Virus record (IMG/VR): IMGVR_UViG_3300037628_000105
Location: 1-49,035 of that record
Source of the DNA: a virus
Length of the DNA stretch: 49,035 nt
Reading direction: 5' to 3' (one strand)
The position numbers and the translations under genes were made by a program. Numbering within the stretch: position 1 is the first letter of the stretch; each line of letters opens with the position of its first letter. Below the pieces are notes generated by a model. The model worked only from the letters and a program-made list of their open reading frames with translations, was not told the origin of the DNA and did not search any database. Shown here in pieces: positions 1 to 49,035 of the stretch.

Positions 1-127
1 GGAGGGCAGGGGGGACCCTACCTAGGTACCCCAGAAAATTTCTCAAGACATTTTTTGAAAACCCTGTTAACCTTTAGCCGCAGAAACTCGCCATTGTGAA
101 ATTAATTTGCATTAACTATAAAATAGT

Positions 128-164
128 TTGACGGATTTCCCGAAAAAGCTGCTATATGTATAAT
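128..164 (+). promoter_or_regulatory. Promoter P1 for the rightward structural operon
   Basis: TTGACG (128-133) is followed after 19 bases by an extended -10, TGC-TATATG (150-158), directly joined to TATAAT (159-164). An AT-rich stretch lies upstream. 22 identical bases around the -35 (from AAAATAG to TTTCCC) and 17 identical bases around the -10 recur in P2 at 36641-36677 on the other strand. The spacing is long for sigma-70 if TATATG is the -10 and too long if TATAAT is. The core ATGTATA could instead be read by the phage's own sigma factor. That assignment is inference. Confidence 0.75.
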
Positions 165-189
165 AAGGGGGAGTGATTGAATAGTCTCT

Positions 190-208
190 ATAGGAGCTTT
201 AGCTCTAT
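190..208 (+). promoter_or_regulatory. Leader hairpin / possible operator after P1
   Basis: GAGCTTTAGCTC (194-205) is an inverted repeat with arms GAGC/GCTC, extended by flanking TATA on both sides. The same 12-mer sits downstream of P2 (36602-36613), about 30 bases after the -10 in both cases. It could be an operator or an RNA hairpin in the leader; the sequence cannot tell which. Confidence 0.5.
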
Positions 209-277
209 ATAATAAATATGTTAATCGGAAACACACCCTATATACAATAAGTGATAACAACATATACGAGGTAGTCT

Positions 278-694
278 ATGAGAGAACCAAACGCTCGTAT
301 GATCATAGCTGCCAGAGAGTACTTGAAGGGTCGGAGTAAGAGCGATGCTCTAAGGCTAGCAGGATACAGTGAGAGTTTAGCGGCTACTCGTCCTCAACAC
401 GTATTCAACAACCCCCGATTTCAAGCTGAACTGGCTCGTAGGCAAGCGGAGTATGAGAAGCGTCATATGGTCACAGTAGAGTACTTACGAGAGAAGATGA
501 TGGAAGTGATTGAGGCCGATGGCGTTAAGGATGCTGATAAGCTTCGAGCCCTAGAGCTCCTTGGTCGTAATCTCGGTATGTTCAAGGATCAGTTAGAGAT
601 TACGATGAAGGAAGACCTCGTAGAGAGGCTACAGCGGGGTAGGGATAGGGTTAGAGCAGAAGCTCAAGATGCTGAAGGGGTCGAGGATGTCTGA
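278..694 (+). CDS. terS: Terminase small subunit
   Basis: 138 aa, predicted small terminase subunit, which recognises the packaging site and hands DNA to the large subunit. The N-terminal third reads as a helix-turn-helix (AREYLKGRSKSDALRLAGYS, residues about 12-31). It is followed by a long alpha-helical region with the ALELLGRNLGMFKD pattern (residues about 88-101) typical of Terminase_2-like proteins, and a charged tail. First gene of the structural operon, behind an AGG-containing site and P1. The large subunit follows about 1.5 kb later with small genes between them. The assignment rests on motif pattern and position. Confidence 0.8.
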   Translation: MREPNARMIIAAREYLKGRSKSDALRLAGYSESLAATRPQHVFNNPRFQAELARRQAEYEKRHMVTVEYLREKMMEVIEADGVKDADKLRALELLGRNLGMFKDQLEITMKEDLVERLQRGRDRVRAEAQDAEGVEDV

Positions 695-1055
695 GCTATC
701 TAGCGTCATAGGAGATCTACCAGAGAGCCTGAGCATTGGCTTTGCTGAGTGGACGGTAGAAGTTGTTCCTAAGGGGAGTCTGAAGAGCGCTGATGACATT
801 GATAGTCTGGGCCTCTGTGAGACTGAGTTCTTCACTATCAAGATTGCTGATGGACAGACAGATACTAATGCTAAGAACACCTTCATCCATGAGCTCCTCC
901 ACGCTGTCTATGCTGTCCATGGGCTTCCCGATGAAGTGGATGAAGAGACAGCAGTCGCTTCGCTGACAAATGGTCTTATGGCTGCCTTACAGGATAATGT
1001 AGATCTACAGGTCTGGTGGGTCAATCATCTTTGTGGAGATATTGAATATGCTTAA
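687..1055 (+). CDS. Small HExxH metalloprotease-like protein
   Basis: 122 aa from ATG 687, chosen because AAGGGG lies six bases upstream and it overlaps the terS stop. An ATG at 669 would add six residues but has a poorer ribosome site. The middle carries FIHELLHAVYAVHG, an HExxH zinc-binding motif, with an acidic DEVDEE stretch 7-12 residues later that could supply the third ligand. This resembles compact ImmA/SprT-like phage metallopeptidases. The substrate is unknown. A role in virion maturation or host takeover is speculative. Confidence 0.6.
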   Translation: MSELSSVIGDLPESLSIGFAEWTVEVVPKGSLKSADDIDSLGLCETEFFTIKIADGQTDTNAKNTFIHELLHAVYAVHGLPDEVDEETAVASLTNGLMAALQDNVDLQVWWVNHLCGDIEYA

Positions 1056-1209
1056 TTGGTTGTTCGGTTTCTTTACGATGCTAGCGCTTGTCTATGTTGG
1101 ATTGGCGGTAGCGAGCTGGTATGAGGATCAATATACCACTTGCTGGTACTGTCGCATTCTTAAGGCGCTAGCTTGGCCCTATGAGGTGTATCGGGCAATG
1201 AAGTACTAA
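1048..1209 (+). CDS. Small single-pass membrane protein with CxxC
   Basis: 53 aa, starting at ATG 1048 inside the end of the previous gene, with GGAG about ten bases upstream. Residues 2-25 form one hydrophobic segment (LNWLFGFFTMLALVYVGLAV). A CWYC motif follows around residues 32-35, then a short basic-aromatic tail. No family recognised. Its place just before a holin suggests a lysis accessory role, but nothing else supports that. Confidence 0.6.
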   Translation: MLNWLFGFFTMLALVYVGLAVASWYEDQYTTCWYCRILKALAWPYEVYRAMKY

Positions 1210-1308
1210 ATACTTCTCAGCGCATCTCCCGAGGCAGAAACCGGAGGAGGGGCAGGACGCAGAAAGGCAGCTTCTGATGTGCTAGAGAGGATATAGGAGA
1301 CGGAAGGA

Positions 1309-1749
1309 ATGTTCACACTTATAGGTGCGGTCATAGGACTGATTGGTTCAGCCCTCCCTGACCTGACAGCGCTCCTGAAGCAGCGGTCTCAACAGGCCCA
1401 CGACAGGGCTATGACGGCTCTTAAGATCAAAGCTCAGTTAGACGGCATACAGATCCAGGCTGAGGCTACAGAGATCGTAGCGGTCCATGAGGAGTTTGCT
1501 AAGAGGCGCGAGAGCTACAGATGGATTGAGGCGCTGATCAGTTCTGTGCGGCCTATGCTCACCTACTCTTTCTTCACCCTCTATGCTGGCGTAAAGATCA
1601 GTCAGATGATGCTGGCGCTCAGTGCTACAGGCTCTGTCGTCATTGCTCTCCCGGCTGTCTGGCATGATAGTGATGCCGCTCTCTGGGCTACCATCATTGC
1701 CTTCTGGTTTGGGAGTAGGGCGTTCCAGCGCTACAGGTTAAAAATATGA
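1309..1749 (+). CDS. Holin, 3-TM type (GTA_holin_3TM-like)
   Basis: 146 aa. An N-terminal hydrophobic helix (residues 1-18) is followed by a charged coiled region, then two membrane segments. SSVRPMLTYSFFTLYAG (about 77-93) and ATIIAFWFGSRAFQRY (about 127-142) match the RP...FWFGxR pattern of the three-TM holins of gene transfer agents and related phages. It would form the inner-membrane lesion that times lysis. AGGAG and GGAAGG precede the ATG. The stop overlaps the next start (ATGA). Confidence 0.75.
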   Translation: MFTLIGAVIGLIGSALPDLTALLKQRSQQAHDRAMTALKIKAQLDGIQIQAEATEIVAVHEEFAKRRESYRWIEALISSVRPMLTYSFFTLYAGVKISQMMLALSATGSVVIALPAVWHDSDAALWATIIAFWFGSRAFQRYRLKI

Positions 1750-2201
1750 CAAGTACCAGAACGGACGCAGATCGAGAGTACCACCGTAATTGGATGGCAG
1801 AAGATCGGAAGAATAACCTAGAAAAGTACCGCGCTAAGGATAACGCCCACTCTAAGAAACATAGAGAACGTAATAGGCTGTATGCTAAAGAGTATCAAAG
1901 AACACATTTCAAACAATATTTGGTAGCGGCGGCAAAGCGTCGGGCTCAGGCAAAGAACTTAGAGTTCAGTATAACAGCGGACGACATTCAGTTCTATATC
2001 CTATGTCCATATCTTCGTATCCCTTTGGTCTATGGTAGTGTTGGTGGAGCCACCGATAACTCGGCTAGTTTAGATCGCATTGATAATACGAAAGGGTATA
2101 CTCCTGAGAATATAGAGATCATCAGTTGGAAGGCTAATCGTATTAAGAGTGATGCTACACTAGCCGAACTCCAGTTAATTGTAGATCGGATGGGAACGTA
2201 A
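1746..2201 (+). CDS. HNH-type endonuclease
   Basis: 151 aa. The N-terminal 60 residues are highly charged. The C-terminal half has the signature of small free-standing phage HNH/homing-type nucleases: CPYLRIPL, then SASLDRIDNTKGYTPENIE and SWKANRIKSDATLAEL. Such proteins are common beside terminase genes, where some HNH proteins assist packaging and others are mobile. Start overlaps the holin stop (ATGA) and stop overlaps the TerL start (TAATG), so it is translationally integrated into the operon. Confidence 0.8.
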   Translation: MTSTRTDADREYHRNWMAEDRKNNLEKYRAKDNAHSKKHRERNRLYAKEYQRTHFKQYLVAAAKRRAQAKNLEFSITADDIQFYILCPYLRIPLVYGSVGGATDNSASLDRIDNTKGYTPENIEIISWKANRIKSDATLAELQLIVDRMGT

Positions 2202-3757
2202 TGCCTACGCCTGAAGCTCAGATGGCTGATGATCTCGGCAGGTTCTATGCTGATCCGTTAGGTTACGTTCTATACATCTTTCCTTGGGACACCGATAAGA
2301 GCATTCAGCAAGTCAAGCTTCCCGCAAAGTATCGAGATCGGTTCAACTGCGAGCACGGGCCTGATCTATGGGCCTGTGAATTCCTTGAAGACCTGGGCGC
2401 TGAAGTAAGAAAGCGGGGGTTCGATGGAGGGGCCGCAGTTGCTCCGATCCGGTTCTCTACAGCGTCAGGGCATGGGATCGGTAAGACAGCGCTAGTGAGT
2501 TGGTTAATCAAATGGATCATGGATACTCGCCCGTTCTCTAAAGGCATGATCACGGCTAACACCAGCGACCAACTTCGTACTAAGACCTGGGCTGAGCTCG
2601 GTAAGTGGCATAAACTTTCGTTAACGGAACATCTCTTCGACTTCAGCTCTGGCCGTGGGGCCATGACGCTATCTCGTAAAGGTTTCAAAGAACGCTGGCG
2701 TTGTGACGCTATGACGTGTCGTGAAGAGAACAAGGAAGCCTTCCAGGGCCTACATGCCGCAGGGGCTACCCCGTTCTATATCTTTGATGAGGCTTCTGGT
2801 ATCCCTGATCCTATCTTCGATGCTCGTTCCGGCGGAGCCACTGACGGTGAGCCTATGTGGTTTGACTTTGGTAACCCCACCCGTAAGAGTGGATACTTCT
2901 ACGAGAATACGGTAGGTAAGTTTAAGAAACGTTTTATCACTCGGCACATAGACAGCCGAGAAGTTGCGCTCACTAATAACGACCTGTTCGATGAGTGGAT
3001 TGAGGATTACGGAGTAGAGAGTGACTTCGTAAAGGTGAAGGTAAGGGGCATCTTCCCGCAGTCGGGTTCGGTCCAGTTCATTAACAATGACATGGTCGAT
3101 GAAGCAATCGCTCGTGACGACCTAAAGGAAGATTATGCGCCTCTGGTTATCGGAGTTGATGTAGCCCGCTTCGGAGATGATAACACTGTCATCTACCCCC
3201 GTCTCGGTTATGATGCTAGGACGTGGGGCTTCCGGATGTACAATGGCCTAGACACTTGGCAGGTCGCCGAGAAGGTCATTGAGACGATCAAGGAGTTCGA
3301 GCAAGTCGGTAAGGTACCGGCTGGGTTGTTCATTGACGAGGGTAATATGGGCGCGGGTGTCATTGACATCTTACGTCGCCTTGGGTATAATCCAATCGGT
3401 ATTCCCTTCCAGTCTCGTCCCACTGATCCCACCTATCAGTTTAAGGTGGATGAGATGTGGGGGAGGATGAAGGAGGCGATGAGCAAGCTTAGGCTTCCGG
3501 GTGACCAAATCCTAATCGACCAGCTCACCCAACGTGAGTATGGATATAACAAGGGAAGCGGTAAGCTCAAGCTAGAGAGCAAGATGGATATGAAGAGCCG
3601 GTTGACCGGAAGCATCTTTGCTTCTCCCGACATCGCTGATGCGCTTGCGTTGACCTTTGCTTACGATGTTACTGAGATGCGACCTAATGGTCCTCAGTTG
3701 ATCGGCCGTACTCACATGGTCAAGCATGATTACGATCCGCTAACTTTCAATATGTAA
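2201..3757 (+). CDS. terL: Terminase large subunit
   Basis: 518 aa packaging motor. The ATPase domain shows Walker A (SGHGIGKTALVSW, residues about 89-101) and Walker B (FYIFDEASG, about 193-201). The C-terminal RNase H-like nuclease begins at VIGVDVARFGDD (about 316-327), supplying metal-binding Asp residues, with IADALALTFAY near the end. Length is normal. Overlaps the preceding HNH stop by one base and is followed by a GC-rich hairpin. The packaging mode cannot be decided from sequence alone. Confidence 0.93.
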   Translation: MPTPEAQMADDLGRFYADPLGYVLYIFPWDTDKSIQQVKLPAKYRDRFNCEHGPDLWACEFLEDLGAEVRKRGFDGGAAVAPIRFSTASGHGIGKTALVSWLIKWIMDTRPFSKGMITANTSDQLRTKTWAELGKWHKLSLTEHLFDFSSGRGAMTLSRKGFKERWRCDAMTCREENKEAFQGLHAAGATPFYIFDEASGIPDPIFDARSGGATDGEPMWFDFGNPTRKSGYFYENTVGKFKKRFITRHIDSREVALTNNDLFDEWIEDYGVESDFVKVKVRGIFPQSGSVQFINNDMVDEAIARDDLKEDYAPLVIGVDVARFGDDNTVIYPRLGYDARTWGFRMYNGLDTWQVAEKVIETIKEFEQVGKVPAGLFIDEGNMGAGVIDILRRLGYNPIGIPFQSRPTDPTYQFKVDEMWGRMKEAMSKLRLPGDQILIDQLTQREYGYNKGSGKLKLESKMDMKSRLTGSIFASPDIADALALTFAYDVTEMRPNGPQLIGRTHMVKHDYDPLTFNM

Positions 3758-3760
3758 TGG

Positions 3761-3775
3761 CACGGCTCCGCCGTG
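3761..3775 (+). terminator. GC-rich hairpin after terL
   Basis: CACGGC-TCC-GCCGTG is a perfect 6-bp stem with a 3-base loop, four bases after the terL stop. No run of T follows, so it may pause polymerase or protect mRNA rather than terminate transcription. Confidence 0.45.
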
Positions 3776-3792
3776 TAATCTAGGAGAATAAA

Positions 3793-4044
3793 ATGTCGTC
3801 TGGTGGCCTTACAAAAATGGTTCCGGGTCGTAATTCGGAAACGATCACTCCCAGTGACACCGTTAACCTGTCAACGCCTTCTCGGGCTATTTGGGTCGGT
3901 GGGGCTGGAAATATTGCCGTAGAGATGCTGGATGGAGGTACTCAAGTCTTTGTGGGTGTTGTCGCTGGCTCGCTTCTACCGCTTCAAGTTACTCGTGTTA
4001 ATAGTACGGATACTACAGCAACTAATATGGTTTCGGTCTTCTAA
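3793..4044 (+). CDS. Head spike base protein (RcGTA Rcc01079-like)
   Basis: 83 aa. The motif order TPSDT, then SRAIWVGGAGNIAVE, GVVAGSLLPLQVTRV and a C-terminal TTATNMVSVF closely follows the small spike-base family of the Rhodobacter gene transfer agent and alphaproteobacterial phages. In that particle it sits on capsid vertices and holds a fibre. The neighbouring lectin-like gene fits as that fibre. Ribosome site AGGAG is nine bases before the ATG. Confidence 0.7.
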   Translation: MSSGGLTKMVPGRNSETITPSDTVNLSTPSRAIWVGGAGNIAVEMLDGGTQVFVGVVAGSLLPLQVTRVNSTDTTATNMVSVF

Positions 4045-4817
4045 TGACATTCCCTAAAGGATATGCTATCGGTTTAATGGTTTCTCCGGCAGCAGGTACA
4101 GACACCGCTCCTCCTGGTTTTCCGGTTAATGCTGTCCATTTCGATGGCACTAATGACCATCTAAATCGTGGTGCCGGCCTGACTGGCGGTTCTGATGGGA
4201 ATAGTATTCTGATCTCCTTATGGTTTAATTTCACTGGTGGGGACGGCGTAGCACAATATTTCTTCACTGACAGTTCAAATAAGATCCTCATTCATCGACG
4301 TACAAGCGGTCTCTTCCAATTTCGCCTTCGGTCTGCTGCTCCCGCCACTCTTTGGGAGATCGATACTACGGCATCATATACTACAGCGAGTAATCCGGGA
4401 TGGCACCATATGTTGATTGCTGCCGAGTTGGACGGCACTCCTGTAGGGCAAATCTATATCGATGATAGTGCAGCGCCGTTTACGGTAGCTGAAGCGTTGG
4501 CAACTGGTAGTATTGATTGGACGGAAACAGATTATTTCGTCGGATCGACCCAAGTACCGGGATCGCGACTTAATGGCGATTTTGCTGAGGTCTACATAAC
4601 GGACGAGTATCTGGACATTAGTATTGAGGCTAATCGCCGTAAGTTTGTTACTGGGGGCATCAAACCCGTAGATTTAGGGGGTGATGGTTCTGATCCGACA
4701 GGAACAGCTCCTTTAATTTTCATGAGTGGTGATACGGATACCTGGCATACCAACAAAGGCAGTGGCGGTGGATTTACAGAGAATGGTGCGTTGACTGATG
4801 CTGCCTCAAGTCCTTGA
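4044..4817 (+). CDS. LamG/concanavalin-like head spike fibre
   Basis: 257 aa. From about residue 27 the protein follows a LamG/ConA-like beta-sandwich: AVHFDGTNDHLNRG, ISLWFNFTG, LFQFRLRS, a WHHMLIAAELDG core strand, GQIYIDDS, and FAEVYITDEYLD. Such domains bind glycans. As the partner of the spike-base gene (start overlaps its stop) it may project from the head and touch the host surface or its polysaccharide. The function is inferred from fold and position. Confidence 0.65.
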   Translation: MTFPKGYAIGLMVSPAAGTDTAPPGFPVNAVHFDGTNDHLNRGAGLTGGSDGNSILISLWFNFTGGDGVAQYFFTDSSNKILIHRRTSGLFQFRLRSAAPATLWEIDTTASYTTASNPGWHHMLIAAELDGTPVGQIYIDDSAAPFTVAEALATGSIDWTETDYFVGSTQVPGSRLNGDFAEVYITDEYLDISIEANRRKFVTGGIKPVDLGGDGSDPTGTAPLIFMSGDTDTWHTNKGSGGGFTENGALTDAASSP

Positions 4818-4829
4818 GAGTGATTAATC

Positions 4830-5093
4830 ATGGGAATTGTCAAAGACCTATTTAGCGGAAGCGGCGGGGGTAGTTTTGATAGCGCCGTTGTTGGTGCTGC
4901 TCCAGCAGGGGCGGTTCCACAGGCCCCTAGAATTCCGGATGTTGTTCAACCTTCTGCTGAGCAAGTACAACAAGCCCGTCTCGATGTAAAACGTAGGGCG
5001 CAATTCCTTGGGAAGACACGTGGTGGGACATTGGTTAGACGAGCAAGAAGCGTGGCACCAACAACTAGTGCCCTACTTGGGAGAGTAAGATAA
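4830..5093 (+). CDS. Hypothetical small basic protein
   Basis: 87 aa. The N-terminus is glycine-rich, the middle proline-rich, and the C-terminal third very basic (KRRAQFLGKTRGG, RRARS). No family recognised. It sits between the spike genes and the portal gene and its stop overlaps the next start, so a virion role is plausible. Confidence 0.55.
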   Translation: MGIVKDLFSGSGGGSFDSAVVGAAPAGAVPQAPRIPDVVQPSAEQVQQARLDVKRRAQFLGKTRGGTLVRRARSVAPTTSALLGRVR

Positions 5094-5542
5094 TGGGTGT
5101 TTTAGCAGGTCTCGCTGGAGGGGCTGGTGGAGGCGGTGCTGCCGGCCGAGGGATTATCGCTGGGAGCGGTCAACGTCTTGGGCCGGGAAGTCGTGCTTCC
5201 TTATCGAGAGTACGGGAACCGATCGATCCGGCACAGTTTAAGATACAACAAGAACAGTTTGCTATTCGTAGAACTCAAGGGTCGACCGGGGCTCGCGCCG
5301 GGAGAGGTTTTCAATTCCAACAGCCAGGTGAACAAAGCCAACTTGTTCGGCAGTCTCAGAGACAAGCTGAATTTACTACACAGGATCTTAAAAGAGCTTC
5401 GACTAATAAGGACTTTCTTCGTCAGTTATTTAGTCAAGGGGCTGGTCGGGGACGTAGTGGTGGTGGCCGAGCTTCCTTCCTCGGAGCCGGTAGTACGCCT
5501 GCAGGCGCTCGATCCTTTCCCTCTCTCTTACGTGGCTTCTAA
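5093..5542 (+). CDS. Hypothetical Gly/Gln/Arg-rich protein
   Basis: 149 aa of low complexity. It has a Gly/Ala-rich start, a Gln-rich centre (EEQ/QQ clusters) and a Gly/Ser/Arg-rich end. A long overlapping frame at 5127-5552 was set aside because this one begins exactly at the previous stop (TAATG). Unknown function; probably a minor structural protein by position. Confidence 0.55.
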   Translation: MGVLAGLAGGAGGGGAAGRGIIAGSGQRLGPGSRASLSRVREPIDPAQFKIQQEQFAIRRTQGSTGARAGRGFQFQQPGEQSQLVRQSQRQAEFTTQDLKRASTNKDFLRQLFSQGAGRGRSGGGRASFLGAGSTPAGARSFPSLLRGF

Positions 5543-5553
5543 GGGGTTATAAC

Positions 5554-7212
5554 GTGGCTGATCAAAATCTGCGCGACTATTTTGAACGCCGTAAAGGCCA
5601 GATGAAGCTTGAACGGTCATCGTTTATTCCACACTATAAAGATCTGTCGGATTTTGTGCAACCTCGGCGCGGGCGCTTTACTCAGTCGGATCGTAATCGG
5701 GGTGGGAAGCGGCATCAGAATATTATCAATTCTCGCGCAACTCAGGCTCTACGTACGGCAAGGGCTGGGCTCATTGCAGGGACGATGTCTCCTAGTCGGC
5801 CATGGTTTAGACTAGAGACTACGAACCCTGAGTTCATGGAAGTTCAGCGTGTAAAGGAATGGCTCCATCGTCAGGAAGAACTCCTTCGTACGATCCTGAA
5901 TGACAGCAACTTCTATAACATGGCTCCCCAGATGATTGGTGAGTTGCTCCTGTTCGGTACCGGTTGTATGACACAGGTGGATGACTTTGAAGATGTCGCT
6001 CGCTTCTATACTCATACGGCGGGTAGTTACATGATTGCTCAGGATCACAGATATGTGGTCAATACGCTAGTCCGTGAACAGGATATGACAGTTGAGCAGT
6101 TGGTAGAATGGTTTGGTTTAGAGAACGTCAGTACAACTGTTAAAAATCTCTGGTCTAAGGGCGACCTTGCTGCCTGGGTTCCAATCACTCACTTCATTGA
6201 ACCTAATCCCGATCAGCGGGATAATAACGCCCTAGCAAATAACAATCCATTTCGTTCGGTCTACTATGAAACCAATAATAACGAGAAAGATCAATTTCTA
6301 AGTGTTGGTGGTTTCAAGGACTTCCCGGGCTACGTTCCACGATGGGATGTTACAGGCGAAGATATCTACGGTACTGATTGCCCCGGTATGACTTCCCTTG
6401 GTGATGTCCGTGGTCTCCAGATTGAGGAGAAGCGGAAAGCACAGGCCATCGATAAGATGGTGAACCCGCCGTTGATGGGACCCGCCGAACTCCAGAATGT
6501 TCCGGTTAGTAGTCTGCCCGGTAGCTTAACGATCTACAACGGCATTCAAGGTCGTGAAGGATTGCGGCCGATCTTTGAAGTTAAGCCACAATTACAGGAC
6601 TTCAAGGAGGATATGGATCGTACCGAGCGCCGGATTAATGAAGCGTTCTTCGTTGACATGTTCCTCGCCATCTCGAACATGGAAGGTATCCAGCCCCGTA
6701 ATCAGTTGGACATTCTTCAACGGAACGAGGAGCGTCTGCTTCAGCTCGGTCCCGTACTAGAGCGTATCCATGGGGAGTTCCTCTCTCGTCTGATTGAGCG
6801 TACTTTTGCTCAAGGGGTGAGGGCGGGGATCATTCGGAATGCTCCGCCTGAGATTGAAGGACAAGAGATCAATGTCCGGTTCGTCTCGAACCTGGCTATG
6901 GCCCAGAGAGCGGTCGCGGTTCAACCTATCGAACGACTTACGCAGTTCGTTGGCGGCTTAGCACAGTTCAATCCGGAAGTTCTGGATAAGATGGACTTTG
7001 ATCAGACGGTTGATGAATACGCTAAAGCGATTGGAGGTCCGCCTTCTATTGTTAAACCCGATGCTGAAGTCGCGGCTATACGTGCTCAGCGCGAACAGGC
7101 TGCTCAGATGCAGCAAGCCTTGGAGATGGCTAATACGGGAGCCTCCGCTGTTAAGCAGTTGGCTGATGCAAAGACGGGAGATGATAGCGTCTTAACGGAA
7201 GGTGCGGGGTAA
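5554..7212 (+). CDS. Portal (head-tail connector), T7 gp8-like
   Basis: 552 aa with a GTG start preceded by AGGGG. It matches the T7-type head-to-tail connector: DYFERRKGQMKLERSSF at the N-terminus, RATQALRTARAGLIAGTMSP (about 60-79), RPWFRLET, and GRPIFEVKPQ/ERRINEAFFVDMFL-type helices after residue 330. Twelve copies would form the ring through which DNA enters and leaves the capsid. The C-terminal 60 residues are Gln/Ala-rich helix. Stop overlaps the next ATG. Confidence 0.9.
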   Translation: MADQNLRDYFERRKGQMKLERSSFIPHYKDLSDFVQPRRGRFTQSDRNRGGKRHQNIINSRATQALRTARAGLIAGTMSPSRPWFRLETTNPEFMEVQRVKEWLHRQEELLRTILNDSNFYNMAPQMIGELLLFGTGCMTQVDDFEDVARFYTHTAGSYMIAQDHRYVVNTLVREQDMTVEQLVEWFGLENVSTTVKNLWSKGDLAAWVPITHFIEPNPDQRDNNALANNNPFRSVYYETNNNEKDQFLSVGGFKDFPGYVPRWDVTGEDIYGTDCPGMTSLGDVRGLQIEEKRKAQAIDKMVNPPLMGPAELQNVPVSSLPGSLTIYNGIQGREGLRPIFEVKPQLQDFKEDMDRTERRINEAFFVDMFLAISNMEGIQPRNQLDILQRNEERLLQLGPVLERIHGEFLSRLIERTFAQGVRAGIIRNAPPEIEGQEINVRFVSNLAMAQRAVAVQPIERLTQFVGGLAQFNPEVLDKMDFDQTVDEYAKAIGGPPSIVKPDAEVAAIRAQREQAAQMQQALEMANTGASAVKQLADAKTGDDSVLTEGAG

Positions 7213-7535
7213 TGGCAAAGGCAACGGAAGGGGTTGATGTCGGTGATACGGCTTCGGTAAAGAAGAGGAAGTCTAAGGCCGAACTAGAACAGCAACGGCT
7301 TGATGAAGATCTGTTAACCGCCTTAAGTACATATCAAGGTCGATCACTGCTATGGTCGCAACTAGAACAAGCTGGTATTTATCACACTACATTTAATGTA
7401 GATCACGGTATCATGTCCTTCAATGAAGGTATGAGACAAATTGGATTACGTCTCCTCGCGCGTATCGATGGAGTAGATCCTAACGCTTACGCTAAGATGC
7501 GGCGTGAAGCATTCAGACGAGAGGAAGATAAATGA
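7212..7535 (+). CDS. Bbp19-like virion-associated protein
   Basis: 107 aa. The segment LLTALSTYQGRSLLWSQLEQ followed by AGIYHTTF, FNEGMRQIGLRLLARI and DPNAYAKMRREA has the layout of the small Bbp19 family (BPP-1 and many podoviruses), always found between portal and scaffold genes. Exact role unknown. The N-terminus is charged and variable. Confidence 0.7.
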   Translation: MAKATEGVDVGDTASVKKRKSKAELEQQRLDEDLLTALSTYQGRSLLWSQLEQAGIYHTTFNVDHGIMSFNEGMRQIGLRLLARIDGVDPNAYAKMRREAFRREEDK

Positions 7536-8215
7536 GTGAAGCGGAGGGTACAGTCGATACGACTGAGGGTCAGGACGAAGGCACTGAAGGCCCAGGTTCA
7601 ACGATGCTTGGTAAGGCCACTGAAACTGACGACGTTAATCAGGGTGGTGAAGAGGCCTCTGAGGGTACTAAAGGTACTGATGAGGGCGAGGGTAAAGAAA
7701 CTTCTGAGGAGAAGGACGGCGAAGCCGACAAGTCCAAAGAGGATGGAGTGCCTGATGAGTACGCAGATTTCAATATCCCAGATGGATTTGAAGTTGATCA
7801 GGTAGCTATAGATGCATTTAAGCCATTGGCTAAGGAGCTGGAGCTCACACAAGAGCAGGCTCAAAAACTGGTTGACTTCTACAACGACGGGGCTCAGAAG
7901 ACTTCTGATGAGAGCCAGACTTATTACAGCGATCTCATGACTGAATGGCAGGAGACTGTTCGTAGTGATAAGGAGCTCGGCGGTAAGAATTTTGAAGGTA
8001 GTCTTTCGGCTGCTCGCTCGGCGCTTGACGCCTTTGCTACGCCGGAGTTGTATGAGATCTTCGAAACTACCGGGATGGGCAACCATCCAGAAATGGTCCG
8101 TGTCTTTGCACGGATCGGTAAAGCCGTGAAAGATGATGCTATTCGGGTTGGCGGTGCTAATACCGCTGTTGCTAAAGACCCGGCTGATATCCTCTTTCCT
8201 AATCAAAACAAGTAA
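7532..8215 (+). CDS. Capsid scaffolding protein
   Basis: 227 aa. Residues 1-70 are Glu/Gly/Thr-rich and strongly acidic. A conserved YADFNIPDGFEVD-type entry (about 76) leads into helices with an EQAQKLVDFYNDGAQ pattern and a C-terminal helical segment. This composition and the position right before the major capsid gene are typical of phage scaffolds that guide procapsid assembly. Overlaps the Bbp19-like stop by four bases. Confidence 0.85.
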   Translation: MSEAEGTVDTTEGQDEGTEGPGSTMLGKATETDDVNQGGEEASEGTKGTDEGEGKETSEEKDGEADKSKEDGVPDEYADFNIPDGFEVDQVAIDAFKPLAKELELTQEQAQKLVDFYNDGAQKTSDESQTYYSDLMTEWQETVRSDKELGGKNFEGSLSAARSALDAFATPELYEIFETTGMGNHPEMVRVFARIGKAVKDDAIRVGGANTAVAKDPADILFPNQNK

Positions 8216-8230
8216 CTTTAGAGGAAAGCT

Positions 8231-9229
8231 ATGGCCACTCTTTCAGTAGCCAATCCCACCTTGCTGGACCTTGCTAAGCGGAGTGATACCGATGGCAAGG
8301 TTACGGCGATTGTAGAATTGCTAAACGAGACCAACGAAGTCCTACAGGACATGAGTTGGATGGAGGGCAATCTGCCTACCGGACATCGAACGACTATTCG
8401 TAGTGGCTTGCCCGCTCCGACGTGGCGTAAGTTGTATGGCGGTGTGCAGCCCAACAAGTCCACCACCGTGCAGGTTACCGATAATACGGGTATGCTTGAG
8501 GCATATGCCGAGGTCGATAAGGCCCTGGCTGATCTGAATGGTAATACCTCTGCGTTCCGGATGTCTGAAGATGTTGCTTTCATCGAGGGCATGAACCAGG
8601 AGATTGCAGATACCTTGTTCTACGGTAATGAGGGCACGGAGCCTGAGGCTTTCACTGGCCTGTCTCCGCGTTATAATGACCTCTCTGCCGAGAACGCTGA
8701 CAACATTGTTGTGGGTGGCGGCGCTGGTGCTGACAATGCCTCCATCTGGTTGGTTGTCTGGGGTCCTCGTACTGTCCACGGTATTGTTCCCAAAGGTTCA
8801 ACTGCTGGCCTGCAAATGCAGGATTTGGGCGAAGTTACCATCGAAGACGTTGATGGTAGTGGTGGCCGGATGCAGGCGTATCGGACGCACTATCGCTGGG
8901 ATGCTGGCCTTACGGTTAGGGACTGGCGTTATATCGTGCGTATCCCGAACATCGATAAGTCTCTGTTGCTTGCCGATGCTTCGTCCGGTGCCGACCTTCC
9001 GGACCTGATGTTCCAGGCCATCGAGCTTATTCCGAATATGTCAGCGGGCCGTGCGGCCTTCTACATGAGCCGGAATACTCGGACCTTCCTGCGGCGTCAG
9101 CTCTCCAACAAGGTGAGTGGTTCCACGTTGACCATTGATCAGGTTGGCGGTGTTCCGGTGATGTCGTTCCAGGGTGTTCCGATCCGTAAGGTCGACGCCC
9201 TGGCGGCTGATGAAGCCTTGGTCTCCTAA
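8231..9229 (+). CDS. Major capsid protein (BPP-1 Bbp17-like)
   Basis: 332 aa. Motifs typical of this capsid family: NETNEVLQDMSWMEGNLPTG (about 37-56), GLPAPTWRKLYGGVQP, an E/D-rich helix with VDKALADLN, ADTLFYGN, then WGPRTVHGIVPKG and IPNIDKSLL. An HK97-type fold is expected from the family. Strong GAGGAAAG site before ATG. Followed by a cement gene as in BPP-1. Confidence 0.9.
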   Translation: MATLSVANPTLLDLAKRSDTDGKVTAIVELLNETNEVLQDMSWMEGNLPTGHRTTIRSGLPAPTWRKLYGGVQPNKSTTVQVTDNTGMLEAYAEVDKALADLNGNTSAFRMSEDVAFIEGMNQEIADTLFYGNEGTEPEAFTGLSPRYNDLSAENADNIVVGGGAGADNASIWLVVWGPRTVHGIVPKGSTAGLQMQDLGEVTIEDVDGSGGRMQAYRTHYRWDAGLTVRDWRYIVRIPNIDKSLLLADASSGADLPDLMFQAIELIPNMSAGRAAFYMSRNTRTFLRRQLSNKVSGSTLTIDQVGGVPVMSFQGVPIRKVDALAADEALVS

Positions 9230-9260
9230 GGCGAACTCTAAATAAGAAAGGAATATTCAA

Positions 9261-9734
9261 ATGATCCTTGACGAACGTACGGAGTTCGCTGATGCAGTAT
9301 CGGTTGCTAATGCAGCCGGTACTGACCTTATCGGTGACGTGATTGACATGACCGTCGCTCGCGATCTCGGTAATGGCCAGCCCGTATATCTTGTTATCAC
9401 GACTGATACTGAGGTCATCACTGGGGGCACGGCTGGTACTATCAAGTTCCAGCTCGCTTCCGATGCCCAGGCCGCGATTGCGACTGATGGTTCCGCTTCG
9501 GTTCACTTCGACACCGGAACCCTGGTCACTGACGATGCGGCTCTGAATGATGCTCGTCTTAATGCTGGCGGTGTTATTGCAGTTGTCGCCCTCCCCGCTG
9601 AGGGCACGGTTTATGAGCGTTATCTCGGTATCCTTGCCGTGGTTGCAACTACGACTGTTACGGCAGGTGCGATTAACGCCTTCCTGACGCTTGATCCGTA
9701 TGGCTGGACGGCCTATCCGGATGCAAGTAACTAG
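9261..9734 (+). CDS. Capsid cement/decoration protein (Bbp16-like)
   Basis: 157 aa. MILDERTEFADAVSVANAAG at the N-terminus, the DIMTVARDLGNGQPVYLVI-like region, and YLGILAVVATTTVTAGAINA with FLTLDPYGW at the end match the Bbp16 jelly-roll cement family, which trimerises on capsid three-fold positions in BPP-1. Low in Cys and beta-rich. Position directly after the capsid gene supports the call. Confidence 0.85.
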   Translation: MILDERTEFADAVSVANAAGTDLIGDVIDMTVARDLGNGQPVYLVITTDTEVITGGTAGTIKFQLASDAQAAIATDGSASVHFDTGTLVTDDAALNDARLNAGGVIAVVALPAEGTVYERYLGILAVVATTTVTAGAINAFLTLDPYGWTAYPDASN

Positions 9735-9826
9735 GTGAGATAGGGGTAGGAGCAGACGTACGGTTAGTCTATTGTAGGTCCCGTCGATCTGCCACCGCCC
9801 CGTCTTCTATAACGGAAGGAAAGACA

Positions 9827-10195
9827 ATGAAAGTTAAACTACTTCGCACTTGGTTCTATCCCGTAGATGCCAAGCCAGTAAATGACAAACGTGCTATCTC
9901 AGGCGGTCGATACAAGAAGGGTACTCATGACGATATACCCGAGGAGCTAAGGCCGTATCTTCCAAAGGATGCGGTAGTCCTTGATGATGACAAGCCTGTC
10001 GTCGTCCCGAAAGAAGACCTAGGAATAGTCCCCCCACAGCTCTCTGACTTCGACGGTGAACGGCTGGATGCTGATGCCGAAGCGAAGCTGTTAGAAGGGG
10101 CAGAAGAGGCCCGTCAAGCGGCTATCAAAGTTAAGCGAGTGGCTGCATTGGCTAAGGCGCGAGAAGCTAAGAAGGCTAAGAAGGACGCGAAGTAA
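9827..10195 (+). CDS. Hypothetical head-tail region protein
   Basis: 122 aa. The N-terminal 45 residues look folded (KVKLLRTWFYPVDAKPVND, then GGRYKKGTHDDIPEEL). The C-terminal 50 residues form a charged, Lys/Ala/Glu-rich helix ending in a lysine cluster. Not recognised. It lies between cement and gp11-like genes behind a 92-base gap containing an imperfect stem (GGGG...CCCC, GCAGA...TCTGC). Stop overlaps next ATG. Confidence 0.6.
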   Translation: MKVKLLRTWFYPVDAKPVNDKRAISGGRYKKGTHDDIPEELRPYLPKDAVVLDDDKPVVVPKEDLGIVPPQLSDFDGERLDADAEAKLLEGAEEARQAAIKVKRVAALAKAREAKKAKKDAK

Positions 10196-10839
10196 TGGCT
10201 CTAAGCGTAGTTCAGATTTGCAATATGGCTCTGTCTCATATAGGCTCTCGTAGTAAGATCGAGAGCTTAACTGAGGCTAGTACTGAAGCATGGCAATGTA
10301 AGCAATGGTATGAGTTTAGTCGCTTACAGGCATTAGAGATGTTTAATTGGAACTTCGCTAAGAAGCGTATTACGCTCTCTGCACACTCTGAAGATCCGCC
10401 TGATGGTATATGGGCCTTTCGATACTCTTATCCCTCTGACTGCGTAGTCGCACGAGAGATTGAAAATATTATTGGCCCGGATGCTGATGCTCATCCGTTT
10501 AAGGTGGAGATGGCTAGTGATGGTGAAAGCAAATCAATCCTGACGAATATTGAAGATGCTAATCTAATCTGTACTTTCGATCAGGCTAATCCCAATATGT
10601 ATACCTCCTTCTTCGTCATGCTACTGTCTTGGGTACTGGCTTCAAACATTGGTTTCTCCCTGACGGGTAAGCAATCTGTCGTTGATCGGGCTCTTGGCAA
10701 TGTCCTTAATCTACAAGTCATGGCTCCTGCTATGAATGCTAACGAGGAAGTAGACAAGCCGCCTCGTGATGCTGATTGGATTAGGGCGCGTCAAGGGGTT
10801 CGTAGAGCCCCTGATGCACGTATTTTGAGGAGCAGTTAA
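10195..10839 (+). CDS. Tail tubular protein A / adaptor, T7 gp11-like
   Basis: 214 aa. VVQICNMALSHIGSRSKIESL at the start, the KQWYEFSRLQALEMFNWNFA helix (about 37-57), WAFRYSYPSDCVVAREI, then TFDQANPNMYTSFFVMLLSW fit gp11-type adaptors, which form a dodecamer between portal and nozzle. Length agrees with the family. Confidence 0.88.
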   Translation: MALSVVQICNMALSHIGSRSKIESLTEASTEAWQCKQWYEFSRLQALEMFNWNFAKKRITLSAHSEDPPDGIWAFRYSYPSDCVVAREIENIIGPDADAHPFKVEMASDGESKSILTNIEDANLICTFDQANPNMYTSFFVMLLSWVLASNIGFSLTGKQSVVDRALGNVLNLQVMAPAMNANEEVDKPPRDADWIRARQGVRRAPDARILRSS

Positions 10840-11030
10840 TGGCTGAGAAGAAAAAGAAAACTACCGCTGATAAGGTTGTTGGCTTCTTTGCCGATAAACC
10901 TATTCCAGGCGGTCCTTCTTCGACGGCATTTCAGCATGTAATCCAGACCCTACGGGAAGTAATTGGTACCGCTGATAAGCAGAAAAAGAAGAAACAGAAA
11001 ACAGCCGCTGAGAAGCTCTTCGGTAACTAA
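10839..11030 (+). CDS. Small lysine-rich protein
   Basis: 63 aa, Lys-rich at both ends with a short hydrophobic-aromatic centre (VVGFFADKPIPGGPSS). No homologue recognised. The overlap with the gp11-like stop suggests co-translation with the tail genes. Confidence 0.5.
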   Translation: MAEKKKKTTADKVVGFFADKPIPGGPSSTAFQHVIQTLREVIGTADKQKKKKQKTAAEKLFGN

Positions 11031-11042
11031 GCTAGGAAGATC

Positions 11043-13121
11043 ATGGTCAAGCAAGTTCAACCGTCATTCACGAAGGGGGAAGTCTCTCCTAAGCTACACG
11101 GTCGTGTTGACACTGGCATGTATCGGGAAGCGCTTCGCACTGCTAGGAATGCTATCGTCCATACCTTTGGAGGTATTAGTAATAGGCCCGGTACAGTATT
11201 CATCGGGCCGGCTAAGGTCCATGATGATGATCAGTTACGTCTAATCCCATTCCAATTCAATACTACCGATCAGTATATGCTAGAGTTCGGAGACCTATAT
11301 ATGCGGGTGATCCGTAATGATGGGCATGTTGTTGAGACCGCTGTTAACATTTCAGGGATCGCTAATACCGCTCTAGCTAAGATCACTACCTCTACCTCGC
11401 ATAGCTATTCAAACGGAGATGAGGTATTCCTTGATGCTATCGGTGGTATGGTAGAGCTGGAGAACCGACGTGTATTGGTTGCCAATGTTACATCGACTAC
11501 CTTCACGATCCAGGATCAATATACCGGGACGGATATTGATAGCACGGACTTCACAGCCTATACCTCGGGCGGGACCGTGGCTAAGGTATTCACTCTTACT
11601 ACTCCTTATATTAGCGCTGATCTTTCGCAGCTAAAGTATGTTCAGTCGGCGGATACAATGACGCTTACCCATCCGAACTATGCTCCCCGAGATCTTACTC
11701 GGACGGATCATGACGTATGGCCCCTCGATGTTATCTCATGGGCTCCGGACACTTCAGCTCCAACTAATGTTGCGGTTGTAGCCGATACTACAGGGGCAGT
11801 AACGCATGAGTATGGTGTCACCGTAATTAATACCACTACGTTTGAAGAGAGCCTAGTGGCTGAAGACAGTATTGCCAATGGCGCAGTCACAGTAGATAAT
11901 ACGATCACCTGGGATGCTCATGCTGATGCTTTGCAGTATAAGGTATATCGGAAGGAGAATGGGCTCTACGGTTTCATTGGAGCCACTGAAGCTACCACGT
12001 TCAAGGATGCTAATATTGATCCGGATACTATTCAGGGACCTCCCATTGCCCGTGACCCGTTCTCAGGAGTAGATAATGATCCTGGTGCTGTAACCTATTA
12101 TGAGCAACGCCTGATCATGGGCGGCACGCTTAACAACCCGGATACCCTTTTCGCCTCTCGAACAGGTAATCGTAGAAACCTATCCATCCGTTTCCCGCTT
12201 CAGCCGGATGATGCTATAGTAGCTACACTGGATAGTCTTGAGGTGAATGAGATCCGTCACTTGACCGCTGCTGCTTCTGATCTGTTGATCTTTACCAGCG
12301 GTAGTGAATGGCGCGCTAACTCGGGGGCAGCTCCGGGCTTCAGTACGATCAATCTGGACTTCAAGCCGCAATCGGCATGGGGCTGTTCCCATCTCCGCCC
12401 CTTGAGGGTAGGAGGGGAGTATCTCTTCGCTGAGGACGGCAATGCTAGGGTAAGGGCCTTAGCCTTTGATGCCTTGACTACGGATGGATATACCTCGACG
12501 GATTTGAACTTCCTGGCAGATCATCTGTTGGCCGATCAAGCTCCGGACGAGTACATCTTGAAGGACTGGTGCTTTCAGTACTTCCCTGAGCCGCGTCTGA
12601 TCGCCGTTCGGACGGATGGTATGGTGCTTACGGCTACCTATGATAAGGTCACTCAGACTATTGGGTGGACTACCTGGGATACAGAAGGCAACTATGAGGC
12701 GACGGCCTCTCTCCGCCGTAATATTAGTTCGGTAGAGGACGGCGTATACTTCATTGTAAAGCGCCGAGTACCAGATGAGAACGGTGATCTACAGGTTGTT
12801 CGGTTGATCGAGAAGCTACATACGCGTAAGTTTGCTGATGAACGTGATGCCTTCTTCTTGGATGCCGGATCGAGCTATGATCCTCAAGTTAACATCACTG
12901 GTATTGCCGAGAGTGGTGATGATATTGTCATCACTACGGATGGACCACATGGATATCAAGTGGATGACGTAGTTGAGTTCGGGGGCATTATCTGGGAGGT
13001 TACGGTTGATGTCCTAGGAAACGATGAGGAAGTTGATTTCTTGAATGATCATCGTTATATTATTACAGTGGTGACATCGAATACATTCACATTCACCTGT
13101 AGCGGAGAGGTACTGTCGTGA
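11043..13121 (+). CDS. Tail nozzle, N-terminal part (T7 gp12-like)
   Basis: 692 aa. It follows the T7 gp12/tail tubular B pattern: PSFTKGEVSPKLHGRVD, RNAIVHTFGGISNRPGT, PFQFNTTDQYMLEFGDLY, a VTSTTFTIQ small domain (about 110-180), YISADLSQLKYVQSADTMTL, YYEQRLIMGGT, and RLIEKLHTRKF...DAFFLDAG near 615. In full-length relatives the DAG-SY motif is followed by the C-terminal barrel. Here the chain instead gains a second VTSNTFTFT-type small domain and stops. The missing end is carried by the next gene. Confidence 0.88.
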   Translation: MVKQVQPSFTKGEVSPKLHGRVDTGMYREALRTARNAIVHTFGGISNRPGTVFIGPAKVHDDDQLRLIPFQFNTTDQYMLEFGDLYMRVIRNDGHVVETAVNISGIANTALAKITTSTSHSYSNGDEVFLDAIGGMVELENRRVLVANVTSTTFTIQDQYTGTDIDSTDFTAYTSGGTVAKVFTLTTPYISADLSQLKYVQSADTMTLTHPNYAPRDLTRTDHDVWPLDVISWAPDTSAPTNVAVVADTTGAVTHEYGVTVINTTTFEESLVAEDSIANGAVTVDNTITWDAHADALQYKVYRKENGLYGFIGATEATTFKDANIDPDTIQGPPIARDPFSGVDNDPGAVTYYEQRLIMGGTLNNPDTLFASRTGNRRNLSIRFPLQPDDAIVATLDSLEVNEIRHLTAAASDLLIFTSGSEWRANSGAAPGFSTINLDFKPQSAWGCSHLRPLRVGGEYLFAEDGNARVRALAFDALTTDGYTSTDLNFLADHLLADQAPDEYILKDWCFQYFPEPRLIAVRTDGMVLTATYDKVTQTIGWTTWDTEGNYEATASLRRNISSVEDGVYFIVKRRVPDENGDLQVVRLIEKLHTRKFADERDAFFLDAGSSYDPQVNITGIAESGDDIVITTDGPHGYQVDDVVEFGGIIWEVTVDVLGNDEEVDFLNDHRYIITVVTSNTFTFTCSGEVLS

Positions 13122-14482
13122 CACTAGAACTCAGTGCTGTCTCTTATGTTGCTACACAAGAGTTTGCGTCTTTTACGACAGGTTCCCCGTTTAACGATGA
13201 TATCACGTTTTCATCGGATGGGGCCTTTGCTTATACTATGGCTAGCGAAAGTGGAGATGAGAATATCTATCGTTTCCCTTTGGCTACCGCGGGACTACTG
13301 AGTAGTATTACGGCCTCTGATAAGAAGTTTAACCTCGAAGGGCTGGTTGCTCTTATCAATCATCGGGGACATACCTGGAATGCCGCGGGTACAAAACTCT
13401 ATGTAGCGGATATTGCTAACTTCCTCGATGAGAGTTTCATTCAAGAGTTTACTCTTGGTACCGCTTGGGACCCCAGTACAATCTCTGGAGTAGTGACTAA
13501 GGATATCTCGGCGACGATCTCTGTTGGTAATCTTAAAGGGATTGATGTCGTAGGTGCGGATGGCTACTTATTCGCAGTCGATGCTTCTGTCCCGTCTATC
13601 GTTAAGTTTACGATGACGGCGGGAGATATCTCAACCCTTGTTGATAGTGGCGATAGTTATACTACGACCCCATTAACCGCTTCGCCAAGGGGTGTTCGTG
13701 TAGGAGGAAGCGGTACACGTCTGTATATCAATCAAGAGTGGCCGTCGGTCGCTTACCAAACGAACCTGTCTGTTGGGTATGATATTACTACTCTCACGGA
13801 CTCTGGTAATTCGCTTGCTATTGCAACTGAGTTACCTGGGGAACAGACATCAGGTTTTGCTATAAGTGATACTTGTATCTATTTTTCCGCCTTTAATGGC
13901 GACATGGATATGCTACAGTATTGTCAAGCAGCGGCTATCAGTAGTGATCCCTGTACTGGAACTTACGTTGAAGGGGGTGTAGTGAGGTTGGCTATCGGTG
14001 TCCTCACAGGTTTCTGGTGGCTTGGCGGTGCCGGTGACGGCAGTAACTGTAAAGTTGTTACAGCCCTGGTTGATGGTAATGTTACAGAACTAGAGGTTTG
14101 TAATGGATCTATTACATTCCCGCGCTTAGCTGCTAGAGCACATATAGGACTGCCTTATACCACCGATATCGAAACCCTCAATATAGAAGCGGGTGGCGGT
14201 GGTACGCTCCAGGGTGGACGAAATAAGATCACGGACGTTACCACGAGGTTTTTCCGTTCAAGGCTTCCTCTAATCGGACCAGACTTCTATGATATGGTTC
14301 AGATGAAGCAGCGGGAAAACGAAAAGTATGGTGAGAGTACAAACCTACTCACTGGAGATAAAACCACTAATATTCCTCCAGATTGGAATAGCCACGGAAG
14401 GATTGCCTACAGGATCAAGGACCCTGTTCCTTGTACTTGGTTGGCGGTTATTCCAGAATTTGAGGTGGAGGATGACGGTTAA
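13118..14482 (+). CDS. Tail nozzle, C-terminal part with beta-propeller-like insertion
   Basis: 454 aa with a GTG start overlapping the previous TGA (GTGA) and an excellent GGAGAGG site seven bases upstream, so independent coupled translation is likely. Residues about 1-285 contain repeated strands such as FSSDGAFAYTMAS, WNAAGTKLYVADI, VGADGYLFAVDA, VGGSGTRLYINQ, the rhythm of a beta-propeller. Residues about 320-450 are the lost nozzle C-terminus: ITFPRLAARAHIGLPYTTDI, ITDVTTRFFRSRLPLIGPD, MKQRENEKYGES, then a VPCTWLAVIPEFEVE end. Confidence 0.8.
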   Translation: MTLELSAVSYVATQEFASFTTGSPFNDDITFSSDGAFAYTMASESGDENIYRFPLATAGLLSSITASDKKFNLEGLVALINHRGHTWNAAGTKLYVADIANFLDESFIQEFTLGTAWDPSTISGVVTKDISATISVGNLKGIDVVGADGYLFAVDASVPSIVKFTMTAGDISTLVDSGDSYTTTPLTASPRGVRVGGSGTRLYINQEWPSVAYQTNLSVGYDITTLTDSGNSLAIATELPGEQTSGFAISDTCIYFSAFNGDMDMLQYCQAAAISSDPCTGTYVEGGVVRLAIGVLTGFWWLGGAGDGSNCKVVTALVDGNVTELEVCNGSITFPRLAARAHIGLPYTTDIETLNIEAGGGGTLQGGRNKITDVTTRFFRSRLPLIGPDFYDMVQMKQRENEKYGESTNLLTGDKTTNIPPDWNSHGRIAYRIKDPVPCTWLAVIPEFEVEDDG

Positions 14483-14939
14483 ACGGGAGGTCGTTGTAGC
14501 AACAATAGACCATGCGATAGAGCTAGCTGAGCATATTCGTCTAGCAGATAAAGAAGAGGTCGAGGCTCTAGGGCTAACCGTGGACCGGGCAGTAGAACAT
14601 GGTGTACGGCGACATGCCTACACATTTCTAGCTAACGGCAAGGTTGTTTGCATCGGCGGGCTGGACCTCCCCTCTTTTTTTTCCAAGGTCGCTTCTCCAT
14701 GGATGTTATCGTCTGAATTAATGGTAGAGCATTGGTTCTTCTTTGCTAAGAATAGTAGACGATTAATCAGACATTGGATGGAACATTACGATAGGCTCGG
14801 TAATTACGTGGATGCACGATACATCACTTCAGTTCGGTGGTTAGAGTGGTGTGGGTTTACGATTTATCCGGCACAGCCCATGCCTCCGCATGGCGTTCCT
14901 TTTCATTACTTTGAGATGGTAAAAGATAATGGGCAGTAG
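14472..14939 (+). CDS. T7 gp13-like virion assembly protein
   Basis: 155 aa from ATG 14472, which overlaps the previous gene and has GGTGGAGG just upstream. A longer in-frame start at 14328 lacks support. It follows the GNAT-like gp13/DUF2833 pattern: VVVATIDHAIELAEHIRLAD, GVRRHAYTFLANGKVVCIGG, PWMLSSELM, and SVRWLEWCGFTI. In T7, gp13 is needed for assembly of the internal core. Acetyltransferase activity is not implied. Confidence 0.75.
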   Translation: MTVKREVVVATIDHAIELAEHIRLADKEEVEALGLTVDRAVEHGVRRHAYTFLANGKVVCIGGLDLPSFFSKVASPWMLSSELMVEHWFFFAKNSRRLIRHWMEHYDRLGNYVDARYITSVRWLEWCGFTIYPAQPMPPHGVPFHYFEMVKDNGQ

Positions 14940-15522
14940 TATAGGCGTAGTCGGGTCAGTCCTAGGAATTGGCAGTAGCCTTCTCGGTGCAGCAGGCGCA
15001 GCCCAACAGTCTGCTGCTAATCAACAAGCTTTCAAATATCGGGCAGCTATTGCTAAGCGTAATCAGGAAATTGCTGGTATTGCTGCTGCTGAAGCTCGTA
15101 GTCGTGGTGAGATCCAAGCTACTGATGCTATTGCTCGTGGTATTCAATCGGAAAGTCAACAGCGATCTCGAGTTTCTCGGCTTATCGGGGAGCAGCGTGT
15201 AGCTCTTGCAGCTTCAGGGGTAAGCGTTGATGCGGGAACAGCGGGGGATATCCAAGCTGATACGGCAGCCCTCGGTGAGTTGGATGCCTTGACAATCCGG
15301 GCCAATACGGAACGTGAGGTGAGGGCACTACGGCTTGCCTCAGCTGATACGGCAGCCCAGTTTGAACAACAAGCTTTGGCCTCGGCTGATGAAGCGGCTC
15401 TCGCGGAACTCGGTGGGACCGCCGCAGGTACAGCTGGTATCTTCAATGTCGGATCTACGCTACTAGGTGGAGCTACATCCGTCGCTACTAAGTGGTTTCA
15501 GTATAACCAAGCTGGCGGTTAA
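14929..15522 (+). CDS. Internal virion protein B, T7 gp14-like
   Basis: 197 aa. A Gly/Ser/Ala-rich hydrophobic start (SVLGIGSSLLGAAGAAQQSA) is followed by a long Ala/Gln/Arg helix containing RVALAASGVSVDAGTAGD and a hydrophobic end (GIFNVGSTLLGGATSV). In T7, gp14 is ejected and forms the outer-membrane part of the DNA channel. Order gp13-gp14-gp15 is kept. Start overlaps the previous gene. Confidence 0.85.
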   Translation: MGSSIGVVGSVLGIGSSLLGAAGAAQQSAANQQAFKYRAAIAKRNQEIAGIAAAEARSRGEIQATDAIARGIQSESQQRSRVSRLIGEQRVALAASGVSVDAGTAGDIQADTAALGELDALTIRANTEREVRALRLASADTAAQFEQQALASADEAALAELGGTAAGTAGIFNVGSTLLGGATSVATKWFQYNQAGG

Positions 15523-15532
15523 GGAGATTTAA

Positions 15533-18310
15533 ATGGCACGTATTCCTACAGCTACGGAAAGTGGGCTTGGCAATATCTCCGCCCAAACTGTTAAACTACA
15601 GCGTCCTACTCCACGGTTTGGTACTCCCGTCTCTGGCGCTGCTCAGGCTATGGGTGGTACGGTAGGGCAGGCCCTTCAGGGTTTCGCTACCTCAGGCCTT
15701 GCTACGGGTGGAGCCATGATGGATATGGCTACCCAGTTACAGATTGAGACCAACGAACGTGACGCTAAGACGGCTGACTTAGAATACTCCAGGCGTGTTC
15801 GTGAGATGATGTTTGGCGATGGCACTCCTGAGAACCCCGGTTTCTATGGCCTCTCTGGACAGAACGCTGTCGATGCCTTCGGTGATACCCAGGCTTCCTT
15901 AGCTAGTATCCGAGATGAAGTGGCTAGTACTATAAAGAGTGAGCGGGCTCGTCAGATGTTCACGGATGCTTCTAACGTCCGTATGGATCAGGAGATCCAA
16001 AGGGCCACTGTTCATTCCTTTAAGGCCGGTAAAGATGCTAATGAGGATGCTAGCTCGGCCCGTGTAAATGAATTCCGTGACGATGCAGTAGCGCGGTTCA
16101 ATGATCCTAAGGCTATCGCTCAGAATAAGCAAGCCGGCGTAGCTGAGGTGGTTAACTTCTGGCAGGATCAAGGAGCTTTAGATGAGACGGTCGCCACTAA
16201 GGTTGGGGAGTTCACCACAGAATTCCACAGCTCCATTGTTAAGCGTCACTTGGCAGGCGGAGACTACCTCGGTGCTCAGGCGTATTTCGATGACAATATC
16301 GCCGAGATCGATGGACGTTCACACCCTTCGATCTTGGAGGATATCGCTCGGGAGACTACATCGAGTACGGCGGGTCTCAAGCGAGACATGCGAGAGCATA
16401 TTACGGCTCTGAATATGGGGACACAAGCTCAGGGATTGTTTGAACTACAGGCTATGGTAGATGCTACGCCTGTCGGTATGAATGATGCCTTCGATAATCT
16501 ACGACAGGATTTGCTGGATGCTATCGCTGATCAGCCCATCGTGGCTGCTCAGATGAAGCTCCCGCCGGGTGAAGTGGGGGATTTTCTGGCTACCTTCCGG
16601 GCTAGGATGTCTTCCACTGATCCTGCTATCCGCCCCAGTATCGATGAGCTGAGGCAGTTTGAGAAGATCAAGAAGGCCCATGCCGCACAGGCTAAGATGT
16701 TTGCTGATGGCGATGGGCTCGCCGTGGCTGCTCAGAATGGCCTCATTGATCCGTTGCAGCCGCTAAACTTCAATGACCCGGCCAGTATCGCTGCTCGTGT
16801 CCAGGCTGCGGATACGGCTTCGGATATCTACCAGATGGATATCCCCCCGTTCCTTGACGGTGAAGTTGATGGCCTGATTGATGTCATTACGGGAGAGGGG
16901 GCAGCCGAACCGCCTTCGGTAGATGAAGTCGTGGTGGTCTTGAACAACGTCCAGCAGGGGCTAGGTGAAGACGGTGCTGCCTTTATGGTGAGAGATATCA
17001 TCAATAAGGATCAGCCTGCTATTGCCTTGGCACTTCAGACTGTTCAAGAACGTCCTGGTCTAGCGGCTGATATGATTAAGGGCCAACGGTTCCTGAATGA
17101 GAATAAGGAGTTCGCTCCTAAGTTCACAGATAAGCAGGCCGGCGCAGCGGCTGCTATGGGTAATCTTTTTACTAAGGATACTTTGGCAGCCCGTGGTGAT
17201 ATCATGGCAGCCGCGGATGGGCTATATGCTTTACGTGCTGCTGAAGCAGGAGAGACTGCATTTAATGCCACTCTATATAAAGAAGCTATCAAGGACGTTA
17301 TTGGCGGTACTGTGGATCATAATGGGAGGACCATCGTGCCGCCCTTTCCCGATATGGAGCAGGACGACTTCGACGCTGTAATGGCCGAAGTTGCCAACAC
17401 CACCCTCATGGACGAGAATGGTGAGCTTCCCAAGTTCATGAATGGTGAAGACTTCACAGCGGATATGCTTACGTCTAGTATCTGGCGAGATGAAGCACAG
17501 CTTGTCTCCACCAGTATGGATGGAACGTATAATCTACTTATCCCAGGTGTAGGATATGTTCTGAATGGCGATCAATCGGCTCCATATGAACTAAACCTTC
17601 GAGATGTCATTGATGGTCAAGCAGGTCTAGATGCGCCGCTCTTTAGTGGCCTTGATCTTCCACCGGAGATCGCTCTTGGAGTATTTGAAGAGCGGCAGAC
17701 GGTTCGTGGTCTTATCACGGAACTAGGGGCGGCCGTTCAAGGTATTCCGGAGCCGCCGGTTGAAGAGGGTTCTGGAGGCGGCGCTCCCCAACGTAGACCA
17801 GGAAGTCTTGATAGATCGATGAGCGTATCTAAGGGCTTTACGGCTTCGGCTGAAGTGGAAGGCCTTGATAAGATACCGACTAAGCGATACAAGGATAGCC
17901 GAAATATCCCAACCATTGGGATTGGCTTCAATCTCGTTAAGCCGGGTGCTCGTGAGATGATCGAAGATTTGGGCTATGACTATGCAGCGGTGTTGAGCGG
18001 GAAACAGGAGATCACTCAAGGTGATGCCTTCACTCTCTATCAGCGTGATTATGCCACTGCTCAGGAAGATGCTCGAGCGGTTGTTCCCGACTTTGATAAC
18101 CTTGATTTCGCTCGCAAGACAGTCCTCACAGACATGGCCTTCAACATGGGTCGTGAAGGATTGTCCGACTTTGATCGAATGTTAACAGCCATCGCGGCTG
18201 GAGATTGGGACTTAGCTGCTGATGAAGCACAGAATAGTGCGTGGTTCAAGCAAGTAGGAAGGCGTGGTCCACGGAATGTGGAGGTACTACGAACGGGAGA
18301 AATTAAGTGA
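15533..18310 (+). CDS. Internal core protein (gp15-like) with C-terminal T4-type lysozyme
   Basis: 925 aa. Residues 1-740 are Ala/Asp/Glu-rich helix typical of ejected core proteins, starting ARIPTATESGLGNI with QTVKLQRPTPRFGTP. Residues about 765-920 form a GH24/T4-lysozyme-like domain: a Glu in SAEVEGLDKIP, then KRYKDSRNIPTIGIGFN (catalytic-type Glu-Asp-Thr order), MAFNMGREGLSDF and WFKQVGRRGPRNVEVL. It would cut peptidoglycan during DNA entry. No separate endolysin gene was recognised, so this is the only obvious muralytic domain. Confidence 0.85.
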   Translation: MARIPTATESGLGNISAQTVKLQRPTPRFGTPVSGAAQAMGGTVGQALQGFATSGLATGGAMMDMATQLQIETNERDAKTADLEYSRRVREMMFGDGTPENPGFYGLSGQNAVDAFGDTQASLASIRDEVASTIKSERARQMFTDASNVRMDQEIQRATVHSFKAGKDANEDASSARVNEFRDDAVARFNDPKAIAQNKQAGVAEVVNFWQDQGALDETVATKVGEFTTEFHSSIVKRHLAGGDYLGAQAYFDDNIAEIDGRSHPSILEDIARETTSSTAGLKRDMREHITALNMGTQAQGLFELQAMVDATPVGMNDAFDNLRQDLLDAIADQPIVAAQMKLPPGEVGDFLATFRARMSSTDPAIRPSIDELRQFEKIKKAHAAQAKMFADGDGLAVAAQNGLIDPLQPLNFNDPASIAARVQAADTASDIYQMDIPPFLDGEVDGLIDVITGEGAAEPPSVDEVVVVLNNVQQGLGEDGAAFMVRDIINKDQPAIALALQTVQERPGLAADMIKGQRFLNENKEFAPKFTDKQAGAAAAMGNLFTKDTLAARGDIMAAADGLYALRAAEAGETAFNATLYKEAIKDVIGGTVDHNGRTIVPPFPDMEQDDFDAVMAEVANTTLMDENGELPKFMNGEDFTADMLTSSIWRDEAQLVSTSMDGTYNLLIPGVGYVLNGDQSAPYELNLRDVIDGQAGLDAPLFSGLDLPPEIALGVFEERQTVRGLITELGAAVQGIPEPPVEEGSGGGAPQRRPGSLDRSMSVSKGFTASAEVEGLDKIPTKRYKDSRNIPTIGIGFNLVKPGAREMIEDLGYDYAAVLSGKQEITQGDAFTLYQRDYATAQEDARAVVPDFDNLDFARKTVLTDMAFNMGREGLSDFDRMLTAIAAGDWDLAADEAQNSAWFKQVGRRGPRNVEVLRTGEIK

Positions 18311-20091
18311 GTTTATTCGACCGCCGCAACCAGAGTGCTACTGCATTTAAAAATGCAGCCGGTTTTTTCCCGGCGACCATGCAGGAGAGCATGAGCTCTG
18401 CCTACGAAGAGGTTGCTAAGAACGAAACCACACTCTCGTTTCAACTGATGCGCTATGATATGTTCGAGCGTTATCGGGACCAGATCGAGGAACTAACAGG
18501 GGATCGTCTCTACAATCCCTTGGATCGTGCAACTGGTATCTCTGATGAAGCCGAGATCCCTGGTGCTCCTGAGGAGTTCATGGACGACTGGTTTCAGCAA
18601 GTTGGTGGGCTGAGGGAGAAGCATCCAGCTATCCCCCAGTTTACCCATGATCAGCTCATGCAGGATATCTCTGCTGAGCGGCAGAAGTTCCGGGATCAGC
18701 GGGCTGAGGTGGCTTCTCGGGAGACTAGCTTCGGTAATACCATCGCTGGCTTCGTAGGGGCTGCTGGAGCCATCCTACAGGACCCCCTTATCCTGTCCTC
18801 TATGGCTGTCGGGGCTCCGGCGGCTACTACCGTCCTCCGGGCTGCGGCTATTGAGGCTGGTATCGGTGCTGTATCCGAGGTAGGGGTCCAGGCTGTCGTT
18901 CAGGCTGCCCGATCCAGACTAGGTGAGGGAGTAGACTTCGAACAAGCGGCCACAAACATCCTCCTGGCCGGGGCTGGAGGAGGCCTGATGGCAGGGGTTA
19001 TTAGGGGCGGGATCAGTGGTACCAAAGCACTGCTAAGACGCACCAGGGAGCTCCCTAGCGCCGCTAGGACCCCAAAGGTAAAGGCTGCTGAGCAGTATCT
19101 CACCCGTAAAGTGGAGATGGAGGAGCCTAATCCTTTCGGACCCTCTGTGGCAGGGCAGATTGAGCACGCTAGACGGCTAGATCAGGCTATTCTGTCCCTT
19201 GCTAGGCCCACTAGGGAGCTTCTACAGGACGGTACGGCTATTGGACGGGCTCTCCCGGCCGAAGTGGTAACAGATATACCTCCAATTAGGCCTAGTGAGA
19301 CGATAGACCAGTATGTAGCCCGTGTTCGTCAGGAAAATCAGGATACATTCCGTGAGTTGGATGTCAATACTGGCAGACTTACTGAGGTTAATCTCCGCAT
19401 TAACCAAATTGATGAGGAATTGACCGCTGTCCCGGCAGGGGATAAGGCTGGGGCTACCAAGTTGGTTAAGGCTCGCAAGATTATAGCTGAAAGTACGGAC
19501 CCTCGCAAGGTGGCTAGAGCCCAGCGCACAGTTGCCAAATTAGAGCCCTCTGAAGATGTAGGGAATGCCCTTCATAGGCAAACCTTGGAGGCTGAGAGGG
19601 TTGATCTGACGGGGGAAGCCAAGGGGCTCCAGAAGCGGAGCAAGGAGCTACAGCGGGATGTCAAGCGGGCGGTCAAGAAGACCAAGCGCCGGGCTACTCC
19701 GACTGCTGCCCCGACTAAGGCTGCTATTGCCGCTTCAGATCTCGATGCCACTACGGCCAAGTTCTCTCGGTTCATGGCTGAGCTGGGTGAAGAGGCTGCC
19801 AACGCTACCGAGAGCCTTGTACCCCTATCTCGTAGTACACCTCAACGGTTCCCTGTTAGAGATGTCCTTGACATTGATCCAGAGATCGAGAAGGTGGTTA
19901 AGGACGAGACCCAGATCGATGCTGAGCTCCAGAAGGCGGCTGAAGATGATCCGGATAAGCTCTACATCGTTGAAGATCCAGATACCGGAGCCATTCGTGA
20001 GATGACTGCTACCCAGGTACTTGATGATCTGGCTGAGGATAAGAAACTCTTGGATGAGTTCCAGAAGTGTATCACGGAGGCACTGCCATAA
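18307..20091 (+). CDS. Internal virion protein (gp16-like, first part)
   Basis: 594 aa from GTG 18307, overlapping the previous stop as GTGA. An N-terminal region with MRYDMFERYRDQIEELTGDR and NPLDRATG is followed by a hydrophobic Ala/Gly segment (about 135-235, including NTIAGFVGAAGAILQDPLIL and GAGGGLMAGVI) and a long charged coiled coil. This is the layout of the ejected T7 gp16-type protein that crosses the inner membrane. The chain seems split, with the rest in the next gene. Confidence 0.7.
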   Translation: MSLFDRRNQSATAFKNAAGFFPATMQESMSSAYEEVAKNETTLSFQLMRYDMFERYRDQIEELTGDRLYNPLDRATGISDEAEIPGAPEEFMDDWFQQVGGLREKHPAIPQFTHDQLMQDISAERQKFRDQRAEVASRETSFGNTIAGFVGAAGAILQDPLILSSMAVGAPAATTVLRAAAIEAGIGAVSEVGVQAVVQAARSRLGEGVDFEQAATNILLAGAGGGLMAGVIRGGISGTKALLRRTRELPSAARTPKVKAAEQYLTRKVEMEEPNPFGPSVAGQIEHARRLDQAILSLARPTRELLQDGTAIGRALPAEVVTDIPPIRPSETIDQYVARVRQENQDTFRELDVNTGRLTEVNLRINQIDEELTAVPAGDKAGATKLVKARKIIAESTDPRKVARAQRTVAKLEPSEDVGNALHRQTLEAERVDLTGEAKGLQKRSKELQRDVKRAVKKTKRRATPTAAPTKAAIAASDLDATTAKFSRFMAELGEEAANATESLVPLSRSTPQRFPVRDVLDIDPEIEKVVKDETQIDAELQKAAEDDPDKLYIVEDPDTGAIREMTATQVLDDLAEDKKLLDEFQKCITEALP

Positions 20092-22604
20092 TGGCTGTAG
20101 ATCTATGTATTCTCGCTAAAGCTGCGGAGGGCCTTGTCAATTCGGCTAAGGCTAAGCAGCTTGCTAAAGAGGTCTCTCAGGCTGTGGCCGAGGGGATCGA
20201 GGACGGTTCCATCAAAGGGCCGGCTGCTGAGAGGGTGTTGGCTGAGCAGATGCTTAACCGGAAGCTGCGTGAGCAGATCCGAAAGAGGCGGATGACTACC
20301 TTGCAGAAGCGCGTGGTGGTCAGCTTAGATCGTGACTTCCAGAATGCCCTGGATCGTGGCTACGGCGTAGATGCTGCCATGAAGGCGCGCTATGCTGCTG
20401 ATCTCAGCCGTCAGATCCCAGACATTGAGGATGTCGATACCCGGATCAACAGTATCCGTGGTCGCTATCACTCCAAGATGGGGGAAGTTCTACAGGAATT
20501 CCGCTCTAAATACGCTGGTCTTCATCGTAATCTGTCTGGACTAGACGATATGATCCACGTCATGCACGGTAAGCATGGCAAGAAGGTCAGTAATCCAGCA
20601 GCCCAAAGCTTGGGTAAGGCGATGACGGAGACCATGGAATATGCCCGTGTCCGCTATAATGCGGCAGGCGGGGATATCCCGAAGCGTGAGGATTGGGGCT
20701 TCTTCCAGACCCATGATCCTGTCCGTCTAGCGGCAGTTGAAAGACAGGACTGGATTGATTTCGTTATGACGAGGCTGGCTCCAGATCGTATGACGGATGC
20801 TAATGGACTACCGATGTCAGCTCGTCAGGTAGAGCGCTCACTCGATAATATCTATGATAGCGCTACTACCCGTGGTCTAAGTGACCTCCCTGGGCGTGAT
20901 CCAGGCCCTGGCTTGATGGGGAGTAATATCAATCAGCGTGCCAATGCTCGTTTCTTAGTGTTCAAGGATAGTACGTCCTGGCTAGAATACCAGCGGGAAT
21001 TCGGTACGGGTGGACTATACGACCATATCATTACATCTCTAGATCGGATGGCCCGAGATACTGCCATCCTTGAAATCCTAGGTCCTTATCCGGAAGCTAC
21101 CCTCCGGTATCAAGAACGGCTCATCGATAAGGCTAGCGCCCAAGGCGCAATCTCGCTAACCGGCAAAGCTGGTGCTAAGGCGGCTGGTAAAATCGGTGCC
21201 CCTAAGACCCAACTTCAGGCACTATATAAGACGGTGACTGGACGTACTGGTATCACGGCTAACGAGAGACTGTCCGTATGGGCGGGCTCTGTCCGTGCTA
21301 TTATGACCAGTGCTACGTTGGGCGGGGCCTTTCTTTCGGCTATCGCTGACACCGCTACCGTTGGCCTTACGGCTCGGATGGCTGGTGTATCCCCTCTCAA
21401 GGTATGGGGTAGGATGGCCAGAACCTTTGCCTTGAATAGTACAGCGGATAGGCGACTTGCGATTAACTTGAACTTTGCGGCTCAAGGCTGGGCTAGTCGT
21501 GCCATCGCAGCACAGCGTGTACTCGGTGAGGCACAAGGAGCTCGTTGGACTGAACTTATGACCGATAGTGTCTTGCGTGCTAGTTTCTTGTCCCCTTGGA
21601 CTGAAGGCGGGCGTATCGGTTGGCAAGTCGAGATGCTAAGTTTCATTACCACTCAAGCCGGTAAGCCCCTTAAAGATATCGATCCAGCCCTACGCCGTAC
21701 TTTCGAAACCCACGGACTCACAGAAGAAATGTGGGATGTTATCCGTAAGAGCGAGCAATGGGTAGATGAACATACTGGTGCCAAGTTTCTACGCGCTGAA
21801 GAGGTGCAGGGTACAGACTTCGAAGGGATCAACTTTCAAGCAGCTAACAAGTTACAGGATGTCGTCCTACGTGAGATGGAGTATGCTGTCCCTGGAGCCA
21901 ATGCCCGCGTCCGTGCAGCCTTTACCCAGGGTACCCCAGCAGGTACGTTTTGGGGCGAGGTAATGCGTAATACAGCTATGTTTAAGAGCTTCCCCATCTC
22001 AATCATGGCCTTGCATTGGCAACGGTTGATACGAGGTAGTGAAGCTCGAACTAAGGCAGAATACGCGGCTTGGCTCTTTATCGGTATGACCGGAATGGGA
22101 ATGGTTGGTGAACAGCTAACCAGTCTTAGTCGTGGTCGTGATCCTGAGAGTTTGACTAGCCCCGCATTGATAACTAGGGCGGTCATTCGTGGTGGCTCTG
22201 GTGGGCTGCTGGGTGATACGCTGCTCCAAGGTGGGAGATACGGTGCCAGTCTCGATACGCTCTTAGGTCCGATCTGGAGCCTAGCTCAGCAGGGAGTTAG
22301 CCTGACAGTAGGTAATCTCCAACAAGCCCTTGAAGGTGAAGAGACTAACGCTGGTCGAGAGCTCTCCAGATTTGTTGAGCAGAATATGCCGGGTCGGTCT
22401 ACTTGGTATGCTCGCCTTGCCTTTGAACGTCTCGTATTCGATAATCTAGATCGGTTGCTCGATCCACAAGCCGAACGAGAGTTTGCTAAAATTGAACGTA
22501 GATATAGGCAAGATCGGCATCAACAGTTCTTCTCCCGACCAGGACGTGGTGGAGTTCCGCAGCGTACCCCTGATTTCTCCCAGATGCTTGAGGAAGCAAG
22601 ATGA
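20091..22604 (+). CDS. Internal virion protein (gp16-like, second part)
   Basis: 837 aa from ATG 20091, which has GGAGG ten bases upstream and overlaps the previous TAA. A GTG eight codons earlier lacks a site. Starts MAVDLCILAKAAEGL, then helical segments, EDWGFFQTHDPVRLA, ARFLVFKDSTSWLEYQREFG, a membrane-like stretch near residues 395-425 (TSATLGGAFLSAIADTATVG) and FKSFPISIMALHWQRLI. Conserved in podoviral ejection proteins; the two adjacent genes together approach the size of a single large gp16-like core protein. Confidence 0.7.
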   Translation: MAVDLCILAKAAEGLVNSAKAKQLAKEVSQAVAEGIEDGSIKGPAAERVLAEQMLNRKLREQIRKRRMTTLQKRVVVSLDRDFQNALDRGYGVDAAMKARYAADLSRQIPDIEDVDTRINSIRGRYHSKMGEVLQEFRSKYAGLHRNLSGLDDMIHVMHGKHGKKVSNPAAQSLGKAMTETMEYARVRYNAAGGDIPKREDWGFFQTHDPVRLAAVERQDWIDFVMTRLAPDRMTDANGLPMSARQVERSLDNIYDSATTRGLSDLPGRDPGPGLMGSNINQRANARFLVFKDSTSWLEYQREFGTGGLYDHIITSLDRMARDTAILEILGPYPEATLRYQERLIDKASAQGAISLTGKAGAKAAGKIGAPKTQLQALYKTVTGRTGITANERLSVWAGSVRAIMTSATLGGAFLSAIADTATVGLTARMAGVSPLKVWGRMARTFALNSTADRRLAINLNFAAQGWASRAIAAQRVLGEAQGARWTELMTDSVLRASFLSPWTEGGRIGWQVEMLSFITTQAGKPLKDIDPALRRTFETHGLTEEMWDVIRKSEQWVDEHTGAKFLRAEEVQGTDFEGINFQAANKLQDVVLREMEYAVPGANARVRAAFTQGTPAGTFWGEVMRNTAMFKSFPISIMALHWQRLIRGSEARTKAEYAAWLFIGMTGMGMVGEQLTSLSRGRDPESLTSPALITRAVIRGGSGGLLGDTLLQGGRYGASLDTLLGPIWSLAQQGVSLTVGNLQQALEGEETNAGRELSRFVEQNMPGRSTWYARLAFERLVFDNLDRLLDPQAEREFAKIERRYRQDRHQQFFSRPGRGGVPQRTPDFSQMLEEAR

Positions 22605-24055
22605 CTATTGAAAGTGAAGCCAATAAGATAACGTATCCGGGCGATGATAGCCAGACAGGTTTCGACTTTACCTTTACCATCGCCGAGCCCAACGTCGGTG
22701 AAGCTAATGACCTAGCGGTATGGAAGATCGACAGTGCTGGTGCGCCTAGCCTCTTGACTGAGGGTACGGGTACTAATGAGTATAGCGTGGCTGTTACTCT
22801 ATACCCCGGCGCTGGCACCGTAACCTTCCCGGCCTCCGGTAGTGGTACCTTGGCGACCGGAGAGTATCTCGTAATCGTCCGACATCAGGCCTTGTTCCAG
22901 GAGACGCTTCTGAGTAATCAAGGCGGATATCTTCCCAAGGTGTTGGAGAACCAGCTAGATGAACTTGTACGTCAGATCCAGCAACTTAAGGAGGAGGTTG
23001 ACCGCTGTGTTAAGATTACGCTGAAGAGCAAGGATGTCGATAGCGCTTCTGCTGATCTCCCTAACTTGGTGGCTAACGAGTTCTTAATCGTCAACCCAAC
23101 CGCAGATGGCGTGACCATCGGTGGAGGTTCCGTAGCTACGGCCGCGGCAAGTTCAGCCACACCTCAAGACGTCGGTACCAGTGGGGGAGCCGCCGGCTCG
23201 GGCACTGACTTCTCTCGTGATGACCATGTTCATGACATTGGATCAGCCTCTGACCTAGTGGCTGATACTACTCCCCAAGCAGGGGGTGATCTGGATATGA
23301 ACGGTCAAGATCTCCTGATCGACAGTGGCAACTTCATTGGTGATGAGAGCGGTAACGAGCAGATTGTCTTCGTCACTGTAGCATCCGCCGTCAATCACCT
23401 TCAAGTTACGAATGCTGCGACAGGTAACCACCCTGTCCTTGCGTCTGTTGGCGCTAATACCGATATCGATATTGACATCACTCCAAAGGGTACTGGTCGT
23501 GTTCACCTGAATGGCCCTGTCGTCTACAGCGGTGACCTTGATGTAAACGGTAATAGCATCGTATCCCTCTCTGCTGGCGATATCCCTATCACCCCGGACA
23601 CCACTGGTGAGATCATCCTCGATGGGGTTAAGTGGCCACAGGCAGACGGAGACCCAGGGCAGTTTCTGATTACCGATGGGGCTGGGCAGCTAGGATACCA
23701 GCATTCCGGCGGGGCACCTGTCTCGACAACCACTACGAATAACACGCCGTTTGTGATCAGAAGTGAAGCAATACCGACGGACACCGCGGTCATGGTTCAT
23801 GTTGAGGGTGTGGCTATCAACACCGATGACTTCTCTAATGCATCGGGCATTGAGATCCACAACCTTGTATTGAATGATGGCGGTACGGTAACTGAGGGTT
23901 CACAGCTAGGTGATATCGTTGATAATACGCCTTGGGCCTTGGACATCAATGTCGTAGGCAATAACGCCACCAAGGAGTGGGAGGTAGTGGTCACTGGGAT
24001 CGCCGGCACCAATATCGACTGGGACTTGAACATCTACTTCGAGCACACTGCGTAA
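22601..24055 (+). CDS. Tail fibre with T7 gp17-type N-terminal anchor
   Basis: 484 aa. Residues 1-140 match the T7 fibre anchoring domain: NKITYPGDDSQTGFDFTFTI, DLAVWKIDSAG, GAGTVTFPASGSGTLATGEY, IVRHQALFQETLLSNQGGYL and LENQLDELVRQIQQLKEEVD. The shaft has DNG-type repeats (DLDMNGQDLLIDSG, DVNGNSIVSLSAGD). The tip (about 390-484) is beta-rich with no recognised fold and is the likely receptor-contact part. ATGA overlap with the ejection gene. Confidence 0.85.
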   Translation: MTIESEANKITYPGDDSQTGFDFTFTIAEPNVGEANDLAVWKIDSAGAPSLLTEGTGTNEYSVAVTLYPGAGTVTFPASGSGTLATGEYLVIVRHQALFQETLLSNQGGYLPKVLENQLDELVRQIQQLKEEVDRCVKITLKSKDVDSASADLPNLVANEFLIVNPTADGVTIGGGSVATAAASSATPQDVGTSGGAAGSGTDFSRDDHVHDIGSASDLVADTTPQAGGDLDMNGQDLLIDSGNFIGDESGNEQIVFVTVASAVNHLQVTNAATGNHPVLASVGANTDIDIDITPKGTGRVHLNGPVVYSGDLDVNGNSIVSLSAGDIPITPDTTGEIILDGVKWPQADGDPGQFLITDGAGQLGYQHSGGAPVSTTTTNNTPFVIRSEAIPTDTAVMVHVEGVAINTDDFSNASGIEIHNLVLNDGGTVTEGSQLGDIVDNTPWALDINVVGNNATKEWEVVVTGIAGTNIDWDLNIYFEHTA

Positions 24056-24267
24056 TGGGTAGCACCAATGCAGACCTCATGCGGGTACTCGGTCGCATGG
24101 AAGGTACACTGCACGAAGTCAAAGAAGCCTTCCATCAACATGTAGCTGATGATGTTAAGGTCGAGGAACGAGTACGCAAGGTAGAACGTAAACAGTCCTG
24201 GTTCATGGGAGGGATTGCAGCAAGCTGGGCTTTCCTTGTAGTGGCCTGGAACTACTTAACGAGCTAA
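24055..24267 (+). CDS. Small coiled-coil protein with C-terminal membrane anchor
   Basis: 70 aa from ATG 24055 (TAATG overlap with the fibre stop). Residues 5-50 form a charged amphipathic helix (RMEGTLHEVKEAFHQHVADD, RVRKVERKQ). Residues 51-68 are hydrophobic (FMGGIAASWAFLVVAWNYL). This resembles XhlA-like lysis accessory proteins or class II holins. It is the last gene of the rightward operon, directly before the terminator. Confidence 0.6.
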   Translation: MGSTNADLMRVLGRMEGTLHEVKEAFHQHVADDVKVEERVRKVERKQSWFMGGIAASWAFLVVAWNYLTS

Positions 24268-24274
24268 CAGATAA

Positions 24275-24307
24275 GGGGCCTCCCAACAATGGGAAGCCCC
24301 TTTTTTT
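24275..24307 (+). terminator. Rho-independent terminator of the rightward operon
   Basis: GGGGCCTCCC (24275-24284) and GGGAAGCCCC (24291-24300) form a 10-position stem with one C-A mismatch and a 6-base AACAAT loop, followed by seven Ts. It separates the rightward structural operon from the converging leftward operon, whose last gene ends at 24306. Confidence 0.93.
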
Positions 24308-24497
24308 ATTTAACTATTTGCCAATACCTATCGAGCAATAACTCACCTTCATCTAGGTCCAGGTTGATGTCCTCTTCAATGACGTATACCTTATCAGCGC
24401 TTGGCATATGTAAGTGCAGTCTTCCACTACGAAATATGATCTTAGTAATAGGGAAGACCACTGTGCCCTCCGCCCTATCTACTCGAATTGAGAGCAT
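24306..24497 (-). CDS. Hypothetical protein
   Basis: 63 aa, AGGAGG six bases before the start. Alternating hydrophobic and charged residues suggest a small beta-rich fold (GTVVFPITKIIFRSGRLHLH), ending in a Trp-containing helix. No family recognised. Last gene of the leftward replication operon, overlapping its upstream neighbour. Confidence 0.6.
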   Translation of the reverse strand: MLSIRVDRAEGTVVFPITKIIFRSGRLHLHMPSADKVYVIEEDINLDLDEGELLLDRYWQIVK

Positions 24498-24867
24498 CTC
24501 TCCCTCCTAATACAAACTGTAGACTATCAATAGCCTTCGCAATCATTGGTGCTCGCTCTTGTAGTTGAGCTCGGCCTGTCCCGATATCATCACTAGGCCA
24601 TACGATCAAGCCATCATGTGCGAATAATCTACGAAAGCTTTTATCACTATGCCGGGCCCATTCAATGCTATCAGCATCGCTGAGGAAAGCGCCCTCCTTC
24701 ATGCTGGGCTTTCGCTTTGTGGCGATCCCTACAGCATTTGGCTCCCCTCGCATCTGCTTGGCTTGACCACCTAGTCCCCGCTCTAGAAAGTTATCTCCAA
24801 AGACGAATAGGGTATCCGGCTCGGCGCGGAGCATAGCACGAGTGATATATTTACGGTACTCAATCAT
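24475..24867 (-). CDS. Conserved phage protein, macro-domain-like motif pattern
   Basis: 130 aa. LFVFGDNFLERGLGGQAKQM, then RGEPNAVGIATKRKPS, and VWPSDDIGTGRAQLQERAP are the conserved blocks of a small phage family whose FGDN/GxGGQA/GIGTG layout recalls macro or ADP-ribose-binding folds. The biochemical role is unknown. Sits beside nucleotide-metabolism genes and overlaps both neighbours. Confidence 0.6.
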   Translation of the reverse strand: MIEYRKYITRAMLRAEPDTLFVFGDNFLERGLGGQAKQMRGEPNAVGIATKRKPSMKEGAFLSDADSIEWARHSDKSFRRLFAHDGLIVWPSDDIGTGRAQLQERAPMIAKAIDSLQFVLGGRDALNSSR

Positions 24868-25265
24868 GGCCGGTCTTTAATAGTTTCGTCCGGATAGTCA
24901 TCAAAAGAGGCATCATCTGCCATATAGCTTTTACGCCATTCCTTTATCGATGTCACATTTGGCCTATCATCCTTCCCTACTCCCCTAATCTCATAGGCAA
25001 TGAGGAACATGAGGCAGCAGCCGGCGTGCCATAGATGAGAGTATCCAGTTTCTTCATCAAGCCCGTCATTCTCTCGCTCCCACCATGCTGTGAGATGTCG
25101 CATAAGGGCTCCGAAAGGACGAGACCAATCCATGCCATCTTCCCAATTCCGTGCAGCATACTTCCTCTGTCCGAAATTCAGCACCTTGACAACCGCGCGA
25201 AAGGAATCCCATGGCGCTAGATGCCAAGGGTCTTTTCCTAGATCATCTTTACGTCCTACTACCAT
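24864..25265 (-). CDS. dATP/dGTP diphosphohydrolase-like (DUF5664 type) protein
   Basis: 133 aa. GRKDDLGKDPWHLAPWDSFR, KVLNFGQRKYAARNWEDG and ALMRHLTAWWERENDGLDEE then HLWHAGCCLMFLIAYE match the all-alpha family annotated as dATP/dGTP diphosphohydrolase N-terminal domain. Glu/Asp/His residues in the last two blocks would hold metal. Probably adjusts the host nucleotide pool for phage DNA synthesis. No PurZ-like gene is seen, so a 2-aminoadenine genome is not suggested. Confidence 0.7.
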   Translation of the reverse strand: MVVGRKDDLGKDPWHLAPWDSFRAVVKVLNFGQRKYAARNWEDGMDWSRPFGALMRHLTAWWERENDGLDEETGYSHLWHAGCCLMFLIAYEIRGVGKDDRPNVTSIKEWRKSYMADDASFDDYPDETIKDRP

Positions 25266-25462
25266 TGCTCTAAATCCTTATCTTTATTCGGAGCATAGTC
25301 TGGGTCATGCGCTCGCTTCTTAAAATAATCCTTAAGCATACTCCCCATCTTCTCTAACATTTCATCAACACTTGATACGGATGTGATATATGCTTCAAGT
25401 CGATCCAGATTATCATCTATGGTAATACTGACATTTATCGGTCGATCCCGATCTTTAGACAT
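25259..25462 (-). CDS. Hypothetical protein
   Basis: 67 aa from ATG 25462, which has GGAAGG seven bases upstream; a start 20 codons earlier lies inside the neighbouring gene without a site. Contains RDRPINVSITIDDNLDRLEA and a helical SVDEMLEKMGSMLKDYF, then a charged tail. Not recognised. Confidence 0.6.
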   Translation of the reverse strand: MSKDRDRPINVSITIDDNLDRLEAYITSVSSVDEMLEKMGSMLKDYFKKRAHDPDYAPNKDKDLEQW

Positions 25463-25934
25463 TTTTCCCTTCCTCTGTATAGCCACCCAAGACACCGCAG
25501 ATAACTTCAATCGCCTCATCAAGTGTATTCAATACCCATCCCGACATACCATCGAGTACCGGATGAGCTAAGACAATAGGATCATCGGAGACCAAGATGG
25601 TCTGTTTATTGATGAAGTGGGCCCCAGCTAGTTCACACATAGTGCCCCAGGAGTGTCTACCACCCTCCGGAGGTGTAGGGATGTAGGCCAGGGTCATATC
25701 GGTATTACGAACATCATAAACATTCTTGGAACCGATAGCCCGAGCGGTCCCGAACTTAGGATCAGGGCCGCTAGCTGGGTATATCTCTCCTGTAATAGGT
25801 TCGCAACGGAGCGGTGAGACACCACGAACCCCCGCTTTAGCGATCTTTTCGGCTACGTATACCCGCCAATCGTTAGCCTCGCTATCGGTACAGCCAACAA
25901 TAGGTCCGGCCAAATAAACCGTCGGCTTAGTCAT
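25455..25934 (-). CDS. Nucleoside 2-deoxyribosyltransferase-like protein
   Basis: 159 aa. TVYLAGPIVGCTDSEANDWR at the N-terminus, SPLRCEPITG, KNVYDVRNTDMTLAYIP and SWGTMCELAGAHFINKQTIL follow the Rossmann-like 2-deoxyribosyltransferase family. The Asp in RNTDM and the Glu in MCELAGA sit where catalytic residues are expected. Likely nucleotide salvage or modification. GAGGAG before the start; overlaps both neighbours. Confidence 0.75.
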   Translation of the reverse strand: MTKPTVYLAGPIVGCTDSEANDWRVYVAEKIAKAGVRGVSPLRCEPITGEIYPASGPDPKFGTARAIGSKNVYDVRNTDMTLAYIPTPPEGGRHSWGTMCELAGAHFINKQTILVSDDPIVLAHPVLDGMSGWVLNTLDEAIEVICGVLGGYTEEGKNV

Positions 25935-26367
25935 TTACGAGCTCCTCTGGGTTCCGTGGTAATCCAGCGAGTACCTCATCTTCTAGCTTCTCGGTCTCTT
26001 CATCTTGAGTGGCTACGACTTCAAGTTTCGGGGCAGCAGCATCCTCAGCTTCCATCTGTGCTTTTTGAATGTCAATCCACTGATCTCGTAAGATAGTATC
26101 GAACCCTTTGAACCCCTCCAGATCACCATTTTGAACGAGCGCCATTGTCTCAATATGCGACAGCAACCTCCCGAATATCTCAAACTTCATACAGTCCAAG
26201 ACACCCATCACTCCGTTCAGGGAGGTGTAACTGAGGCCCTGTGACTTAAGATAGTTCAGGACACCGGTAGTCAATACAAAGTTCAACTCACAGACATCCT
26301 TCGGTATAGCGACAACACTAGTACCGACAAGTTCCGTGCGTCGCTCTTCATCGTTAATATATGGCAT
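25927..26367 (-). CDS. Conserved phage protein (DUF6899-like)
   Basis: 146 aa. MPYINDEERRTEL, CELNFVLTTGVLNYLKSQGL, GVMGVLDCMKFEIFGRLL and VQNGDLEGF reproduce a conserved phage family often found among replication genes. The C-terminal 50 residues are acidic and probably disordered. Function unknown. Confidence 0.65.
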   Translation of the reverse strand: MPYINDEERRTELVGTSVVAIPKDVCELNFVLTTGVLNYLKSQGLSYTSLNGVMGVLDCMKFEIFGRLLSHIETMALVQNGDLEGFKGFDTILRDQWIDIQKAQMEAEDAAAPKLEVVATQDEETEKLEDEVLAGLPRNPEELVND

Positions 26368-27131
26368 TATCTATATTCCTTCTTCATCGTATGCATTGAT
26401 ACCCAAGCCGGATCATAGACCCCATCACATACATCCTTCTTATGGATTACGCCTCTCCACCAGAGTTCATTAGCTTCACCAGCGAAATCAGCCTCGTAGT
26501 CCTGGTACACACCAGCCACTAGGCCCATGATATGACGACCACGAGCTGCTGTACGGTTACAGAAGTCAGTTACATGCGAGTGACCGGCAGTACATGACTG
26601 ATATTGTTTAGAGAGAAGTTGATAGGCTGGGTGCATACCTCCAATGGGCCTTCCCATAATGCCTGATGTAAAGTAGTGGGAGTAAGCAACACCATCTGCG
26701 GTAAACACTCCGGGTGTACTACCACGATAAGGAACGAACTCCCATCCGAAGTCTTCATACCCCAAATCGTCCAGTCCAATGATCCCTTCGAGTTGGTTAG
26801 CATCTGAACTGATGGCTCGCTCGATCCGGTGTTCATGGTTACCCTCAAGCATAACGAACCGGGGCAGTTTCTTTTTCCGCTTCTTGATTTCATGAAAGAA
26901 CCGATCCTGTGCGTCGATGGCACTCTCAACATCTTTGATATATCTCCGTCCCTCATATCCTTTAGTTCCCTTATCGTAAGAACAGAGACTCGGCATGTCA
27001 GCCCAGTCACCAAGCATAATAACGGTGTGGGGTTGTAGGTCAGCGACAAGCTTTCCAAGCCAAGTGAAGCGCTCGTTGTGGAACTCGGGGCTACAGTGCG
27101 CGTCCGGGATAATCAAATAGTCTTTAGTCAT
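26367..27131 (-). CDS. Calcineurin-like metallophosphoesterase
   Basis: 254 aa with all metallophosphoesterase metal motifs: PDAHCSPEFH (DxH), MLGDWADMPS (GDxxD), LEGNHEHR (GNHE), a His in VAYSHYFTSG and AGHSHVTD (GHxH). Phage members of this family hydrolyse phosphodiesters or nucleotides; the substrate here is unknown. GAGGTCC before ATG. Confidence 0.85.
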   Translation of the reverse strand: MTKDYLIIPDAHCSPEFHNERFTWLGKLVADLQPHTVIMLGDWADMPSLCSYDKGTKGYEGRRYIKDVESAIDAQDRFFHEIKKRKKKLPRFVMLEGNHEHRIERAISSDANQLEGIIGLDDLGYEDFGWEFVPYRGSTPGVFTADGVAYSHYFTSGIMGRPIGGMHPAYQLLSKQYQSCTAGHSHVTDFCNRTAARGRHIMGLVAGVYQDYEADFAGEANELWWRGVIHKKDVCDGVYDPAWVSMHTMKKEYR

Positions 27132-27516
27132 AGGACCTCCTATAGTTTAGTAGCTGTACTATTACATGGGCACTGTCGCCTAGTAACCCTAAAGCACGGT
27201 TACAAGGGCTACATAGAAGTCCCCTTACTTCTCCCGTTTCGTGATTGTGATCGACCTGTGCTCCATATTGCCCTTTCTTAGCCGCCAATAGGATAGGGTC
27301 CCGACTACAAACAGCGCACTGGCTATCTTGAGTAATAAACATACTCTCATAGTCATCCCACGTCATATGATACTTACTCTTCAACCACGTAGCACGCTGC
27401 TCCTGTAGTGATTTCGCATTCCATCGTCTCTTACTGGCCTCGCCCTCACAAACGTGACACCAACAAGTATGAGGATACCTTGTTTCATGCTTACCGCATT
27501 TAGAGTACATCCGCAT
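27124..27516 (-). CDS. Recombination endonuclease VII-like (T4 gp49 family)
   Basis: 130 aa. Zinc and catalytic region: SQCAVCSRD (CxxC), QVDHNHETGEVRGLLCSPCN (DHNH plus second CxxC) and RALGLLGDS, diagnostic for endonuclease VII/His-Me finger nucleases that resolve branched DNA before packaging. An additional CxxC (CWCHVCEGE) lies in the N-terminal 25 residues. No gp3-type T7 resolvase is seen, so this probably fills that role. Confidence 0.85.
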   Translation of the reverse strand: MRMYSKCGKHETRYPHTCWCHVCEGEASKRRWNAKSLQEQRATWLKSKYHMTWDDYESMFITQDSQCAVCSRDPILLAAKKGQYGAQVDHNHETGEVRGLLCSPCNRALGLLGDSAHVIVQLLNYRRSYD

Positions 27517-27767
27517 CAGTGTACCGCCTTACTTGGACTGCTTTGAAAGAGAAGCGGATCATATTCGATCTCATTCATATCGAGGAGAGTAAGGAATGCG
27601 GTAAATACGTCTGCTCGATACTCTCCCGGAACATTATCCATAACCCCCTCCATATACATAAGGCCCGTACGGCTAGTATTCCCCGCTTCATCGGTGTGAT
27701 CACAATAGGTTTCGAGTAAGTGATTAGCTACCCCTTTAACCTTATCCTCGTTGTCGTCTGGCAACAT
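27516..27767 (-). CDS. Hypothetical protein
   Basis: 83 aa from ATG 27767, with AAAGGAG eight bases upstream; a longer start 29 codons earlier lies inside the upstream HNH gene. Helical, acidic, with NHLLETYCDHTDEAG and a DVFTAFLTLLDMNEI helix. Not recognised. Confidence 0.6.
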   Translation of the reverse strand: MLPDDNEDKVKGVANHLLETYCDHTDEAGNTSRTGLMYMEGVMDNVPGEYRADVFTAFLTLLDMNEIEYDPLLFQSSPSKAVH

Positions 27768-28170
27768 TACGGCTCCTTTCGTCTTTAGTCTTAGCTGAAT
27801 GGCACTCATGACAAAGGATTTGTAGACCATCCGCCTCACAGAACATACGATCAACTAAGCTATCCCATGAAGTAAACCCAATATCCGGGTCAATGACAGG
27901 ATGAATGTGATCCACTACAGCGTTGTCAACTCTCCGCTTCTTACCTACTGGGGCAGGGAGACTAGCCGGTACATTGTGTGACTTCCTCCCATACCCCGCA
28001 CACTCGTAGATGCCACGAGCCTTTCGGGCCTTCTTCTTGACCTGCCATTTAGGTCCCCATCTACTGGACGCAGCCCGCAACGCACTCTTAATGAATGAGT
28101 GGAAGCGGGCCTCAGTCCATTGTCCGTTGTTATATAGTTTCTTTATTGGCTTGGGCAGCGTCGCCTCCAT
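27742..28170 (-). CDS. HNH endonuclease with a degenerate zinc site
   Basis: 142 aa from ATG 28170. Contains WTEARFHSFIKSALRAASSR, VDHIHPVIDPDIGFTSWDS (catalytic DHI), MFCEADGLQILCHECHSAKT (CxxC-type knuckle) and KDER. The N-terminal half of the zinc ribbon reads YECAGYGRKSH, where relatives usually have CxxC, so one ligand seems replaced by Tyr. Weak ribosome site, so the start is uncertain. Possibly a mobile nuclease. Confidence 0.7.
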   Translation of the reverse strand: MEATLPKPIKKLYNNGQWTEARFHSFIKSALRAASSRWGPKWQVKKKARKARGIYECAGYGRKSHNVPASLPAPVGKKRRVDNAVVDHIHPVIDPDIGFTSWDSLVDRMFCEADGLQILCHECHSAKTKDERSRNVARRQRG

Positions 28171-28513
28171 CAGGATTGAGAATAAAGAGATAGACGGATT
28201 TGCCGAGGTCTTCGTTAAGGTATTCAAACACGGCAATCCTATCACCCTCAAAATCGGTAGTAGTTGGTGTAATCTGTTTCGTCAGACTTCTCCAGTTTGA
28301 CACCAGAGTAGCCTCTGGATATGGTTTGCATATCCCTGTCTGAATGGCAAGCTGCGAAGTATAGGGAAGTTTTTCCATGGCTTCTTCAAAAATTATTAGC
28401 GCAATCTTCTCGTCATTACATACAAGGAACAGTGTAGGTTGTTCAGCCCTTGCCTGTGCAATTGGGAAGATTACAAACAACGAGAGGAGTAGCGATATCA
28501 TTAGTTTCTTCAT
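28130..28513 (-). CDS. Secreted or periplasmic protein with signal peptide
   Basis: 127 aa from ATG 28513, with GGAG six bases upstream; two ATGs lie just before. Residues 1-23 (KKLMISLLLSLFVIFPIAQA) form a textbook Sec signal peptide with an ARA cleavage site before EQP. The mature part has two Cys (VCND, GICKPYPEA). An exported phage protein inside a replication operon could act on the envelope or block superinfection; this is inference. Confidence 0.65.
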   Translation of the reverse strand: MKKLMISLLLSLFVIFPIAQARAEQPTLFLVCNDEKIALIIFEEAMEKLPYTSQLAIQTGICKPYPEATLVSNWRSLTKQITPTTTDFEGDRIAVFEYLNEDLGKSVYLFILNPDGGDAAQANKETI

Positions 28514-28640
28514 CATCATCTCCATCTAATGGGTACTCGTCTCCGAGTAGGAAATTAACGTGTTCGTAAGATAGCTCGAATTCCCCTGTTATTGTGCGGG
28601 GCTTCTCACCCGCGCTTGGTATGAAGAAGCGGCATAATGA
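28443..28640 (-). pseudogene. Coding-like frame without a start codon
   Basis: A 66-codon open frame that reads like protein (GEKPRTITGEFELSYEHVNF, then LLGDEYPLDGDDDEE) but has no ATG, GTG or TTG start. A 9-codon ORF starting ATG 28632 (MPLLHTKRG) ends at TGA one base out of frame right where this frame becomes protein-like. Its 3' part overlaps the signal-peptide gene. Options: broken gene, sequencing error, or +1 frameshift at GGG-TGA. Confidence 0.4.
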
Positions 28641-28739
28641 TCACGGCTTCTTATTCGGGGCATACTCCCCTAGCCGGTCGCGAACCGGACCATCCTCTTT
28701 ATTCCGTTTGACCGACTTGCCACAGCTCCGGTGATCCAT
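28641..28739 (-). CDS. Micro-ORF, 32 aa basic protein
   Basis: Starts at ATG 28739 inside the 3' end of the exonuclease gene. Sequence includes CGKSVKRNKEDGPVRDRLGE and ends YAPNKKP. AGGCGG lies about 12 bases upstream. The composition is protein-like, but nothing else supports it. Confidence 0.35.
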   Translation of the reverse strand: MDHRSCGKSVKRNKEDGPVRDRLGEYAPNKKP

Positions 28740-29493
28740 CAGCGTTCAGCCGCCTAGTCATCCACAGGAGCCTCCCCTGCTCTAGCAACATCTCCTCCCA
28801 ATCATCAAGAGAGGCTTCCCTGTATGCGTCGATCACGGCGTCCATATACTCCTGGGTGCCATTGCACTCCTTCAGGATATTGAACGCCCCAACCGGCCCA
28901 CACTTAGGCAAACCTGGGATATTATCTACAGTATCTCCTGTCAAGATCTGAGAACAGAAGAATGGGAACCCAGTTCCTCTAATCTTTTTCTTCTCATCCA
29001 AATAAAGATGGCCTTCCGTGGTGATAAGGGCGGGTCCGAATGACGGTTGCATTCCGAGTTCCCAACTGTAGAGCCAGCCAGGAACTTGACGAAGGTCCTT
29101 ATCTCTAGAGACAATGATCGTGTCCTCATCCGCAACATGATCAATAGCCAACTGATCATCAGCCTCCAAGTATGTTACGATGGTGGCATTCAGGTCATGA
29201 ACCATATGGGCGGTCAGATTATCGAAGTGCCAAGGCTTCTTACTAGGGCGGGTCCCCTTATATGGCTTGGTCTTAGCTAGATCGAAGCGGAACGTCCTTC
29301 CCTCGGTTATGTAGAGTTGCATTTCATCGGCTTCACATGCGTACTTAATCGTCGCTAGACGGGCATGTAGGAGGTTCTGAACATAGGGCCAAGGAGGGAG
29401 CGCATCGACATCTCCCCATATCGCCTTGATCCCAGTCTCGGAAGCGAAGCCAAGCTCGTAGCGCAACACGTCAGCATCAATCAGGGCTTTCAT
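28699..29493 (-). CDS. 5'-3' exonuclease (T7 gp6 / FEN-type)
   Basis: 264 aa from ATG 29493, chosen because it overlaps the upstream stop (ATGA); a GTG four codons earlier is possible. Acidic active-site blocks of PIN/FEN nucleases: ALIDADVLRYE, LEADDQLAIDH, TIIVSRDKDLRQVPGW, and a helix-hairpin-helix-like QILTGDTVDNIPGLPKCGPV. Expected to remove RNA primers and degrade host DNA. Confidence 0.85.
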   Translation of the reverse strand: MKALIDADVLRYELGFASETGIKAIWGDVDALPPWPYVQNLLHARLATIKYACEADEMQLYITEGRTFRFDLAKTKPYKGTRPSKKPWHFDNLTAHMVHDLNATIVTYLEADDQLAIDHVADEDTIIVSRDKDLRQVPGWLYSWELGMQPSFGPALITTEGHLYLDEKKKIRGTGFPFFCSQILTGDTVDNIPGLPKCGPVGAFNILKECNGTQEYMDAVIDAYREASLDDWEEMLLEQGRLLWMTRRLNADGSPELWQVGQTE

Positions 29494-29684
29494 CTTTCGT
29501 CCCACTTGATAAAGACCTTATACGCGCCAGCGGTATCTTCAGAGAAGAGTACCTCGACCCCTCCTCCTACAAAAGGCACCTCCGGGTAGGTTTCCCGAAC
29601 ACCATTGAGAAGTAATGTCTTCACTTCACCGTTTGGGATTTCGATAGTGTGTTGTTTACGGGGGGTAGTGGTTCTTTTCTGCAT
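29490..29684 (-). CDS. Hypothetical protein
   Basis: 64 aa from ATG 29684, seven bases after AGGAGG; an in-frame TTG at 29690 is too close to that site. Basic N-terminus (KRTTTPRKQHTIEIPNGEV) and a beta-rich C-terminus (VEVLFSEDTAGAYKVFIKW). Between the exonuclease and the presumed ssDNA-binding gene. Confidence 0.6.
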   Translation of the reverse strand: MQKRTTTPRKQHTIEIPNGEVKTLLLNGVRETYPEVPFVGGGVEVLFSEDTAGAYKVFIKWDER

Positions 29685-29696
29685 CCGCAATCCTCC

Positions 29697-30377
29697 TTAA
29701 TAGGGGTTCTCACTGTCCCCGGCTTCGGCCTCTTTAGGCGGACTGCTTTCAGTAGTGCTTTTGCCAGGGCTGTCATCTCCAACCTCCTTCAAGAGCTTCT
29801 CCAGCTTAGAGCTAGCAAACTCAATGTTGCTAACGATCTTCTTCTTCAAGAACTCCGGAAGCTTAAGGAACACCGCGATATCCGGATCATCCAGGCTGAA
29901 GAAGTAGGGCTCATGGACTAGTGGCTGCTTCTGGAGCGGGTCCTTAGCACGCATGGGAGAGATGCCACTGATGTTCTCCCATACACCGTTACCCTCCTTC
30001 TTAGGATTATGGACAACGGTGACCATACAGGCAGCACCGAGACACTTGATTAGATCACCCTTATGCTGACCAGTGGGATCGAGCGCCTTGTATCGACTAG
30101 TGGACTTAGCCTTGTCCGCTTCAGGGCCGTACATAGCCATCTGTTCCGTCAACCAACGAGGCTTGTCCTCAAGATCATTACCGTCCTCGTCCTTCAAGAA
30201 CTCATCCAAGAACTCGTAGGTGAAGGCCACCTCGTTACGAGGGTCCTTCTTCTCGCCCTTGTACTCCTGAACGTGCATCCCGAGATCAACGATACCTACC
30301 ACCTTGGCAGGATACGCACCAGGATCGAGCGGCTCACGAGACCCGCCACCGCTATGACTGTTTAGGTTTAACGACAT
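29697..30377 (-). CDS. Presumed single-stranded DNA-binding protein
   Basis: 226 aa. The N-terminal region REPLDPGAYPAKVVGIVDLG and FTYEFLDEFLKD and the ISPMRAKDPLQKQPLVHEPY block match phage proteins usually annotated as SSB. The C-terminal 35 residues are disordered and acidic, ending EAGDSENPY, the usual partner-docking tail of SSBs. Position among exonuclease, polymerase and primase genes supports the role. Confidence 0.65.
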   Translation of the reverse strand: MSLNLNSHSGGGSREPLDPGAYPAKVVGIVDLGMHVQEYKGEKKDPRNEVAFTYEFLDEFLKDEDGNDLEDKPRWLTEQMAMYGPEADKAKSTSRYKALDPTGQHKGDLIKCLGAACMVTVVHNPKKEGNGVWENISGISPMRAKDPLQKQPLVHEPYFFSLDDPDIAVFLKLPEFLKKKIVSNIEFASSKLEKLLKEVGDDSPGKSTTESSPPKEAEAGDSENPY

Positions 30378-30608
30378 TTAGTTTCCTTCCTTATTAAATG
30401 CTGGCAACATACCAGTGTCATCGTTTAATTGCTCCAACTCTTCTCGCTCACCAAGGAACCTACAGTAGTAGCACTTACCCTCCTTGTTAAACTCTGAAGC
30501 AGGGTACCCATTATTGACAAGCCATTCTTCTATTGGTTTATTCTCAGGGTTATCATAGGGCTTTGGGAAACCGAATTTCCACCCTGAAGGCGGATCAATT
30601 AGGAGCAT
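30378..30608 (-). CDS. Small CxxC protein
   Basis: 76 aa. Begins MLLIDPPSGWKFGFPKPYDN, includes IEEWLVNNGYP and GKCYYCRFLGE, then an acidic tail. Looks like a conserved small phage protein of unknown function. Ribosome site AAGGA upstream; start overlaps the previous stop by one base. Confidence 0.65.
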   Translation of the reverse strand: MLLIDPPSGWKFGFPKPYDNPENKPIEEWLVNNGYPASEFNKEGKCYYCRFLGEREELEQLNDDTGMLPAFNKEGN

Positions 30609-30829
30609 TACTTATCCTTCCTACCTTGTAATTCATACCCTCTAGCACCAGGATCATAAGCAGTACCCGCCTGTTCATGTGAGATCAGGGTCACTCGCTT
30701 ATGAAACATCTCCCGAGCATCCTTGTAATAGGAACTCTGCTCAAATGACCTTCGCTTCCCGGATCTCTCCCACATTTGCAAGGCTTCCGTCCTCTCCATG
30801 CTCTCCCACCAATCTGCTGAAAATACCAT
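30608..30829 (-). CDS. Hypothetical protein, start uncertain
   Basis: 73 aa from ATG 30829, AAGGAA ten bases upstream. SADWWESMERTEALQMWERS reads as folded protein; the rest is charged with SYYKDAREMFHKR. The first 89 bases overlap another frame (30741-30926) that is also coding-like, so either the start is further in (MERTEAL) or the two frames belong to one protein joined by a frameshift. Confidence 0.55.
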   Translation of the reverse strand: MVFSADWWESMERTEALQMWERSGKRRSFEQSSYYKDAREMFHKRVTLISHEQAGTAYDPGARGYELQGRKDK

Positions 30830-30926
30830 TTGTCGTTTCCTTAGCGCGGTTCATAAGTTTTCGTCTACTCATACGGCGTAATTCTTCTGCGGTATATCCA
30901 ATCAGGGTACCCTTAACCCGGGTCAC
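30741..30926 (-). CDS. Hypothetical basic protein, GTG start
   Basis: 61 aa from GTG 30926, which overlaps the upstream TGA (GTGA) and has GGAGG seven bases before it. TLIGYTAEELRRMSRRKLMN is a basic helix. After RAKETTNGIF the frame becomes less protein-like exactly where the +1 frame opens. May be the true N-terminus of the next gene's product. Confidence 0.45.
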   Translation of the reverse strand: MTRVKGTLIGYTAEELRRMSRRKLMNRAKETTNGIFSRLVGEHGEDGSLANVGEIREAKVI

Positions 30927-31054
30927 TCTCCAACCTCCCATGCAAGCAGCGCTCTAACTTCGAGTAGATCTTGCTGCTCATTACCGCGTACCTGATCTAC
31001 GGCCACGTCAACAGCGTTGATGAGGATTTTAATCTGTTCATCAGTGAGTATCAT
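30923..31054 (-). CDS. Small helical protein
   Basis: 43 aa from ATG 31054 with AAGGAG five bases upstream; the longer in-frame start at 31114 lies deep in the polymerase gene. Mostly one helix: TDEQIKILINAVDVAVDQVR and LLEVRALLAWEV. Overlaps the polymerase stop and the next GTG start. Confidence 0.55.
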   Translation of the reverse strand: MILTDEQIKILINAVDVAVDQVRGNEQQDLLEVRALLAWEVGE

Positions 31055-32909
31055 ACCAACTCCTTCCGATGGTATAGTCTCCTTCGTGGGGGCAAGCAAT
31101 GTTGTAATATTCACCGGCCCATGTAATCGCCTTCGAGGCTAGTGCCCCCGCTTCCTCAGCGATACTGGGATGGCATTCCCATTGCCATTCATCGTGATAC
31201 CAGATAACAGTACCCCACATTTCCTTATAGGGCCAACGCTGGTTCATCCACTTGTGCCAGATGTTATACGCGGCACTCATCATCACGGCTTCGTCGCTCT
31301 GCAAGAAATAGCACAATATCATATGAGGGCTCTCAACCAGAATGGGCCTACCGTCCAATCCCCTGATCCAGCCGTCGCTGTACTCCATACGATTGTAACG
31401 CTTATTGAACCACTTCTTAGCTGACCTACGCCACTCCTCTGTAGCATCATCGATCAGCTTCTTGAGGCCGGGCAGCTCATTGAGGTAGCGTTCCTTCAAG
31501 GCTTTACCGTCAGCTGCTGTCCCATCGACAACTTGTCCGATCTTCGCATCGCCAGCTCCAAAGATAAAACCGTAGAAAAAATTCTTAGCTCTACTACGAC
31601 TAGGCGCACCCGACCGCTGTTGATTAAAACTATGTAGATCGGTCCAAAGGACCGCTCTGGTAAAATCTTCATCTCCCATCCTCGCTGCTAATTGCCTGAT
31701 CTGATTACCCTTACTGTCACACCCTACTAATACCCATCCCGGCTTGGCTATGAAGATCGAGCGCATCCATTTGGCAAAGAAGGCGTTGGAGTGTGGAGAG
31801 GGGACGTTAACTATTCCTGAGTGTTTTGCTCGCCCTGTTGTGGCCAATCCTGTAACGCGCGAAGGTATCCGACCATCGGGCCGTATAGTTGCCTTCCACC
31901 CTTCGATAATACCGCGCCTAGCCTTGCACTGTACCCGCTTGGCAACAAGTTTTCCAAGGCCTCCGCTAATTCCCTCGAAGGGGTCATCCTTACTGAGCTT
32001 AGGAGATGTCCGTTGTTTGGCATTGTTTGTATTCCACTCTGCTGGTTCCCATCCGATATCTAGTAGGAAGTCTTTGACCTCCTTGTTCTTATCTAGATCA
32101 ACAGGACGAAAGTTGATACGAGAGAAAGGACCGCCAACATGGCGATAAGCACCATCTCCGAGATCGCTATCGTCAAGCCACCTCTCAACTGACAGTGAGT
32201 AGCTACCATCTTTCTTAAATGGTTTTTTAACCCAACCATATTCCCCCTCCTTCTTTGTCTCCTTGATCTCTACTACAAGAGGCAACCTAGGCCCGACCCG
32301 ATGATCAATCCGTACAATCCAACGATTAAGGGTATCAAGGCACTTTGCCATGTAAGGTTGGTCCACCATCCACCCGTATTCTTCTTGGTTCTGGAGGTTC
32401 TCAAAGAGCTTGAAGTTAAGGCGGTGCGCCTGCTCCCAGCCTTCCCCACGTCCTTCCGCTTGAAGGGCACTATAGGTGAGTTCAAGGATGAGAACGTCCT
32501 CGGTACATCGGTGTAGCATGGCATCGGAAAACTTACTCCAATCCTCATGCTCTGGTTTCCCCCTACCCACACGATATCCCCAGGCCGCGAGTGAATGTGG
32601 ACTACACTTTCCGGCATTAGGCGGAACCTTACGCTTCGGTCTCTGGAACCTTGACACCAACAAGGTGTCGTACTTCTCACCCTTGTACTCCCACCCGAAC
32701 ACCTTTCGCAATGCTGGAAAGTCAAATCCGATACCATTATGTGTTACCACTCTATCATATTGCTCCAACTTCGGGAGCATGTGATGGACTGTATCAGGAG
32801 TGTATTGGAAAACCTCCTGCGTTTCCAAGTCCTTAATGACACCGCACCAGACACGGGTGAGGTCAGGCAGGAAGCCATCCGTTTCACAATCGAAGAACGC
32901 TGTACTCAT
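31041..32909 (-). CDS. Family A DNA polymerase (T7 gp5-like)
   Basis: 622 aa replicative polymerase. The 3'-5' exonuclease motifs are FFDCETDG (5-12), VVTHNGIGFDFPALR and HRCTEDVLILELTY. Polymerase motif A is VGCDSKGNQIRQLAARM, motif B RSRAKNFFYGFIFGAGDAKIG-type O helix, motif C WYHDEWQWE. T7 has Glu (DASGLELR, residue 480) where this protein has Gln; that residue is the sugar steric gate in this family. The O-helix keeps a Tyr at the T7 Y526 position. Weak ribosome site; TAATGA overlap with the upstream gene. Confidence 0.93.
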   Translation of the reverse strand: MSTAFFDCETDGFLPDLTRVWCGVIKDLETQEVFQYTPDTVHHMLPKLEQYDRVVTHNGIGFDFPALRKVFGWEYKGEKYDTLLVSRFQRPKRKVPPNAGKCSPHSLAAWGYRVGRGKPEHEDWSKFSDAMLHRCTEDVLILELTYSALQAEGRGEGWEQAHRLNFKLFENLQNQEEYGWMVDQPYMAKCLDTLNRWIVRIDHRVGPRLPLVVEIKETKKEGEYGWVKKPFKKDGSYSLSVERWLDDSDLGDGAYRHVGGPFSRINFRPVDLDKNKEVKDFLLDIGWEPAEWNTNNAKQRTSPKLSKDDPFEGISGGLGKLVAKRVQCKARRGIIEGWKATIRPDGRIPSRVTGLATTGRAKHSGIVNVPSPHSNAFFAKWMRSIFIAKPGWVLVGCDSKGNQIRQLAARMGDEDFTRAVLWTDLHSFNQQRSGAPSRSRAKNFFYGFIFGAGDAKIGQVVDGTAADGKALKERYLNELPGLKKLIDDATEEWRRSAKKWFNKRYNRMEYSDGWIRGLDGRPILVESPHMILCYFLQSDEAVMMSAAYNIWHKWMNQRWPYKEMWGTVIWYHDEWQWECHPSIAEEAGALASKAITWAGEYYNIACPHEGDYTIGRSWYDTH

Positions 32910-33079
32910 TAATCAAGGCTTTCATTTGTCAATATCACTACGGTACTATCAAACTCCATACCCGTAATTTCAAACGGCTCCCCTATAACCCCTTGACAAT
33001 CTAAATATACATCCTCAGCCTTTACTATGGCGTCGGAATGAAGCGCTTGAAGTTGGTTTATCATCTCTTTTACCGTCAT
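32909..33079 (-). CDS. Small MTVK-family protein (copy 1)
   Basis: 56 aa from ATG 33079 behind AGGAAGG. MTVKEMINQLQALHSDAIVK, then EDVYLDCQG and a beta-rich ITGMEFDSTVVILTN. Copy 2 at 34402-34557 has the same MTVK-start, D-(V/I)Y and ITGM/IGGM blocks, so the two are paralogues. Function unknown. Overlaps the sigma-like gene by 65 bases in another frame. Confidence 0.6.
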   Translation of the reverse strand: MTVKEMINQLQALHSDAIVKAEDVYLDCQGVIGEPFEITGMEFDSTVVILTNESLD

Positions 33080-33593
33080 TCTGCATTTCCTTCCTAAACC
33101 GTCTAACAATCATCTCTATTGCGTTAGCTGATTTCCGAACTCTATGACCAATCGCCACATAGTCATCTCCGAGGATAAGTGCATCGTGTAATACTTCTCT
33201 GACATCATCATCCTTATCCGCTATGATTTGCAATAACTCTTGAGTATATACTACTTGCTCAGGCGTTGAGCCATTTGAGATACGCCCCTGATCTACACTC
33301 GCTTCCAACCGCTCATCGAATTCAAGAGGGGCAGCTTGTGTATGCTTCTGCTCTCGTCTACGATGGTTAATACGCTCACCGGGAAGTATCTTTGTCTCGA
33401 ACCAAGTAGCAAAGGCGAACTCATCCTTGTACTCTTCCCATCGCTCTAAGGCCCTAGTGTATGCCTCTTGTACGATGTCCTCTCCAATATCTCTAGCACC
33501 CTTCCGACTATACCGAGAGACGAGGCCCTTAAAGAACTTCTTATAATGTAGCGTCAGCAGACTGTCGAATTGCTGTGGCCTTTCTGATATCAT
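33015..33593 (-). CDS. ECF-like RNA polymerase sigma factor
   Basis: 192 aa with the two-domain layout of group 4 sigma factors. Region 2 (about 10-85): HYKKFFKGLVSRYSRKGARD, GEDIVQEAYTRALERWEEY, FATWFETKI and NHRRREQ. Region 4 (about 115-175): ELLQIIADKDDDVREVLHDA, LGDDYVAIGHRVRKSANAIE as the helix-turn-helix, and MIVRRFRKE. It would bind host core RNA polymerase and redirect it to phage promoters; phiEco32 is a precedent. No anti-sigma was recognised. Start overlaps the upstream gene. Confidence 0.75.
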   Translation of the reverse strand: MISERPQQFDSLLTLHYKKFFKGLVSRYSRKGARDIGEDIVQEAYTRALERWEEYKDEFAFATWFETKILPGERINHRRREQKHTQAAPLEFDERLEASVDQGRISNGSTPEQVVYTQELLQIIADKDDDVREVLHDALILGDDYVAIGHRVRKSANAIEMIVRRFRKEMQNDGKRDDKPTSSASFRRHSKG

Positions 33594-33720
33594 CCCAGCT
33601 GTCCTTCCGTGCTAGGTTCTTCTTTGTTACCAGCTCCAACCGCTCCCCTGTCTCGGGATCAATACGCCAGCATGGAGCCGGCTTAGCTTCTGCTTGATCG
33701 AACAAGTTCTTATTACTCAT
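33541..33720 (-). CDS. Small hypothetical protein
   Basis: 59 aa from ATG 33720 with AAAGGAG six bases upstream. KNLFDQAEAKPAPCWRIDPE, GERLELVTKKNLARKDSWDD. Overlaps the sigma start by 53 bases and its own start overlaps the stop of the upstream small ORF (ATGA). Possibly translationally coupled to the sigma gene. Confidence 0.65.
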   Translation of the reverse strand: MSNKNLFDQAEAKPAPCWRIDPETGERLELVTKKNLARKDSWDDIRKATAIRQSADATL

Positions 33721-33845
33721 AGCGTCTCCTTTAACTCTTTCCGCAAGCGTCTAATCTCTTTCAATAATTCAAATTCTCCTACAAGAAAAAGGGAAGGATC
33801 AGACAAACCGCCACAATGGCTAACGCAGTGATCGTAACGCCGCAA
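33717..33845 (-). CDS. Small protein with TTG start
   Basis: 42 aa. RRYDHCVSHCGGLSDPSLFL, then a basic helix LLKEIRRLRKELK. The only usable start is TTG 33845, with GGGAGG one base before it, unusually close. Stop overlaps the next ATG (ATGA). Cys/His pairs suggest a metal knuckle. Confidence 0.45.
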   Translation of the reverse strand: MRRYDHCVSHCGGLSDPSLFLVGEFELLKEIRRLRKELKETL

Positions 33846-33851
33846 TCCTCC

Positions 33852-34037
33852 CTATTTAGCACGATATCTCCATGCATATAATCTATCACAACTGTCAAAT
33901 AACCCCTGACGTTTGATAGTCTCTAGCCAACGACCATCATGACTTCCTACACGAACCGGATACCAAGCAAACCAATCATGCCATTGCTCTAGTCGGATTT
34001 TCTTTTCCTTGATAGTTTCTACACAATCAAACTTCAT
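33852..34037 (-). CDS. Small aromatic-rich protein
   Basis: 61 aa, GGGAGAGG before ATG. KFDCVETIKEKKIRLEQWHD, WFAWYPVRVGSHDGRWLETI. Many Trp residues and a conserved-looking GRWLETI. Not recognised. Confidence 0.6.
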   Translation of the reverse strand: MKFDCVETIKEKKIRLEQWHDWFAWYPVRVGSHDGRWLETIKRQGLFDSCDRLYAWRYRAK

Positions 34038-34049
34038 TACGACCTCTCC

Positions 34050-34217
34050 CTAATTATAGTTCCTATACTCACCGTGACTAAGGGGGCTAACATCAAGCGC
34101 AAGTTCAAGTCGGTTAATCAAAGCATCCATCTCTGGTGCATCATCAGTCAGCCCGGTAATCTGTTGCACCTCCTCAATCGCTGTTGCTATGATGGATGAG
34201 ATGTCTTCACGCCACAT
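34050..34217 (-). CDS. Small acidic helical protein
   Basis: 55 aa from ATG 34217, AGGTG nine bases upstream. WREDISSIIATAIEEVQQIT, MDALINRLELALDVSPL, ending YRNYN. Unknown function. Confidence 0.6.
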   Translation of the reverse strand: MWREDISSIIATAIEEVQQITGLTDDAPEMDALINRLELALDVSPLSHGEYRNYN

Positions 34218-34228
34218 TTTATTCACAC

Positions 34229-34390
34229 CTACCCCCCTTTTTTATTATCCTTTATCCTTACGGACTTACCTCCACATACCGTGCAGTCCACGCCAGGGTG
34301 TTCCGTCCTCGGCTTCACTGGCTCATTACAGGTAGGACATACCTCATAGCCCGGTATCATCCAGATTGGTATAATATTATTGTAGGACAC
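34229..34390 (-). CDS. Small zinc-ribbon protein, GTG start
   Basis: 53 aa from GTG 34390 with GGGAG seven bases upstream. VCPTCNEPVKPRTEHPG and DCTVCGGKSV give two CxxC knuckles 18 residues apart, a likely zinc ribbon. Could bind nucleic acid or protein. Basic tail. Confidence 0.65.
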   Translation of the reverse strand: MSYNNIIPIWMIPGYEVCPTCNEPVKPRTEHPGVDCTVCGGKSVRIKDNKKGG

Positions 34391-34401
34391 ATTACCGCTC
34401 C

Positions 34402-34557
34402 CTAGTCACCTTCCTTTGGCAGCAGCTCGACACCCGTATTATCGTAAACCATACCTCCGATATCAAAAGTACCTTCTCCGTATATATCAGATGCTACTAC
34501 ACTCACTTCTGGATTTACCTTTGAAAGCCTATCAATCAGTTGCTTAACGGTCATCAT
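34402..34557 (-). CDS. Small MTVK-family protein (copy 2)
   Basis: 51 aa; two adjacent ATGs (34557, 34554) behind GGGAG. MTVKQLIDRLSKVNPEVSVV, SDIYGEGTFDIGGMVYDNTG. Paralogue of 32909-33079. Unknown function; lies directly downstream of the primase-helicase gene. Confidence 0.6.
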   Translation of the reverse strand: MMTVKQLIDRLSKVNPEVSVVASDIYGEGTFDIGGMVYDNTGVELLPKEGD

Positions 34558-34566
34558 ACTCGCTCC

Positions 34567-36225
34567 CTAGTTAGGGTTCTTCTCTTGTATCTCATTAAAC
34601 AGACTCGTTTTCCAATCCCAATAAAGCGGAATTACCCCGCTCGCCCCAAACTCTCTATCTTCTAGGATTACAAGGCGTCTCATATTCCTTTGCTCTACCT
34701 CTAAGTCCGGATCTTTTGATCCCTCTAGCCCTAGCATCAGGTTACAGGAGCGCATCATAGCCCGGCTCCCTGCAAACTGGTGACTGAATACCTTACCTCC
34801 CCGCTCATGGGGCACACCACTCTCCGGAGCCTTCAGATGGCAGAAGATGAAGACGACGATGTCAAGATCTTTCGCCATCGCAGCGAGTTCCTGCGCGATC
34901 TCCTGTAGCTGAGTGTTTGCTTGACCGCTTGCAATTCCATTAGTAAGGTTCGTAATAGGATCAATGAAGACAGCCTTCGCCCCTTGCGCGACAGCCGCCA
35001 TGATATCACCTCGTAGGCTATCCCAACCAAGGTGCTGATATAGAGAGAGAAGCATAAGCTTATCGCCCACCTTCTTCGCAGCTTCATCATATGCCTCGTA
35101 ATCAAATTCAATCTCGGGATCATGAAAGAACTTACCGACTACCTTTCCCAAGACCATTTGTACAGTTTTACGGTTAGCTTCCTCCGGCTTAGCCAAGAAT
35201 ACTTTAAGATCATGCTCAACAATAAGATGGGCAGCGATAGTATTAACAACTTCACTTTTACCCATCTTGACCCCGGCTCCCAGATAGATTGTCTCGCCAA
35301 AGCGTATACCTCTTGTGAGTTTAGTAAGCCCGGGCCAGGGCCATGAGAGTCCCAACTCAGATTGTATACGGCCTGCTGCGTACAAACTTTTTGCATTAAC
35401 TAACCTCGTATTCTTGGGGATTTCAGCCTTGAAGAGGACGGCATTACACAGGGCCATGGAGCGACCTTGCATCACGCAGTCATTGGCATCCTTACCAGGG
35501 AGCGTGACAGTCTGGGCATGAGGTAGGATTTGTAAAGCGTCTTCGGTCGCAAGCTGTCCTTGCTCATCCTTATCGAAGACAAGGACAATCTCTTTGAAAT
35601 TGGCCCGAAGTTCTTGTAGCTTATCCGTTAGTACTTTACGTGCAGAGCCAGCTCCTGAAGGTAGACTGACAACTGCTGGATCGTAGTGGGAATAGAGAGT
35701 TCCCCGGGACTTGTTCTTGAGAGCTTGGTAGAGTGCAACGGCGTCCAACTCACCTTCAGTAATGTACAATCGCTTAGCGCCAGTCGCCAAAGCTTTGTCC
35801 CATCCAAAAAGGTCAACTTCCCTGAGTGTCCCGGTGACCCACATCCTCTTGTTCTCAATGATACGCGCCTTATATCCCACGATCCTTCCGGCTCGTTGGT
35901 AGGGATAGTAATGTAGGACAGGGGTAACTCCGTCTGTTTCAGACAAGCCGATCTTAACGCCGAAATACTCCAGAGCAAACTGCTCAAGCTGGCGGTCGGG
36001 TAGAGGGACGACCGGCAACCGGGAAATCTCGCTAATCTCAGCGTCGACGTCACGTTGGTCTCGTTCTCGCTTTGCTGGTTTGAAGTCATCGGGCCGATCT
36101 CCATATGGATCAGGGACATAGCTACTACAGCTAAAACACCATCCATCATGCTTACCGTCGTTCTCGAATACCTGTAGGCCATCCTTGGTACCGCATTCAT
36201 GGGGTAGCTTCTCGACACAGCTCAT
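34567..36225 (-). CDS. Bifunctional primase-helicase (T7 gp4-like)
   Basis: 552 aa. N-terminal zinc motif: LPHECGTKDG and GWCFSCSSYV (Cys/His ligands, residues 6-35). TOPRIM primase: ITEGELDAVALYQAL (about 147-161) and IVLVFDKDEQGQLATEDAL. Hexameric RecA-like helicase: YLGAGVKMGKSEVV (Walker A, about 307-320), KAVFIDPITNLTNGIA (Walker B), VFIFCHLKAP and FAGSRAMMRSCNLMLGLEG. Unwinds DNA and makes primers for the family A polymerase. GGAG before ATG. Confidence 0.9.
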   Translation of the reverse strand: MSCVEKLPHECGTKDGLQVFENDGKHDGWCFSCSSYVPDPYGDRPDDFKPAKRERDQRDVDAEISEISRLPVVPLPDRQLEQFALEYFGVKIGLSETDGVTPVLHYYPYQRAGRIVGYKARIIENKRMWVTGTLREVDLFGWDKALATGAKRLYITEGELDAVALYQALKNKSRGTLYSHYDPAVVSLPSGAGSARKVLTDKLQELRANFKEIVLVFDKDEQGQLATEDALQILPHAQTVTLPGKDANDCVMQGRSMALCNAVLFKAEIPKNTRLVNAKSLYAAGRIQSELGLSWPWPGLTKLTRGIRFGETIYLGAGVKMGKSEVVNTIAAHLIVEHDLKVFLAKPEEANRKTVQMVLGKVVGKFFHDPEIEFDYEAYDEAAKKVGDKLMLLSLYQHLGWDSLRGDIMAAVAQGAKAVFIDPITNLTNGIASGQANTQLQEIAQELAAMAKDLDIVVFIFCHLKAPESGVPHERGGKVFSHQFAGSRAMMRSCNLMLGLEGSKDPDLEVEQRNMRRLVILEDREFGASGVIPLYWDWKTSLFNEIQEKNPN

Positions 36226-36398
36226 TCAGATACTCCATGCTTCTTACAAACTTCCTGCCAGAGCTTTGATGCCTGTTTAATCATCCCATCAGCAGTCATT
36301 GACGCATCCGCTGATAGCGTGATCTCAGGACGCGGCGGTAATCCTGCGAGCTGTCGCTTCAAGCAGTCTATCTCATAGTCTCTCATGTCATCCATCAT
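36222..36398 (-). CDS. Small helical protein
   Basis: 58 aa; two ATGs in a row after GGAGG. DMRDYEIDCLKRQLAGLPPR, ITLSADASMTADGMI, KLWQEVCKKHGV. Overlaps both the preceding gene and the primase start (ATGA). Unknown. Confidence 0.6.
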   Translation of the reverse strand: MMDDMRDYEIDCLKRQLAGLPPRPEITLSADASMTADGMIKQASKLWQEVCKKHGVSE

Positions 36399-36562
36399 AC
36401 ATCCTCCATACTAGCGAGTATCCACCCTCGTTTCCAATCCTCATACCCCTTAGTGCTTCGCTCATAAGGATTATCATCTATAGGTAGACCTGCATGAGCA
36501 TCTGCATATCCCCATAGACCGGGAGATGGAGCTTGATGAATTGGTTTCGACTTAGTATCCAT
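36395..36562 (-). CDS. Ribosome-modulation-factor-like small protein
   Basis: 55 aa, first gene after P2. GLWGYADAHAGLPIDDNPYE followed by KGYEDWKRGWILASM has the spacing of the RMF/CrpP-type fold (A-x-x-A-G ... NPY ... Y-x-x-W-x-x-GW). RMF dimerises idle ribosomes; whether this protein binds ribosomes is unknown. The match is by motif only. Its first-gene position implies high early expression. Confidence 0.5.
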   Translation of the reverse strand: MDTKSKPIHQAPSPGLWGYADAHAGLPIDDNPYERSTKGYEDWKRGWILASMEDV

Positions 36563-36580
36563 AGTCCCTTATACCTTGTG

Positions 36581-36613
36581 TCGTATATGTTGTTAACCCT
36601 GGAGCTAAAGCTC
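36581..36613 (-). promoter_or_regulatory. P2 leader copy: hairpin and TAACAACATATACGA block
   Basis: On the minus strand GAGCTTTAGCTC (36613-36602) is followed by TAACAACATATACGA (36595-36581), the same two blocks and order as after P1. Together with the promoter core this makes a duplicated control cassette. Confidence 0.6.
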
Positions 36614-36640
36614 TTATAGTAGTATTATCAACCCTCTTCT

Positions 36641-36677
36641 ATTATACATATAGCAGGAAATCAGGGAAATCCGTCAA
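36641..36677 (-). promoter_or_regulatory. Promoter P2 for the leftward replication operon
   Basis: Minus-strand TTGACG (36677-36672), 19-base spacer, TGC-TATATG then TATAAT (to 36641). Identical to P1 over 22 bases at the -35 and 17 at the -10, with similar AT-rich upstream sequence (AAATTAAT...CATTAA). The spacer centre differs, so selection has kept both boxes. No terminator was seen between this promoter and the upstream gene ending at 36708. Confidence 0.75.
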
Positions 36678-36707
36678 ACTATTTTCAATTAACCACATAT
36701 TAATGGA

Positions 36708-37007
36708 TTAATTTTGGTGGTTAAACCTTATGTAGACGTAGACGGTGCTCTTATGCGGGGCATTGTACCCACTCCCCTTCCTACGGAAGCCATGCTTGAA
36801 TAGCATCTCCTTGTATACTTCACGTTGCTCCGTATTCAAGGTGATTACTAGGAAGGCACAATGCTTTTGTACCTGAATATACTCCTCTAACTGCCGTTCC
36901 ATATCGTCCAGATCGAACCCGTCGCTGTTTCCTTCGGTACAGGTGGTATGCCCGAAGTTATATAGGACATGGCCACCACAGCAGCCGGGAAAATAAGCTA
37001 TATCCAT
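36708..37007 (-). CDS. Hypothetical Cys-containing protein
   Basis: 99 aa. IAYFPGCCGGHVLYNFGHTT, then an acidic DLDDMERQLEEYIQVQ helix and a C-terminal LVITLNTEQREVYKEML/YVYIRFNHQ. Possibly a small alpha/beta fold. GGAGAG before ATG. Last gene of the amidoligase-containing operon. Unknown function. Confidence 0.6.
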   Translation of the reverse strand: MDIAYFPGCCGGHVLYNFGHTTCTEGNSDGFDLDDMERQLEEYIQVQKHCAFLVITLNTEQREVYKEMLFKHGFRRKGSGYNAPHKSTVYVYIRFNHQN

Positions 37008-37100
37008 TGTCTTATCTCTCCTTGGGTGTGTATAGGGTCCAGGCGCCCCTGCAGAGCCGCTAGAGGGGGGTATCTCTACCCGCTAGGCTATCACCCTACC

Positions 37101-37853
37101 TTAGAGGACTCGTAGGGCGTTAGCGTATGACTGTATCGTCTGTCCTTCAAGGCCTGGAGCAGTGTTAACTTCAAGGACGTAGGCTCGTTCCTGTTTCTCA
37201 TTGTAGATAACATCAACTGCTCCGAAGTCAAGGCCAGTAGCTCGGTGAGCATCAATGGCGACATTAAGGACACAGTTTTCGGGATTACAATCTTCCCGTG
37301 CAAAAACAAAACCGTTTTGCCAGCTTCGTATCTGCCAATTTGGGTCATCATGATCTTTCCTCCGTGCCTTTCGGGCTACATCGATAACATCTCCGTTAAC
37401 TATATGGACCCGGTATTCCTCCTTCTTCGGGATGTATTGGGTGTAGAGAGGGGCCGCTACTACAAACGCTGGGTCCTCCGATATCACAATACCTTCTCCA
37501 GAATGCCCCGCTAGGACAGTGCGACAGACAACAATCTTCTTGTCCTCGATCCATTTATAGGCTACCGCTTCGTCTGCCGTCCAAGGTGGTGCAAGTTCCC
37601 CTAGGTTAGCCGCATCGAGTATTTTGAAGAAGGTTAACTTGTTGGTTGCGTGTTGCACAGCCTCCGGGGGATTAATGATCCGACAATCCCGAACCTCATT
37701 CGGCAGCTCAATACAGCCCCAATTAATCACGGTCTTATCGGGACCCCCTCGAAATCGTGACCTCTCTCGCTTGATCTGTTTGATACCTAGCTCTTTTGCC
37801 AGGGCCTTAACCGATTTACTGCCTGTTCTGTACGGATAAATATACATAGCCAT
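37101..37853 (-). CDS. ATP-grasp ligase of the amidoligase cluster
   Basis: 250 aa. ATP-grasp features in order: VINWGCI, ATNKLTFFKILD, KIVVCRTVLAGHSGEGIVI (flexible phosphate loop), KEEYRVHIVNGDVIDVARK, and GLDFGAVDVIYNEKQERAYV with LEVNTAPGLEG (Mg-binding E-x-N). This RimK-like group forms acyl-phosphates and joins them to amines, making peptide-like bonds. The substrate is unknown. Overlaps the amidoligase start by one base. Confidence 0.85.
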   Translation of the reverse strand: MAMYIYPYRTGSKSVKALAKELGIKQIKRERSRFRGGPDKTVINWGCIELPNEVRDCRIINPPEAVQHATNKLTFFKILDAANLGELAPPWTADEAVAYKWIEDKKIVVCRTVLAGHSGEGIVISEDPAFVVAAPLYTQYIPKKEEYRVHIVNGDVIDVARKARRKDHDDPNWQIRSWQNGFVFAREDCNPENCVLNVAIDAHRATGLDFGAVDVIYNEKQERAYVLEVNTAPGLEGQTIQSYANALRVL

Positions 37854-38824
37854 TAGAAATCATACTCCTCTTCATCCTCATCATCCCCGTTATCTACCCA
37901 TACTGCCCATCCGCCGCCTGGCCCTGGATCATCCAGGAATTTTTTAGGTGGTATGAAGACGGGCGGTGGTGCGGCGTGACCCGGAGCAAACTCCACTTCT
38001 GGGTCATCTTCCTCGGCATCCTCTAGCTCTTGCGGCCGCCCTTCTTCGTAAGCAATCTCTTGTATACGACGGACACCGTTCATCATTAATACATCCATAT
38101 TAGGACATATGAGTTCCTTTGCATATTTCCCCATGACCATATCAACAAAGCTTTGCCCACCTTCCATACTTACACCTTCGACAACGGCTGGAGGTATTGA
38201 GAAATCTTTTGATGCCTCTCGAATTTTGAGCAGCATTTCAGCCCAGAGTTGGATCGTCTTGTAGTCCTTTGGGGTACGTAGCGCACGGAACTCCAGGGTA
38301 CCGAACTTTCTTAGAGAATTGAGATTGATGGAGGAATATCTCATGTCCCCGTTTAGTCCGTGGAGCCCCCGGAATGTTCCGCGCTGCTGCCCTTGAATTA
38401 GGATATCATAGATATATTCCGCATCTTTACCGCGTAGACAGAAGAGATTACCTTCTCTATCCTCCCCACACCAACGAACCAGTAAATCTTCCAGCACCAA
38501 GTACAGGCAGATGAACGTCATGGTCTGCTGGAATGTCCAGGTCTGCATATTCAGATGAATATGTACGCCACATCGGTCGCTTGGCTTCAGGCTTGATCTA
38601 TTCGCTTTAAACGTCTCCCAAAGATGGACTAAAGCGGTTTGCACCTGATCTACGGGGAGGGGCTGACTAACGTATTCAAATCCATCACCACGCAACGATC
38701 CATCGCCCTCTACATGCCAATATTTAGCCACATGGCCGGGCAAACGTATCCCTTCGATCTCGATTTCAATCCCGACTTCGCCTCCTACTTTACGAAGTCT
38801 AAACATATCTTTTATCTTAGCCAT
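37853..38824 (-). CDS. COOH-NH2 amidoligase (Amidoligase_2-like)
   Basis: 323 aa. GGEVGIEIEIEG (about 14-25), the WHVEGDGSLRGDGFEYVSQP block (36-55), CGVHIHLNMQTW (85-96) and INLNSLRKFGTLEFRALRTP (166-185) are the four motifs of the glutamine-synthetase-like amidoligases. Metal would be held by the Glu and His residues. The C-terminal 60 residues are acidic and proline-rich and probably disordered. Pairs with the second amidoligase at 39403-40197. Confidence 0.85.
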   Translation of the reverse strand: MAKIKDMFRLRKVGGEVGIEIEIEGIRLPGHVAKYWHVEGDGSLRGDGFEYVSQPLPVDQVQTALVHLWETFKANRSSLKPSDRCGVHIHLNMQTWTFQQTMTFICLYLVLEDLLVRWCGEDREGNLFCLRGKDAEYIYDILIQGQQRGTFRGLHGLNGDMRYSSINLNSLRKFGTLEFRALRTPKDYKTIQLWAEMLLKIREASKDFSIPPAVVEGVSMEGGQSFVDMVMGKYAKELICPNMDVLMMNGVRRIQEIAYEEGRPQELEDAEEDDPEVEFAPGHAAPPPVFIPPKKFLDDPGPGGGWAVWVDNGDDEDEEEYDF

Positions 38825-39413
38825 TTAGATCCTCCATCAGAACTTCTTTCAAGAAGAAGAACTTATCGTTCAGTCGTAGTTGGCCCCTTACAATATTGCC
38901 AACCTGTCCACGGGTTCTATAGAGTAGTTTTCCGTTGTGGATAGCGAAGCGACGAGAGAATGCAGCGCTAGGATGCATGGCGCGGAGAATATCAGGGACC
39001 TTCGGATATTTTCCTCGAATTGTTTTGTCCATCTCCTTGGAATGGATAAGATGACGATGATCTACCCCCACCTCGCCGGCTATTAAGCGTTGTGATCTTG
39101 CGTTATTAGATGTTAATCCAATTTTCCACTGCCTTACCGGCATTCTCTCGACATAGTAAACGGCACCGCCGGGTATGTTTACCATCCCTAATGGCACCGG
39201 GTTTAGATCAAAGGCATCATCCGGGAAGTTTCCAATCTTTGGCTCTGCCTCTTTATAGATATCACCGATGCTAAGATATTTTATAAGGTAGTCTCTTTCT
39301 CCCTTACCCTGTTCAAGCCGGGTAATATATATCGGTCGTTTACGATACCGAATGATACTCCCTTGCAGGTACGATTTGGCATGTTGAAGGTCATAGAACT
39401 CCTTAGTTTGCAT
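38817..39413 (-). CDS. Conserved protein of the amidoligase cluster
   Basis: 198 aa from ATG 39413, six bases after GGAG; a longer start at 39482 lies inside the neighbour. Conserved-looking blocks: SYLQGSIIRYRKRPIYITRL, LNPVPLGMVN, VYYVERMPVRQWKIGLTSNN, and RFAIHNGKLLYRTRGQVG. I associate this pattern with phage amidoligase loci, but no function is known. Overlaps both amidoligase genes. Confidence 0.65.
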   Translation of the reverse strand: MQTKEFYDLQHAKSYLQGSIIRYRKRPIYITRLEQGKGERDYLIKYLSIGDIYKEAEPKIGNFPDDAFDLNPVPLGMVNIPGGAVYYVERMPVRQWKIGLTSNNARSQRLIAGEVGVDHRHLIHSKEMDKTIRGKYPKVPDILRAMHPSAAFSRRFAIHNGKLLYRTRGQVGNIVRGQLRLNDKFFFLKEVLMEDLNG

Positions 39414-40197
39414 GGTATTCTCCGATAATCTCCATTGCCTTACGTTGGTCACCGGTGTTGATAACCCCTTGTAGATCGACACCGCTCTTTATGATGGCAG
39501 GGATGATGCTCTGATCATTCACCACATTACCAACTGCCTTCCGGCTATTATGCCACATTATTAGCATCTCTTGTGGATTAGCAACCCAATAGTTGGAGAG
39601 AACACGGTACTCCAAGCCATATGGTTTAGGTCGGAAGGCACCGGCTTGACCGTACATTTGTCTGCGCTTCTGATCCCTATCCACCAGGAGGGAATGGAGA
39701 CCCAGATAAGCATCCATCTCACGTACTATTTCCGTGCATAGAACGAAATGATCATCGTCATATGGATCGGCACCCTCTGTCCAGCCAATATGGAGATGAC
39801 CAGCTGCCGTTCGCATACTAGAGTGTTGATCAGGCCGCTCATTAACCTGTCCCGTCCATGCATTAAAGTCGGGATCGCAGCCCAACTCTACCGCCTCTTT
39901 CGGCAATGTCTTCATATATTCTGGGTCGAACTCAGCCGTCGAGGAAAGGACGAACTCATATTCACTCGGCACCATCTTTCGGAGTTCACAGAGGACAGTC
40001 GTGACATTGTATTGAAAATCTTCGTACTTAATAGCCGGATCAATATTGAACTCCAATGCCATACCATCCACCTGTACAGCACCGCGCTCGACAGGGTATG
40101 GCTTCTCCTTAGTACCAGGGATGAGGCCATGTGCTGATATAAACTTGCCATCTAGTTGAACAAATAATTCGGGATCAGCACCAATTTTTATATCCAT
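39403..40197 (-). CDS. Phage-type COOH-NH2 ligase
   Basis: 264 aa. IGADPELFVQLDGKFISAHG, then VQVDGMALEFNIDPA, RTAAGHLHIGW and RPKPYGLEYRVLSNYWVANP are hallmarks of the COOH-NH2_lig family, a compact glutamine-synthetase-fold ligase. It should use ATP to couple a carboxylate to an amine. Start overlaps nothing; the class II amidotransferase ends one base upstream. Confidence 0.85.
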   Translation of the reverse strand: MDIKIGADPELFVQLDGKFISAHGLIPGTKEKPYPVERGAVQVDGMALEFNIDPAIKYEDFQYNVTTVLCELRKMVPSEYEFVLSSTAEFDPEYMKTLPKEAVELGCDPDFNAWTGQVNERPDQHSSMRTAAGHLHIGWTEGADPYDDDHFVLCTEIVREMDAYLGLHSLLVDRDQKRRQMYGQAGAFRPKPYGLEYRVLSNYWVANPQEMLIMWHNSRKAVGNVVNDQSIIPAIIKSGVDLQGVINTGDQRKAMEIIGEYHAN

Positions 40198-41316
40198 CTA
40201 CATTCCTCCAACTAGTTGGATATTTTCATCGTCAGCAAGGGCAACGCAGTCACCACATGCTGCATTATGGAGATCTAAGACAACGGAAGACTCATAATCC
40301 AAAGCGGATCGGCAGAACGTACACGCTTTGAACTGCTTATGGAACTTCTTTTCCGTCATTGGTTTCGCAAACAACTCCTCGATTTCTTCCTCAATCGCTT
40401 CGTCATTGGACCCACGGGGCGTCTTCGTCGGTGTTCCATCCGTACATTTCTTTTTCCCATTGCCGTTGGACGGAGCAATCATAGGGTCCGTGCTGTCCTT
40501 CTCCCCCTTTTGTCCTGAATTGGGGACGAACTTACCTGTTTTTTCATCCCATTCAGAGTTGCCTTTCCATACGCCCCTGCTAATAGGGAAAGAGGCGGTT
40601 ACGGGCGTGATAATTCGAGCGAATGGGGCAAGCAGGCCACCTGTTTGCTTAATCCCGTCTTTGAATGTCCACTTAAAGCGGAAATGATTGTCCGCTTTCG
40701 GATATTTAACCTCTTCAATGGTAATGCCACCCCGCCGCTCGACGCAACCCTCTAGCATCCACGCCTCGGAAGCAACAAACATCGTTGCTCGGTCGGCAGT
40801 ATATGCAAAGTGAAGCGGCCGCCGTATGTTTCTGATGAAGTTAAAGGACTTCTCTTTGGCGTCCCACCAGACTAACGAAGCCGCACCATCGAGATTTTCC
40901 CACGCATCAGCAATCCCTTTTTGCCGGATATGGTCGAAGATGGCTTCGCTATCTGTATCAAAGGCATGGGCGTTTACTAATCCAACCTCGCTGAGTAGCG
41001 TGCCGTTATGGACACCAGTAATATGTCCCGACACAAATGGGTGAGCGTTTTTAGCCGTGACTTTACCCTTGGTAGCCGCTCGATTATGTCCAATATAAGC
41101 CATGTTAACTTTATTGAACATCTTATGGACATGACTGCGCATCAGGAGCTCGGTGGGTAAGACAGTATCTTTCATCACCTTAGCACTACCATCCAATCGG
41201 ATGGCCGCTATCCCGGTACTGTCACTACCCCTTAGTACATCGACCTGAAGAAGATCACAGAAAACTCTCTCCTCTACCAGCCCGACCTTGCCGAATACGG
41301 CAACAATACCACACAT
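40198..41316 (-). CDS. Class II glutamine amidotransferase with C-terminal zinc motif
   Basis: 372 aa. MCGIVAVFGKVG gives the N-terminal nucleophile Cys2 after Met removal. RGSDSTGIAAIR, IGHNRAATKGKV, NAHPFVSGHITGVHNGTL and DTDSEAIFDHI complete the Ntn-type glutaminase site, which releases ammonia. The C-terminal 100 residues contain a linker and CTFCRSALD...CGDC, a zinc-binding pair. It may feed ammonia to the ligases or transfer an amine. Confidence 0.88.
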   Translation of the reverse strand: MCGIVAVFGKVGLVEERVFCDLLQVDVLRGSDSTGIAAIRLDGSAKVMKDTVLPTELLMRSHVHKMFNKVNMAYIGHNRAATKGKVTAKNAHPFVSGHITGVHNGTLLSEVGLVNAHAFDTDSEAIFDHIRQKGIADAWENLDGAASLVWWDAKEKSFNFIRNIRRPLHFAYTADRATMFVASEAWMLEGCVERRGGITIEEVKYPKADNHFRFKWTFKDGIKQTGGLLAPFARIITPVTASFPISRGVWKGNSEWDEKTGKFVPNSGQKGEKDSTDPMIAPSNGNGKKKCTDGTPTKTPRGSNDEAIEEEIEELFAKPMTEKKFHKQFKACTFCRSALDYESSVVLDLHNAACGDCVALADDENIQLVGGM

Positions 41317-41331
41317 ATACCTCTCCTCCGT

Positions 41332-41991
41332 TTAAGCGTTACTTACGATAAGAGAAGACCTATCGAGACATAGGTCCTCAACGTAATCCATGTATCTTAT
41401 TGCCAATTCTTCTTGGTTCTGGAATTCAGGATGCGGTTGAAAGCAGAGACAGTTTTGCGCCGGATAGTAGAGGACTTCGATATCTATAGGCGCTCTATCG
41501 AAGACCACTAAAACCCCGTAGTCTGTCTTCATCCGTTCCTTCTTAGTGGAACAACTAGCTGTAACAATGATGTCAGCATCTTTACTGGGAAGCATCATTT
41601 GATGGTGAGTGCTCGTTACCTTGAAAGTCTTGCTGGTACGAACATCCTTTGCTTCATGAATGCCACCGGCATGACCATCGACATGCTGATATAATGAACC
41701 CCCACACATGACATTGAGGAATTGTCCTCCTCGGCAAATCCCTGCCATCGGGATATTAAGGGATAACCCTTGTTGGAAGATTAGTATCTCCCGATTATCA
41801 CGGAGAGGGTTGGTTGACGTGGAAACATGTTTCGCTTCACCGTACAAGTTAGGTGAAACATCATGTCCACCGGTGAATTGGATCAAGTCGGCGACATGAA
41901 TATCACGTTTCAGAACCTTCCACCCGGCACTGCGAAACATCCGTACATAGGCTGGATCGCCGTTCACGATAAATACTTTCTTTTGGCTCAT
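41332..41991 (-). CDS. Class I glutamine amidotransferase / peptidase C26-like
   Basis: 219 aa from ATG 41991 with GGAG six bases upstream. IQFTGGHDVSPNLYG, MAGICRGGQFLNVMCGG (nucleophile Cys), and CFQPHPEFQNQEEL (catalytic His and Glu) define the triad fold. Closest by motif to gamma-glutamyl hydrolases of the C26 group. It may cleave gamma-glutamyl bonds, trimming or removing residues added by the ligases. Confidence 0.82.
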   Translation of the reverse strand: MSQKKVFIVNGDPAYVRMFRSAGWKVLKRDIHVADLIQFTGGHDVSPNLYGEAKHVSTSTNPLRDNREILIFQQGLSLNIPMAGICRGGQFLNVMCGGSLYQHVDGHAGGIHEAKDVRTSKTFKVTSTHHQMMLPSKDADIIVTASCSTKKERMKTDYGVLVVFDRAPIDIEVLYYPAQNCLCFQPHPEFQNQEELAIRYMDYVEDLCLDRSSLIVSNA

Positions 41992-43030
41992 AGATAACTC
42001 CGTTTCCTTTGATGAATTCATCGTGGAACTCTTCCACAGTTCGAGTAGAGAAGTCGAAACCTTTTCTCGTTTGCTTACGCCTGAGACTGTCGACAGTCTC
42101 CATCAAATCCTTGCCCGGCATTATTAGGCCCTGTTTCTGTGGCTTTGGTTGCCAGGCCATCATCAATCCTGTATATTTCATAGATTTTACGGCTTTTTCT
42201 AGAGATTTGATAATAATTTTACCTTCAACCTGATAACCAGCATATTCTTCCATCTCAACTGAAGTTTGAGGATTATGATCTAAATAATTCTGTAATCCCA
42301 TGGGACCAAGTGTATTATTAAAAATGGTATGGCCGGCATTCACACCATAAGTATTATTTCTATACCAAGTTCCGCTCATTTGTCCCCACGAGGCCGCTAT
42401 GAAAGCAATAGCTGGATCGACGCCAAGTTTTACTAACGATGTCCAAGATTTCAGGATCTCTTCATGTTCATAGAGATATCGAAACTGCATAGCTGCCCCG
42501 ACAATATAAGAAGCAGTCATTTTTGTGCAATCTTGAATTGTACATTGAGTTTTCACATAATGAGCATGATCATTTACAAACGCCGTGGCATATGGGCTTC
42601 CGGTCATGCACCATTCTTGATACTCTAAGTATTTAAGTGCCCTGGGATTATAACCGGCTCGATCTACAAAGTATTTATGATTACCGGGGGACTCATAATT
42701 TAGGGACCCATAACAAGGTTGCATCCAATAATACTTTGTTTTATATTGGATTTTCCCATGAATAATGGCAAAATTATTTAAACCGCCAGCATCTCTTTTA
42801 TGTAAACGGGCTGCTGCCTTTTCCGCCGCAGCAAGGGCATTAAGAATAGGTATTTGCTGCTTTCCCTTATAGCGTTGAACCTCTTTCTCATCGACACCAC
42901 AATGGATACAGAGACGTTCCTTGGGAGGGACACGTTTGAAGACATAAATAACCCCCGGGTCTCTCTGATATGGAGGTTTATCATAGCGATGCCGATGTCC
43001 ATCACCGATTTTAGCTAGAAATTCAGCCAT
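41903..43030 (-). CDS. Unknown protein within the amidoligase cluster, AT-rich
   Basis: 375 aa, GGAG before ATG. An early CIHCGVDEKE motif, then NNFAIIHGKIQYKTKYYWMQ, DRAGYNPRALKYLEYQEWCM, and AFIAASWGQMSGTWYRNNTY. No family recognised. The segment about 42180-42800 is visibly richer in A+T at third positions than its neighbours, suggesting recent acquisition. The last 25 residues overlap the C26-like gene. Conserved order within the cluster suggests it belongs to the same pathway. Confidence 0.7.
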   Translation of the reverse strand: MAEFLAKIGDGHRHRYDKPPYQRDPGVIYVFKRVPPKERLCIHCGVDEKEVQRYKGKQQIPILNALAAAEKAAARLHKRDAGGLNNFAIIHGKIQYKTKYYWMQPCYGSLNYESPGNHKYFVDRAGYNPRALKYLEYQEWCMTGSPYATAFVNDHAHYVKTQCTIQDCTKMTASYIVGAAMQFRYLYEHEEILKSWTSLVKLGVDPAIAFIAASWGQMSGTWYRNNTYGVNAGHTIFNNTLGPMGLQNYLDHNPQTSVEMEEYAGYQVEGKIIIKSLEKAVKSMKYTGLMMAWQPKPQKQGLIMPGKDLMETVDSLRRKQTRKGFDFSTRTVEEFHDEFIKGNGVIYEPKESIYRERRSSLCTDVSQCRVEGSET

Positions 43031-43200
43031 GACGCTACTCCATGAAAATCAAAACCGAGGCAAGTATCGACCTTTAAGCCGATGCAAGTGCCTATGATGA
43101 GGCCAACTACAACTCCTAAGATCGCCTGGGCTATATAGAGCCAGATCGCTATTCTAATCCAGCGTGAGTGATTAAGAAAGCGCCAACGCACGGGTTCCAT
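43015..43200 (-). CDS. Small membrane protein
   Basis: 61 aa from ATG 43200 (GGGAG eight bases upstream). WIRIAIWLYIAQAILGVVVG followed by LIIGTCIGLK is one long membrane segment (residues about 15-44). Two Cys follow. Unknown; ends inside the AT-rich gene start. Confidence 0.6.
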   Translation of the reverse strand: MEPVRWRFLNHSRWIRIAIWLYIAQAILGVVVGLIIGTCIGLKVDTCLGFDFHGVASWLNF

Positions 43201-43201
43201 G

Positions 43202-43558
43202 TCACATTCTCCCATCCAGGATTGATTGATAAGCACCGGCTAGGTCCATAGCTCTGCCATAGCACTCGCACTCATCATCTGAGCATGGTGGAGAGGCCCC
43301 TGGATGCTTGGGACAGGTATGGTTGAAATCGGCTAACTTCTTGATAGCCTTGTGTAATTCCCCTCTATCACGGTACTGAAAATCAGGATAGGGAGAATTA
43401 CAATAAGGTGGATAGACGACCACTTTCTCGGCCGCCTCAACGATGTCAAGCATGGCTGCAAGCCGACAAATGATTTCTTGATCTAGTTGAATGGCGGCGG
43501 CTAACCCAATAGCATCCACAACCTTGTCAAACTGAAGGCGACGCTTAGTCATGACCAT
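43202..43558 (-). CDS. Hypothetical Cys-rich protein
   Basis: 118 aa behind GGAG. Helical N-terminus (KVVDAIGLAAAIQLDQEIIC), a tyrosine/proline segment VVVYPPYCNSPYPDFQYRD, then CPKHPGASPPCSDDECECYG. The five Cys plus His could hold a metal. Unknown. Confidence 0.6.
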   Translation of the reverse strand: MVMTKRRLQFDKVVDAIGLAAAIQLDQEIICRLAAMLDIVEAAEKVVVYPPYCNSPYPDFQYRDRGELHKAIKKLADFNHTCPKHPGASPPCSDDECECYGRAMDLAGAYQSILDGRM

Positions 43559-43563
43559 ACTCG

Positions 43564-43839
43564 TTACTCCTTCCGTCGCATCATCTGGTATTCGACACAG
43601 ACCAAAACTAAGCCGAGGCCGTGCTCTTCCTCATCGGAAGCTGTGTACGTCACAACATCGGTGAACGTAACTTGCACGCGCTTATTTACCGCCTCAAAAC
43701 ACGCTTCTTTGGTTTTGAACCAAGCAATATACGAACTACCGGCCGGAGTGATAACCTGCATCGAGTATCCATTGACCAGCTCATTGCTGCAGCCCGTGAG
43801 AGCCAGCAACAAAGCGGCAGCTAGAAAAATCTTCTTCAT
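43564..43839 (-). CDS. Lipoprotein
   Basis: 91 aa. KKIFLAAALLLALTGCSNEL is a lipoprotein signal with lipobox LTGC, so the mature protein (about 74 aa) should be anchored at Cys18. Two further Cys in the mature part. An o-spanin or an exclusion lipoprotein are possible, but no i-spanin partner is evident. Confidence 0.75.
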   Translation of the reverse strand: MKKIFLAAALLLALTGCSNELVNGYSMQVITPAGSSYIAWFKTKEACFEAVNKRVQVTFTDVVTYTASDEEEHGLGLVLVCVEYQMMRRKE

Positions 43840-43852
43840 GATGTCCTCCAGT

Positions 43853-44158
43853 TTATGTATGCTCTTTGACTAACTCTTCAGCCGACCCTACAGCCATTCC
43901 GGGGTAGTCGGACTTTTTCAAATGAAAAGCTGTCCCGGCCTTAAGCGCCTCCATATCACACAAATGTAAATGACGATGATTAATCGTGTCGTTCTCTTTC
44001 GCCGTTAACAAGTCATTACAAAGGCTATCGTAGTACTCATCGGTTACAAGAGAAGTATCCATATGGTAATACGCATAGGATAGGATTAAATACCATGCCA
44101 CTAATAGACCATCGCCATTTTCTTCGATGAGTTTCTTAACGTACTGGTCTAAAGACAT
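43853..44158 (-). CDS. Small phage protein with LigA Ia-like motif
   Basis: 101 aa. VAWYLILSYAYYHMDTSLVT with DEYYDSLCNDLL recalls the N-terminal Ia motif of NAD-dependent DNA ligases (YY...SD-x-x-YD). A similar short phage family exists without any ligase domain. HLKKSDYPGMAVGSAEELV follows. No ligase activity is expected. Confidence 0.6.
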   Translation of the reverse strand: MSLDQYVKKLIEENGDGLLVAWYLILSYAYYHMDTSLVTDEYYDSLCNDLLTAKENDTINHRHLHLCDMEALKAGTAFHLKKSDYPGMAVGSAEELVKEHT

Positions 44159-44162
44159 GATA

Positions 44163-44324
44163 TTATTGGCCTTTCATCTCCTGCCAAAGCGCCATATTAC
44201 GAGCCAAGATGTTTCGCTGTTTGCGAGACAGTTTGGACACGTCGATGTCCTTGGTCACTGTGCCATTCTCCCTCACCGTGAGTTGATGAGTAGATGCGTT
44301 CATGCGATATGTGATCTCGATCAT
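44163..44324 (-). CDS. Small hypothetical protein
   Basis: 53 aa from ATG 44324, AGGAAA upstream. EITYRMNASTHQLTVRENGT, then a helix LSRKQRNILARNMALWQEMK. Unknown. Confidence 0.55.
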   Translation of the reverse strand: MIEITYRMNASTHQLTVRENGTVTKDIDVSKLSRKQRNILARNMALWQEMKGQ

Positions 44325-44334
44325 GGTGAGTTTC

Positions 44335-44505
44335 CTATATCGAAGCGTTATCGAGGATTAAAGACCCTTCAACGATATTTGTATCACATTGATCTTCATA
44401 TTTTAGGGTTGTTTTGACAGAGAATGTGACTACGACCCGTTGACTGATCTCTCCCGGCTTAACGAACTGCTTCGCTAAGTTGGTTAGGATTTCAATATGT
44501 TTCAT
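44335..44505 (-). CDS. Small hypothetical protein
   Basis: 56 aa from ATG 44505, GGAG seven bases upstream. MKHIEILTNLAKQFVKPGE, VVVTFSVKTTLKYEDQCDTN. Looks like a small beta-rich fold. Unknown. Confidence 0.6.
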   Translation of the reverse strand: MKHIEILTNLAKQFVKPGEISQRVVVTFSVKTTLKYEDQCDTNIVEGSLILDNASI

Positions 44506-44518
44506 AGCATACTCCTAT

Positions 44519-44764
44519 TCAAATGTCTTGGTCCAGTCCGGAGTTATCGAAGCTGATTGTGTCATAGCCGTTATCGCGTTCTTCTCGACGCTGGCTTTCC
44601 CAGACCGCAACAAGGGCCATTTCTTCAGCGGCAAAGCTGACATAGCGGAATACTCGCCCGTTAAGGTGACATTTTGAAAGGACGCGACTTCCATCACTAT
44701 ACCTTTCCCATCGGAATATGTAGTGGTCACGGGTTTTCTCCCTCGTTTCTACGAGTTTAGCCAT
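44519..44764 (-). CDS. Small hypothetical protein
   Basis: 81 aa from ATG 44764 (GGAGG upstream); a longer start at 44791 lies in the membrane gene. AKLVETREKTRDHYIFRWER, RVFRYVSFAAEEMALVAVWE. Overlaps the previous stop. Unknown. Confidence 0.6.
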   Translation of the reverse strand: MAKLVETREKTRDHYIFRWERYSDGSRVLSKCHLNGRVFRYVSFAAEEMALVAVWESQRREERDNGYDTISFDNSGLDQDI

Positions 44765-44921
44765 TAAACCATTCCTCCCACACATGAACACACGCCCAAA
44801 CGAAGGCCACCAGCCCTGCTAGAATAAAGAAGCTGATCAAAATCATCCCCTTGGTAATCCATATAAGGGCGACCACGGCCACGATGATATAGAGTAAGGC
44901 TATCAAAACACTGTATTGCAT
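44757..44921 (-). CDS. Small two-TM membrane protein
   Basis: 54 aa from ATG 44921, eight bases after GGAGG; ATG 44927 in frame would be only two bases from that site. YSVLIALLYIIVAVVALIWI and MILISFFILAGLVAFVWACV are two membrane segments joined by TKG. First gene of the operon that follows the structured non-coding region. Possible holin or antiholin-like protein; unproven. Confidence 0.65.
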   Translation of the reverse strand: MQYSVLIALLYIIVAVVALIWITKGMILISFFILAGLVAFVWACVHVWEEWFNG

Positions 44922-44944
44922 CTTCATATCCTCCATGAAAGGGT

Positions 44945-45087
44945 ACCAAGACCAGTGATGCGGCTCACTGGAAGCCTAAGCCTATCTTGGTTTTAGCCGG
45001 GCTAAGACGTATAAATACGCCAATTACACGCCCTCAGTCAGGCATAACGATACGATCATGTATCGGGTGGCCTATCTGTCCTTCAAA
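44945..45087. other. Short hairpins between the structured RNA and the membrane gene
   Basis: Nested stems ACCAAGA/TCTTGGT (44945-44951 with 44985-44991) enclose CCAGTG/CACTGG (44952-44957 with 44966-44971). TTAGC/GCTAA (44993-45005) and CGATAC/GTATCG (45048-45065) follow. On the minus strand the first element lies about 25 bases before the membrane gene start, so it could be a leader structure. No convincing gene. Confidence 0.5.
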
Positions 45088-45088
45088 T

Positions 45089-45196
45089 AAAAAACATGAC
45101 ACCAGCAAGCGCCGGCACTCGGGCGCCTCTCTATACAGCGTGCCAAGCGAGCCGATCAAGCTCGCTATCGGTCTGCATTAAGACTTGCTGGTGTCA
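45089..45196 (-). terminator. Terminator-like end of the structured RNA
   Basis: On the minus strand a perfect 13-bp stem (45196-45184 with 45109-45097, including GACACCAGCAAG) is followed after A-T by G-T6 (45094-45089). The enclosed 74 bases hold two smaller hairpins, so the stem is unusual for a simple terminator. It may close a domain and end transcription as well. Confidence 0.45.
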
Positions 45197-45450
45197 ATCT
45201 CGAATTGGTGCAAGCCACGGTAATGGGCACTGCCGCCCAATTCTGCCCGCTCTAGTCATGACTAAGCGCTCACAACTAGCTGGTAGGTCCGTAGTTGCCT
45301 ACCCTTCGGATACCGGTGACGGCTCCCCTTCACGCTATGAACGCTTCATAGGGGACTTCGGTTGCTACTACGCCCATCTATGTGGAACGTGCCTTCGGCT
45401 ATCCGGATAGCACCGTCAAAACGGAGAGGCAGGTTCGCAACCCTGCTCAG

Positions 45451-45564
45451 CTATTCTCTCCGCCATAAACCGATGAGGACCGTGTTGGCCTTGATCGCGG
45501 CCCTAAGACGGTATGTCTCATCGGCATTCAATTCCGGAAGCGGCTCCCATTGTGCGATTGCCAT
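45451..45564 (-). CDS. Micro-ORF inside the structured region
   Basis: 37 aa: MAIAQWEPLPELNADETYRL, then RAAIKANTVLIGLWRRE. The composition is protein-like, but the ribosome site is weak (AGAAG) and the frame coincides with one of the nested hairpins. Other frames here are equally open over short lengths, so chance is possible. Confidence 0.3.
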   Translation of the reverse strand: MAIAQWEPLPELNADETYRLRAAIKANTVLIGLWRRE

Positions 45565-45879
45565 CGCGGGACTTCTGACACTAACCTATAGGGGCTAGCA
45601 CACATCTCGGCCTCTGTTCTGTCTATAGAGGCACCGCTTATTAGCCACTATGCACTACACCGACTGCCATTCTGCCGAATGGCTCTAGCCTGGGTGTAGG
45701 AGAGGTGGCTGCGCTCTATTAAGGGCGAGCCACGCTCCGTTCCAGTACAACCCGGAAACTGTCAAACTGCTCGCATCTAACCCGGTGAAAGGTCAGCCCT
45801 TAATAAAAGTGCTGAGATAGAGGTCCACATGGTTGTTTTAGCTGCGGCTTCTCGATATCTCAGCTAGTCCTTGGTTGCG

Positions 45880-46044
45880 CTAAAAGATTTTTCCTTCCAT
45901 AACCAAGATCGCTAGGATTGCCGGTGCCTGCCATAAAGCTATGATCTTTCCTTCATGTGGACCCAGTAATACGTCGTTCTTGGTATACCGCCATATCATT
46001 ATAGCCGTAATTAGGGGAACATATCCCGCTAAAATAAAAACCAT
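45880..46044 (-). CDS. Small membrane protein
   Basis: 54 aa from ATG 46044 with AGGAGG six bases upstream. FILAGYVPLITAIMIWRY (residues 3-20) and IIALWQAPAILAILVMEG (34-51) are two hydrophobic segments. Ten bases in codons 28-31 are complementary to 45822-45831 downstream. The gene end overlaps a hairpin (CTTGGTT/AACCAAG, 45870-45876 with 45901-45907). Confidence 0.65.
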   Translation of the reverse strand: MVFILAGYVPLITAIMIWRYTKNDVLLGPHEGKIIALWQAPAILAILVMEGKIF

Positions 46045-46056
46045 ATCACCCTCCTA

Positions 46057-46188
46057 GGCTGTGATGTACAGGGGCGTCGTACCATCTAGCAAAAAGATGT
46101 GAATGATAGCTGGGGAACTTGCTCTCTCCAAGCACCTAAAGGTGGCAAGTCTCGGCTCCTGACTTAACAGGGGAGTTTTTACACAGCC
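46057..46188. other. Cloverleaf-like folded element
   Basis: GGCTGTG (46057-46063) pairs with CACAGCC (46182-46188). Inside are CATCT/AGATG (46083-46087 with 46095-46099), ACTTGC/GCAAGT (46117-46122 with 46145-46150) enclosing CACCT/AGGTG (46133-46144), and a GC-rich hairpin before five Ts at 46176-46180. The closing arm equals the 5' acceptor strand of the nearby tRNA-Ile. No gene. Could be an RNA element or tRNA-derived. Confidence 0.4.
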
Positions 46189-46255
46189 ATCATCCGCACA
46201 AAAGAGGACAGCTTGGCTAAGCCATCCCCTTGAGTTTGGACAAATGCTGTCCCAA

Positions 46256-46483
46256 TTATTCCGGGTTCTCGCAATAAAGTTGCTCGGCCAGCTCCATACA
46301 GAACTCAGCGAGTTCTTCTAGACTTACCTTGTTCCAGCTGCATCTTTGGGTGTTGAGTTGAACCTCGTGACTATTTAAGCGCACGATACTCATGCGCGCA
46401 AAATTCGTAGAAGTAAACTCGGCGCTACTGAATTTCTCAATAGTCGGGTTCTCCACCTCAACCTTACTGTGTGGAAGCTTCAT
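46256..46483 (-). CDS. MKLPHS-family small protein (copy 1)
   Basis: 75 aa, GGGAG upstream. MKLPHSKVEVENPTIEKFSS, then ARMSIVRLNSHEVQLN and SLEELAEFCMELAEQL. Tandem paralogue of 46524-46763: both open MKLPHS and close SLEE(L/F)xEF...LAxQL. A 14-base block (TTTGTCCAAACTCA) present in the coding end of copy 2 lies just after the stop here, so this copy is shortened. Unknown function. Confidence 0.65.
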   Translation of the reverse strand: MKLPHSKVEVENPTIEKFSSAEFTSTNFARMSIVRLNSHEVQLNTQRCSWNKVSLEELAEFCMELAEQLYCENPE

Positions 46484-46523
46484 CGCTAATCTCCCTATTT
46501 GCCATTTATCGATGTGATAAACC

Positions 46524-46763
46524 CTATTTTGAGTTTGGACAAACGAATTTTTCTTCCTTACGAAGTTGTTGTGCTAAAGCACTTAGAAATTCACTGAACT
46601 CCTCCAAAGACTGAGCATCCCAAGCCCAAAGCCCCGTCCATTGGATTACCACGGAAAAGTTTGTCCACAGAACAATCTTAGCTCGCGGCTTATTAGTAGC
46701 GACGAAATGGATCGTTTCAGTCTCTCGATCCGTCGTTCTATCAAGACTATGTGGCAGCTTCAT
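46524..46763 (-). CDS. MKLPHS-family small protein (copy 2)
   Basis: 79 aa, AGGAG upstream. MKLPHSLDRTTDRETETIHF, RAKIVLWTNFSVVIQWTGLW and SLEEFSEFLSALAQQLRKEE. Paralogue of the previous gene with about the same length and a slightly longer C-terminus (VCPNSK). Likely early host-takeover type proteins; function unknown. Confidence 0.65.
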   Translation of the reverse strand: MKLPHSLDRTTDRETETIHFVATNKPRAKIVLWTNFSVVIQWTGLWAWDAQSLEEFSEFLSALAQQLRKEEKFVCPNSK

Positions 46764-46797
46764 CTATAGTCTCCTATTCGCCATTAAACCCCCTACA

Positions 46798-46819
46798 CTT
46801 GACAAACATGGGCCATCGG
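46798..46819 (+). repeat. Left copy of 22-bp inverted repeat
   Basis: CTTGACAAACATGGGCCATC with a final GG on the plus strand. It matches, with one mismatch, the minus-strand sequence at 47602-47623. The two copies face each other across the tRNA and the 209-aa gene. It contains a perfect TTGACA but no good -10 follows. Confidence 0.7.
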
Positions 46820-46853
46820 ACGGTTAAGAGCGGGTAGAGCGATGATGGGAGAG

Positions 46854-46924
46854 TGGCTATGCCAGGATTTGCACCTGGATCGCGGATTTATCAGTTCCGT
46901 GCTCTAACCTTGAGCTACACAGCC
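46854..46924 (-). tRNA. trnI: tRNA-Ile(GAU)
   Basis: 71 nt. Acceptor GGCTGTG/CATAGCC with A73, TA at 8-9, D arm GCTC...GAGC, anticodon arm CGGAA-CTGATAA-ATCCG (one A-A mismatch at the loop edge; anticodon GAT with U33 and A37), short 4-base variable loop, T arm CCAGG-TGCAAAT-CCTGG. The T loop has G where U55 is normal and CCA is not encoded. Probably functional but somewhat divergent. Reads leftward with its neighbours. Confidence 0.8.
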
Positions 46925-46947
46925 AAGAGGTTAAAACTCGGAAGCCG

Positions 46948-47577
46948 CTAAGCGGTGGCCTCGGAGATCACATTGTCACCGGCGCTGTTCACGCTCGGCC
47001 GCTCGTCTTCGACCTGATCGGACCCGCCATCTTCGGGCAAGTCGCCGATCTGCTCACCCACGGTGGGCTCGATGCCCTGCTCGGGAAGGTTACCAGTGGT
47101 CTTGGGAGCCTTGGTTGCAACATAGTTCTTGAGACTGACCACCGCCGCAGAGGCGAGGTCGTCCTTGGCCTTGAACCTCTTGGGGTTCTCGAACTTCTTG
47201 ACGATGGCCTTGAGCGCATCCATCACGTCGTCGGGACCGAACGAAAGCACCTCCTTATCGGGAGCGAAGTCCCAAAAGTGCTCTTTCTCGGCACCTTCGA
47301 GGTCCAACTCGGCGGCGTTCTCGGACGTATCCTTGAGAAACTTGCCCTTCTCCATTGTGACCGGAGCGTGAGCGACCAGCCATTTCTGGAAAGCGACCTG
47401 CCGGATGTAGTTCTTCGGCATGGCATCCATGAACTGCTGGCAATAGACGAGATTGCCATGATCGGCGAAGTGGCGAATGGCCATCATCGCACAAATCTGG
47501 GCATACTTCATGCTGTTCGCCGTTGCCTCGGAAAAGAGCTTGAGGGCTTGGGCGAAAGTTAGGTCTTTCTGAGCCAT
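46948..47577 (-). CDS. Conserved phage protein, 209 aa
   Basis: 209 aa, AAGGAAT before ATG. The first 85 residues hold KYAQICAMMAIRHFADHGNL, FMDAMPKNYIRQVAFQKWLV and AHAPVTMEKGKFLKD, a pattern I have seen in abundant phage proteins of unknown function. C-terminal 60 residues are acidic and disordered. Codons look more GC-rich at third positions than neighbouring small genes. Has its own promoter. Confidence 0.7.
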   Translation of the reverse strand: MAQKDLTFAQALKLFSEATANSMKYAQICAMMAIRHFADHGNLVYCQQFMDAMPKNYIRQVAFQKWLVAHAPVTMEKGKFLKDTSENAAELDLEGAEKEHFWDFAPDKEVLSFGPDDVMDALKAIVKKFENPKRFKAKDDLASAAVVSLKNYVATKAPKTTGNLPEQGIEPTVGEQIGDLPEDGGSDQVEDERPSVNSAGDNVISEATA

Positions 47578-47593
47578 AGGAATTCCTTTCTAG

Positions 47594-47622
47594 GGAATAG
47601 CCCGATGGCCCACGTTTGTCAA
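47594..47622 (-). promoter_or_regulatory. Promoter for the 209-aa gene
   Basis: Minus strand TTGACA (47622-47617), 17-base spacer, TATTCC (47599-47594), 17 bases before the start codon. The -35 is perfect sigma-70, the -10 moderate. The -35 and spacer form the right inverted-repeat copy. Confidence 0.6.
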
Positions 47623-47623
47623 G
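47602..47623 (-). repeat. Right copy of 22-bp inverted repeat
   Basis: Minus-strand partner of 46798-46819 (one mismatch). Here the repeat doubles as promoter -35 and spacer. Confidence 0.7.
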
Positions 47624-47639
47624 AGATTAAACGATATAG

Positions 47640-48002
47640 GTTGGACATTGTGAAACTTGATAGAGGTTGGTCCCCGCTAAGAAGCCACACCTAGCAACCT
47701 TCACGGTTGCCTGGCATAGTCCAGACCTAGCATTTTCAAGGGATTAGTCCCATATTCCACGTTGCCATTGACCCACACAGTCAGGCTAGTTGTCATCTAG
47801 CGTTACCGCTGGCTAGTCTGATTTGCTGAAGCTTGCGCCCTATCGCATAGCCGTTAGGCATTACGAATTGCTCTTAAAGCGAGCACGGGAGGCGTTCTAG
47901 TACACGCGCAACCTATATCTATTCACCATAACGATGCCTAAGTCGTTAACTAGCTTGGTTAGCCAGGACGATCTACCCCGCCTTAGAGGTAGATCGCTCT
48001 AG
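47640..48002. other. Second hairpin-rich region with micro-ORFs
   Basis: Exact stems: GCAACC/GGTTGC (47694-47710), CTGG/CCAG (47711-47724), GGGA/TCCC (47740-47751), AGCG/CGCT inside CTAG/CTAG and CAG/CTG (47782-47820), TTAGGCAT/ATGCCTAA (47854-47861 with 47934-47941), GTTAACTAG/CTAGTTAAC (47945-47953 with 47999-48007) enclosing CGATCTACC/GGTAGATCG. Minus-strand micro-ORFs at 47793-47861 (22 aa) and 47701-47796 (31 aa, MTTSLTVWVNGNVEYGTNPL) are coupled by ATGA. It may hold RNA, tiny genes, or both. Confidence 0.45.
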
Positions 48003-48080
48003 TTAACCTTTCTTAGCCCTATCGGCCAAAGCTTCCTCATAAGTGCGAACGGGTCGCAACAGATACGGACTGATAGTCAT
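48003..48080 (-). CDS. Micro-gene, 25 aa
   Basis: MTISPYLLRPVRTYEEALAD then RAKKG. Start overlaps the preceding stop as ATGA, which supports translational coupling. Function unknown; too short for a family assignment. Confidence 0.45.
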   Translation of the reverse strand: MTISPYLLRPVRTYEEALADRAKKG

Positions 48081-48295
48081 GACGTTCTAATCCCTTGTCT
48101 ATTGATCCTAAGGGCTGTCTTGCCGTTGTACTCCCAATGATTAGGCTGTTTACCATGCGGGGCCATCTTGGCCGTAGCATAGCCTCCGAACCTAAGCCCA
48201 GGGTAGTTAACCACGGGCGAGCCTTCTCGCTCTACCCTGGCCACCTGTGCGCGGACTATCGCCCGTTCACGGCGGCCAAGCCTATGCCTACTCAT
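48077..48295 (-). CDS. Small basic hypothetical protein
   Basis: 72 aa, GGGAG eight bases before ATG. An Arg-rich helix (SRHRLGRRERAIVRAQVARV) then NYPGLRFGGYATAKMAPHG and GKTALRINRQGI. Possibly nucleic-acid binding. Overlaps both neighbours. Confidence 0.6.
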   Translation of the reverse strand: MSRHRLGRRERAIVRAQVARVEREGSPVVNYPGLRFGGYATAKMAPHGKQPNHWEYNGKTALRINRQGIRTS

Positions 48296-48444
48296 GGGGT
48301 GAGGCTCCCGCCGGTTGCTGCTGTCAGCTTGTCTAGTAGGTCAAGTAACTGTTCTAAAGCAATGTCACTAAACCCCTTAGCGTCGTACTGCTTAACAGCC
48401 GCTTCAAGTAGAGCCAAGTCCCATGAAGTCAACATTCTGACCAT
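48292..48444 (-). CDS. Small helical protein, first gene from the right
   Basis: 50 aa from ATG 48444, AGGAG five bases upstream. MLTSWDLALLEAAVKQYDAK, SDIALEQLLDLLDKLTAATG. First gene after the rightmost promoter, so probably early expressed. Unknown. Confidence 0.6.
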   Translation of the reverse strand: MVRMLTSWDLALLEAAVKQYDAKGFSDIALEQLLDLLDKLTAATGGSLTP

Positions 48445-48588
48445 GAGTACTCCTATTTGCAAGAGGGTTAACGTACACCCTCGATTGCCCCGGATCGCCG
48501 GGAATGTCCCCGTGGGAGGCCGACCCTGGCGCTAGGGCCGTGAAAGACCCTGGAAGTGGTGCGCCGGGGCCGTCCCTCGGTTGACTGG

Positions 48589-48616
48589 ACAATACCACAC
48601 TGGGCGAGCCTGTCAT
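48589..48616 (-). promoter_or_regulatory. Leftward early promoter
   Basis: Minus strand ATGACA (48616-48611; five of six to TTGACA), 16-base spacer ending in TGG, extended -10 TATTGT (48594-48589). About 145 bases before the first gene at 48444. A good host sigma-70 type promoter. Confidence 0.6.
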
Positions 48617-48622
48617 ATTTAT

Positions 48623-48712
48623 CTGTAACCCCTTGTTATCATTGATCTATTCAGGACTGGTTAACGGTGGATATGGGGGATATGGGGAGAATTGCTGTAA
48701 CCCCTTGTTATC
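48623..48712. repeat. Direct repeat pair CTGTAACCCCTTGTTATC
   Basis: Exact 18-mers at 48623-48640 and 48695-48712, 72 bases apart, followed by similar 16-18 base tails (CTATTC-GGAC shared). The left copy sits just upstream of the early promoter -35. Spacing of about seven helical turns suggests a protein binding both. Confidence 0.65.
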
Positions 48713-48813
48713 GTTAGGCTATTCGGACACCATCTATCAGTAGGGATACATACCTATAAGAGTTAACAAAGTGTTAACAAGCCCGGACCCAGGCTAGAAG
48801 CAGGCATTTAGTA

Positions 48814-49006
48814 CAAATGTACATCAAATCTAATTCAAATGTACATTGAATTGTTCACACTTGCCAGGGTCGGAGTGTTAACGAGTGTTAAGAAATGTCT
48901 GGCCTTGTCGGAATGGTTAACGGAATAGGTGGGATTTACCTCAAATGTATGGGTAATTTGCCGGGTATGTCGGACAACCTTGAGCTAAATGTCTCTCTAA
49001 TTTGTC
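48814..49006. repeat. Iteron-like repeats
   Basis: CAAATGTACAT at 48814-48824 and 48836-48846 (22 bases apart, about two helical turns). Related units CAAATGTATGGGTAATTTG at 48942 and TAAATGTCTCTCTAATTTG at 48986 share AAATGT plus AATT about 8 bases on. The ATGTACAT core is palindromic. Together with GTGTTAAC sites between them this resembles a replication-initiator or repressor binding array. Confidence 0.5.
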
Positions 49007-49035
49007 CTAAATCCAATGGGGGGTGGGGGTTTGGT

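Follow-up and report, generated by a model that had tools for sequence, protein, structure and literature searches.

Nozzle proteins of the gp12 type (TTPB) form the gate for DNA release in short-tailed phages, and they are single chains in the solved examples met here. They already have a central seven-bladed propeller, which is the sole propeller of T7 gp12 (PMC6702177). The fibre dock of T7, next after this propeller, lies on the outer surface, and the platform barrel combines the C-terminal domain with three strands contributed by the N-terminal 45 residues (PMC6702177). The nozzle of the Cobetia phage Carin-1 (8CK1) is likewise one chain, of 830 aa, encoded by one gene. We describe here what sequence comparisons have confirmed as a two-gene form of this known protein, with an extra propeller. 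The sequence studied, referred to below as the window, is the complete 49,035-base IMG/VR virus record IMGVR_UViG_3300037628_000105 (positions 1 to 49,035). A literature search, which reached few subscription-only papers, found no report of a split nozzle.

The plus strand of the window carries a podovirus structural module, in which profile searches recognized the terminase, a portal-type protein (phrog_332), the major head protein (phrog_212), the adaptor or TTPA (phrog_394) and the two nozzle genes, designated ORF A and ORF B. These are followed by internal virion proteins (phrog_308 and phrog_418), a large lysozyme-bearing protein, a virion structural protein (phrog_684) and a tail-fibre-like protein. 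The nozzle genes are therefore placed as expected for the succession of adaptor, nozzle and internal virion proteins. The features of the locus are listed in Table 1. The end of the GGAGAGG motif is separated from the GTG of ORF B by 7 bases. By analogy with T7 gp12, the C-terminal nozzle module of ORF B (C-module) would comprise the fibre dock and the platform.

Table 1 Features of the split nozzle locus and its surroundings
Feature	Position	Strand	Evidence or remark
Adaptor / tail tubular protein A, gene preceding the nozzle	10195..10839	+	phrog_394, E 5.2e-44
ORF A, nozzle N-terminal and central part	11043..13121	+	692 aa; phrog_376 and 8CK1 matches
First FCCH domain, ORF A residues 112-182	11376..11588	+	PF16190, 35.5 bits (cut-off 29.5)
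DAGSSY motif, end of nozzle central module, ORF A residues 607-612	12861..12878	+	sequence, family alignment
Truncated second FCCH-like domain lacking its last strand, ORF A residues 617-692	12891..13118	+	profile, alignments, strands of the model
GGAGAGG, likely ribosome-binding site of ORF B	13104..13110	+	sequence; conserved in L001
GTGA stop/start overlap of ORF A and ORF B	13118..13121	+	sequence; ATGA in L001
ORF B, propeller and nozzle C-terminal part	13118..14482	+	454 aa, GTG start
Five-bladed beta-propeller, ORF B residues 4-272	13127..13933	+	five ~53-residue repeats, AlphaFold2 model, likeness to 3QQZ
TYVEGGVVRL, last strand of second FCCH-like domain, ORF B residues 282-291	13961..13990	+	alignment with single-chain relatives
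C-terminal nozzle module, ORF B residues 311-452	14048..14473	+	phrog_376 positions 568-711; 8CK1 residues 678-824
Tail-fibre-like protein, candidate main receptor-binding protein	22601..24055	+	N-terminal match to phrog_1640 and phrog_5510

Other loci of the window were noted in passing. A 257-aa protein with a marginal match to the concanavalin A-like lectin/LamG domain PF13385 (28.2 against 27.6 bits; 4044-4817, plus strand) lies between the terminase and portal genes and is possibly a head decoration. The minus strand encodes a sigma-70 region 2/ECF-like sigma factor (33015-33593) and a cluster (37101-42021) of a RimK-like ATP-grasp protein, a PF12224 amidoligase, a phiEco32-like COOH-NH2 ligase (PF14395), a class II glutamine amidotransferase and a peptidase C26, which looks as if it served the synthesis of a peptide-like modification.

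The assignment of both ORFs to a single nozzle is based on the tail nozzle family phrog_376 (gp12/TTPB; profile of 712 positions). ORF A matched positions 4-578 of the profile with its residues 2-635 (E 5.7e-126), whereas positions 568-711 were matched by ORF B (E 8.4e-30), so that, by profile comparison, the two ORFs cover the family between them. Similarly, residues 12-598 of the Carin-1 nozzle were matched by the sequence of ORF A (E 6e-70) and residues 678-824 by that of ORF B (E 7e-19). When the model predicted for ORF A (mean pLDDT 83.1) was superposed on solved nozzles, the Z-score was 36.0 over 390 residues for 8CK1 and 22.6 over 392 residues for T7 gp12 (6R21). The nozzle fold was thus matched by the model in the case of ORF A and only by sequence in the case of the C-module. 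The first-pass annotation had proposed a nozzle split into two genes with the C-terminal blocks of the family only at the end of the second one; the profile matches agree with this proposal, and no second copy of the C-module was found elsewhere in the 49,035-base window.

A search for the same split in related phages, also proposed in that annotation, led to a second example, contig IMGVR_UViG_3300007775_000024 (L001). It shows the same break, the same neighbouring genes and a propeller; the TGA stop of its ORF A' is part of an ATGA overlap, and the start of ORF B, which is ATG, is likewise preceded by GGAGAGG. The usual state of a nozzle, a single polypeptide (a property that is not strictly defining), is thus replaced by two ORFs in both phages. 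The ORF A proteins of the two phages are 69% identical and most of their fourfold sites are changed. In the C-modules, identity is 72% and 35 of the 45 fourfold sites differ; selection therefore acts on the second frame as well, and judging from this pattern the C-module of ORF B is under purifying selection.

The presence of the split in the quite diverged L001 indicates that it is real. A sequencing or assembly error, in which an indel near 13103-13121 would have disrupted a single gene, was ruled out on this ground and is extremely improbable. Such breaks, caused by an indel or a tandem duplication, do exist in our survey (L051, L152 and Pseudomonas phage UFJF_PfDIW6), and every other intact nozzle among the matches listed is a single chain. 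However, those breaks lie in the conserved core or result from duplication, whereas the break described here is situated outside the conserved core, at a variable insertion site beside a 285-aa module, and L001 shares the break, the stop/start overlap and GGAGAGG at 69% identity. The earlier argument against an error, which relied on the GTGA overlap and GGAGAGG, has gained strength in this way. The nozzle gene of UFJF_PfDIW6 (L278, 1489-3958) is broken by a tandem duplication of ~110 bases and is annotated as two tail tubular B genes; this break is probably an assembly or sequencing artefact.

Programmed -1 frameshifting would yield a fused A-B protein of ~1150 aa, either alone or beside the two separate chains. 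ORF B is indeed read in the -1 frame with respect to ORF A, with a frame overlap of ~15-36 bases. No slippery heptamer X XXY YYZ is present in the frame overlap of either the window or L001, and the conserved elements are instead the Shine-Dalgarno-like GGAGAGG and a start codon. Programmed frameshifting was rejected because the overlap has no slippery site in either phage, and we consider it hardly probable.

To assess the rarity of the split, profiles of the two modules (central module and C-module) were run against loci from viral scans (peptide patterns, 80 loci per scan). Among the matches listed, both modules were found in one ORF at 178 loci (152 distinct sequences) and in two ORFs only in the window and L001. 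The sample is small since L001 is the only other contig sharing the split; the viral scans yielded no further sister contig among the matches listed. Prophage relatives were not confirmed in two scans of genome contigs, and hence no host was assigned. The cultured phages Carin-1, Flu_PA14_4 and ctype202, inspected directly, have one nozzle gene each. The spacing between the central module and the C-module was below 20 aa in about half of the survey and 80-140 aa in most of the rest, with a maximum of 189 aa, compared with ~390 aa in the window if both ORFs are counted. Because the spacing varies so much, the site between the modules is an insertion hot spot; a propeller together with a split was found there only in the window and L001 (among the matches listed). 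Single-chain nozzles with an insert of ~160-170 aa at the same site were also observed (L021, L022, L023, L025, L027, L034, L035, L036 and L059).

The separate start of ORF B and the independent folding of its propeller in the model would suit a decoration or adhesion protein that only docks on the tail, with ORF A as a nozzle devoid of the usual C-terminal module. This is very unlikely, since ORF B carries, as its C-module, the conserved C-terminus of the nozzle, which is kept by purifying selection and present in the window in this copy only, and all single-chain relatives with a complete gene retain the C-module (among the matches listed). We infer that the nozzle is probably formed by the two chains together.

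The ~285 residues of propeller-like repeats noticed in the first reading proved to be five repeats of ~53 residues (type FxPDGTKMYV...VYQYxLSTAWDxSTAS), modelled by AlphaFold2 as a five-bladed beta-propeller whose ring is closed by the N-terminal strand (pLDDT 85.6, pTM 0.87). As gp12-type nozzles already hold the central seven-bladed propeller, the five-bladed one is additional, a point on which the earlier note was silent. Its nearest solved fold is the C-terminal domain of YjiK (3QQZ, Z-score 22.3); glutaminyl cyclases (Z-scores 16-19) and SMP-30/paraoxonase-type enzymes are also near. The propeller of the receptor-binding protein of Staphylococcus phage phi11 (5EFV) was superposed with a Z-score of 17.2 over 241 residues at 8% identity. 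That protein also has five blades closed by an N-terminal strand, and glutaminyl cyclases are the nearest enzymes to its propeller as well (PMC4901313), but it is trimeric and belongs to a siphovirus baseplate.

The propeller is the most divergent segment between the window and L001 (27% identity versus 60-73% in the other large segments). In a tree of 58 propellers the two split phages were not joined, but each of them lies on a very long branch; their propellers may or may not have been acquired separately. Pfam and PHROGs gave no recognized family for the propeller of the window. The family of LSTAWD-repeat propellers occurs commonly in other phage proteins, as stand-alone units or as arrays, with at least 322 confirmed places, and none of these proteins carries nozzle modules among the matches listed. 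Stand-alone proteins such as gp42 of Roseobacter phage CRP-9 contain the same five-repeat unit (FxPDGTKMYV...QYxLSTAWD), but differ in forming genes of their own or repeat arrays without nozzle modules. Such propellers are abundant in viral contigs (L198-L276), often in several adjacent genes or long arrays, and the five-bladed LSTAWD-repeat type as such is without a Pfam family or a strong PHROGs family.

The position of the cut could be defined more closely. The ORF A sequence after DAGSSY, which had not been addressed in the earlier note, is judged from alignments to be a truncated second FCCH-like domain. Residues 619-689 matched the FCCH part of our own profile, whereas Pfam PF16190 reports only the first stretch, and the domain aligns clearly with intact copies in single-chain relatives. 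It is of the long subtype found in the single-chain nozzles of L003, L119, L120, L130 and L132, which are 43-47% identical to ORF A in the alignment. The domain ends with NTFELED-LEGNAVDGTAFEGYVEGGYVRK in L003, and ORF A of the window ends with NTFTFTCSGEVLS. When ORF A is modelled by itself, the last strand is present in the first FCCH domain (175-182) and absent from the second. The corresponding strand, TYVEGGVVRL, is located in ORF B on the C-terminal side of the propeller, and L001 has its equivalent, TYVSGGVARL, also after the propeller. With the missing strand located past it, the propeller lies within the hairpin that ends the FCCH-like domain, and it is here that the gene is opened.

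Association of the chains is likely because each of them lacks what the other supplies. ORF A and ORF B would be co-translated from one mRNA, with translational coupling through the overlap, and would form one nozzle protomer, with six copies of each per tail. Strand sharing would join the chains at two places, the second FCCH-like domain, completed in trans by the ORF B strand, and the platform barrel. The strongly conserved residues 1-27 of ORF A are unfolded when this chain is modelled alone, which may partly be an effect of modelling; considered with the contribution of N-terminal strands to the T7 barrel, this suggests that the platform, too, is completed in trans.

Cysteines near the cut are a further peculiarity of the split phages. 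C311 and C328 of ORF B are common to both of them and absent from all 144 other C-modules aligned. C686 of ORF A, seven residues from its end, is also present in both, and the aligned intact relatives have no cysteine there. More cysteines directly precede the FCCH strand in both phages (C279 in the window). C311/C328 and C686 may form a hairpin disulfide or a chain staple; an inter-chain disulfide is only a lead, and C311-C328 could equally well be a hairpin bridge within chain B. Rather tentatively, the nozzle can be pictured as an A6B6 hetero-oligomeric channel in which the broken FCCH-like domain is complemented by a strand, perhaps stapled by disulfides, and the propeller is swappable between phages. 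If this were true, the propeller could be exchanged without disturbing the channel, as it would occupy the free beginning of a separate cistron.

The location of the T7 fibre dock, after the central propeller and on the outer surface, suggests that the additional propeller should face outwards, and by this analogy it probably does. It might serve for adhesion as an exchangeable domain, making contact with the cell envelope or with a glycan on the surface and assisting the tail fibre; we rate the chances of an adhesion role as even. Its strong divergence and its fold near that of the phi11 propeller make receptor binding plausible by analogy, but the propeller need not be a receptor binder because the phage has a separate tail-fibre-like gene. 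A two-chain nozzle with a structural or enzymatic propeller (a spacer, a fibre-docking, glycan-cleaving or cyclase-like domain) would be consistent with the enzymes among its near folds, with its place at the start of the fibre dock and with that same fibre-like gene. A structural spacer or an enzyme would not usually diverge to 27% identity between the two phages, and this alternative appears unlikely. Taken as a whole, we lean towards a nozzle of a short-tailed phage encoded by two overlapping cistrons, in which A and B would form a strand-sharing protomer bearing an outer adhesion propeller. The first-pass annotation had pictured a hetero-oligomer with an added outward domain that could bind the receptor. 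The split, the propeller and the case against an error stand; the two-chain nozzle is what we infer from them, and receptor binding is only plausible.

A natural split would show where the nozzle chain tolerates cutting without loss of function and offers a two-component system for studies of nozzle assembly. It also marks the junction of the central module and the C-module as a loading site for extra surface domains in these phages. Among the systems compared, L001 shares the break, overlap, GGAGAGG, propeller and neighbours and differs in the ATG start and the diverged propeller. The single-chain nozzles of L003, L119, L120, L130 and L132 agree in domain order through the second FCCH-like domain and in the C-module, but are encoded in one gene, without the propeller and with the FCCH-like domain intact. 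The Carin-1 nozzle resembles both ORFs in sequence and ORF A in fold, but only ~80 residues separate its two match regions and it has no added propeller. T7 gp12 is similar to ORF A in its fold and in the gene order after the adaptor, and differs in being a single chain with the central propeller alone.

Follow-up and report, generated by a model that had tools for sequence, protein, structure and literature searches.

A seven-gene phage cassette of amidoligases, an ATP-grasp ligase and glutamine amidotransferases, and its link to gamma-glutamyl-cleaving enzymes

What do podoviruses make with a set of ligases, a glutaminase and a hydrolase that takes up about 6 kb in many genomes of only 45-50 kb? 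The question is raised here by a virus record of 49,035 bases, analysed over its whole length and called the window in the following, in which seven open reading frames (ORFs) lie head to tail between positions 37,101 and 43,030 (Table 1). The cassette is already known, and the copy in the window adds one more. A seven-gene "peptidoglycan modification cassette" has been described for RIO-1, PSA-HP1, phiEco32, PA11, CW02 and LUZ24 (Iyer 2009; Hardies 2013, both as reported in PMC5498523 and PMC11945000). PMC5498523 counts LUZ24 among the cassette phages, the peptidoglycan reading is repeated for a LUZ24-like phage (PMC11945000), amidoligase and GATase genes are present in OM43 phages (PMC10580990) and cassette genes are listed for TC6 (PMC6209634). 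A first-pass annotation of the window had taken Iyer 2009 to be nearly all that was known of the cluster; this has to be corrected, since the same cassette was described repeatedly in related podoviruses. Its carriers include LUZ24-like and PA11-like Pseudomonas phages as well as phiEco32-like coliphages. The label "peptidoglycan modification" has been carried for more than a decade, and the literature yielded neither an experiment in its support nor any biochemical test of the cassette. New in this work are the constraint that the product passes through a gamma-glutamyl compound, which is very likely from the gene patterns described below, and the definition of two proteins, U198 and U375, as conserved parts.

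Gene layout and enzyme families

Table 1 Genes of the cassette in the window.
Gene product	Position	Strand	Length	Families and remarks
ATP-grasp ligase, RimK / alpha-L-glutamate-ligase type	37101..37853	-	250 aa	PF08443, phrog_2599
Amidoligase_2 (glutamine-synthetase / gamma-glutamylcysteine-ligase superfamily)	37853..38824	-	323 aa	PF12224
U198, conserved protein	38817..39413	-	198 aa	phrog_11055
phiEco32-like COOH-NH2 ligase	39403..40197	-	264 aa	PF14395, phrog_3815
GAT2, stand-alone class II glutamine amidotransferase (glutaminase) with C-terminal zinc ribbon	40198..41316	-	372 aa	PF13522
Peptidase C26 / gamma-glutamyl-amide hydrolase (PuuD/SpuA-like)	41332..41991	-	219 aa	PF07722; longest ORF from 42021, 229 aa
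U375, no named family	41903..43030	-	375 aa	conserved C106, R184, E188, H234

The order of transcription is U375, C26, GAT2, COOH-NH2 ligase, U198, Amidoligase_2 and ATP-grasp, and a Shine-Dalgarno-like stretch precedes each of the seven ORFs. For C26 the start at 41,991 is more likely than that at 42,021, because it has the better ribosome site and homology begins there; with this start the C26 and U375 genes overlap by 89 bp. RNA elements were not found at the cassette, and promoter and terminator scans gave matches at no more than chance level. No protein of the window has a transmembrane-like stretch and, therefore, the proteins are probably cytoplasmic. A role in anti-phage defence was rejected, as PADLOC matches none of the seven cassette proteins.

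The first-pass annotation had proposed seven contiguous genes, five of them for enzymes of known families. All seven ORFs are indeed present, and the five assignments are borne out by Pfam (RimK/ATP-grasp 3.8e-5, its 23.8 bits exceeding the cut-off of 21; Amidoligase_2 5e-11; COOH-NH2_lig 2e-10; GATase_6 for GAT2 5e-14; Peptidase_C26 8e-21) and by PHROG matches of 1e-52 to 1e-85 (ATP-grasp 1e-84, COOH-NH2 ligase 4e-85). The key residues, on which that annotation had staked its reading, are kept in all five enzyme classes in alignments of 86-109 relatives per family. In the ATP-grasp enzyme, K72, E146, R148, K162, D214, E228 and N230, among them ATP/Mg residues, are invariant or almost so; E20, E22, E24, E50, H88, H90, E178 and R180 of Amidoligase_2 are kept at 98-100%; and E10, D44, E49, H134, H136, R178, R189, E196 and R198 of the COOH-NH2 ligase are invariant (n = 109). 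GAT2 retains its nucleophile C2 (98%), N104/G105 (99%), D122 (99%) and also R79. The C96-H197-E199 triad and the SxHHQ motif (S137, H139, H140, Q141) of C26, both in the numbering of the 229-aa ORF, are invariant. These alignments show no sign of decay, and in each of the five enzyme classes the predicted catalytic residues are preserved.

The best solved relatives of the ATP-grasp profile are alpha-L-glutamate ligase and RimK; the protein stays below the NCBIfam cut-off for RimK (S6 glutamylation; 18.7 versus 331 bits) and below the Pfam cut-off for R2K_2 (19.3 versus 26.2 bits). GAT2 is nearest to the glutaminase domains of GlmS and PurF, of which the glutaminase part alone matches; a fused synthase domain of the GlmS, PurF or AsnB type is absent and a zinc ribbon is found instead. 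This zinc tail had been postulated before and is well founded: C332, C335, C354 and C357 are conserved at 95-100% in 105 relatives. A glutaminase match in locus L022 was left out, as the ORF concerned is oversized and also matches capsid and protease. That the tail is a LysW-like carrier was rejected, since its C-terminal Glu is not conserved, and a conserved C-terminal Glu/Gln was found in none of the cassette proteins. Fusion partners gave no hint to the substrate either, as the long versions have no further recognised enzyme domain. Among solved structures, the C26 profile comes closest to lin1909 (uncharacterised), SpuA (entries 7d4r, 7d50 and 7d53, which we take to be SpuA) and PuuD. It stays below the NCBIfam equivalog cut-offs for PuuD (31.1 versus 266 bits) and GCDPHdlase (27.4 versus 250 bits); by these profiles it is a member of the family and not an orthologue of either.

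Distribution of the cassette

A tblastn search with the COOH-NH2 ligase matched 317 of 50,697 phage records, and the cassette was seen, little altered, in more than 100 loci. Profiles built from the window's proteins were used to search 109 sequences, comprising the window, a copy from its own genome (L003), 18 stretches of named phages, 80 IMG/VR loci and 9 contigs filed under bacterial genomes. The COOH-NH2 ligase is present in 109/109 by selection; the other families were detected in 102 (ATP-grasp), 104 (amidoligase), 106 (GAT2), 86 (C26), 78 (U375) and 34 sequences (GGCT, gamma-glutamyl cyclotransferase, PF06094), and many of the gaps fall at contig ends. The 198-aa protein, rightly called conserved in the first-pass annotation, was found in 102 and matches its PHROG family with 5e-27.

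The gene order of the window is the commonest (30 loci, among them L001, L002 and L008), core genes lie on a single strand in every locus, and other gene families rarely recur between them. The same order in dozens of loci means that the gene set is not due to chance. Hosts of cassette phages range over Pseudomonas, Escherichia, Vibrio, Cellulophaga, Planctomycetes and cyanobacteria. The cassette is conserved over large distances, so that its product must matter. Among 84,980 bacterial and archaeal species a COOH-NH2 ligase was detectable on only 9 contigs, all metagenome-assembled and at least some of them viral, and none was found in 14 well-known genomes. The COOH-NH2 ligase is thus, in practice, a phage family.

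The window has in common with the known cassettes the COOH-NH2 ligase, amidoligase, ATP-grasp enzyme, class II GATase and a gamma-glutamyl-cleaving enzyme, the unassigned proteins, and the position beside replication genes. The seven-gene order is that of Paundecimvirus TC6. However, C26 is the only cleaving enzyme, as in TC6 and CVT22, the window's proteins are less than 60% identical to those of named phages, and a BPP-1/phiV10-like portal (42% identical to Bordetella phage BPP-1, 40% to phiV10) sets its phage apart from the known cassette phages. Downstream of the cassette lie genes for primase/helicase, sigma factor and DNA polymerase of the Zobellviridae type, the polymerase being 51% identical to that of an oyster Zobellviridae phage. 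With such replication genes and such a portal, the window is, by sequence comparison, a mosaic.

Exchange of the gamma-glutamyl-cleaving enzymes

C26 hydrolases and GGCT are unrelated, but both cleave gamma-glutamyl amides. When 60 cassette-bearing records were searched over their whole length, C26 was found in 48, GGCT in 25 and at least one of the two in 60/60; the window's record has C26 and no GGCT. GGCT is present in all 12 records that lack C26, compared with 13 of the 48 that have it (Fisher 4e-6, the rows not being independent). In L016 and L080 the order is U375-GGCT-GAT2-COOH-U198-amidoligase-ATP-grasp, GGCT thus occupying the slot of C26, and the crAss-like relatives cr108_1 (C26) and phi14:2 (GGCT) differ in this respect only. 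The catalytic E80 of GGCT is invariant (n = 34). A control sample of 30 viral records, each of at least 36 kb, was chosen by primase. Here, all 14 records positive for the COOH-NH2 ligase, three of whose ligases were missed by Pfam and recovered with our own profile, carry C26 or GGCT (12 GGCT, 2 C26), compared with 0/16 of the negative ones; the Fisher value of 7e-9, like that of 4e-6, ignores relatedness. On a tree of 71 rows, each of which has at least one of the two enzymes, the C26 state changed at least four times, and well-supported branches demand three of these changes; a sign test found too few independent pairs for significance. Strict mutual exclusion was rejected, as 15 of the 71 rows carry both. 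The pattern is strong but falls short of statistical proof, and the link of the COOH-NH2 ligase to a gamma-glutamyl-cleaving enzyme is near-universal.

The presence of C26 or GGCT in all 60 cassette-bearing records searched whole, together with the primase-sampled control, makes it very likely that the product passes through a gamma-glutamyl amide. Arguing against such a scheme are L132 and L137, which have ATP-grasp and amidoligase genes without COOH-NH2 ligase, C26 or GGCT, and Bacillus phage 055SW001, which has an amidoligase and GGCT alone. GGCT releases glutamate as 5-oxoproline, for which the alpha-amino group must be free; in the peptidoglycan stem peptide, that of D-iso-Glu is not. If C26 and GGCT serve one and the same step, the intermediate would be a glutamate linked via its gamma-carboxyl group, with a free alpha-amine, that is, a cap. 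The chemistry of GGCT favours such a removable cap over cleavage of the D-iso-glutamyl bond. The specificity of C26 and GGCT for gamma-glutamyl amides is deduced from their families, and the apparent kinship of C26 to lin1909, SpuA and PuuD is in line with the cap; alternatively, C26 could be a plain glutaminase. The exchange of the two enzymes points to a gamma-glutamyl intermediate that is expected to accumulate if the cleaving enzyme is missing.

A predicted pathway and its alternatives

On balance, we consider it probable that the products of the seven genes act together: they would assemble a compound through amide bonds and, in the course of this, take off a gamma-glutamyl group. The first-pass annotation had already suggested that the ligases form an amide-linked compound which the hydrolase trims afterwards; this idea is supported and has been strengthened by the C26/GGCT exchange. 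In our scheme, the gamma-carboxyl group of L-glutamate would be joined to an amine by a ligase of the glutamine-synthetase type, and of the two in the cassette the COOH-NH2 ligase is the most likely one. Further amide bonds would come from the other amidoligase and from the RimK-like ATP-grasp enzyme, with GAT2 as class II glutaminase feeding ammonia to one of the ligases. C26, or GGCT in other phages, would then cleave the gamma-glutamyl group, as happens in the pathways of putrescine (PuuA/PuuD, via gamma-Glu-putrescine) and butirosin (BtrJ/BtrG). U198 probably serves to keep both amidoligases in contact, while U375 probably works with the cleaving enzyme. The order of steps, glutamate as substrate and the roles of U198 and U375 are what we infer from the gene patterns.

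Like the gamma-glutamyl-polyamine pathway (PuuA/PuuD, PauA/SpuA), the cassette pairs a glutamine-synthetase-type ligase with a C26 gamma-glutamyl hydrolase, but it lacks oxidase and dehydrogenase and has an additional amidoligase, an ATP-grasp enzyme, a class II glutaminase, U198 and U375. In butirosin synthesis a gamma-glutamyl cap is attached by the ATP-grasp enzyme BtrJ and removed by the GGCT BtrG. The phages have likewise an ATP-grasp ligase and a GGCT-family enzyme, whose genes touch in four loci; however, acyl carrier protein or aminoglycoside genes were not seen, and the window has C26 for GGCT. It is tempting to speculate, though tentatively, that the cassette is a phage-only, self-contained gamma-glutamylation pathway that leads via a removable glutamate cap to an unseen small molecule or tag, spread by exchange among unrelated head-tail lineages, with U198 as amidoligase scaffold and U375 as Cys/Arg/Glu partner of the cap-removing enzyme, both without a recognised solved fold.

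Other purposes have to be weighed against this. Hypermodification of DNA bases from amino-acid parts would fit the position next to replication genes, and for amidoligase/ATP-grasp genes elsewhere a part in phage DNA modification has been suggested; but base hydroxymethylase, base kinase and glycosyltransferase are absent among the PHROG-named genes of the window, and we regard this as very improbable. Far better, yet still doubtful, is the proposal, given in PMC5498523 and PMC11945000, that the ligases put extra residues or amides on cytoplasmic peptidoglycan precursors, which C26 or GGCT trims, to block superinfection or ease lysis. Its substrate occurs in nearly all hosts, which matches the broad spread of the cassette over hosts, and the probably cytoplasmic location of the proteins agrees with it. 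But no supporting experiment was found in the literature, enzyme families for cell wall, lipids or sugars were not seen to recur between the core genes, and the established chemistry of GGCT does not suit the stem D-iso-Glu.

The kinship of the ATP-grasp enzyme to RimK/alpha-L-glutamate ligase would also allow the ligases to put glutamate or a short peptide on a host protein, in the manner of RimK or Pup ligase, with C26 or GGCT as the reversing enzyme, and R2K-type ligases have been proposed as modifiers of host proteins in phages (PMC4431377; PMC7824862). But the enzyme is below the NCBIfam cut-off for RimK, characterised relatives of C26 act on small gamma-glutamyl amides, a carrier or acceptor protein conserved along with the cassette was not found, and none of the cassette proteins ends in a conserved Glu/Gln; protein tagging therefore appears rather unlikely. 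We rate as less likely again a role in nitrogen or polyamine metabolism, in which gamma-glutamyl amines such as polyamine conjugates would be made or recycled to serve the replication of the phage or the packaging of its DNA. C26 is indeed close to SpuA/PuuD, the toxic early LUZ24 protein gp9 hit the host gamma-glutamylpolyamine synthetase SpuB in a yeast two-hybrid screen (PMC4635203), and a role in nitrogen metabolism was claimed for phage ZRK32 (PMC10945688). However, the gp9-SpuB match is unconfirmed (PMC4635203), the ZRK32 claim is based on growth assays and not on enzymology, and three ligases exceed the needs of a simple conjugation.

The U198 gene adjoins the amidoligase gene in 94 loci and the COOH-NH2 ligase gene in 90, and the genes mostly touch or overlap, which suggests that the two amidoligases and U198 may form a complex. 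Neither U198 nor U375 gave a reliable match to solved structures. The AlphaFold model of U198 is confident (pLDDT 94), but it matches no more than short SH3/Tudor-like stretches (best Z 4.8), at best an N-terminal barrel; that of U375 is confident at about 61-250 only, and its best structure match has Z 2.7. The U375 gene has C26 as its neighbour in 65 loci and GGCT in 11, and among 80 members C106 is kept in 77, R184 in 79, E188 in 71 and H234 in 68. The U375 profile, which like its counterparts is shallow, did not match phiEco32 gp87/gp88 or Ab22 ORF19/20 significantly. Tblastn of U375 in named phages gave no match, but the profile search did detect the family. The named phages with significant matches to U375 among viral structure models are CVT22, CW02, RIO-1, Cronobacter phage GAP52 and Proteus phage 3H10_20, all of them cassette-type phages.

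Gene content of expanded and reduced cassettes

The cassette varies in composition among the phages, IMG/VR records and bacterial-filed loci that were compared. Two ATP-grasp open reading frames are present within a single cassette in seven of them (L023, L032, L039, L040, L049, L053 and L079), and mostly the first lies ahead of the stand-alone class II glutaminase and the second behind the amidoligase. In L032 both abut each other, and this pair may be a single split gene. The cassette of the cyanophage Lbo-JY46 is immediately adjoined by PncB and PrsA, two NAD/PRPP metabolism genes.

At the other end, L132 and L137, two phages sampled by their related primase, have an ATP-grasp protein and an amidoligase of 545-550 aa, and the COOH-NH2 ligase, C26 and the gamma-glutamyl cyclotransferase GGCT are all absent from these records. 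This set is a reduced cassette. In L104 and L107, filed as Geobacteraceae and Stahlbacteria contigs, C26 and GGCT accompany the COOH-NH2 ligase; amidoligase and ATP-grasp were not recognised near it. L107 also has matches to an RNA polymerase beta-like protein and an RNA ligase, and it is probably a large phage.

Detection and interruption of the COOH-NH2 ligase

Comparison of the Pfam search with a search using our own COOH-NH2 ligase profile revealed clear ligases in three phages with the full cassette (G043, G047 and G053) that escape the Pfam model PF14395. In Escherichia phage Bas89 an HNH endonuclease gene sits between the two annotated ligase pieces, an intron-like arrangement. In the tree, the cassettes of the Vibrio phage V07 record (349 kb, 'Straboviridae') and of Vibrio phage VP506 (50 kb) form a tight cluster; the V07 record may be two phages joined in assembly.

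Surroundings of the window cassette

Features with coordinates in the window or in the named phage locus.
Feature	Location	Remark
Portal	window 5554-7212 region	
DNA polymerase	window 31041-36225 region	
99-aa protein	window 36708-37007	between cassette and primase
91-aa putative lipoprotein	window 43564-43839	immediately upstream of cassette; N-terminus MKKIFLAAALLLALTGCS
Cassette, Leptolyngbya phage Lbo-JY46	L188 2549-15307	three C26-like genes and GGCT
COOH-NH2 ligase, Escherichia phage Bas89	L005 6475-7786	annotated as join of two pieces

The portal is 42% identical to that of Bordetella phage BPP-1 and 40% to that of phiV10, whereas the DNA polymerase is 51% identical to that of a Zobellviridae phage; by these affinities the window phage is a mosaic. 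A profile search of the loci found relatives of the 99-aa protein adjoining the cassette in a dozen further loci.

Follow-up and report, generated by a model that had tools for sequence, protein, structure and literature searches.

The right arm of an uncultured phage genome carries a stretch of about 777 nt (positions 45088-45864, minus strand; stretch A) from whose minus strand, with a probability that we put at roughly 0.6, a large structured noncoding RNA is produced during early (right-arm) transcription. All positions refer to the window, that is, the whole 49,035-base IMG/VR record. This reading is based on the folding of the stretch, its strand asymmetry, a local rise in GC content, the lack of a coding signal and a terminator-like 3' end. 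A structured RNA at this place is also plausible because further structured noncoding stretches occur in the early region of this phage group, one of them with clear covariation. As a new phage RNA, with no known family or relative, stretch A is promising but unproven.

The source is an uncultured tailed phage, a Zobellviridae-like podovirus. Its left arm encodes, on the plus strand, the terminase, the portal (head-tail adaptor) and the major head protein, and its right arm, on the minus strand, the DNA polymerase, the primase-helicase, an amidoligase cluster and many small early genes. By helicase and glutamine amidotransferase, its nearest annotated relatives include several that are recorded as Zobellviridae (GP100, Paundecimvirus and CVT22). 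Protein identities to known relatives are about 45-65%, and thus there is no close relative to hand. Two neighboring proteins (41903-43030 and 46948-47577), each used alone as a query, retrieved no relatives. All small genes around stretch A are on the minus strand, in the same direction as its folding strand, and the GC content of the stretch is about 0.55-0.56 versus 0.44-0.48 in both flanks. An earlier note, made on the letters of this DNA, had described the region as a stretch without a solid gene, between small genes and with a tRNA-Ile 1 kb away. The tRNA is indeed where it was said to be (Table 1), and no credible gene was found in stretch A, although the gene-free region proved wider than described, reaching from 44937 to 45879.

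On the minus strand, stretch A folds with an energy of -310.8 kcal/mol. The z-score ranged from -4.7 to -6.7 over five sets of shuffled sequences, and no shuffle was as good wherever this was counted (in the largest set, of 100 dinucleotide shuffles, z was -5.4 with 0/100 as good). For the plus strand, z was just -2.7 to -3.6. Control windows of 777 nt from the same phage gave a mean z of -0.8 on the minus strand (25 windows, most extreme -3.8) and of -1.1 on the plus strand (13 windows, most extreme -3.5); stretch A folds better than all 38 of these stretches of its own genome. The sense-minus-antisense energy was -30.4 kcal/mol, compared with -14.6 +/- 7.9 from composition (2/100 shuffles). 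The strand difference thus goes beyond composition, which points to RNA rather than to DNA hairpins. The predicted structure has 253 pairs, of which 31 are G-U, and about twenty helices with at least 4 bp and a mean pair probability above 0.75. Its ensemble diversity was not clearly below that of shuffles. In short, stretch A shows both the better-than-shuffled folding and the strand bias by which a structured noncoding RNA can be recognized.

The earlier note also listed at least thirteen inverted repeats of 5-13 bp. The stems that it named do exist, among them stems of 13 bp (45097-45109/45184-45196), 10 bp (45717-45726/45796-45805), 9 bp (45811-45819/45856-45864) and 8 bp (45470-45477/45517-45524). 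We counted perfect inverted repeats within 120 nt and compared the counts with 200 dinucleotide-preserving shuffles. Repeats of at least 6 bp were in excess (30 observed versus 15.6 shuffled, with 0/200 shuffles reaching 30), as were those of at least 7 bp (10 versus 3.6; 1/200 shuffles reached 10) and of at least 9 bp (3 versus 0.2; 0/200 shuffles reached 3). On the other hand, 5-bp stems were at chance level (70 versus 62.6 +/- 7.6 in 200 shuffles), and therefore the short stems in that list carry no weight while the longer ones count. Stem counting by itself is a weak test, as 5/56 coding windows reach the count of stretch A at the 8-bp cut-off (4 repeats).

Table 1. Coordinates of stretch A, its predicted parts, its neighbors and the leader RNAs of related phages (window positions unless a locus is named).
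Feature	Position	Strand	Basis or remark
Stretch A, candidate large structured noncoding RNA, about 777 nt	45088-45864	minus	fold z, no coding signal
5' closed hairpin, 9+3 bp outer helix, acceptor-stem-like GCUGAGAUA/UAUCUCAGC	45811-45864	minus	z -3.8, P about 0.98
Well-defined stem-loop, CUACACC/GGUGUAG, inner GCCAUUC/GAAUGGC	45649-45705	minus	P 0.95-1.0; z -3.2
Two adjacent well-defined stem-loops, GCCGAUGAG/CUCAUCGGU and GCGGAGAG/CUCUCCGU	45421-45525	minus	P about 0.97-0.99; z -4.5
GAAGUCCCC-hairpin-GYGAAGGGG element	45326-45359	minus	folded alone, no better than shuffles
3' closed 100-nt domain, 13-bp outer helix and two inner hairpins	45097-45196	minus	z -5.4
U6 tract two bases past the 13-bp stem	45089-45094	minus	sequence; terminator-like scan match
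Upstream flanking gene, 54-aa predicted membrane peptide, AGGAGG ahead of ATG	45880-46044	minus	
Downstream flanking gene, 59-aa predicted membrane peptide	44757-44936	minus	
tRNA-Ile (GAT)	46853-46924	minus	Rfam/tRNA call; about 1 kb upstream of stretch A in the sense of transcription
209-aa early protein, phrog_1448 family	46948-47577	minus	early-region marker common to other Zobellviridae-like phages
Stretch B, 425 nt, leader of the phrog_1448 gene	47578-48002	minus	z -3.2 to -3.5
Leader RNA members	L031:1040-1520 (OQ555403), L033:985-1569 (LT986460), L037, L038		
Leader RNA members, viral contigs	L171:5838-6230, L179:1171-1591, L196:3912-4320		

The best-supported helices of stretch A are those of the 5' hairpin, of the two segments 45421-45525 and 45649-45705, and of the 100-nt 3' domain, which is the best local folding signal in the right arm. 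The T6 that the earlier note had placed on the minus strand after the 13-bp stem was found there, preceded by TG. This tract is probably the 3' end of stretch A, resembling an intrinsic terminator, with the reservation that terminator-like scan matches are in general no commoner here than in shuffles. No convincing sigma-70 promoter was found directly upstream of the stretch. The tRNA model did not match the 5' hairpin, and the sole tRNA called in the window is the tRNA-Ile. A second GAAGUCCC is present at 45575 (minus strand), likewise followed by GGGAGCCG, and the GAAGUCCCC/GAAGUCCC elements might represent an internal duplication, though the statistics for this are weak.

When windows of 160 nt were folded, only the 3' domain and 45601-45760 stood out, and the rest of the interior was mostly unremarkable. 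The folding signal is therefore a global one plus that of the 3' domain. This brings us to the main rival of a single RNA, namely a patchwork of cis elements between early genes, in which the hairpins at the two ends (45811-45864 and 45089-45196) would act as terminators or RNase-processing sites and the GC-rich middle would be unconstrained. Such an arrangement would explain why the strongest local signals lie at the ends, and why the overall z drops to about -3.1 once the 3' domain is removed; moreover, structured leaders are common between the early genes of this phage group. On the other hand, the interior contains well-defined helices at 45421-45525 (z -4.5) and 45649-45705 (z -3.2), and 777 nt of unconstrained DNA would be quite long for so compact a genome. 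We regard the patchwork as rather doubtful, yet as an explanation to be taken seriously.

As for coding potential, the plus-strand ORFs overlapping stretch A have negative codon-bias scores. The sole ORF in the stretch with a mildly positive score is a minus-strand one of 37 aa (45451-45564), for which neither a protein family nor a phage homologue was found and which overlaps two strong helices; it may still encode a small peptide. None of the ORFs tested in the stretch had a family or homologue beyond chance-level matches. Judged by codon bias, protein family and conserved peptide, stretch A does not look like a protein-coding region.

When stretch A was compared by blastn with phage and plasmid sequences and with about 85 related viral contigs, nothing convincing emerged except one weak match in the contig L240, and a back-translated search via the plus-strand ORF overlapping the stretch returned nothing. 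In L240 (1263-1293), 28/31 bases match the 5' element of stretch A (its 3' side and flank), with an E value of 0.002 within about 120 loci and of 1.4e-5 within its own contig. The matched segment belongs to the 3' end and downstream flank of a tRNA-Leu (L240:1193-1293), 1.9 kb before the amidotransferase gene, and the similarity would fit a possible tRNA-island origin of the 5' hairpin. The lead is weak, since the downstream motif derived from it (CUUUUAUUAASGGCUGA) was rejected as a homology signal, its matches elsewhere looking like chance.

One might thus ask whether stretch A consists of decayed genes or of a decayed tRNA island, with residual inverted repeats and no function of its own. 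The resemblance of the 5' element to the tRNA-Leu end and flank, the presence of tRNAs near amidotransferase genes in relatives and the lack of homologues of stretch A would all agree with this. However, decay would not raise the GC content, the stem density or the strand-specific folding, and, bar chance-level matches, the tested ORFs yielded no family or homologue pointing to former genes. We consider decay unlikely.

Still less probable is a function of the DNA itself, such as that of a replication origin or of a hairpin-rich recombination or packaging site. Many inverted repeats in a noncoding stretch are what such a site would show. Against it, one strand folds better than the other by more than composition accounts for, G-U pairs make up 31 of the 253 in the predicted structure, and the position is within an operon-like series of minus-strand genes and not at a genome end.

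To our knowledge, no more than a handful of giant RNAs have been described from phages. The earlier note suggested a large noncoding RNA of the GOLLD or ROOL kind and proposed a check with the GOLLD, ROOL and HEARO models, the last for a large ornate bacterial RNA. GOLLD (RF02032) is phage-borne, about 800 nt long, ornately folded and often found near tRNAs, and ROOL (RF03087) is phage-borne, about 570-660 nt long and found near tRNA islands (PMC12286853). Both form RNA-only cages of unknown purpose, GOLLD being reported to self-assemble as a 14-mer cage (PMC12286853). Stretch A resembles GOLLD and ROOL in size and shares with both RNAs the phage setting near a tRNA gene, in this case one tRNA about 1 kb off and no island; this setting alone is no proof of membership. 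In contrast to GOLLD, it is an orphan sequence with no tRNA inside. The GOLLD model, run directly on both strands of the record with E up to 10, gave no match, including its conserved 3' region. The ROOL model gave none in the record with E up to 10 either, a result that is weak by itself as control genomes were unmatched too, and the HEARO model (RF02033) did not match the record. Rfam 15 over the window reported the tRNA-Ile alone, and Rfam with E up to 10 on 44900-46100 reported nothing relevant to stretch A. Of the earlier suggestion, the large minus-strand structured RNA is thus supported, whereas membership in a known family is not. That stretch A is a divergent GOLLD or ROOL member missed by the Rfam models, as its size, phage setting and nearby tRNA could suggest, is highly improbable given that neither the direct searches with E up to 10 nor the Rfam scans matched either model.

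Structured noncoding stretches look common in the Zobellviridae-like group. A rough survey covered the surroundings of the amidotransferase gene in 80 loci and scored 82 gene-poor stretches of at least 380 nt, with 8 shuffles each. Many stretches of 460-1100 nt had z < -4, mostly on the transcribed strand; Rfam gave no match on twenty of these. Not every one of them is an RNA, because part is a genome-terminus element. A 60-nt core (AATTT..AGAAATTT..AAGGTGCAATGCACC..CCCC), common to gene-poor stretches of the early region in L171, L177, L180, L187, L190, L204, L211, L213, L217, L224 and others, was considered as an RNA domain and rejected, as it is probably a genome-terminus or promoter element instead. 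In the window itself, stretch B is of the same type as stretch A but separate from it, and the two gave no significant alignment. Leaders syntenic with stretch B are present in L312, L313, L175, L169 and L316 and have short common blocks, e.g., AATGCCTA.

The firmest structured RNA of this phage group is a leader RNA of Paundecimvirus and GP100, which is undescribed. It is present in cultured Pseudomonas phages (Paundecimvirus Ty, O4, IME180, PA11, PPAT and others), as well as in GP100, L171, L179 and L196, and, measured between a TTGACA-TAATAT-type promoter and the gene that follows, is about 470-590 nt long. Its 3' domain/terminal helix covaries, with two-sided changes in 13/22 pairs and 34 two-sided-change cells versus 9.4 in shuffles (0/500). 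Rfam did not detect the leader in the members scanned. As cultured phages carry it, a laboratory test is directly possible.

Stretch A and this leader are both large structured early-region RNAs, actual or putative, of Zobellviridae(-like) phages, but the leader lies before the phrog_1448 gene and stretch A after it, stretch B being the positional equivalent of the leader in the window. Covariance models of the 5' and 3' domains of the leader (R1 and R2, representing GGCAAACGGG and the covarying 3' hairpin, respectively) found all members with 73-132 bits; the best score in the right arm of the window was 11.3 bits, outside stretch A, and membership of stretch A in the leader family was rejected. 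Both RNAs also contain GAAGUCCC...GYGAAGGG. This was rejected as evidence of homology, because the matches of the motif in IMG/VR are nearly all coding and the noncoding-looking ones are unlike RNA genes. By our estimate, the 9-mers common to stretch A and the Paundecimvirus RNA are at chance level.

Returning to the single large RNA, we propose that the 5' hairpin and the 3' closed domain with its U6 tract would bound a unit of about 780 nt with some twenty helices. This unit may be transcribed together with the early genes, either ending at the 3' domain or being trimmed to it. The RNA would then fold into a compact multi-branched body and persist as a stable stand-alone molecule, and, by analogy with GOLLD and ROOL, it might work through its structure, as a scaffold or an RNA-only assembly, and not through translation. 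Going one step further, we tentatively suggest that stretch A could be the founding member of a new class of giant RNAs in phages, separate from GOLLD and ROOL; large structured early RNAs would then have evolved repeatedly among the Zobellviridae and their relatives. This goes beyond what we would call likely. If true, an unrelated large early phage RNA would help to decide if phages in general make use of large RNA assemblies.

Several minor observations were made in the same regions. Upstream of stretch A, the small genes at 46256-46483 and 46524-46763 (minus strand; MKLPHS...) are paralogous, which indicates a local duplication, and their 5' regions are similar (TTTGTCC/TTTGTCA ... ATGGCRAATAGG). 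Inverted copies of TTGACAAACRTGGGCCATCGG at 46799-46819 (plus strand) and 47602-47622 (minus strand) flank the tRNA-Ile and the 209-aa gene; they are possibly regulatory sites or the ends of a mobile piece. Just before stretch B, three small genes of 56, 72 and 25 aa with ATGA overlaps occupy 48003-48462 (minus strand), and the 72-aa gene resembles the one at the same place in L175. In L312, the best-covered relative, a gene-poor, GC-rich and structured stretch of 505 nt (1192-1696; z -2.8) directly follows the phrog_1448 gene, and it has no sequence similarity to stretch A. The right arm of another related contig (IMGVR_UViG_3300029142_000005; L029:4895-5100) contains repeated CTATATCGCTTGT-type motifs. 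Finally, in Pseudomonas phage GP100, Rfam reports a type II hammerhead ribozyme just upstream of the leader (L033:573-644; 39.8 bits, cut-off 37); this match coincides in part with a promoter-like TTGACA site and is possibly a false positive.
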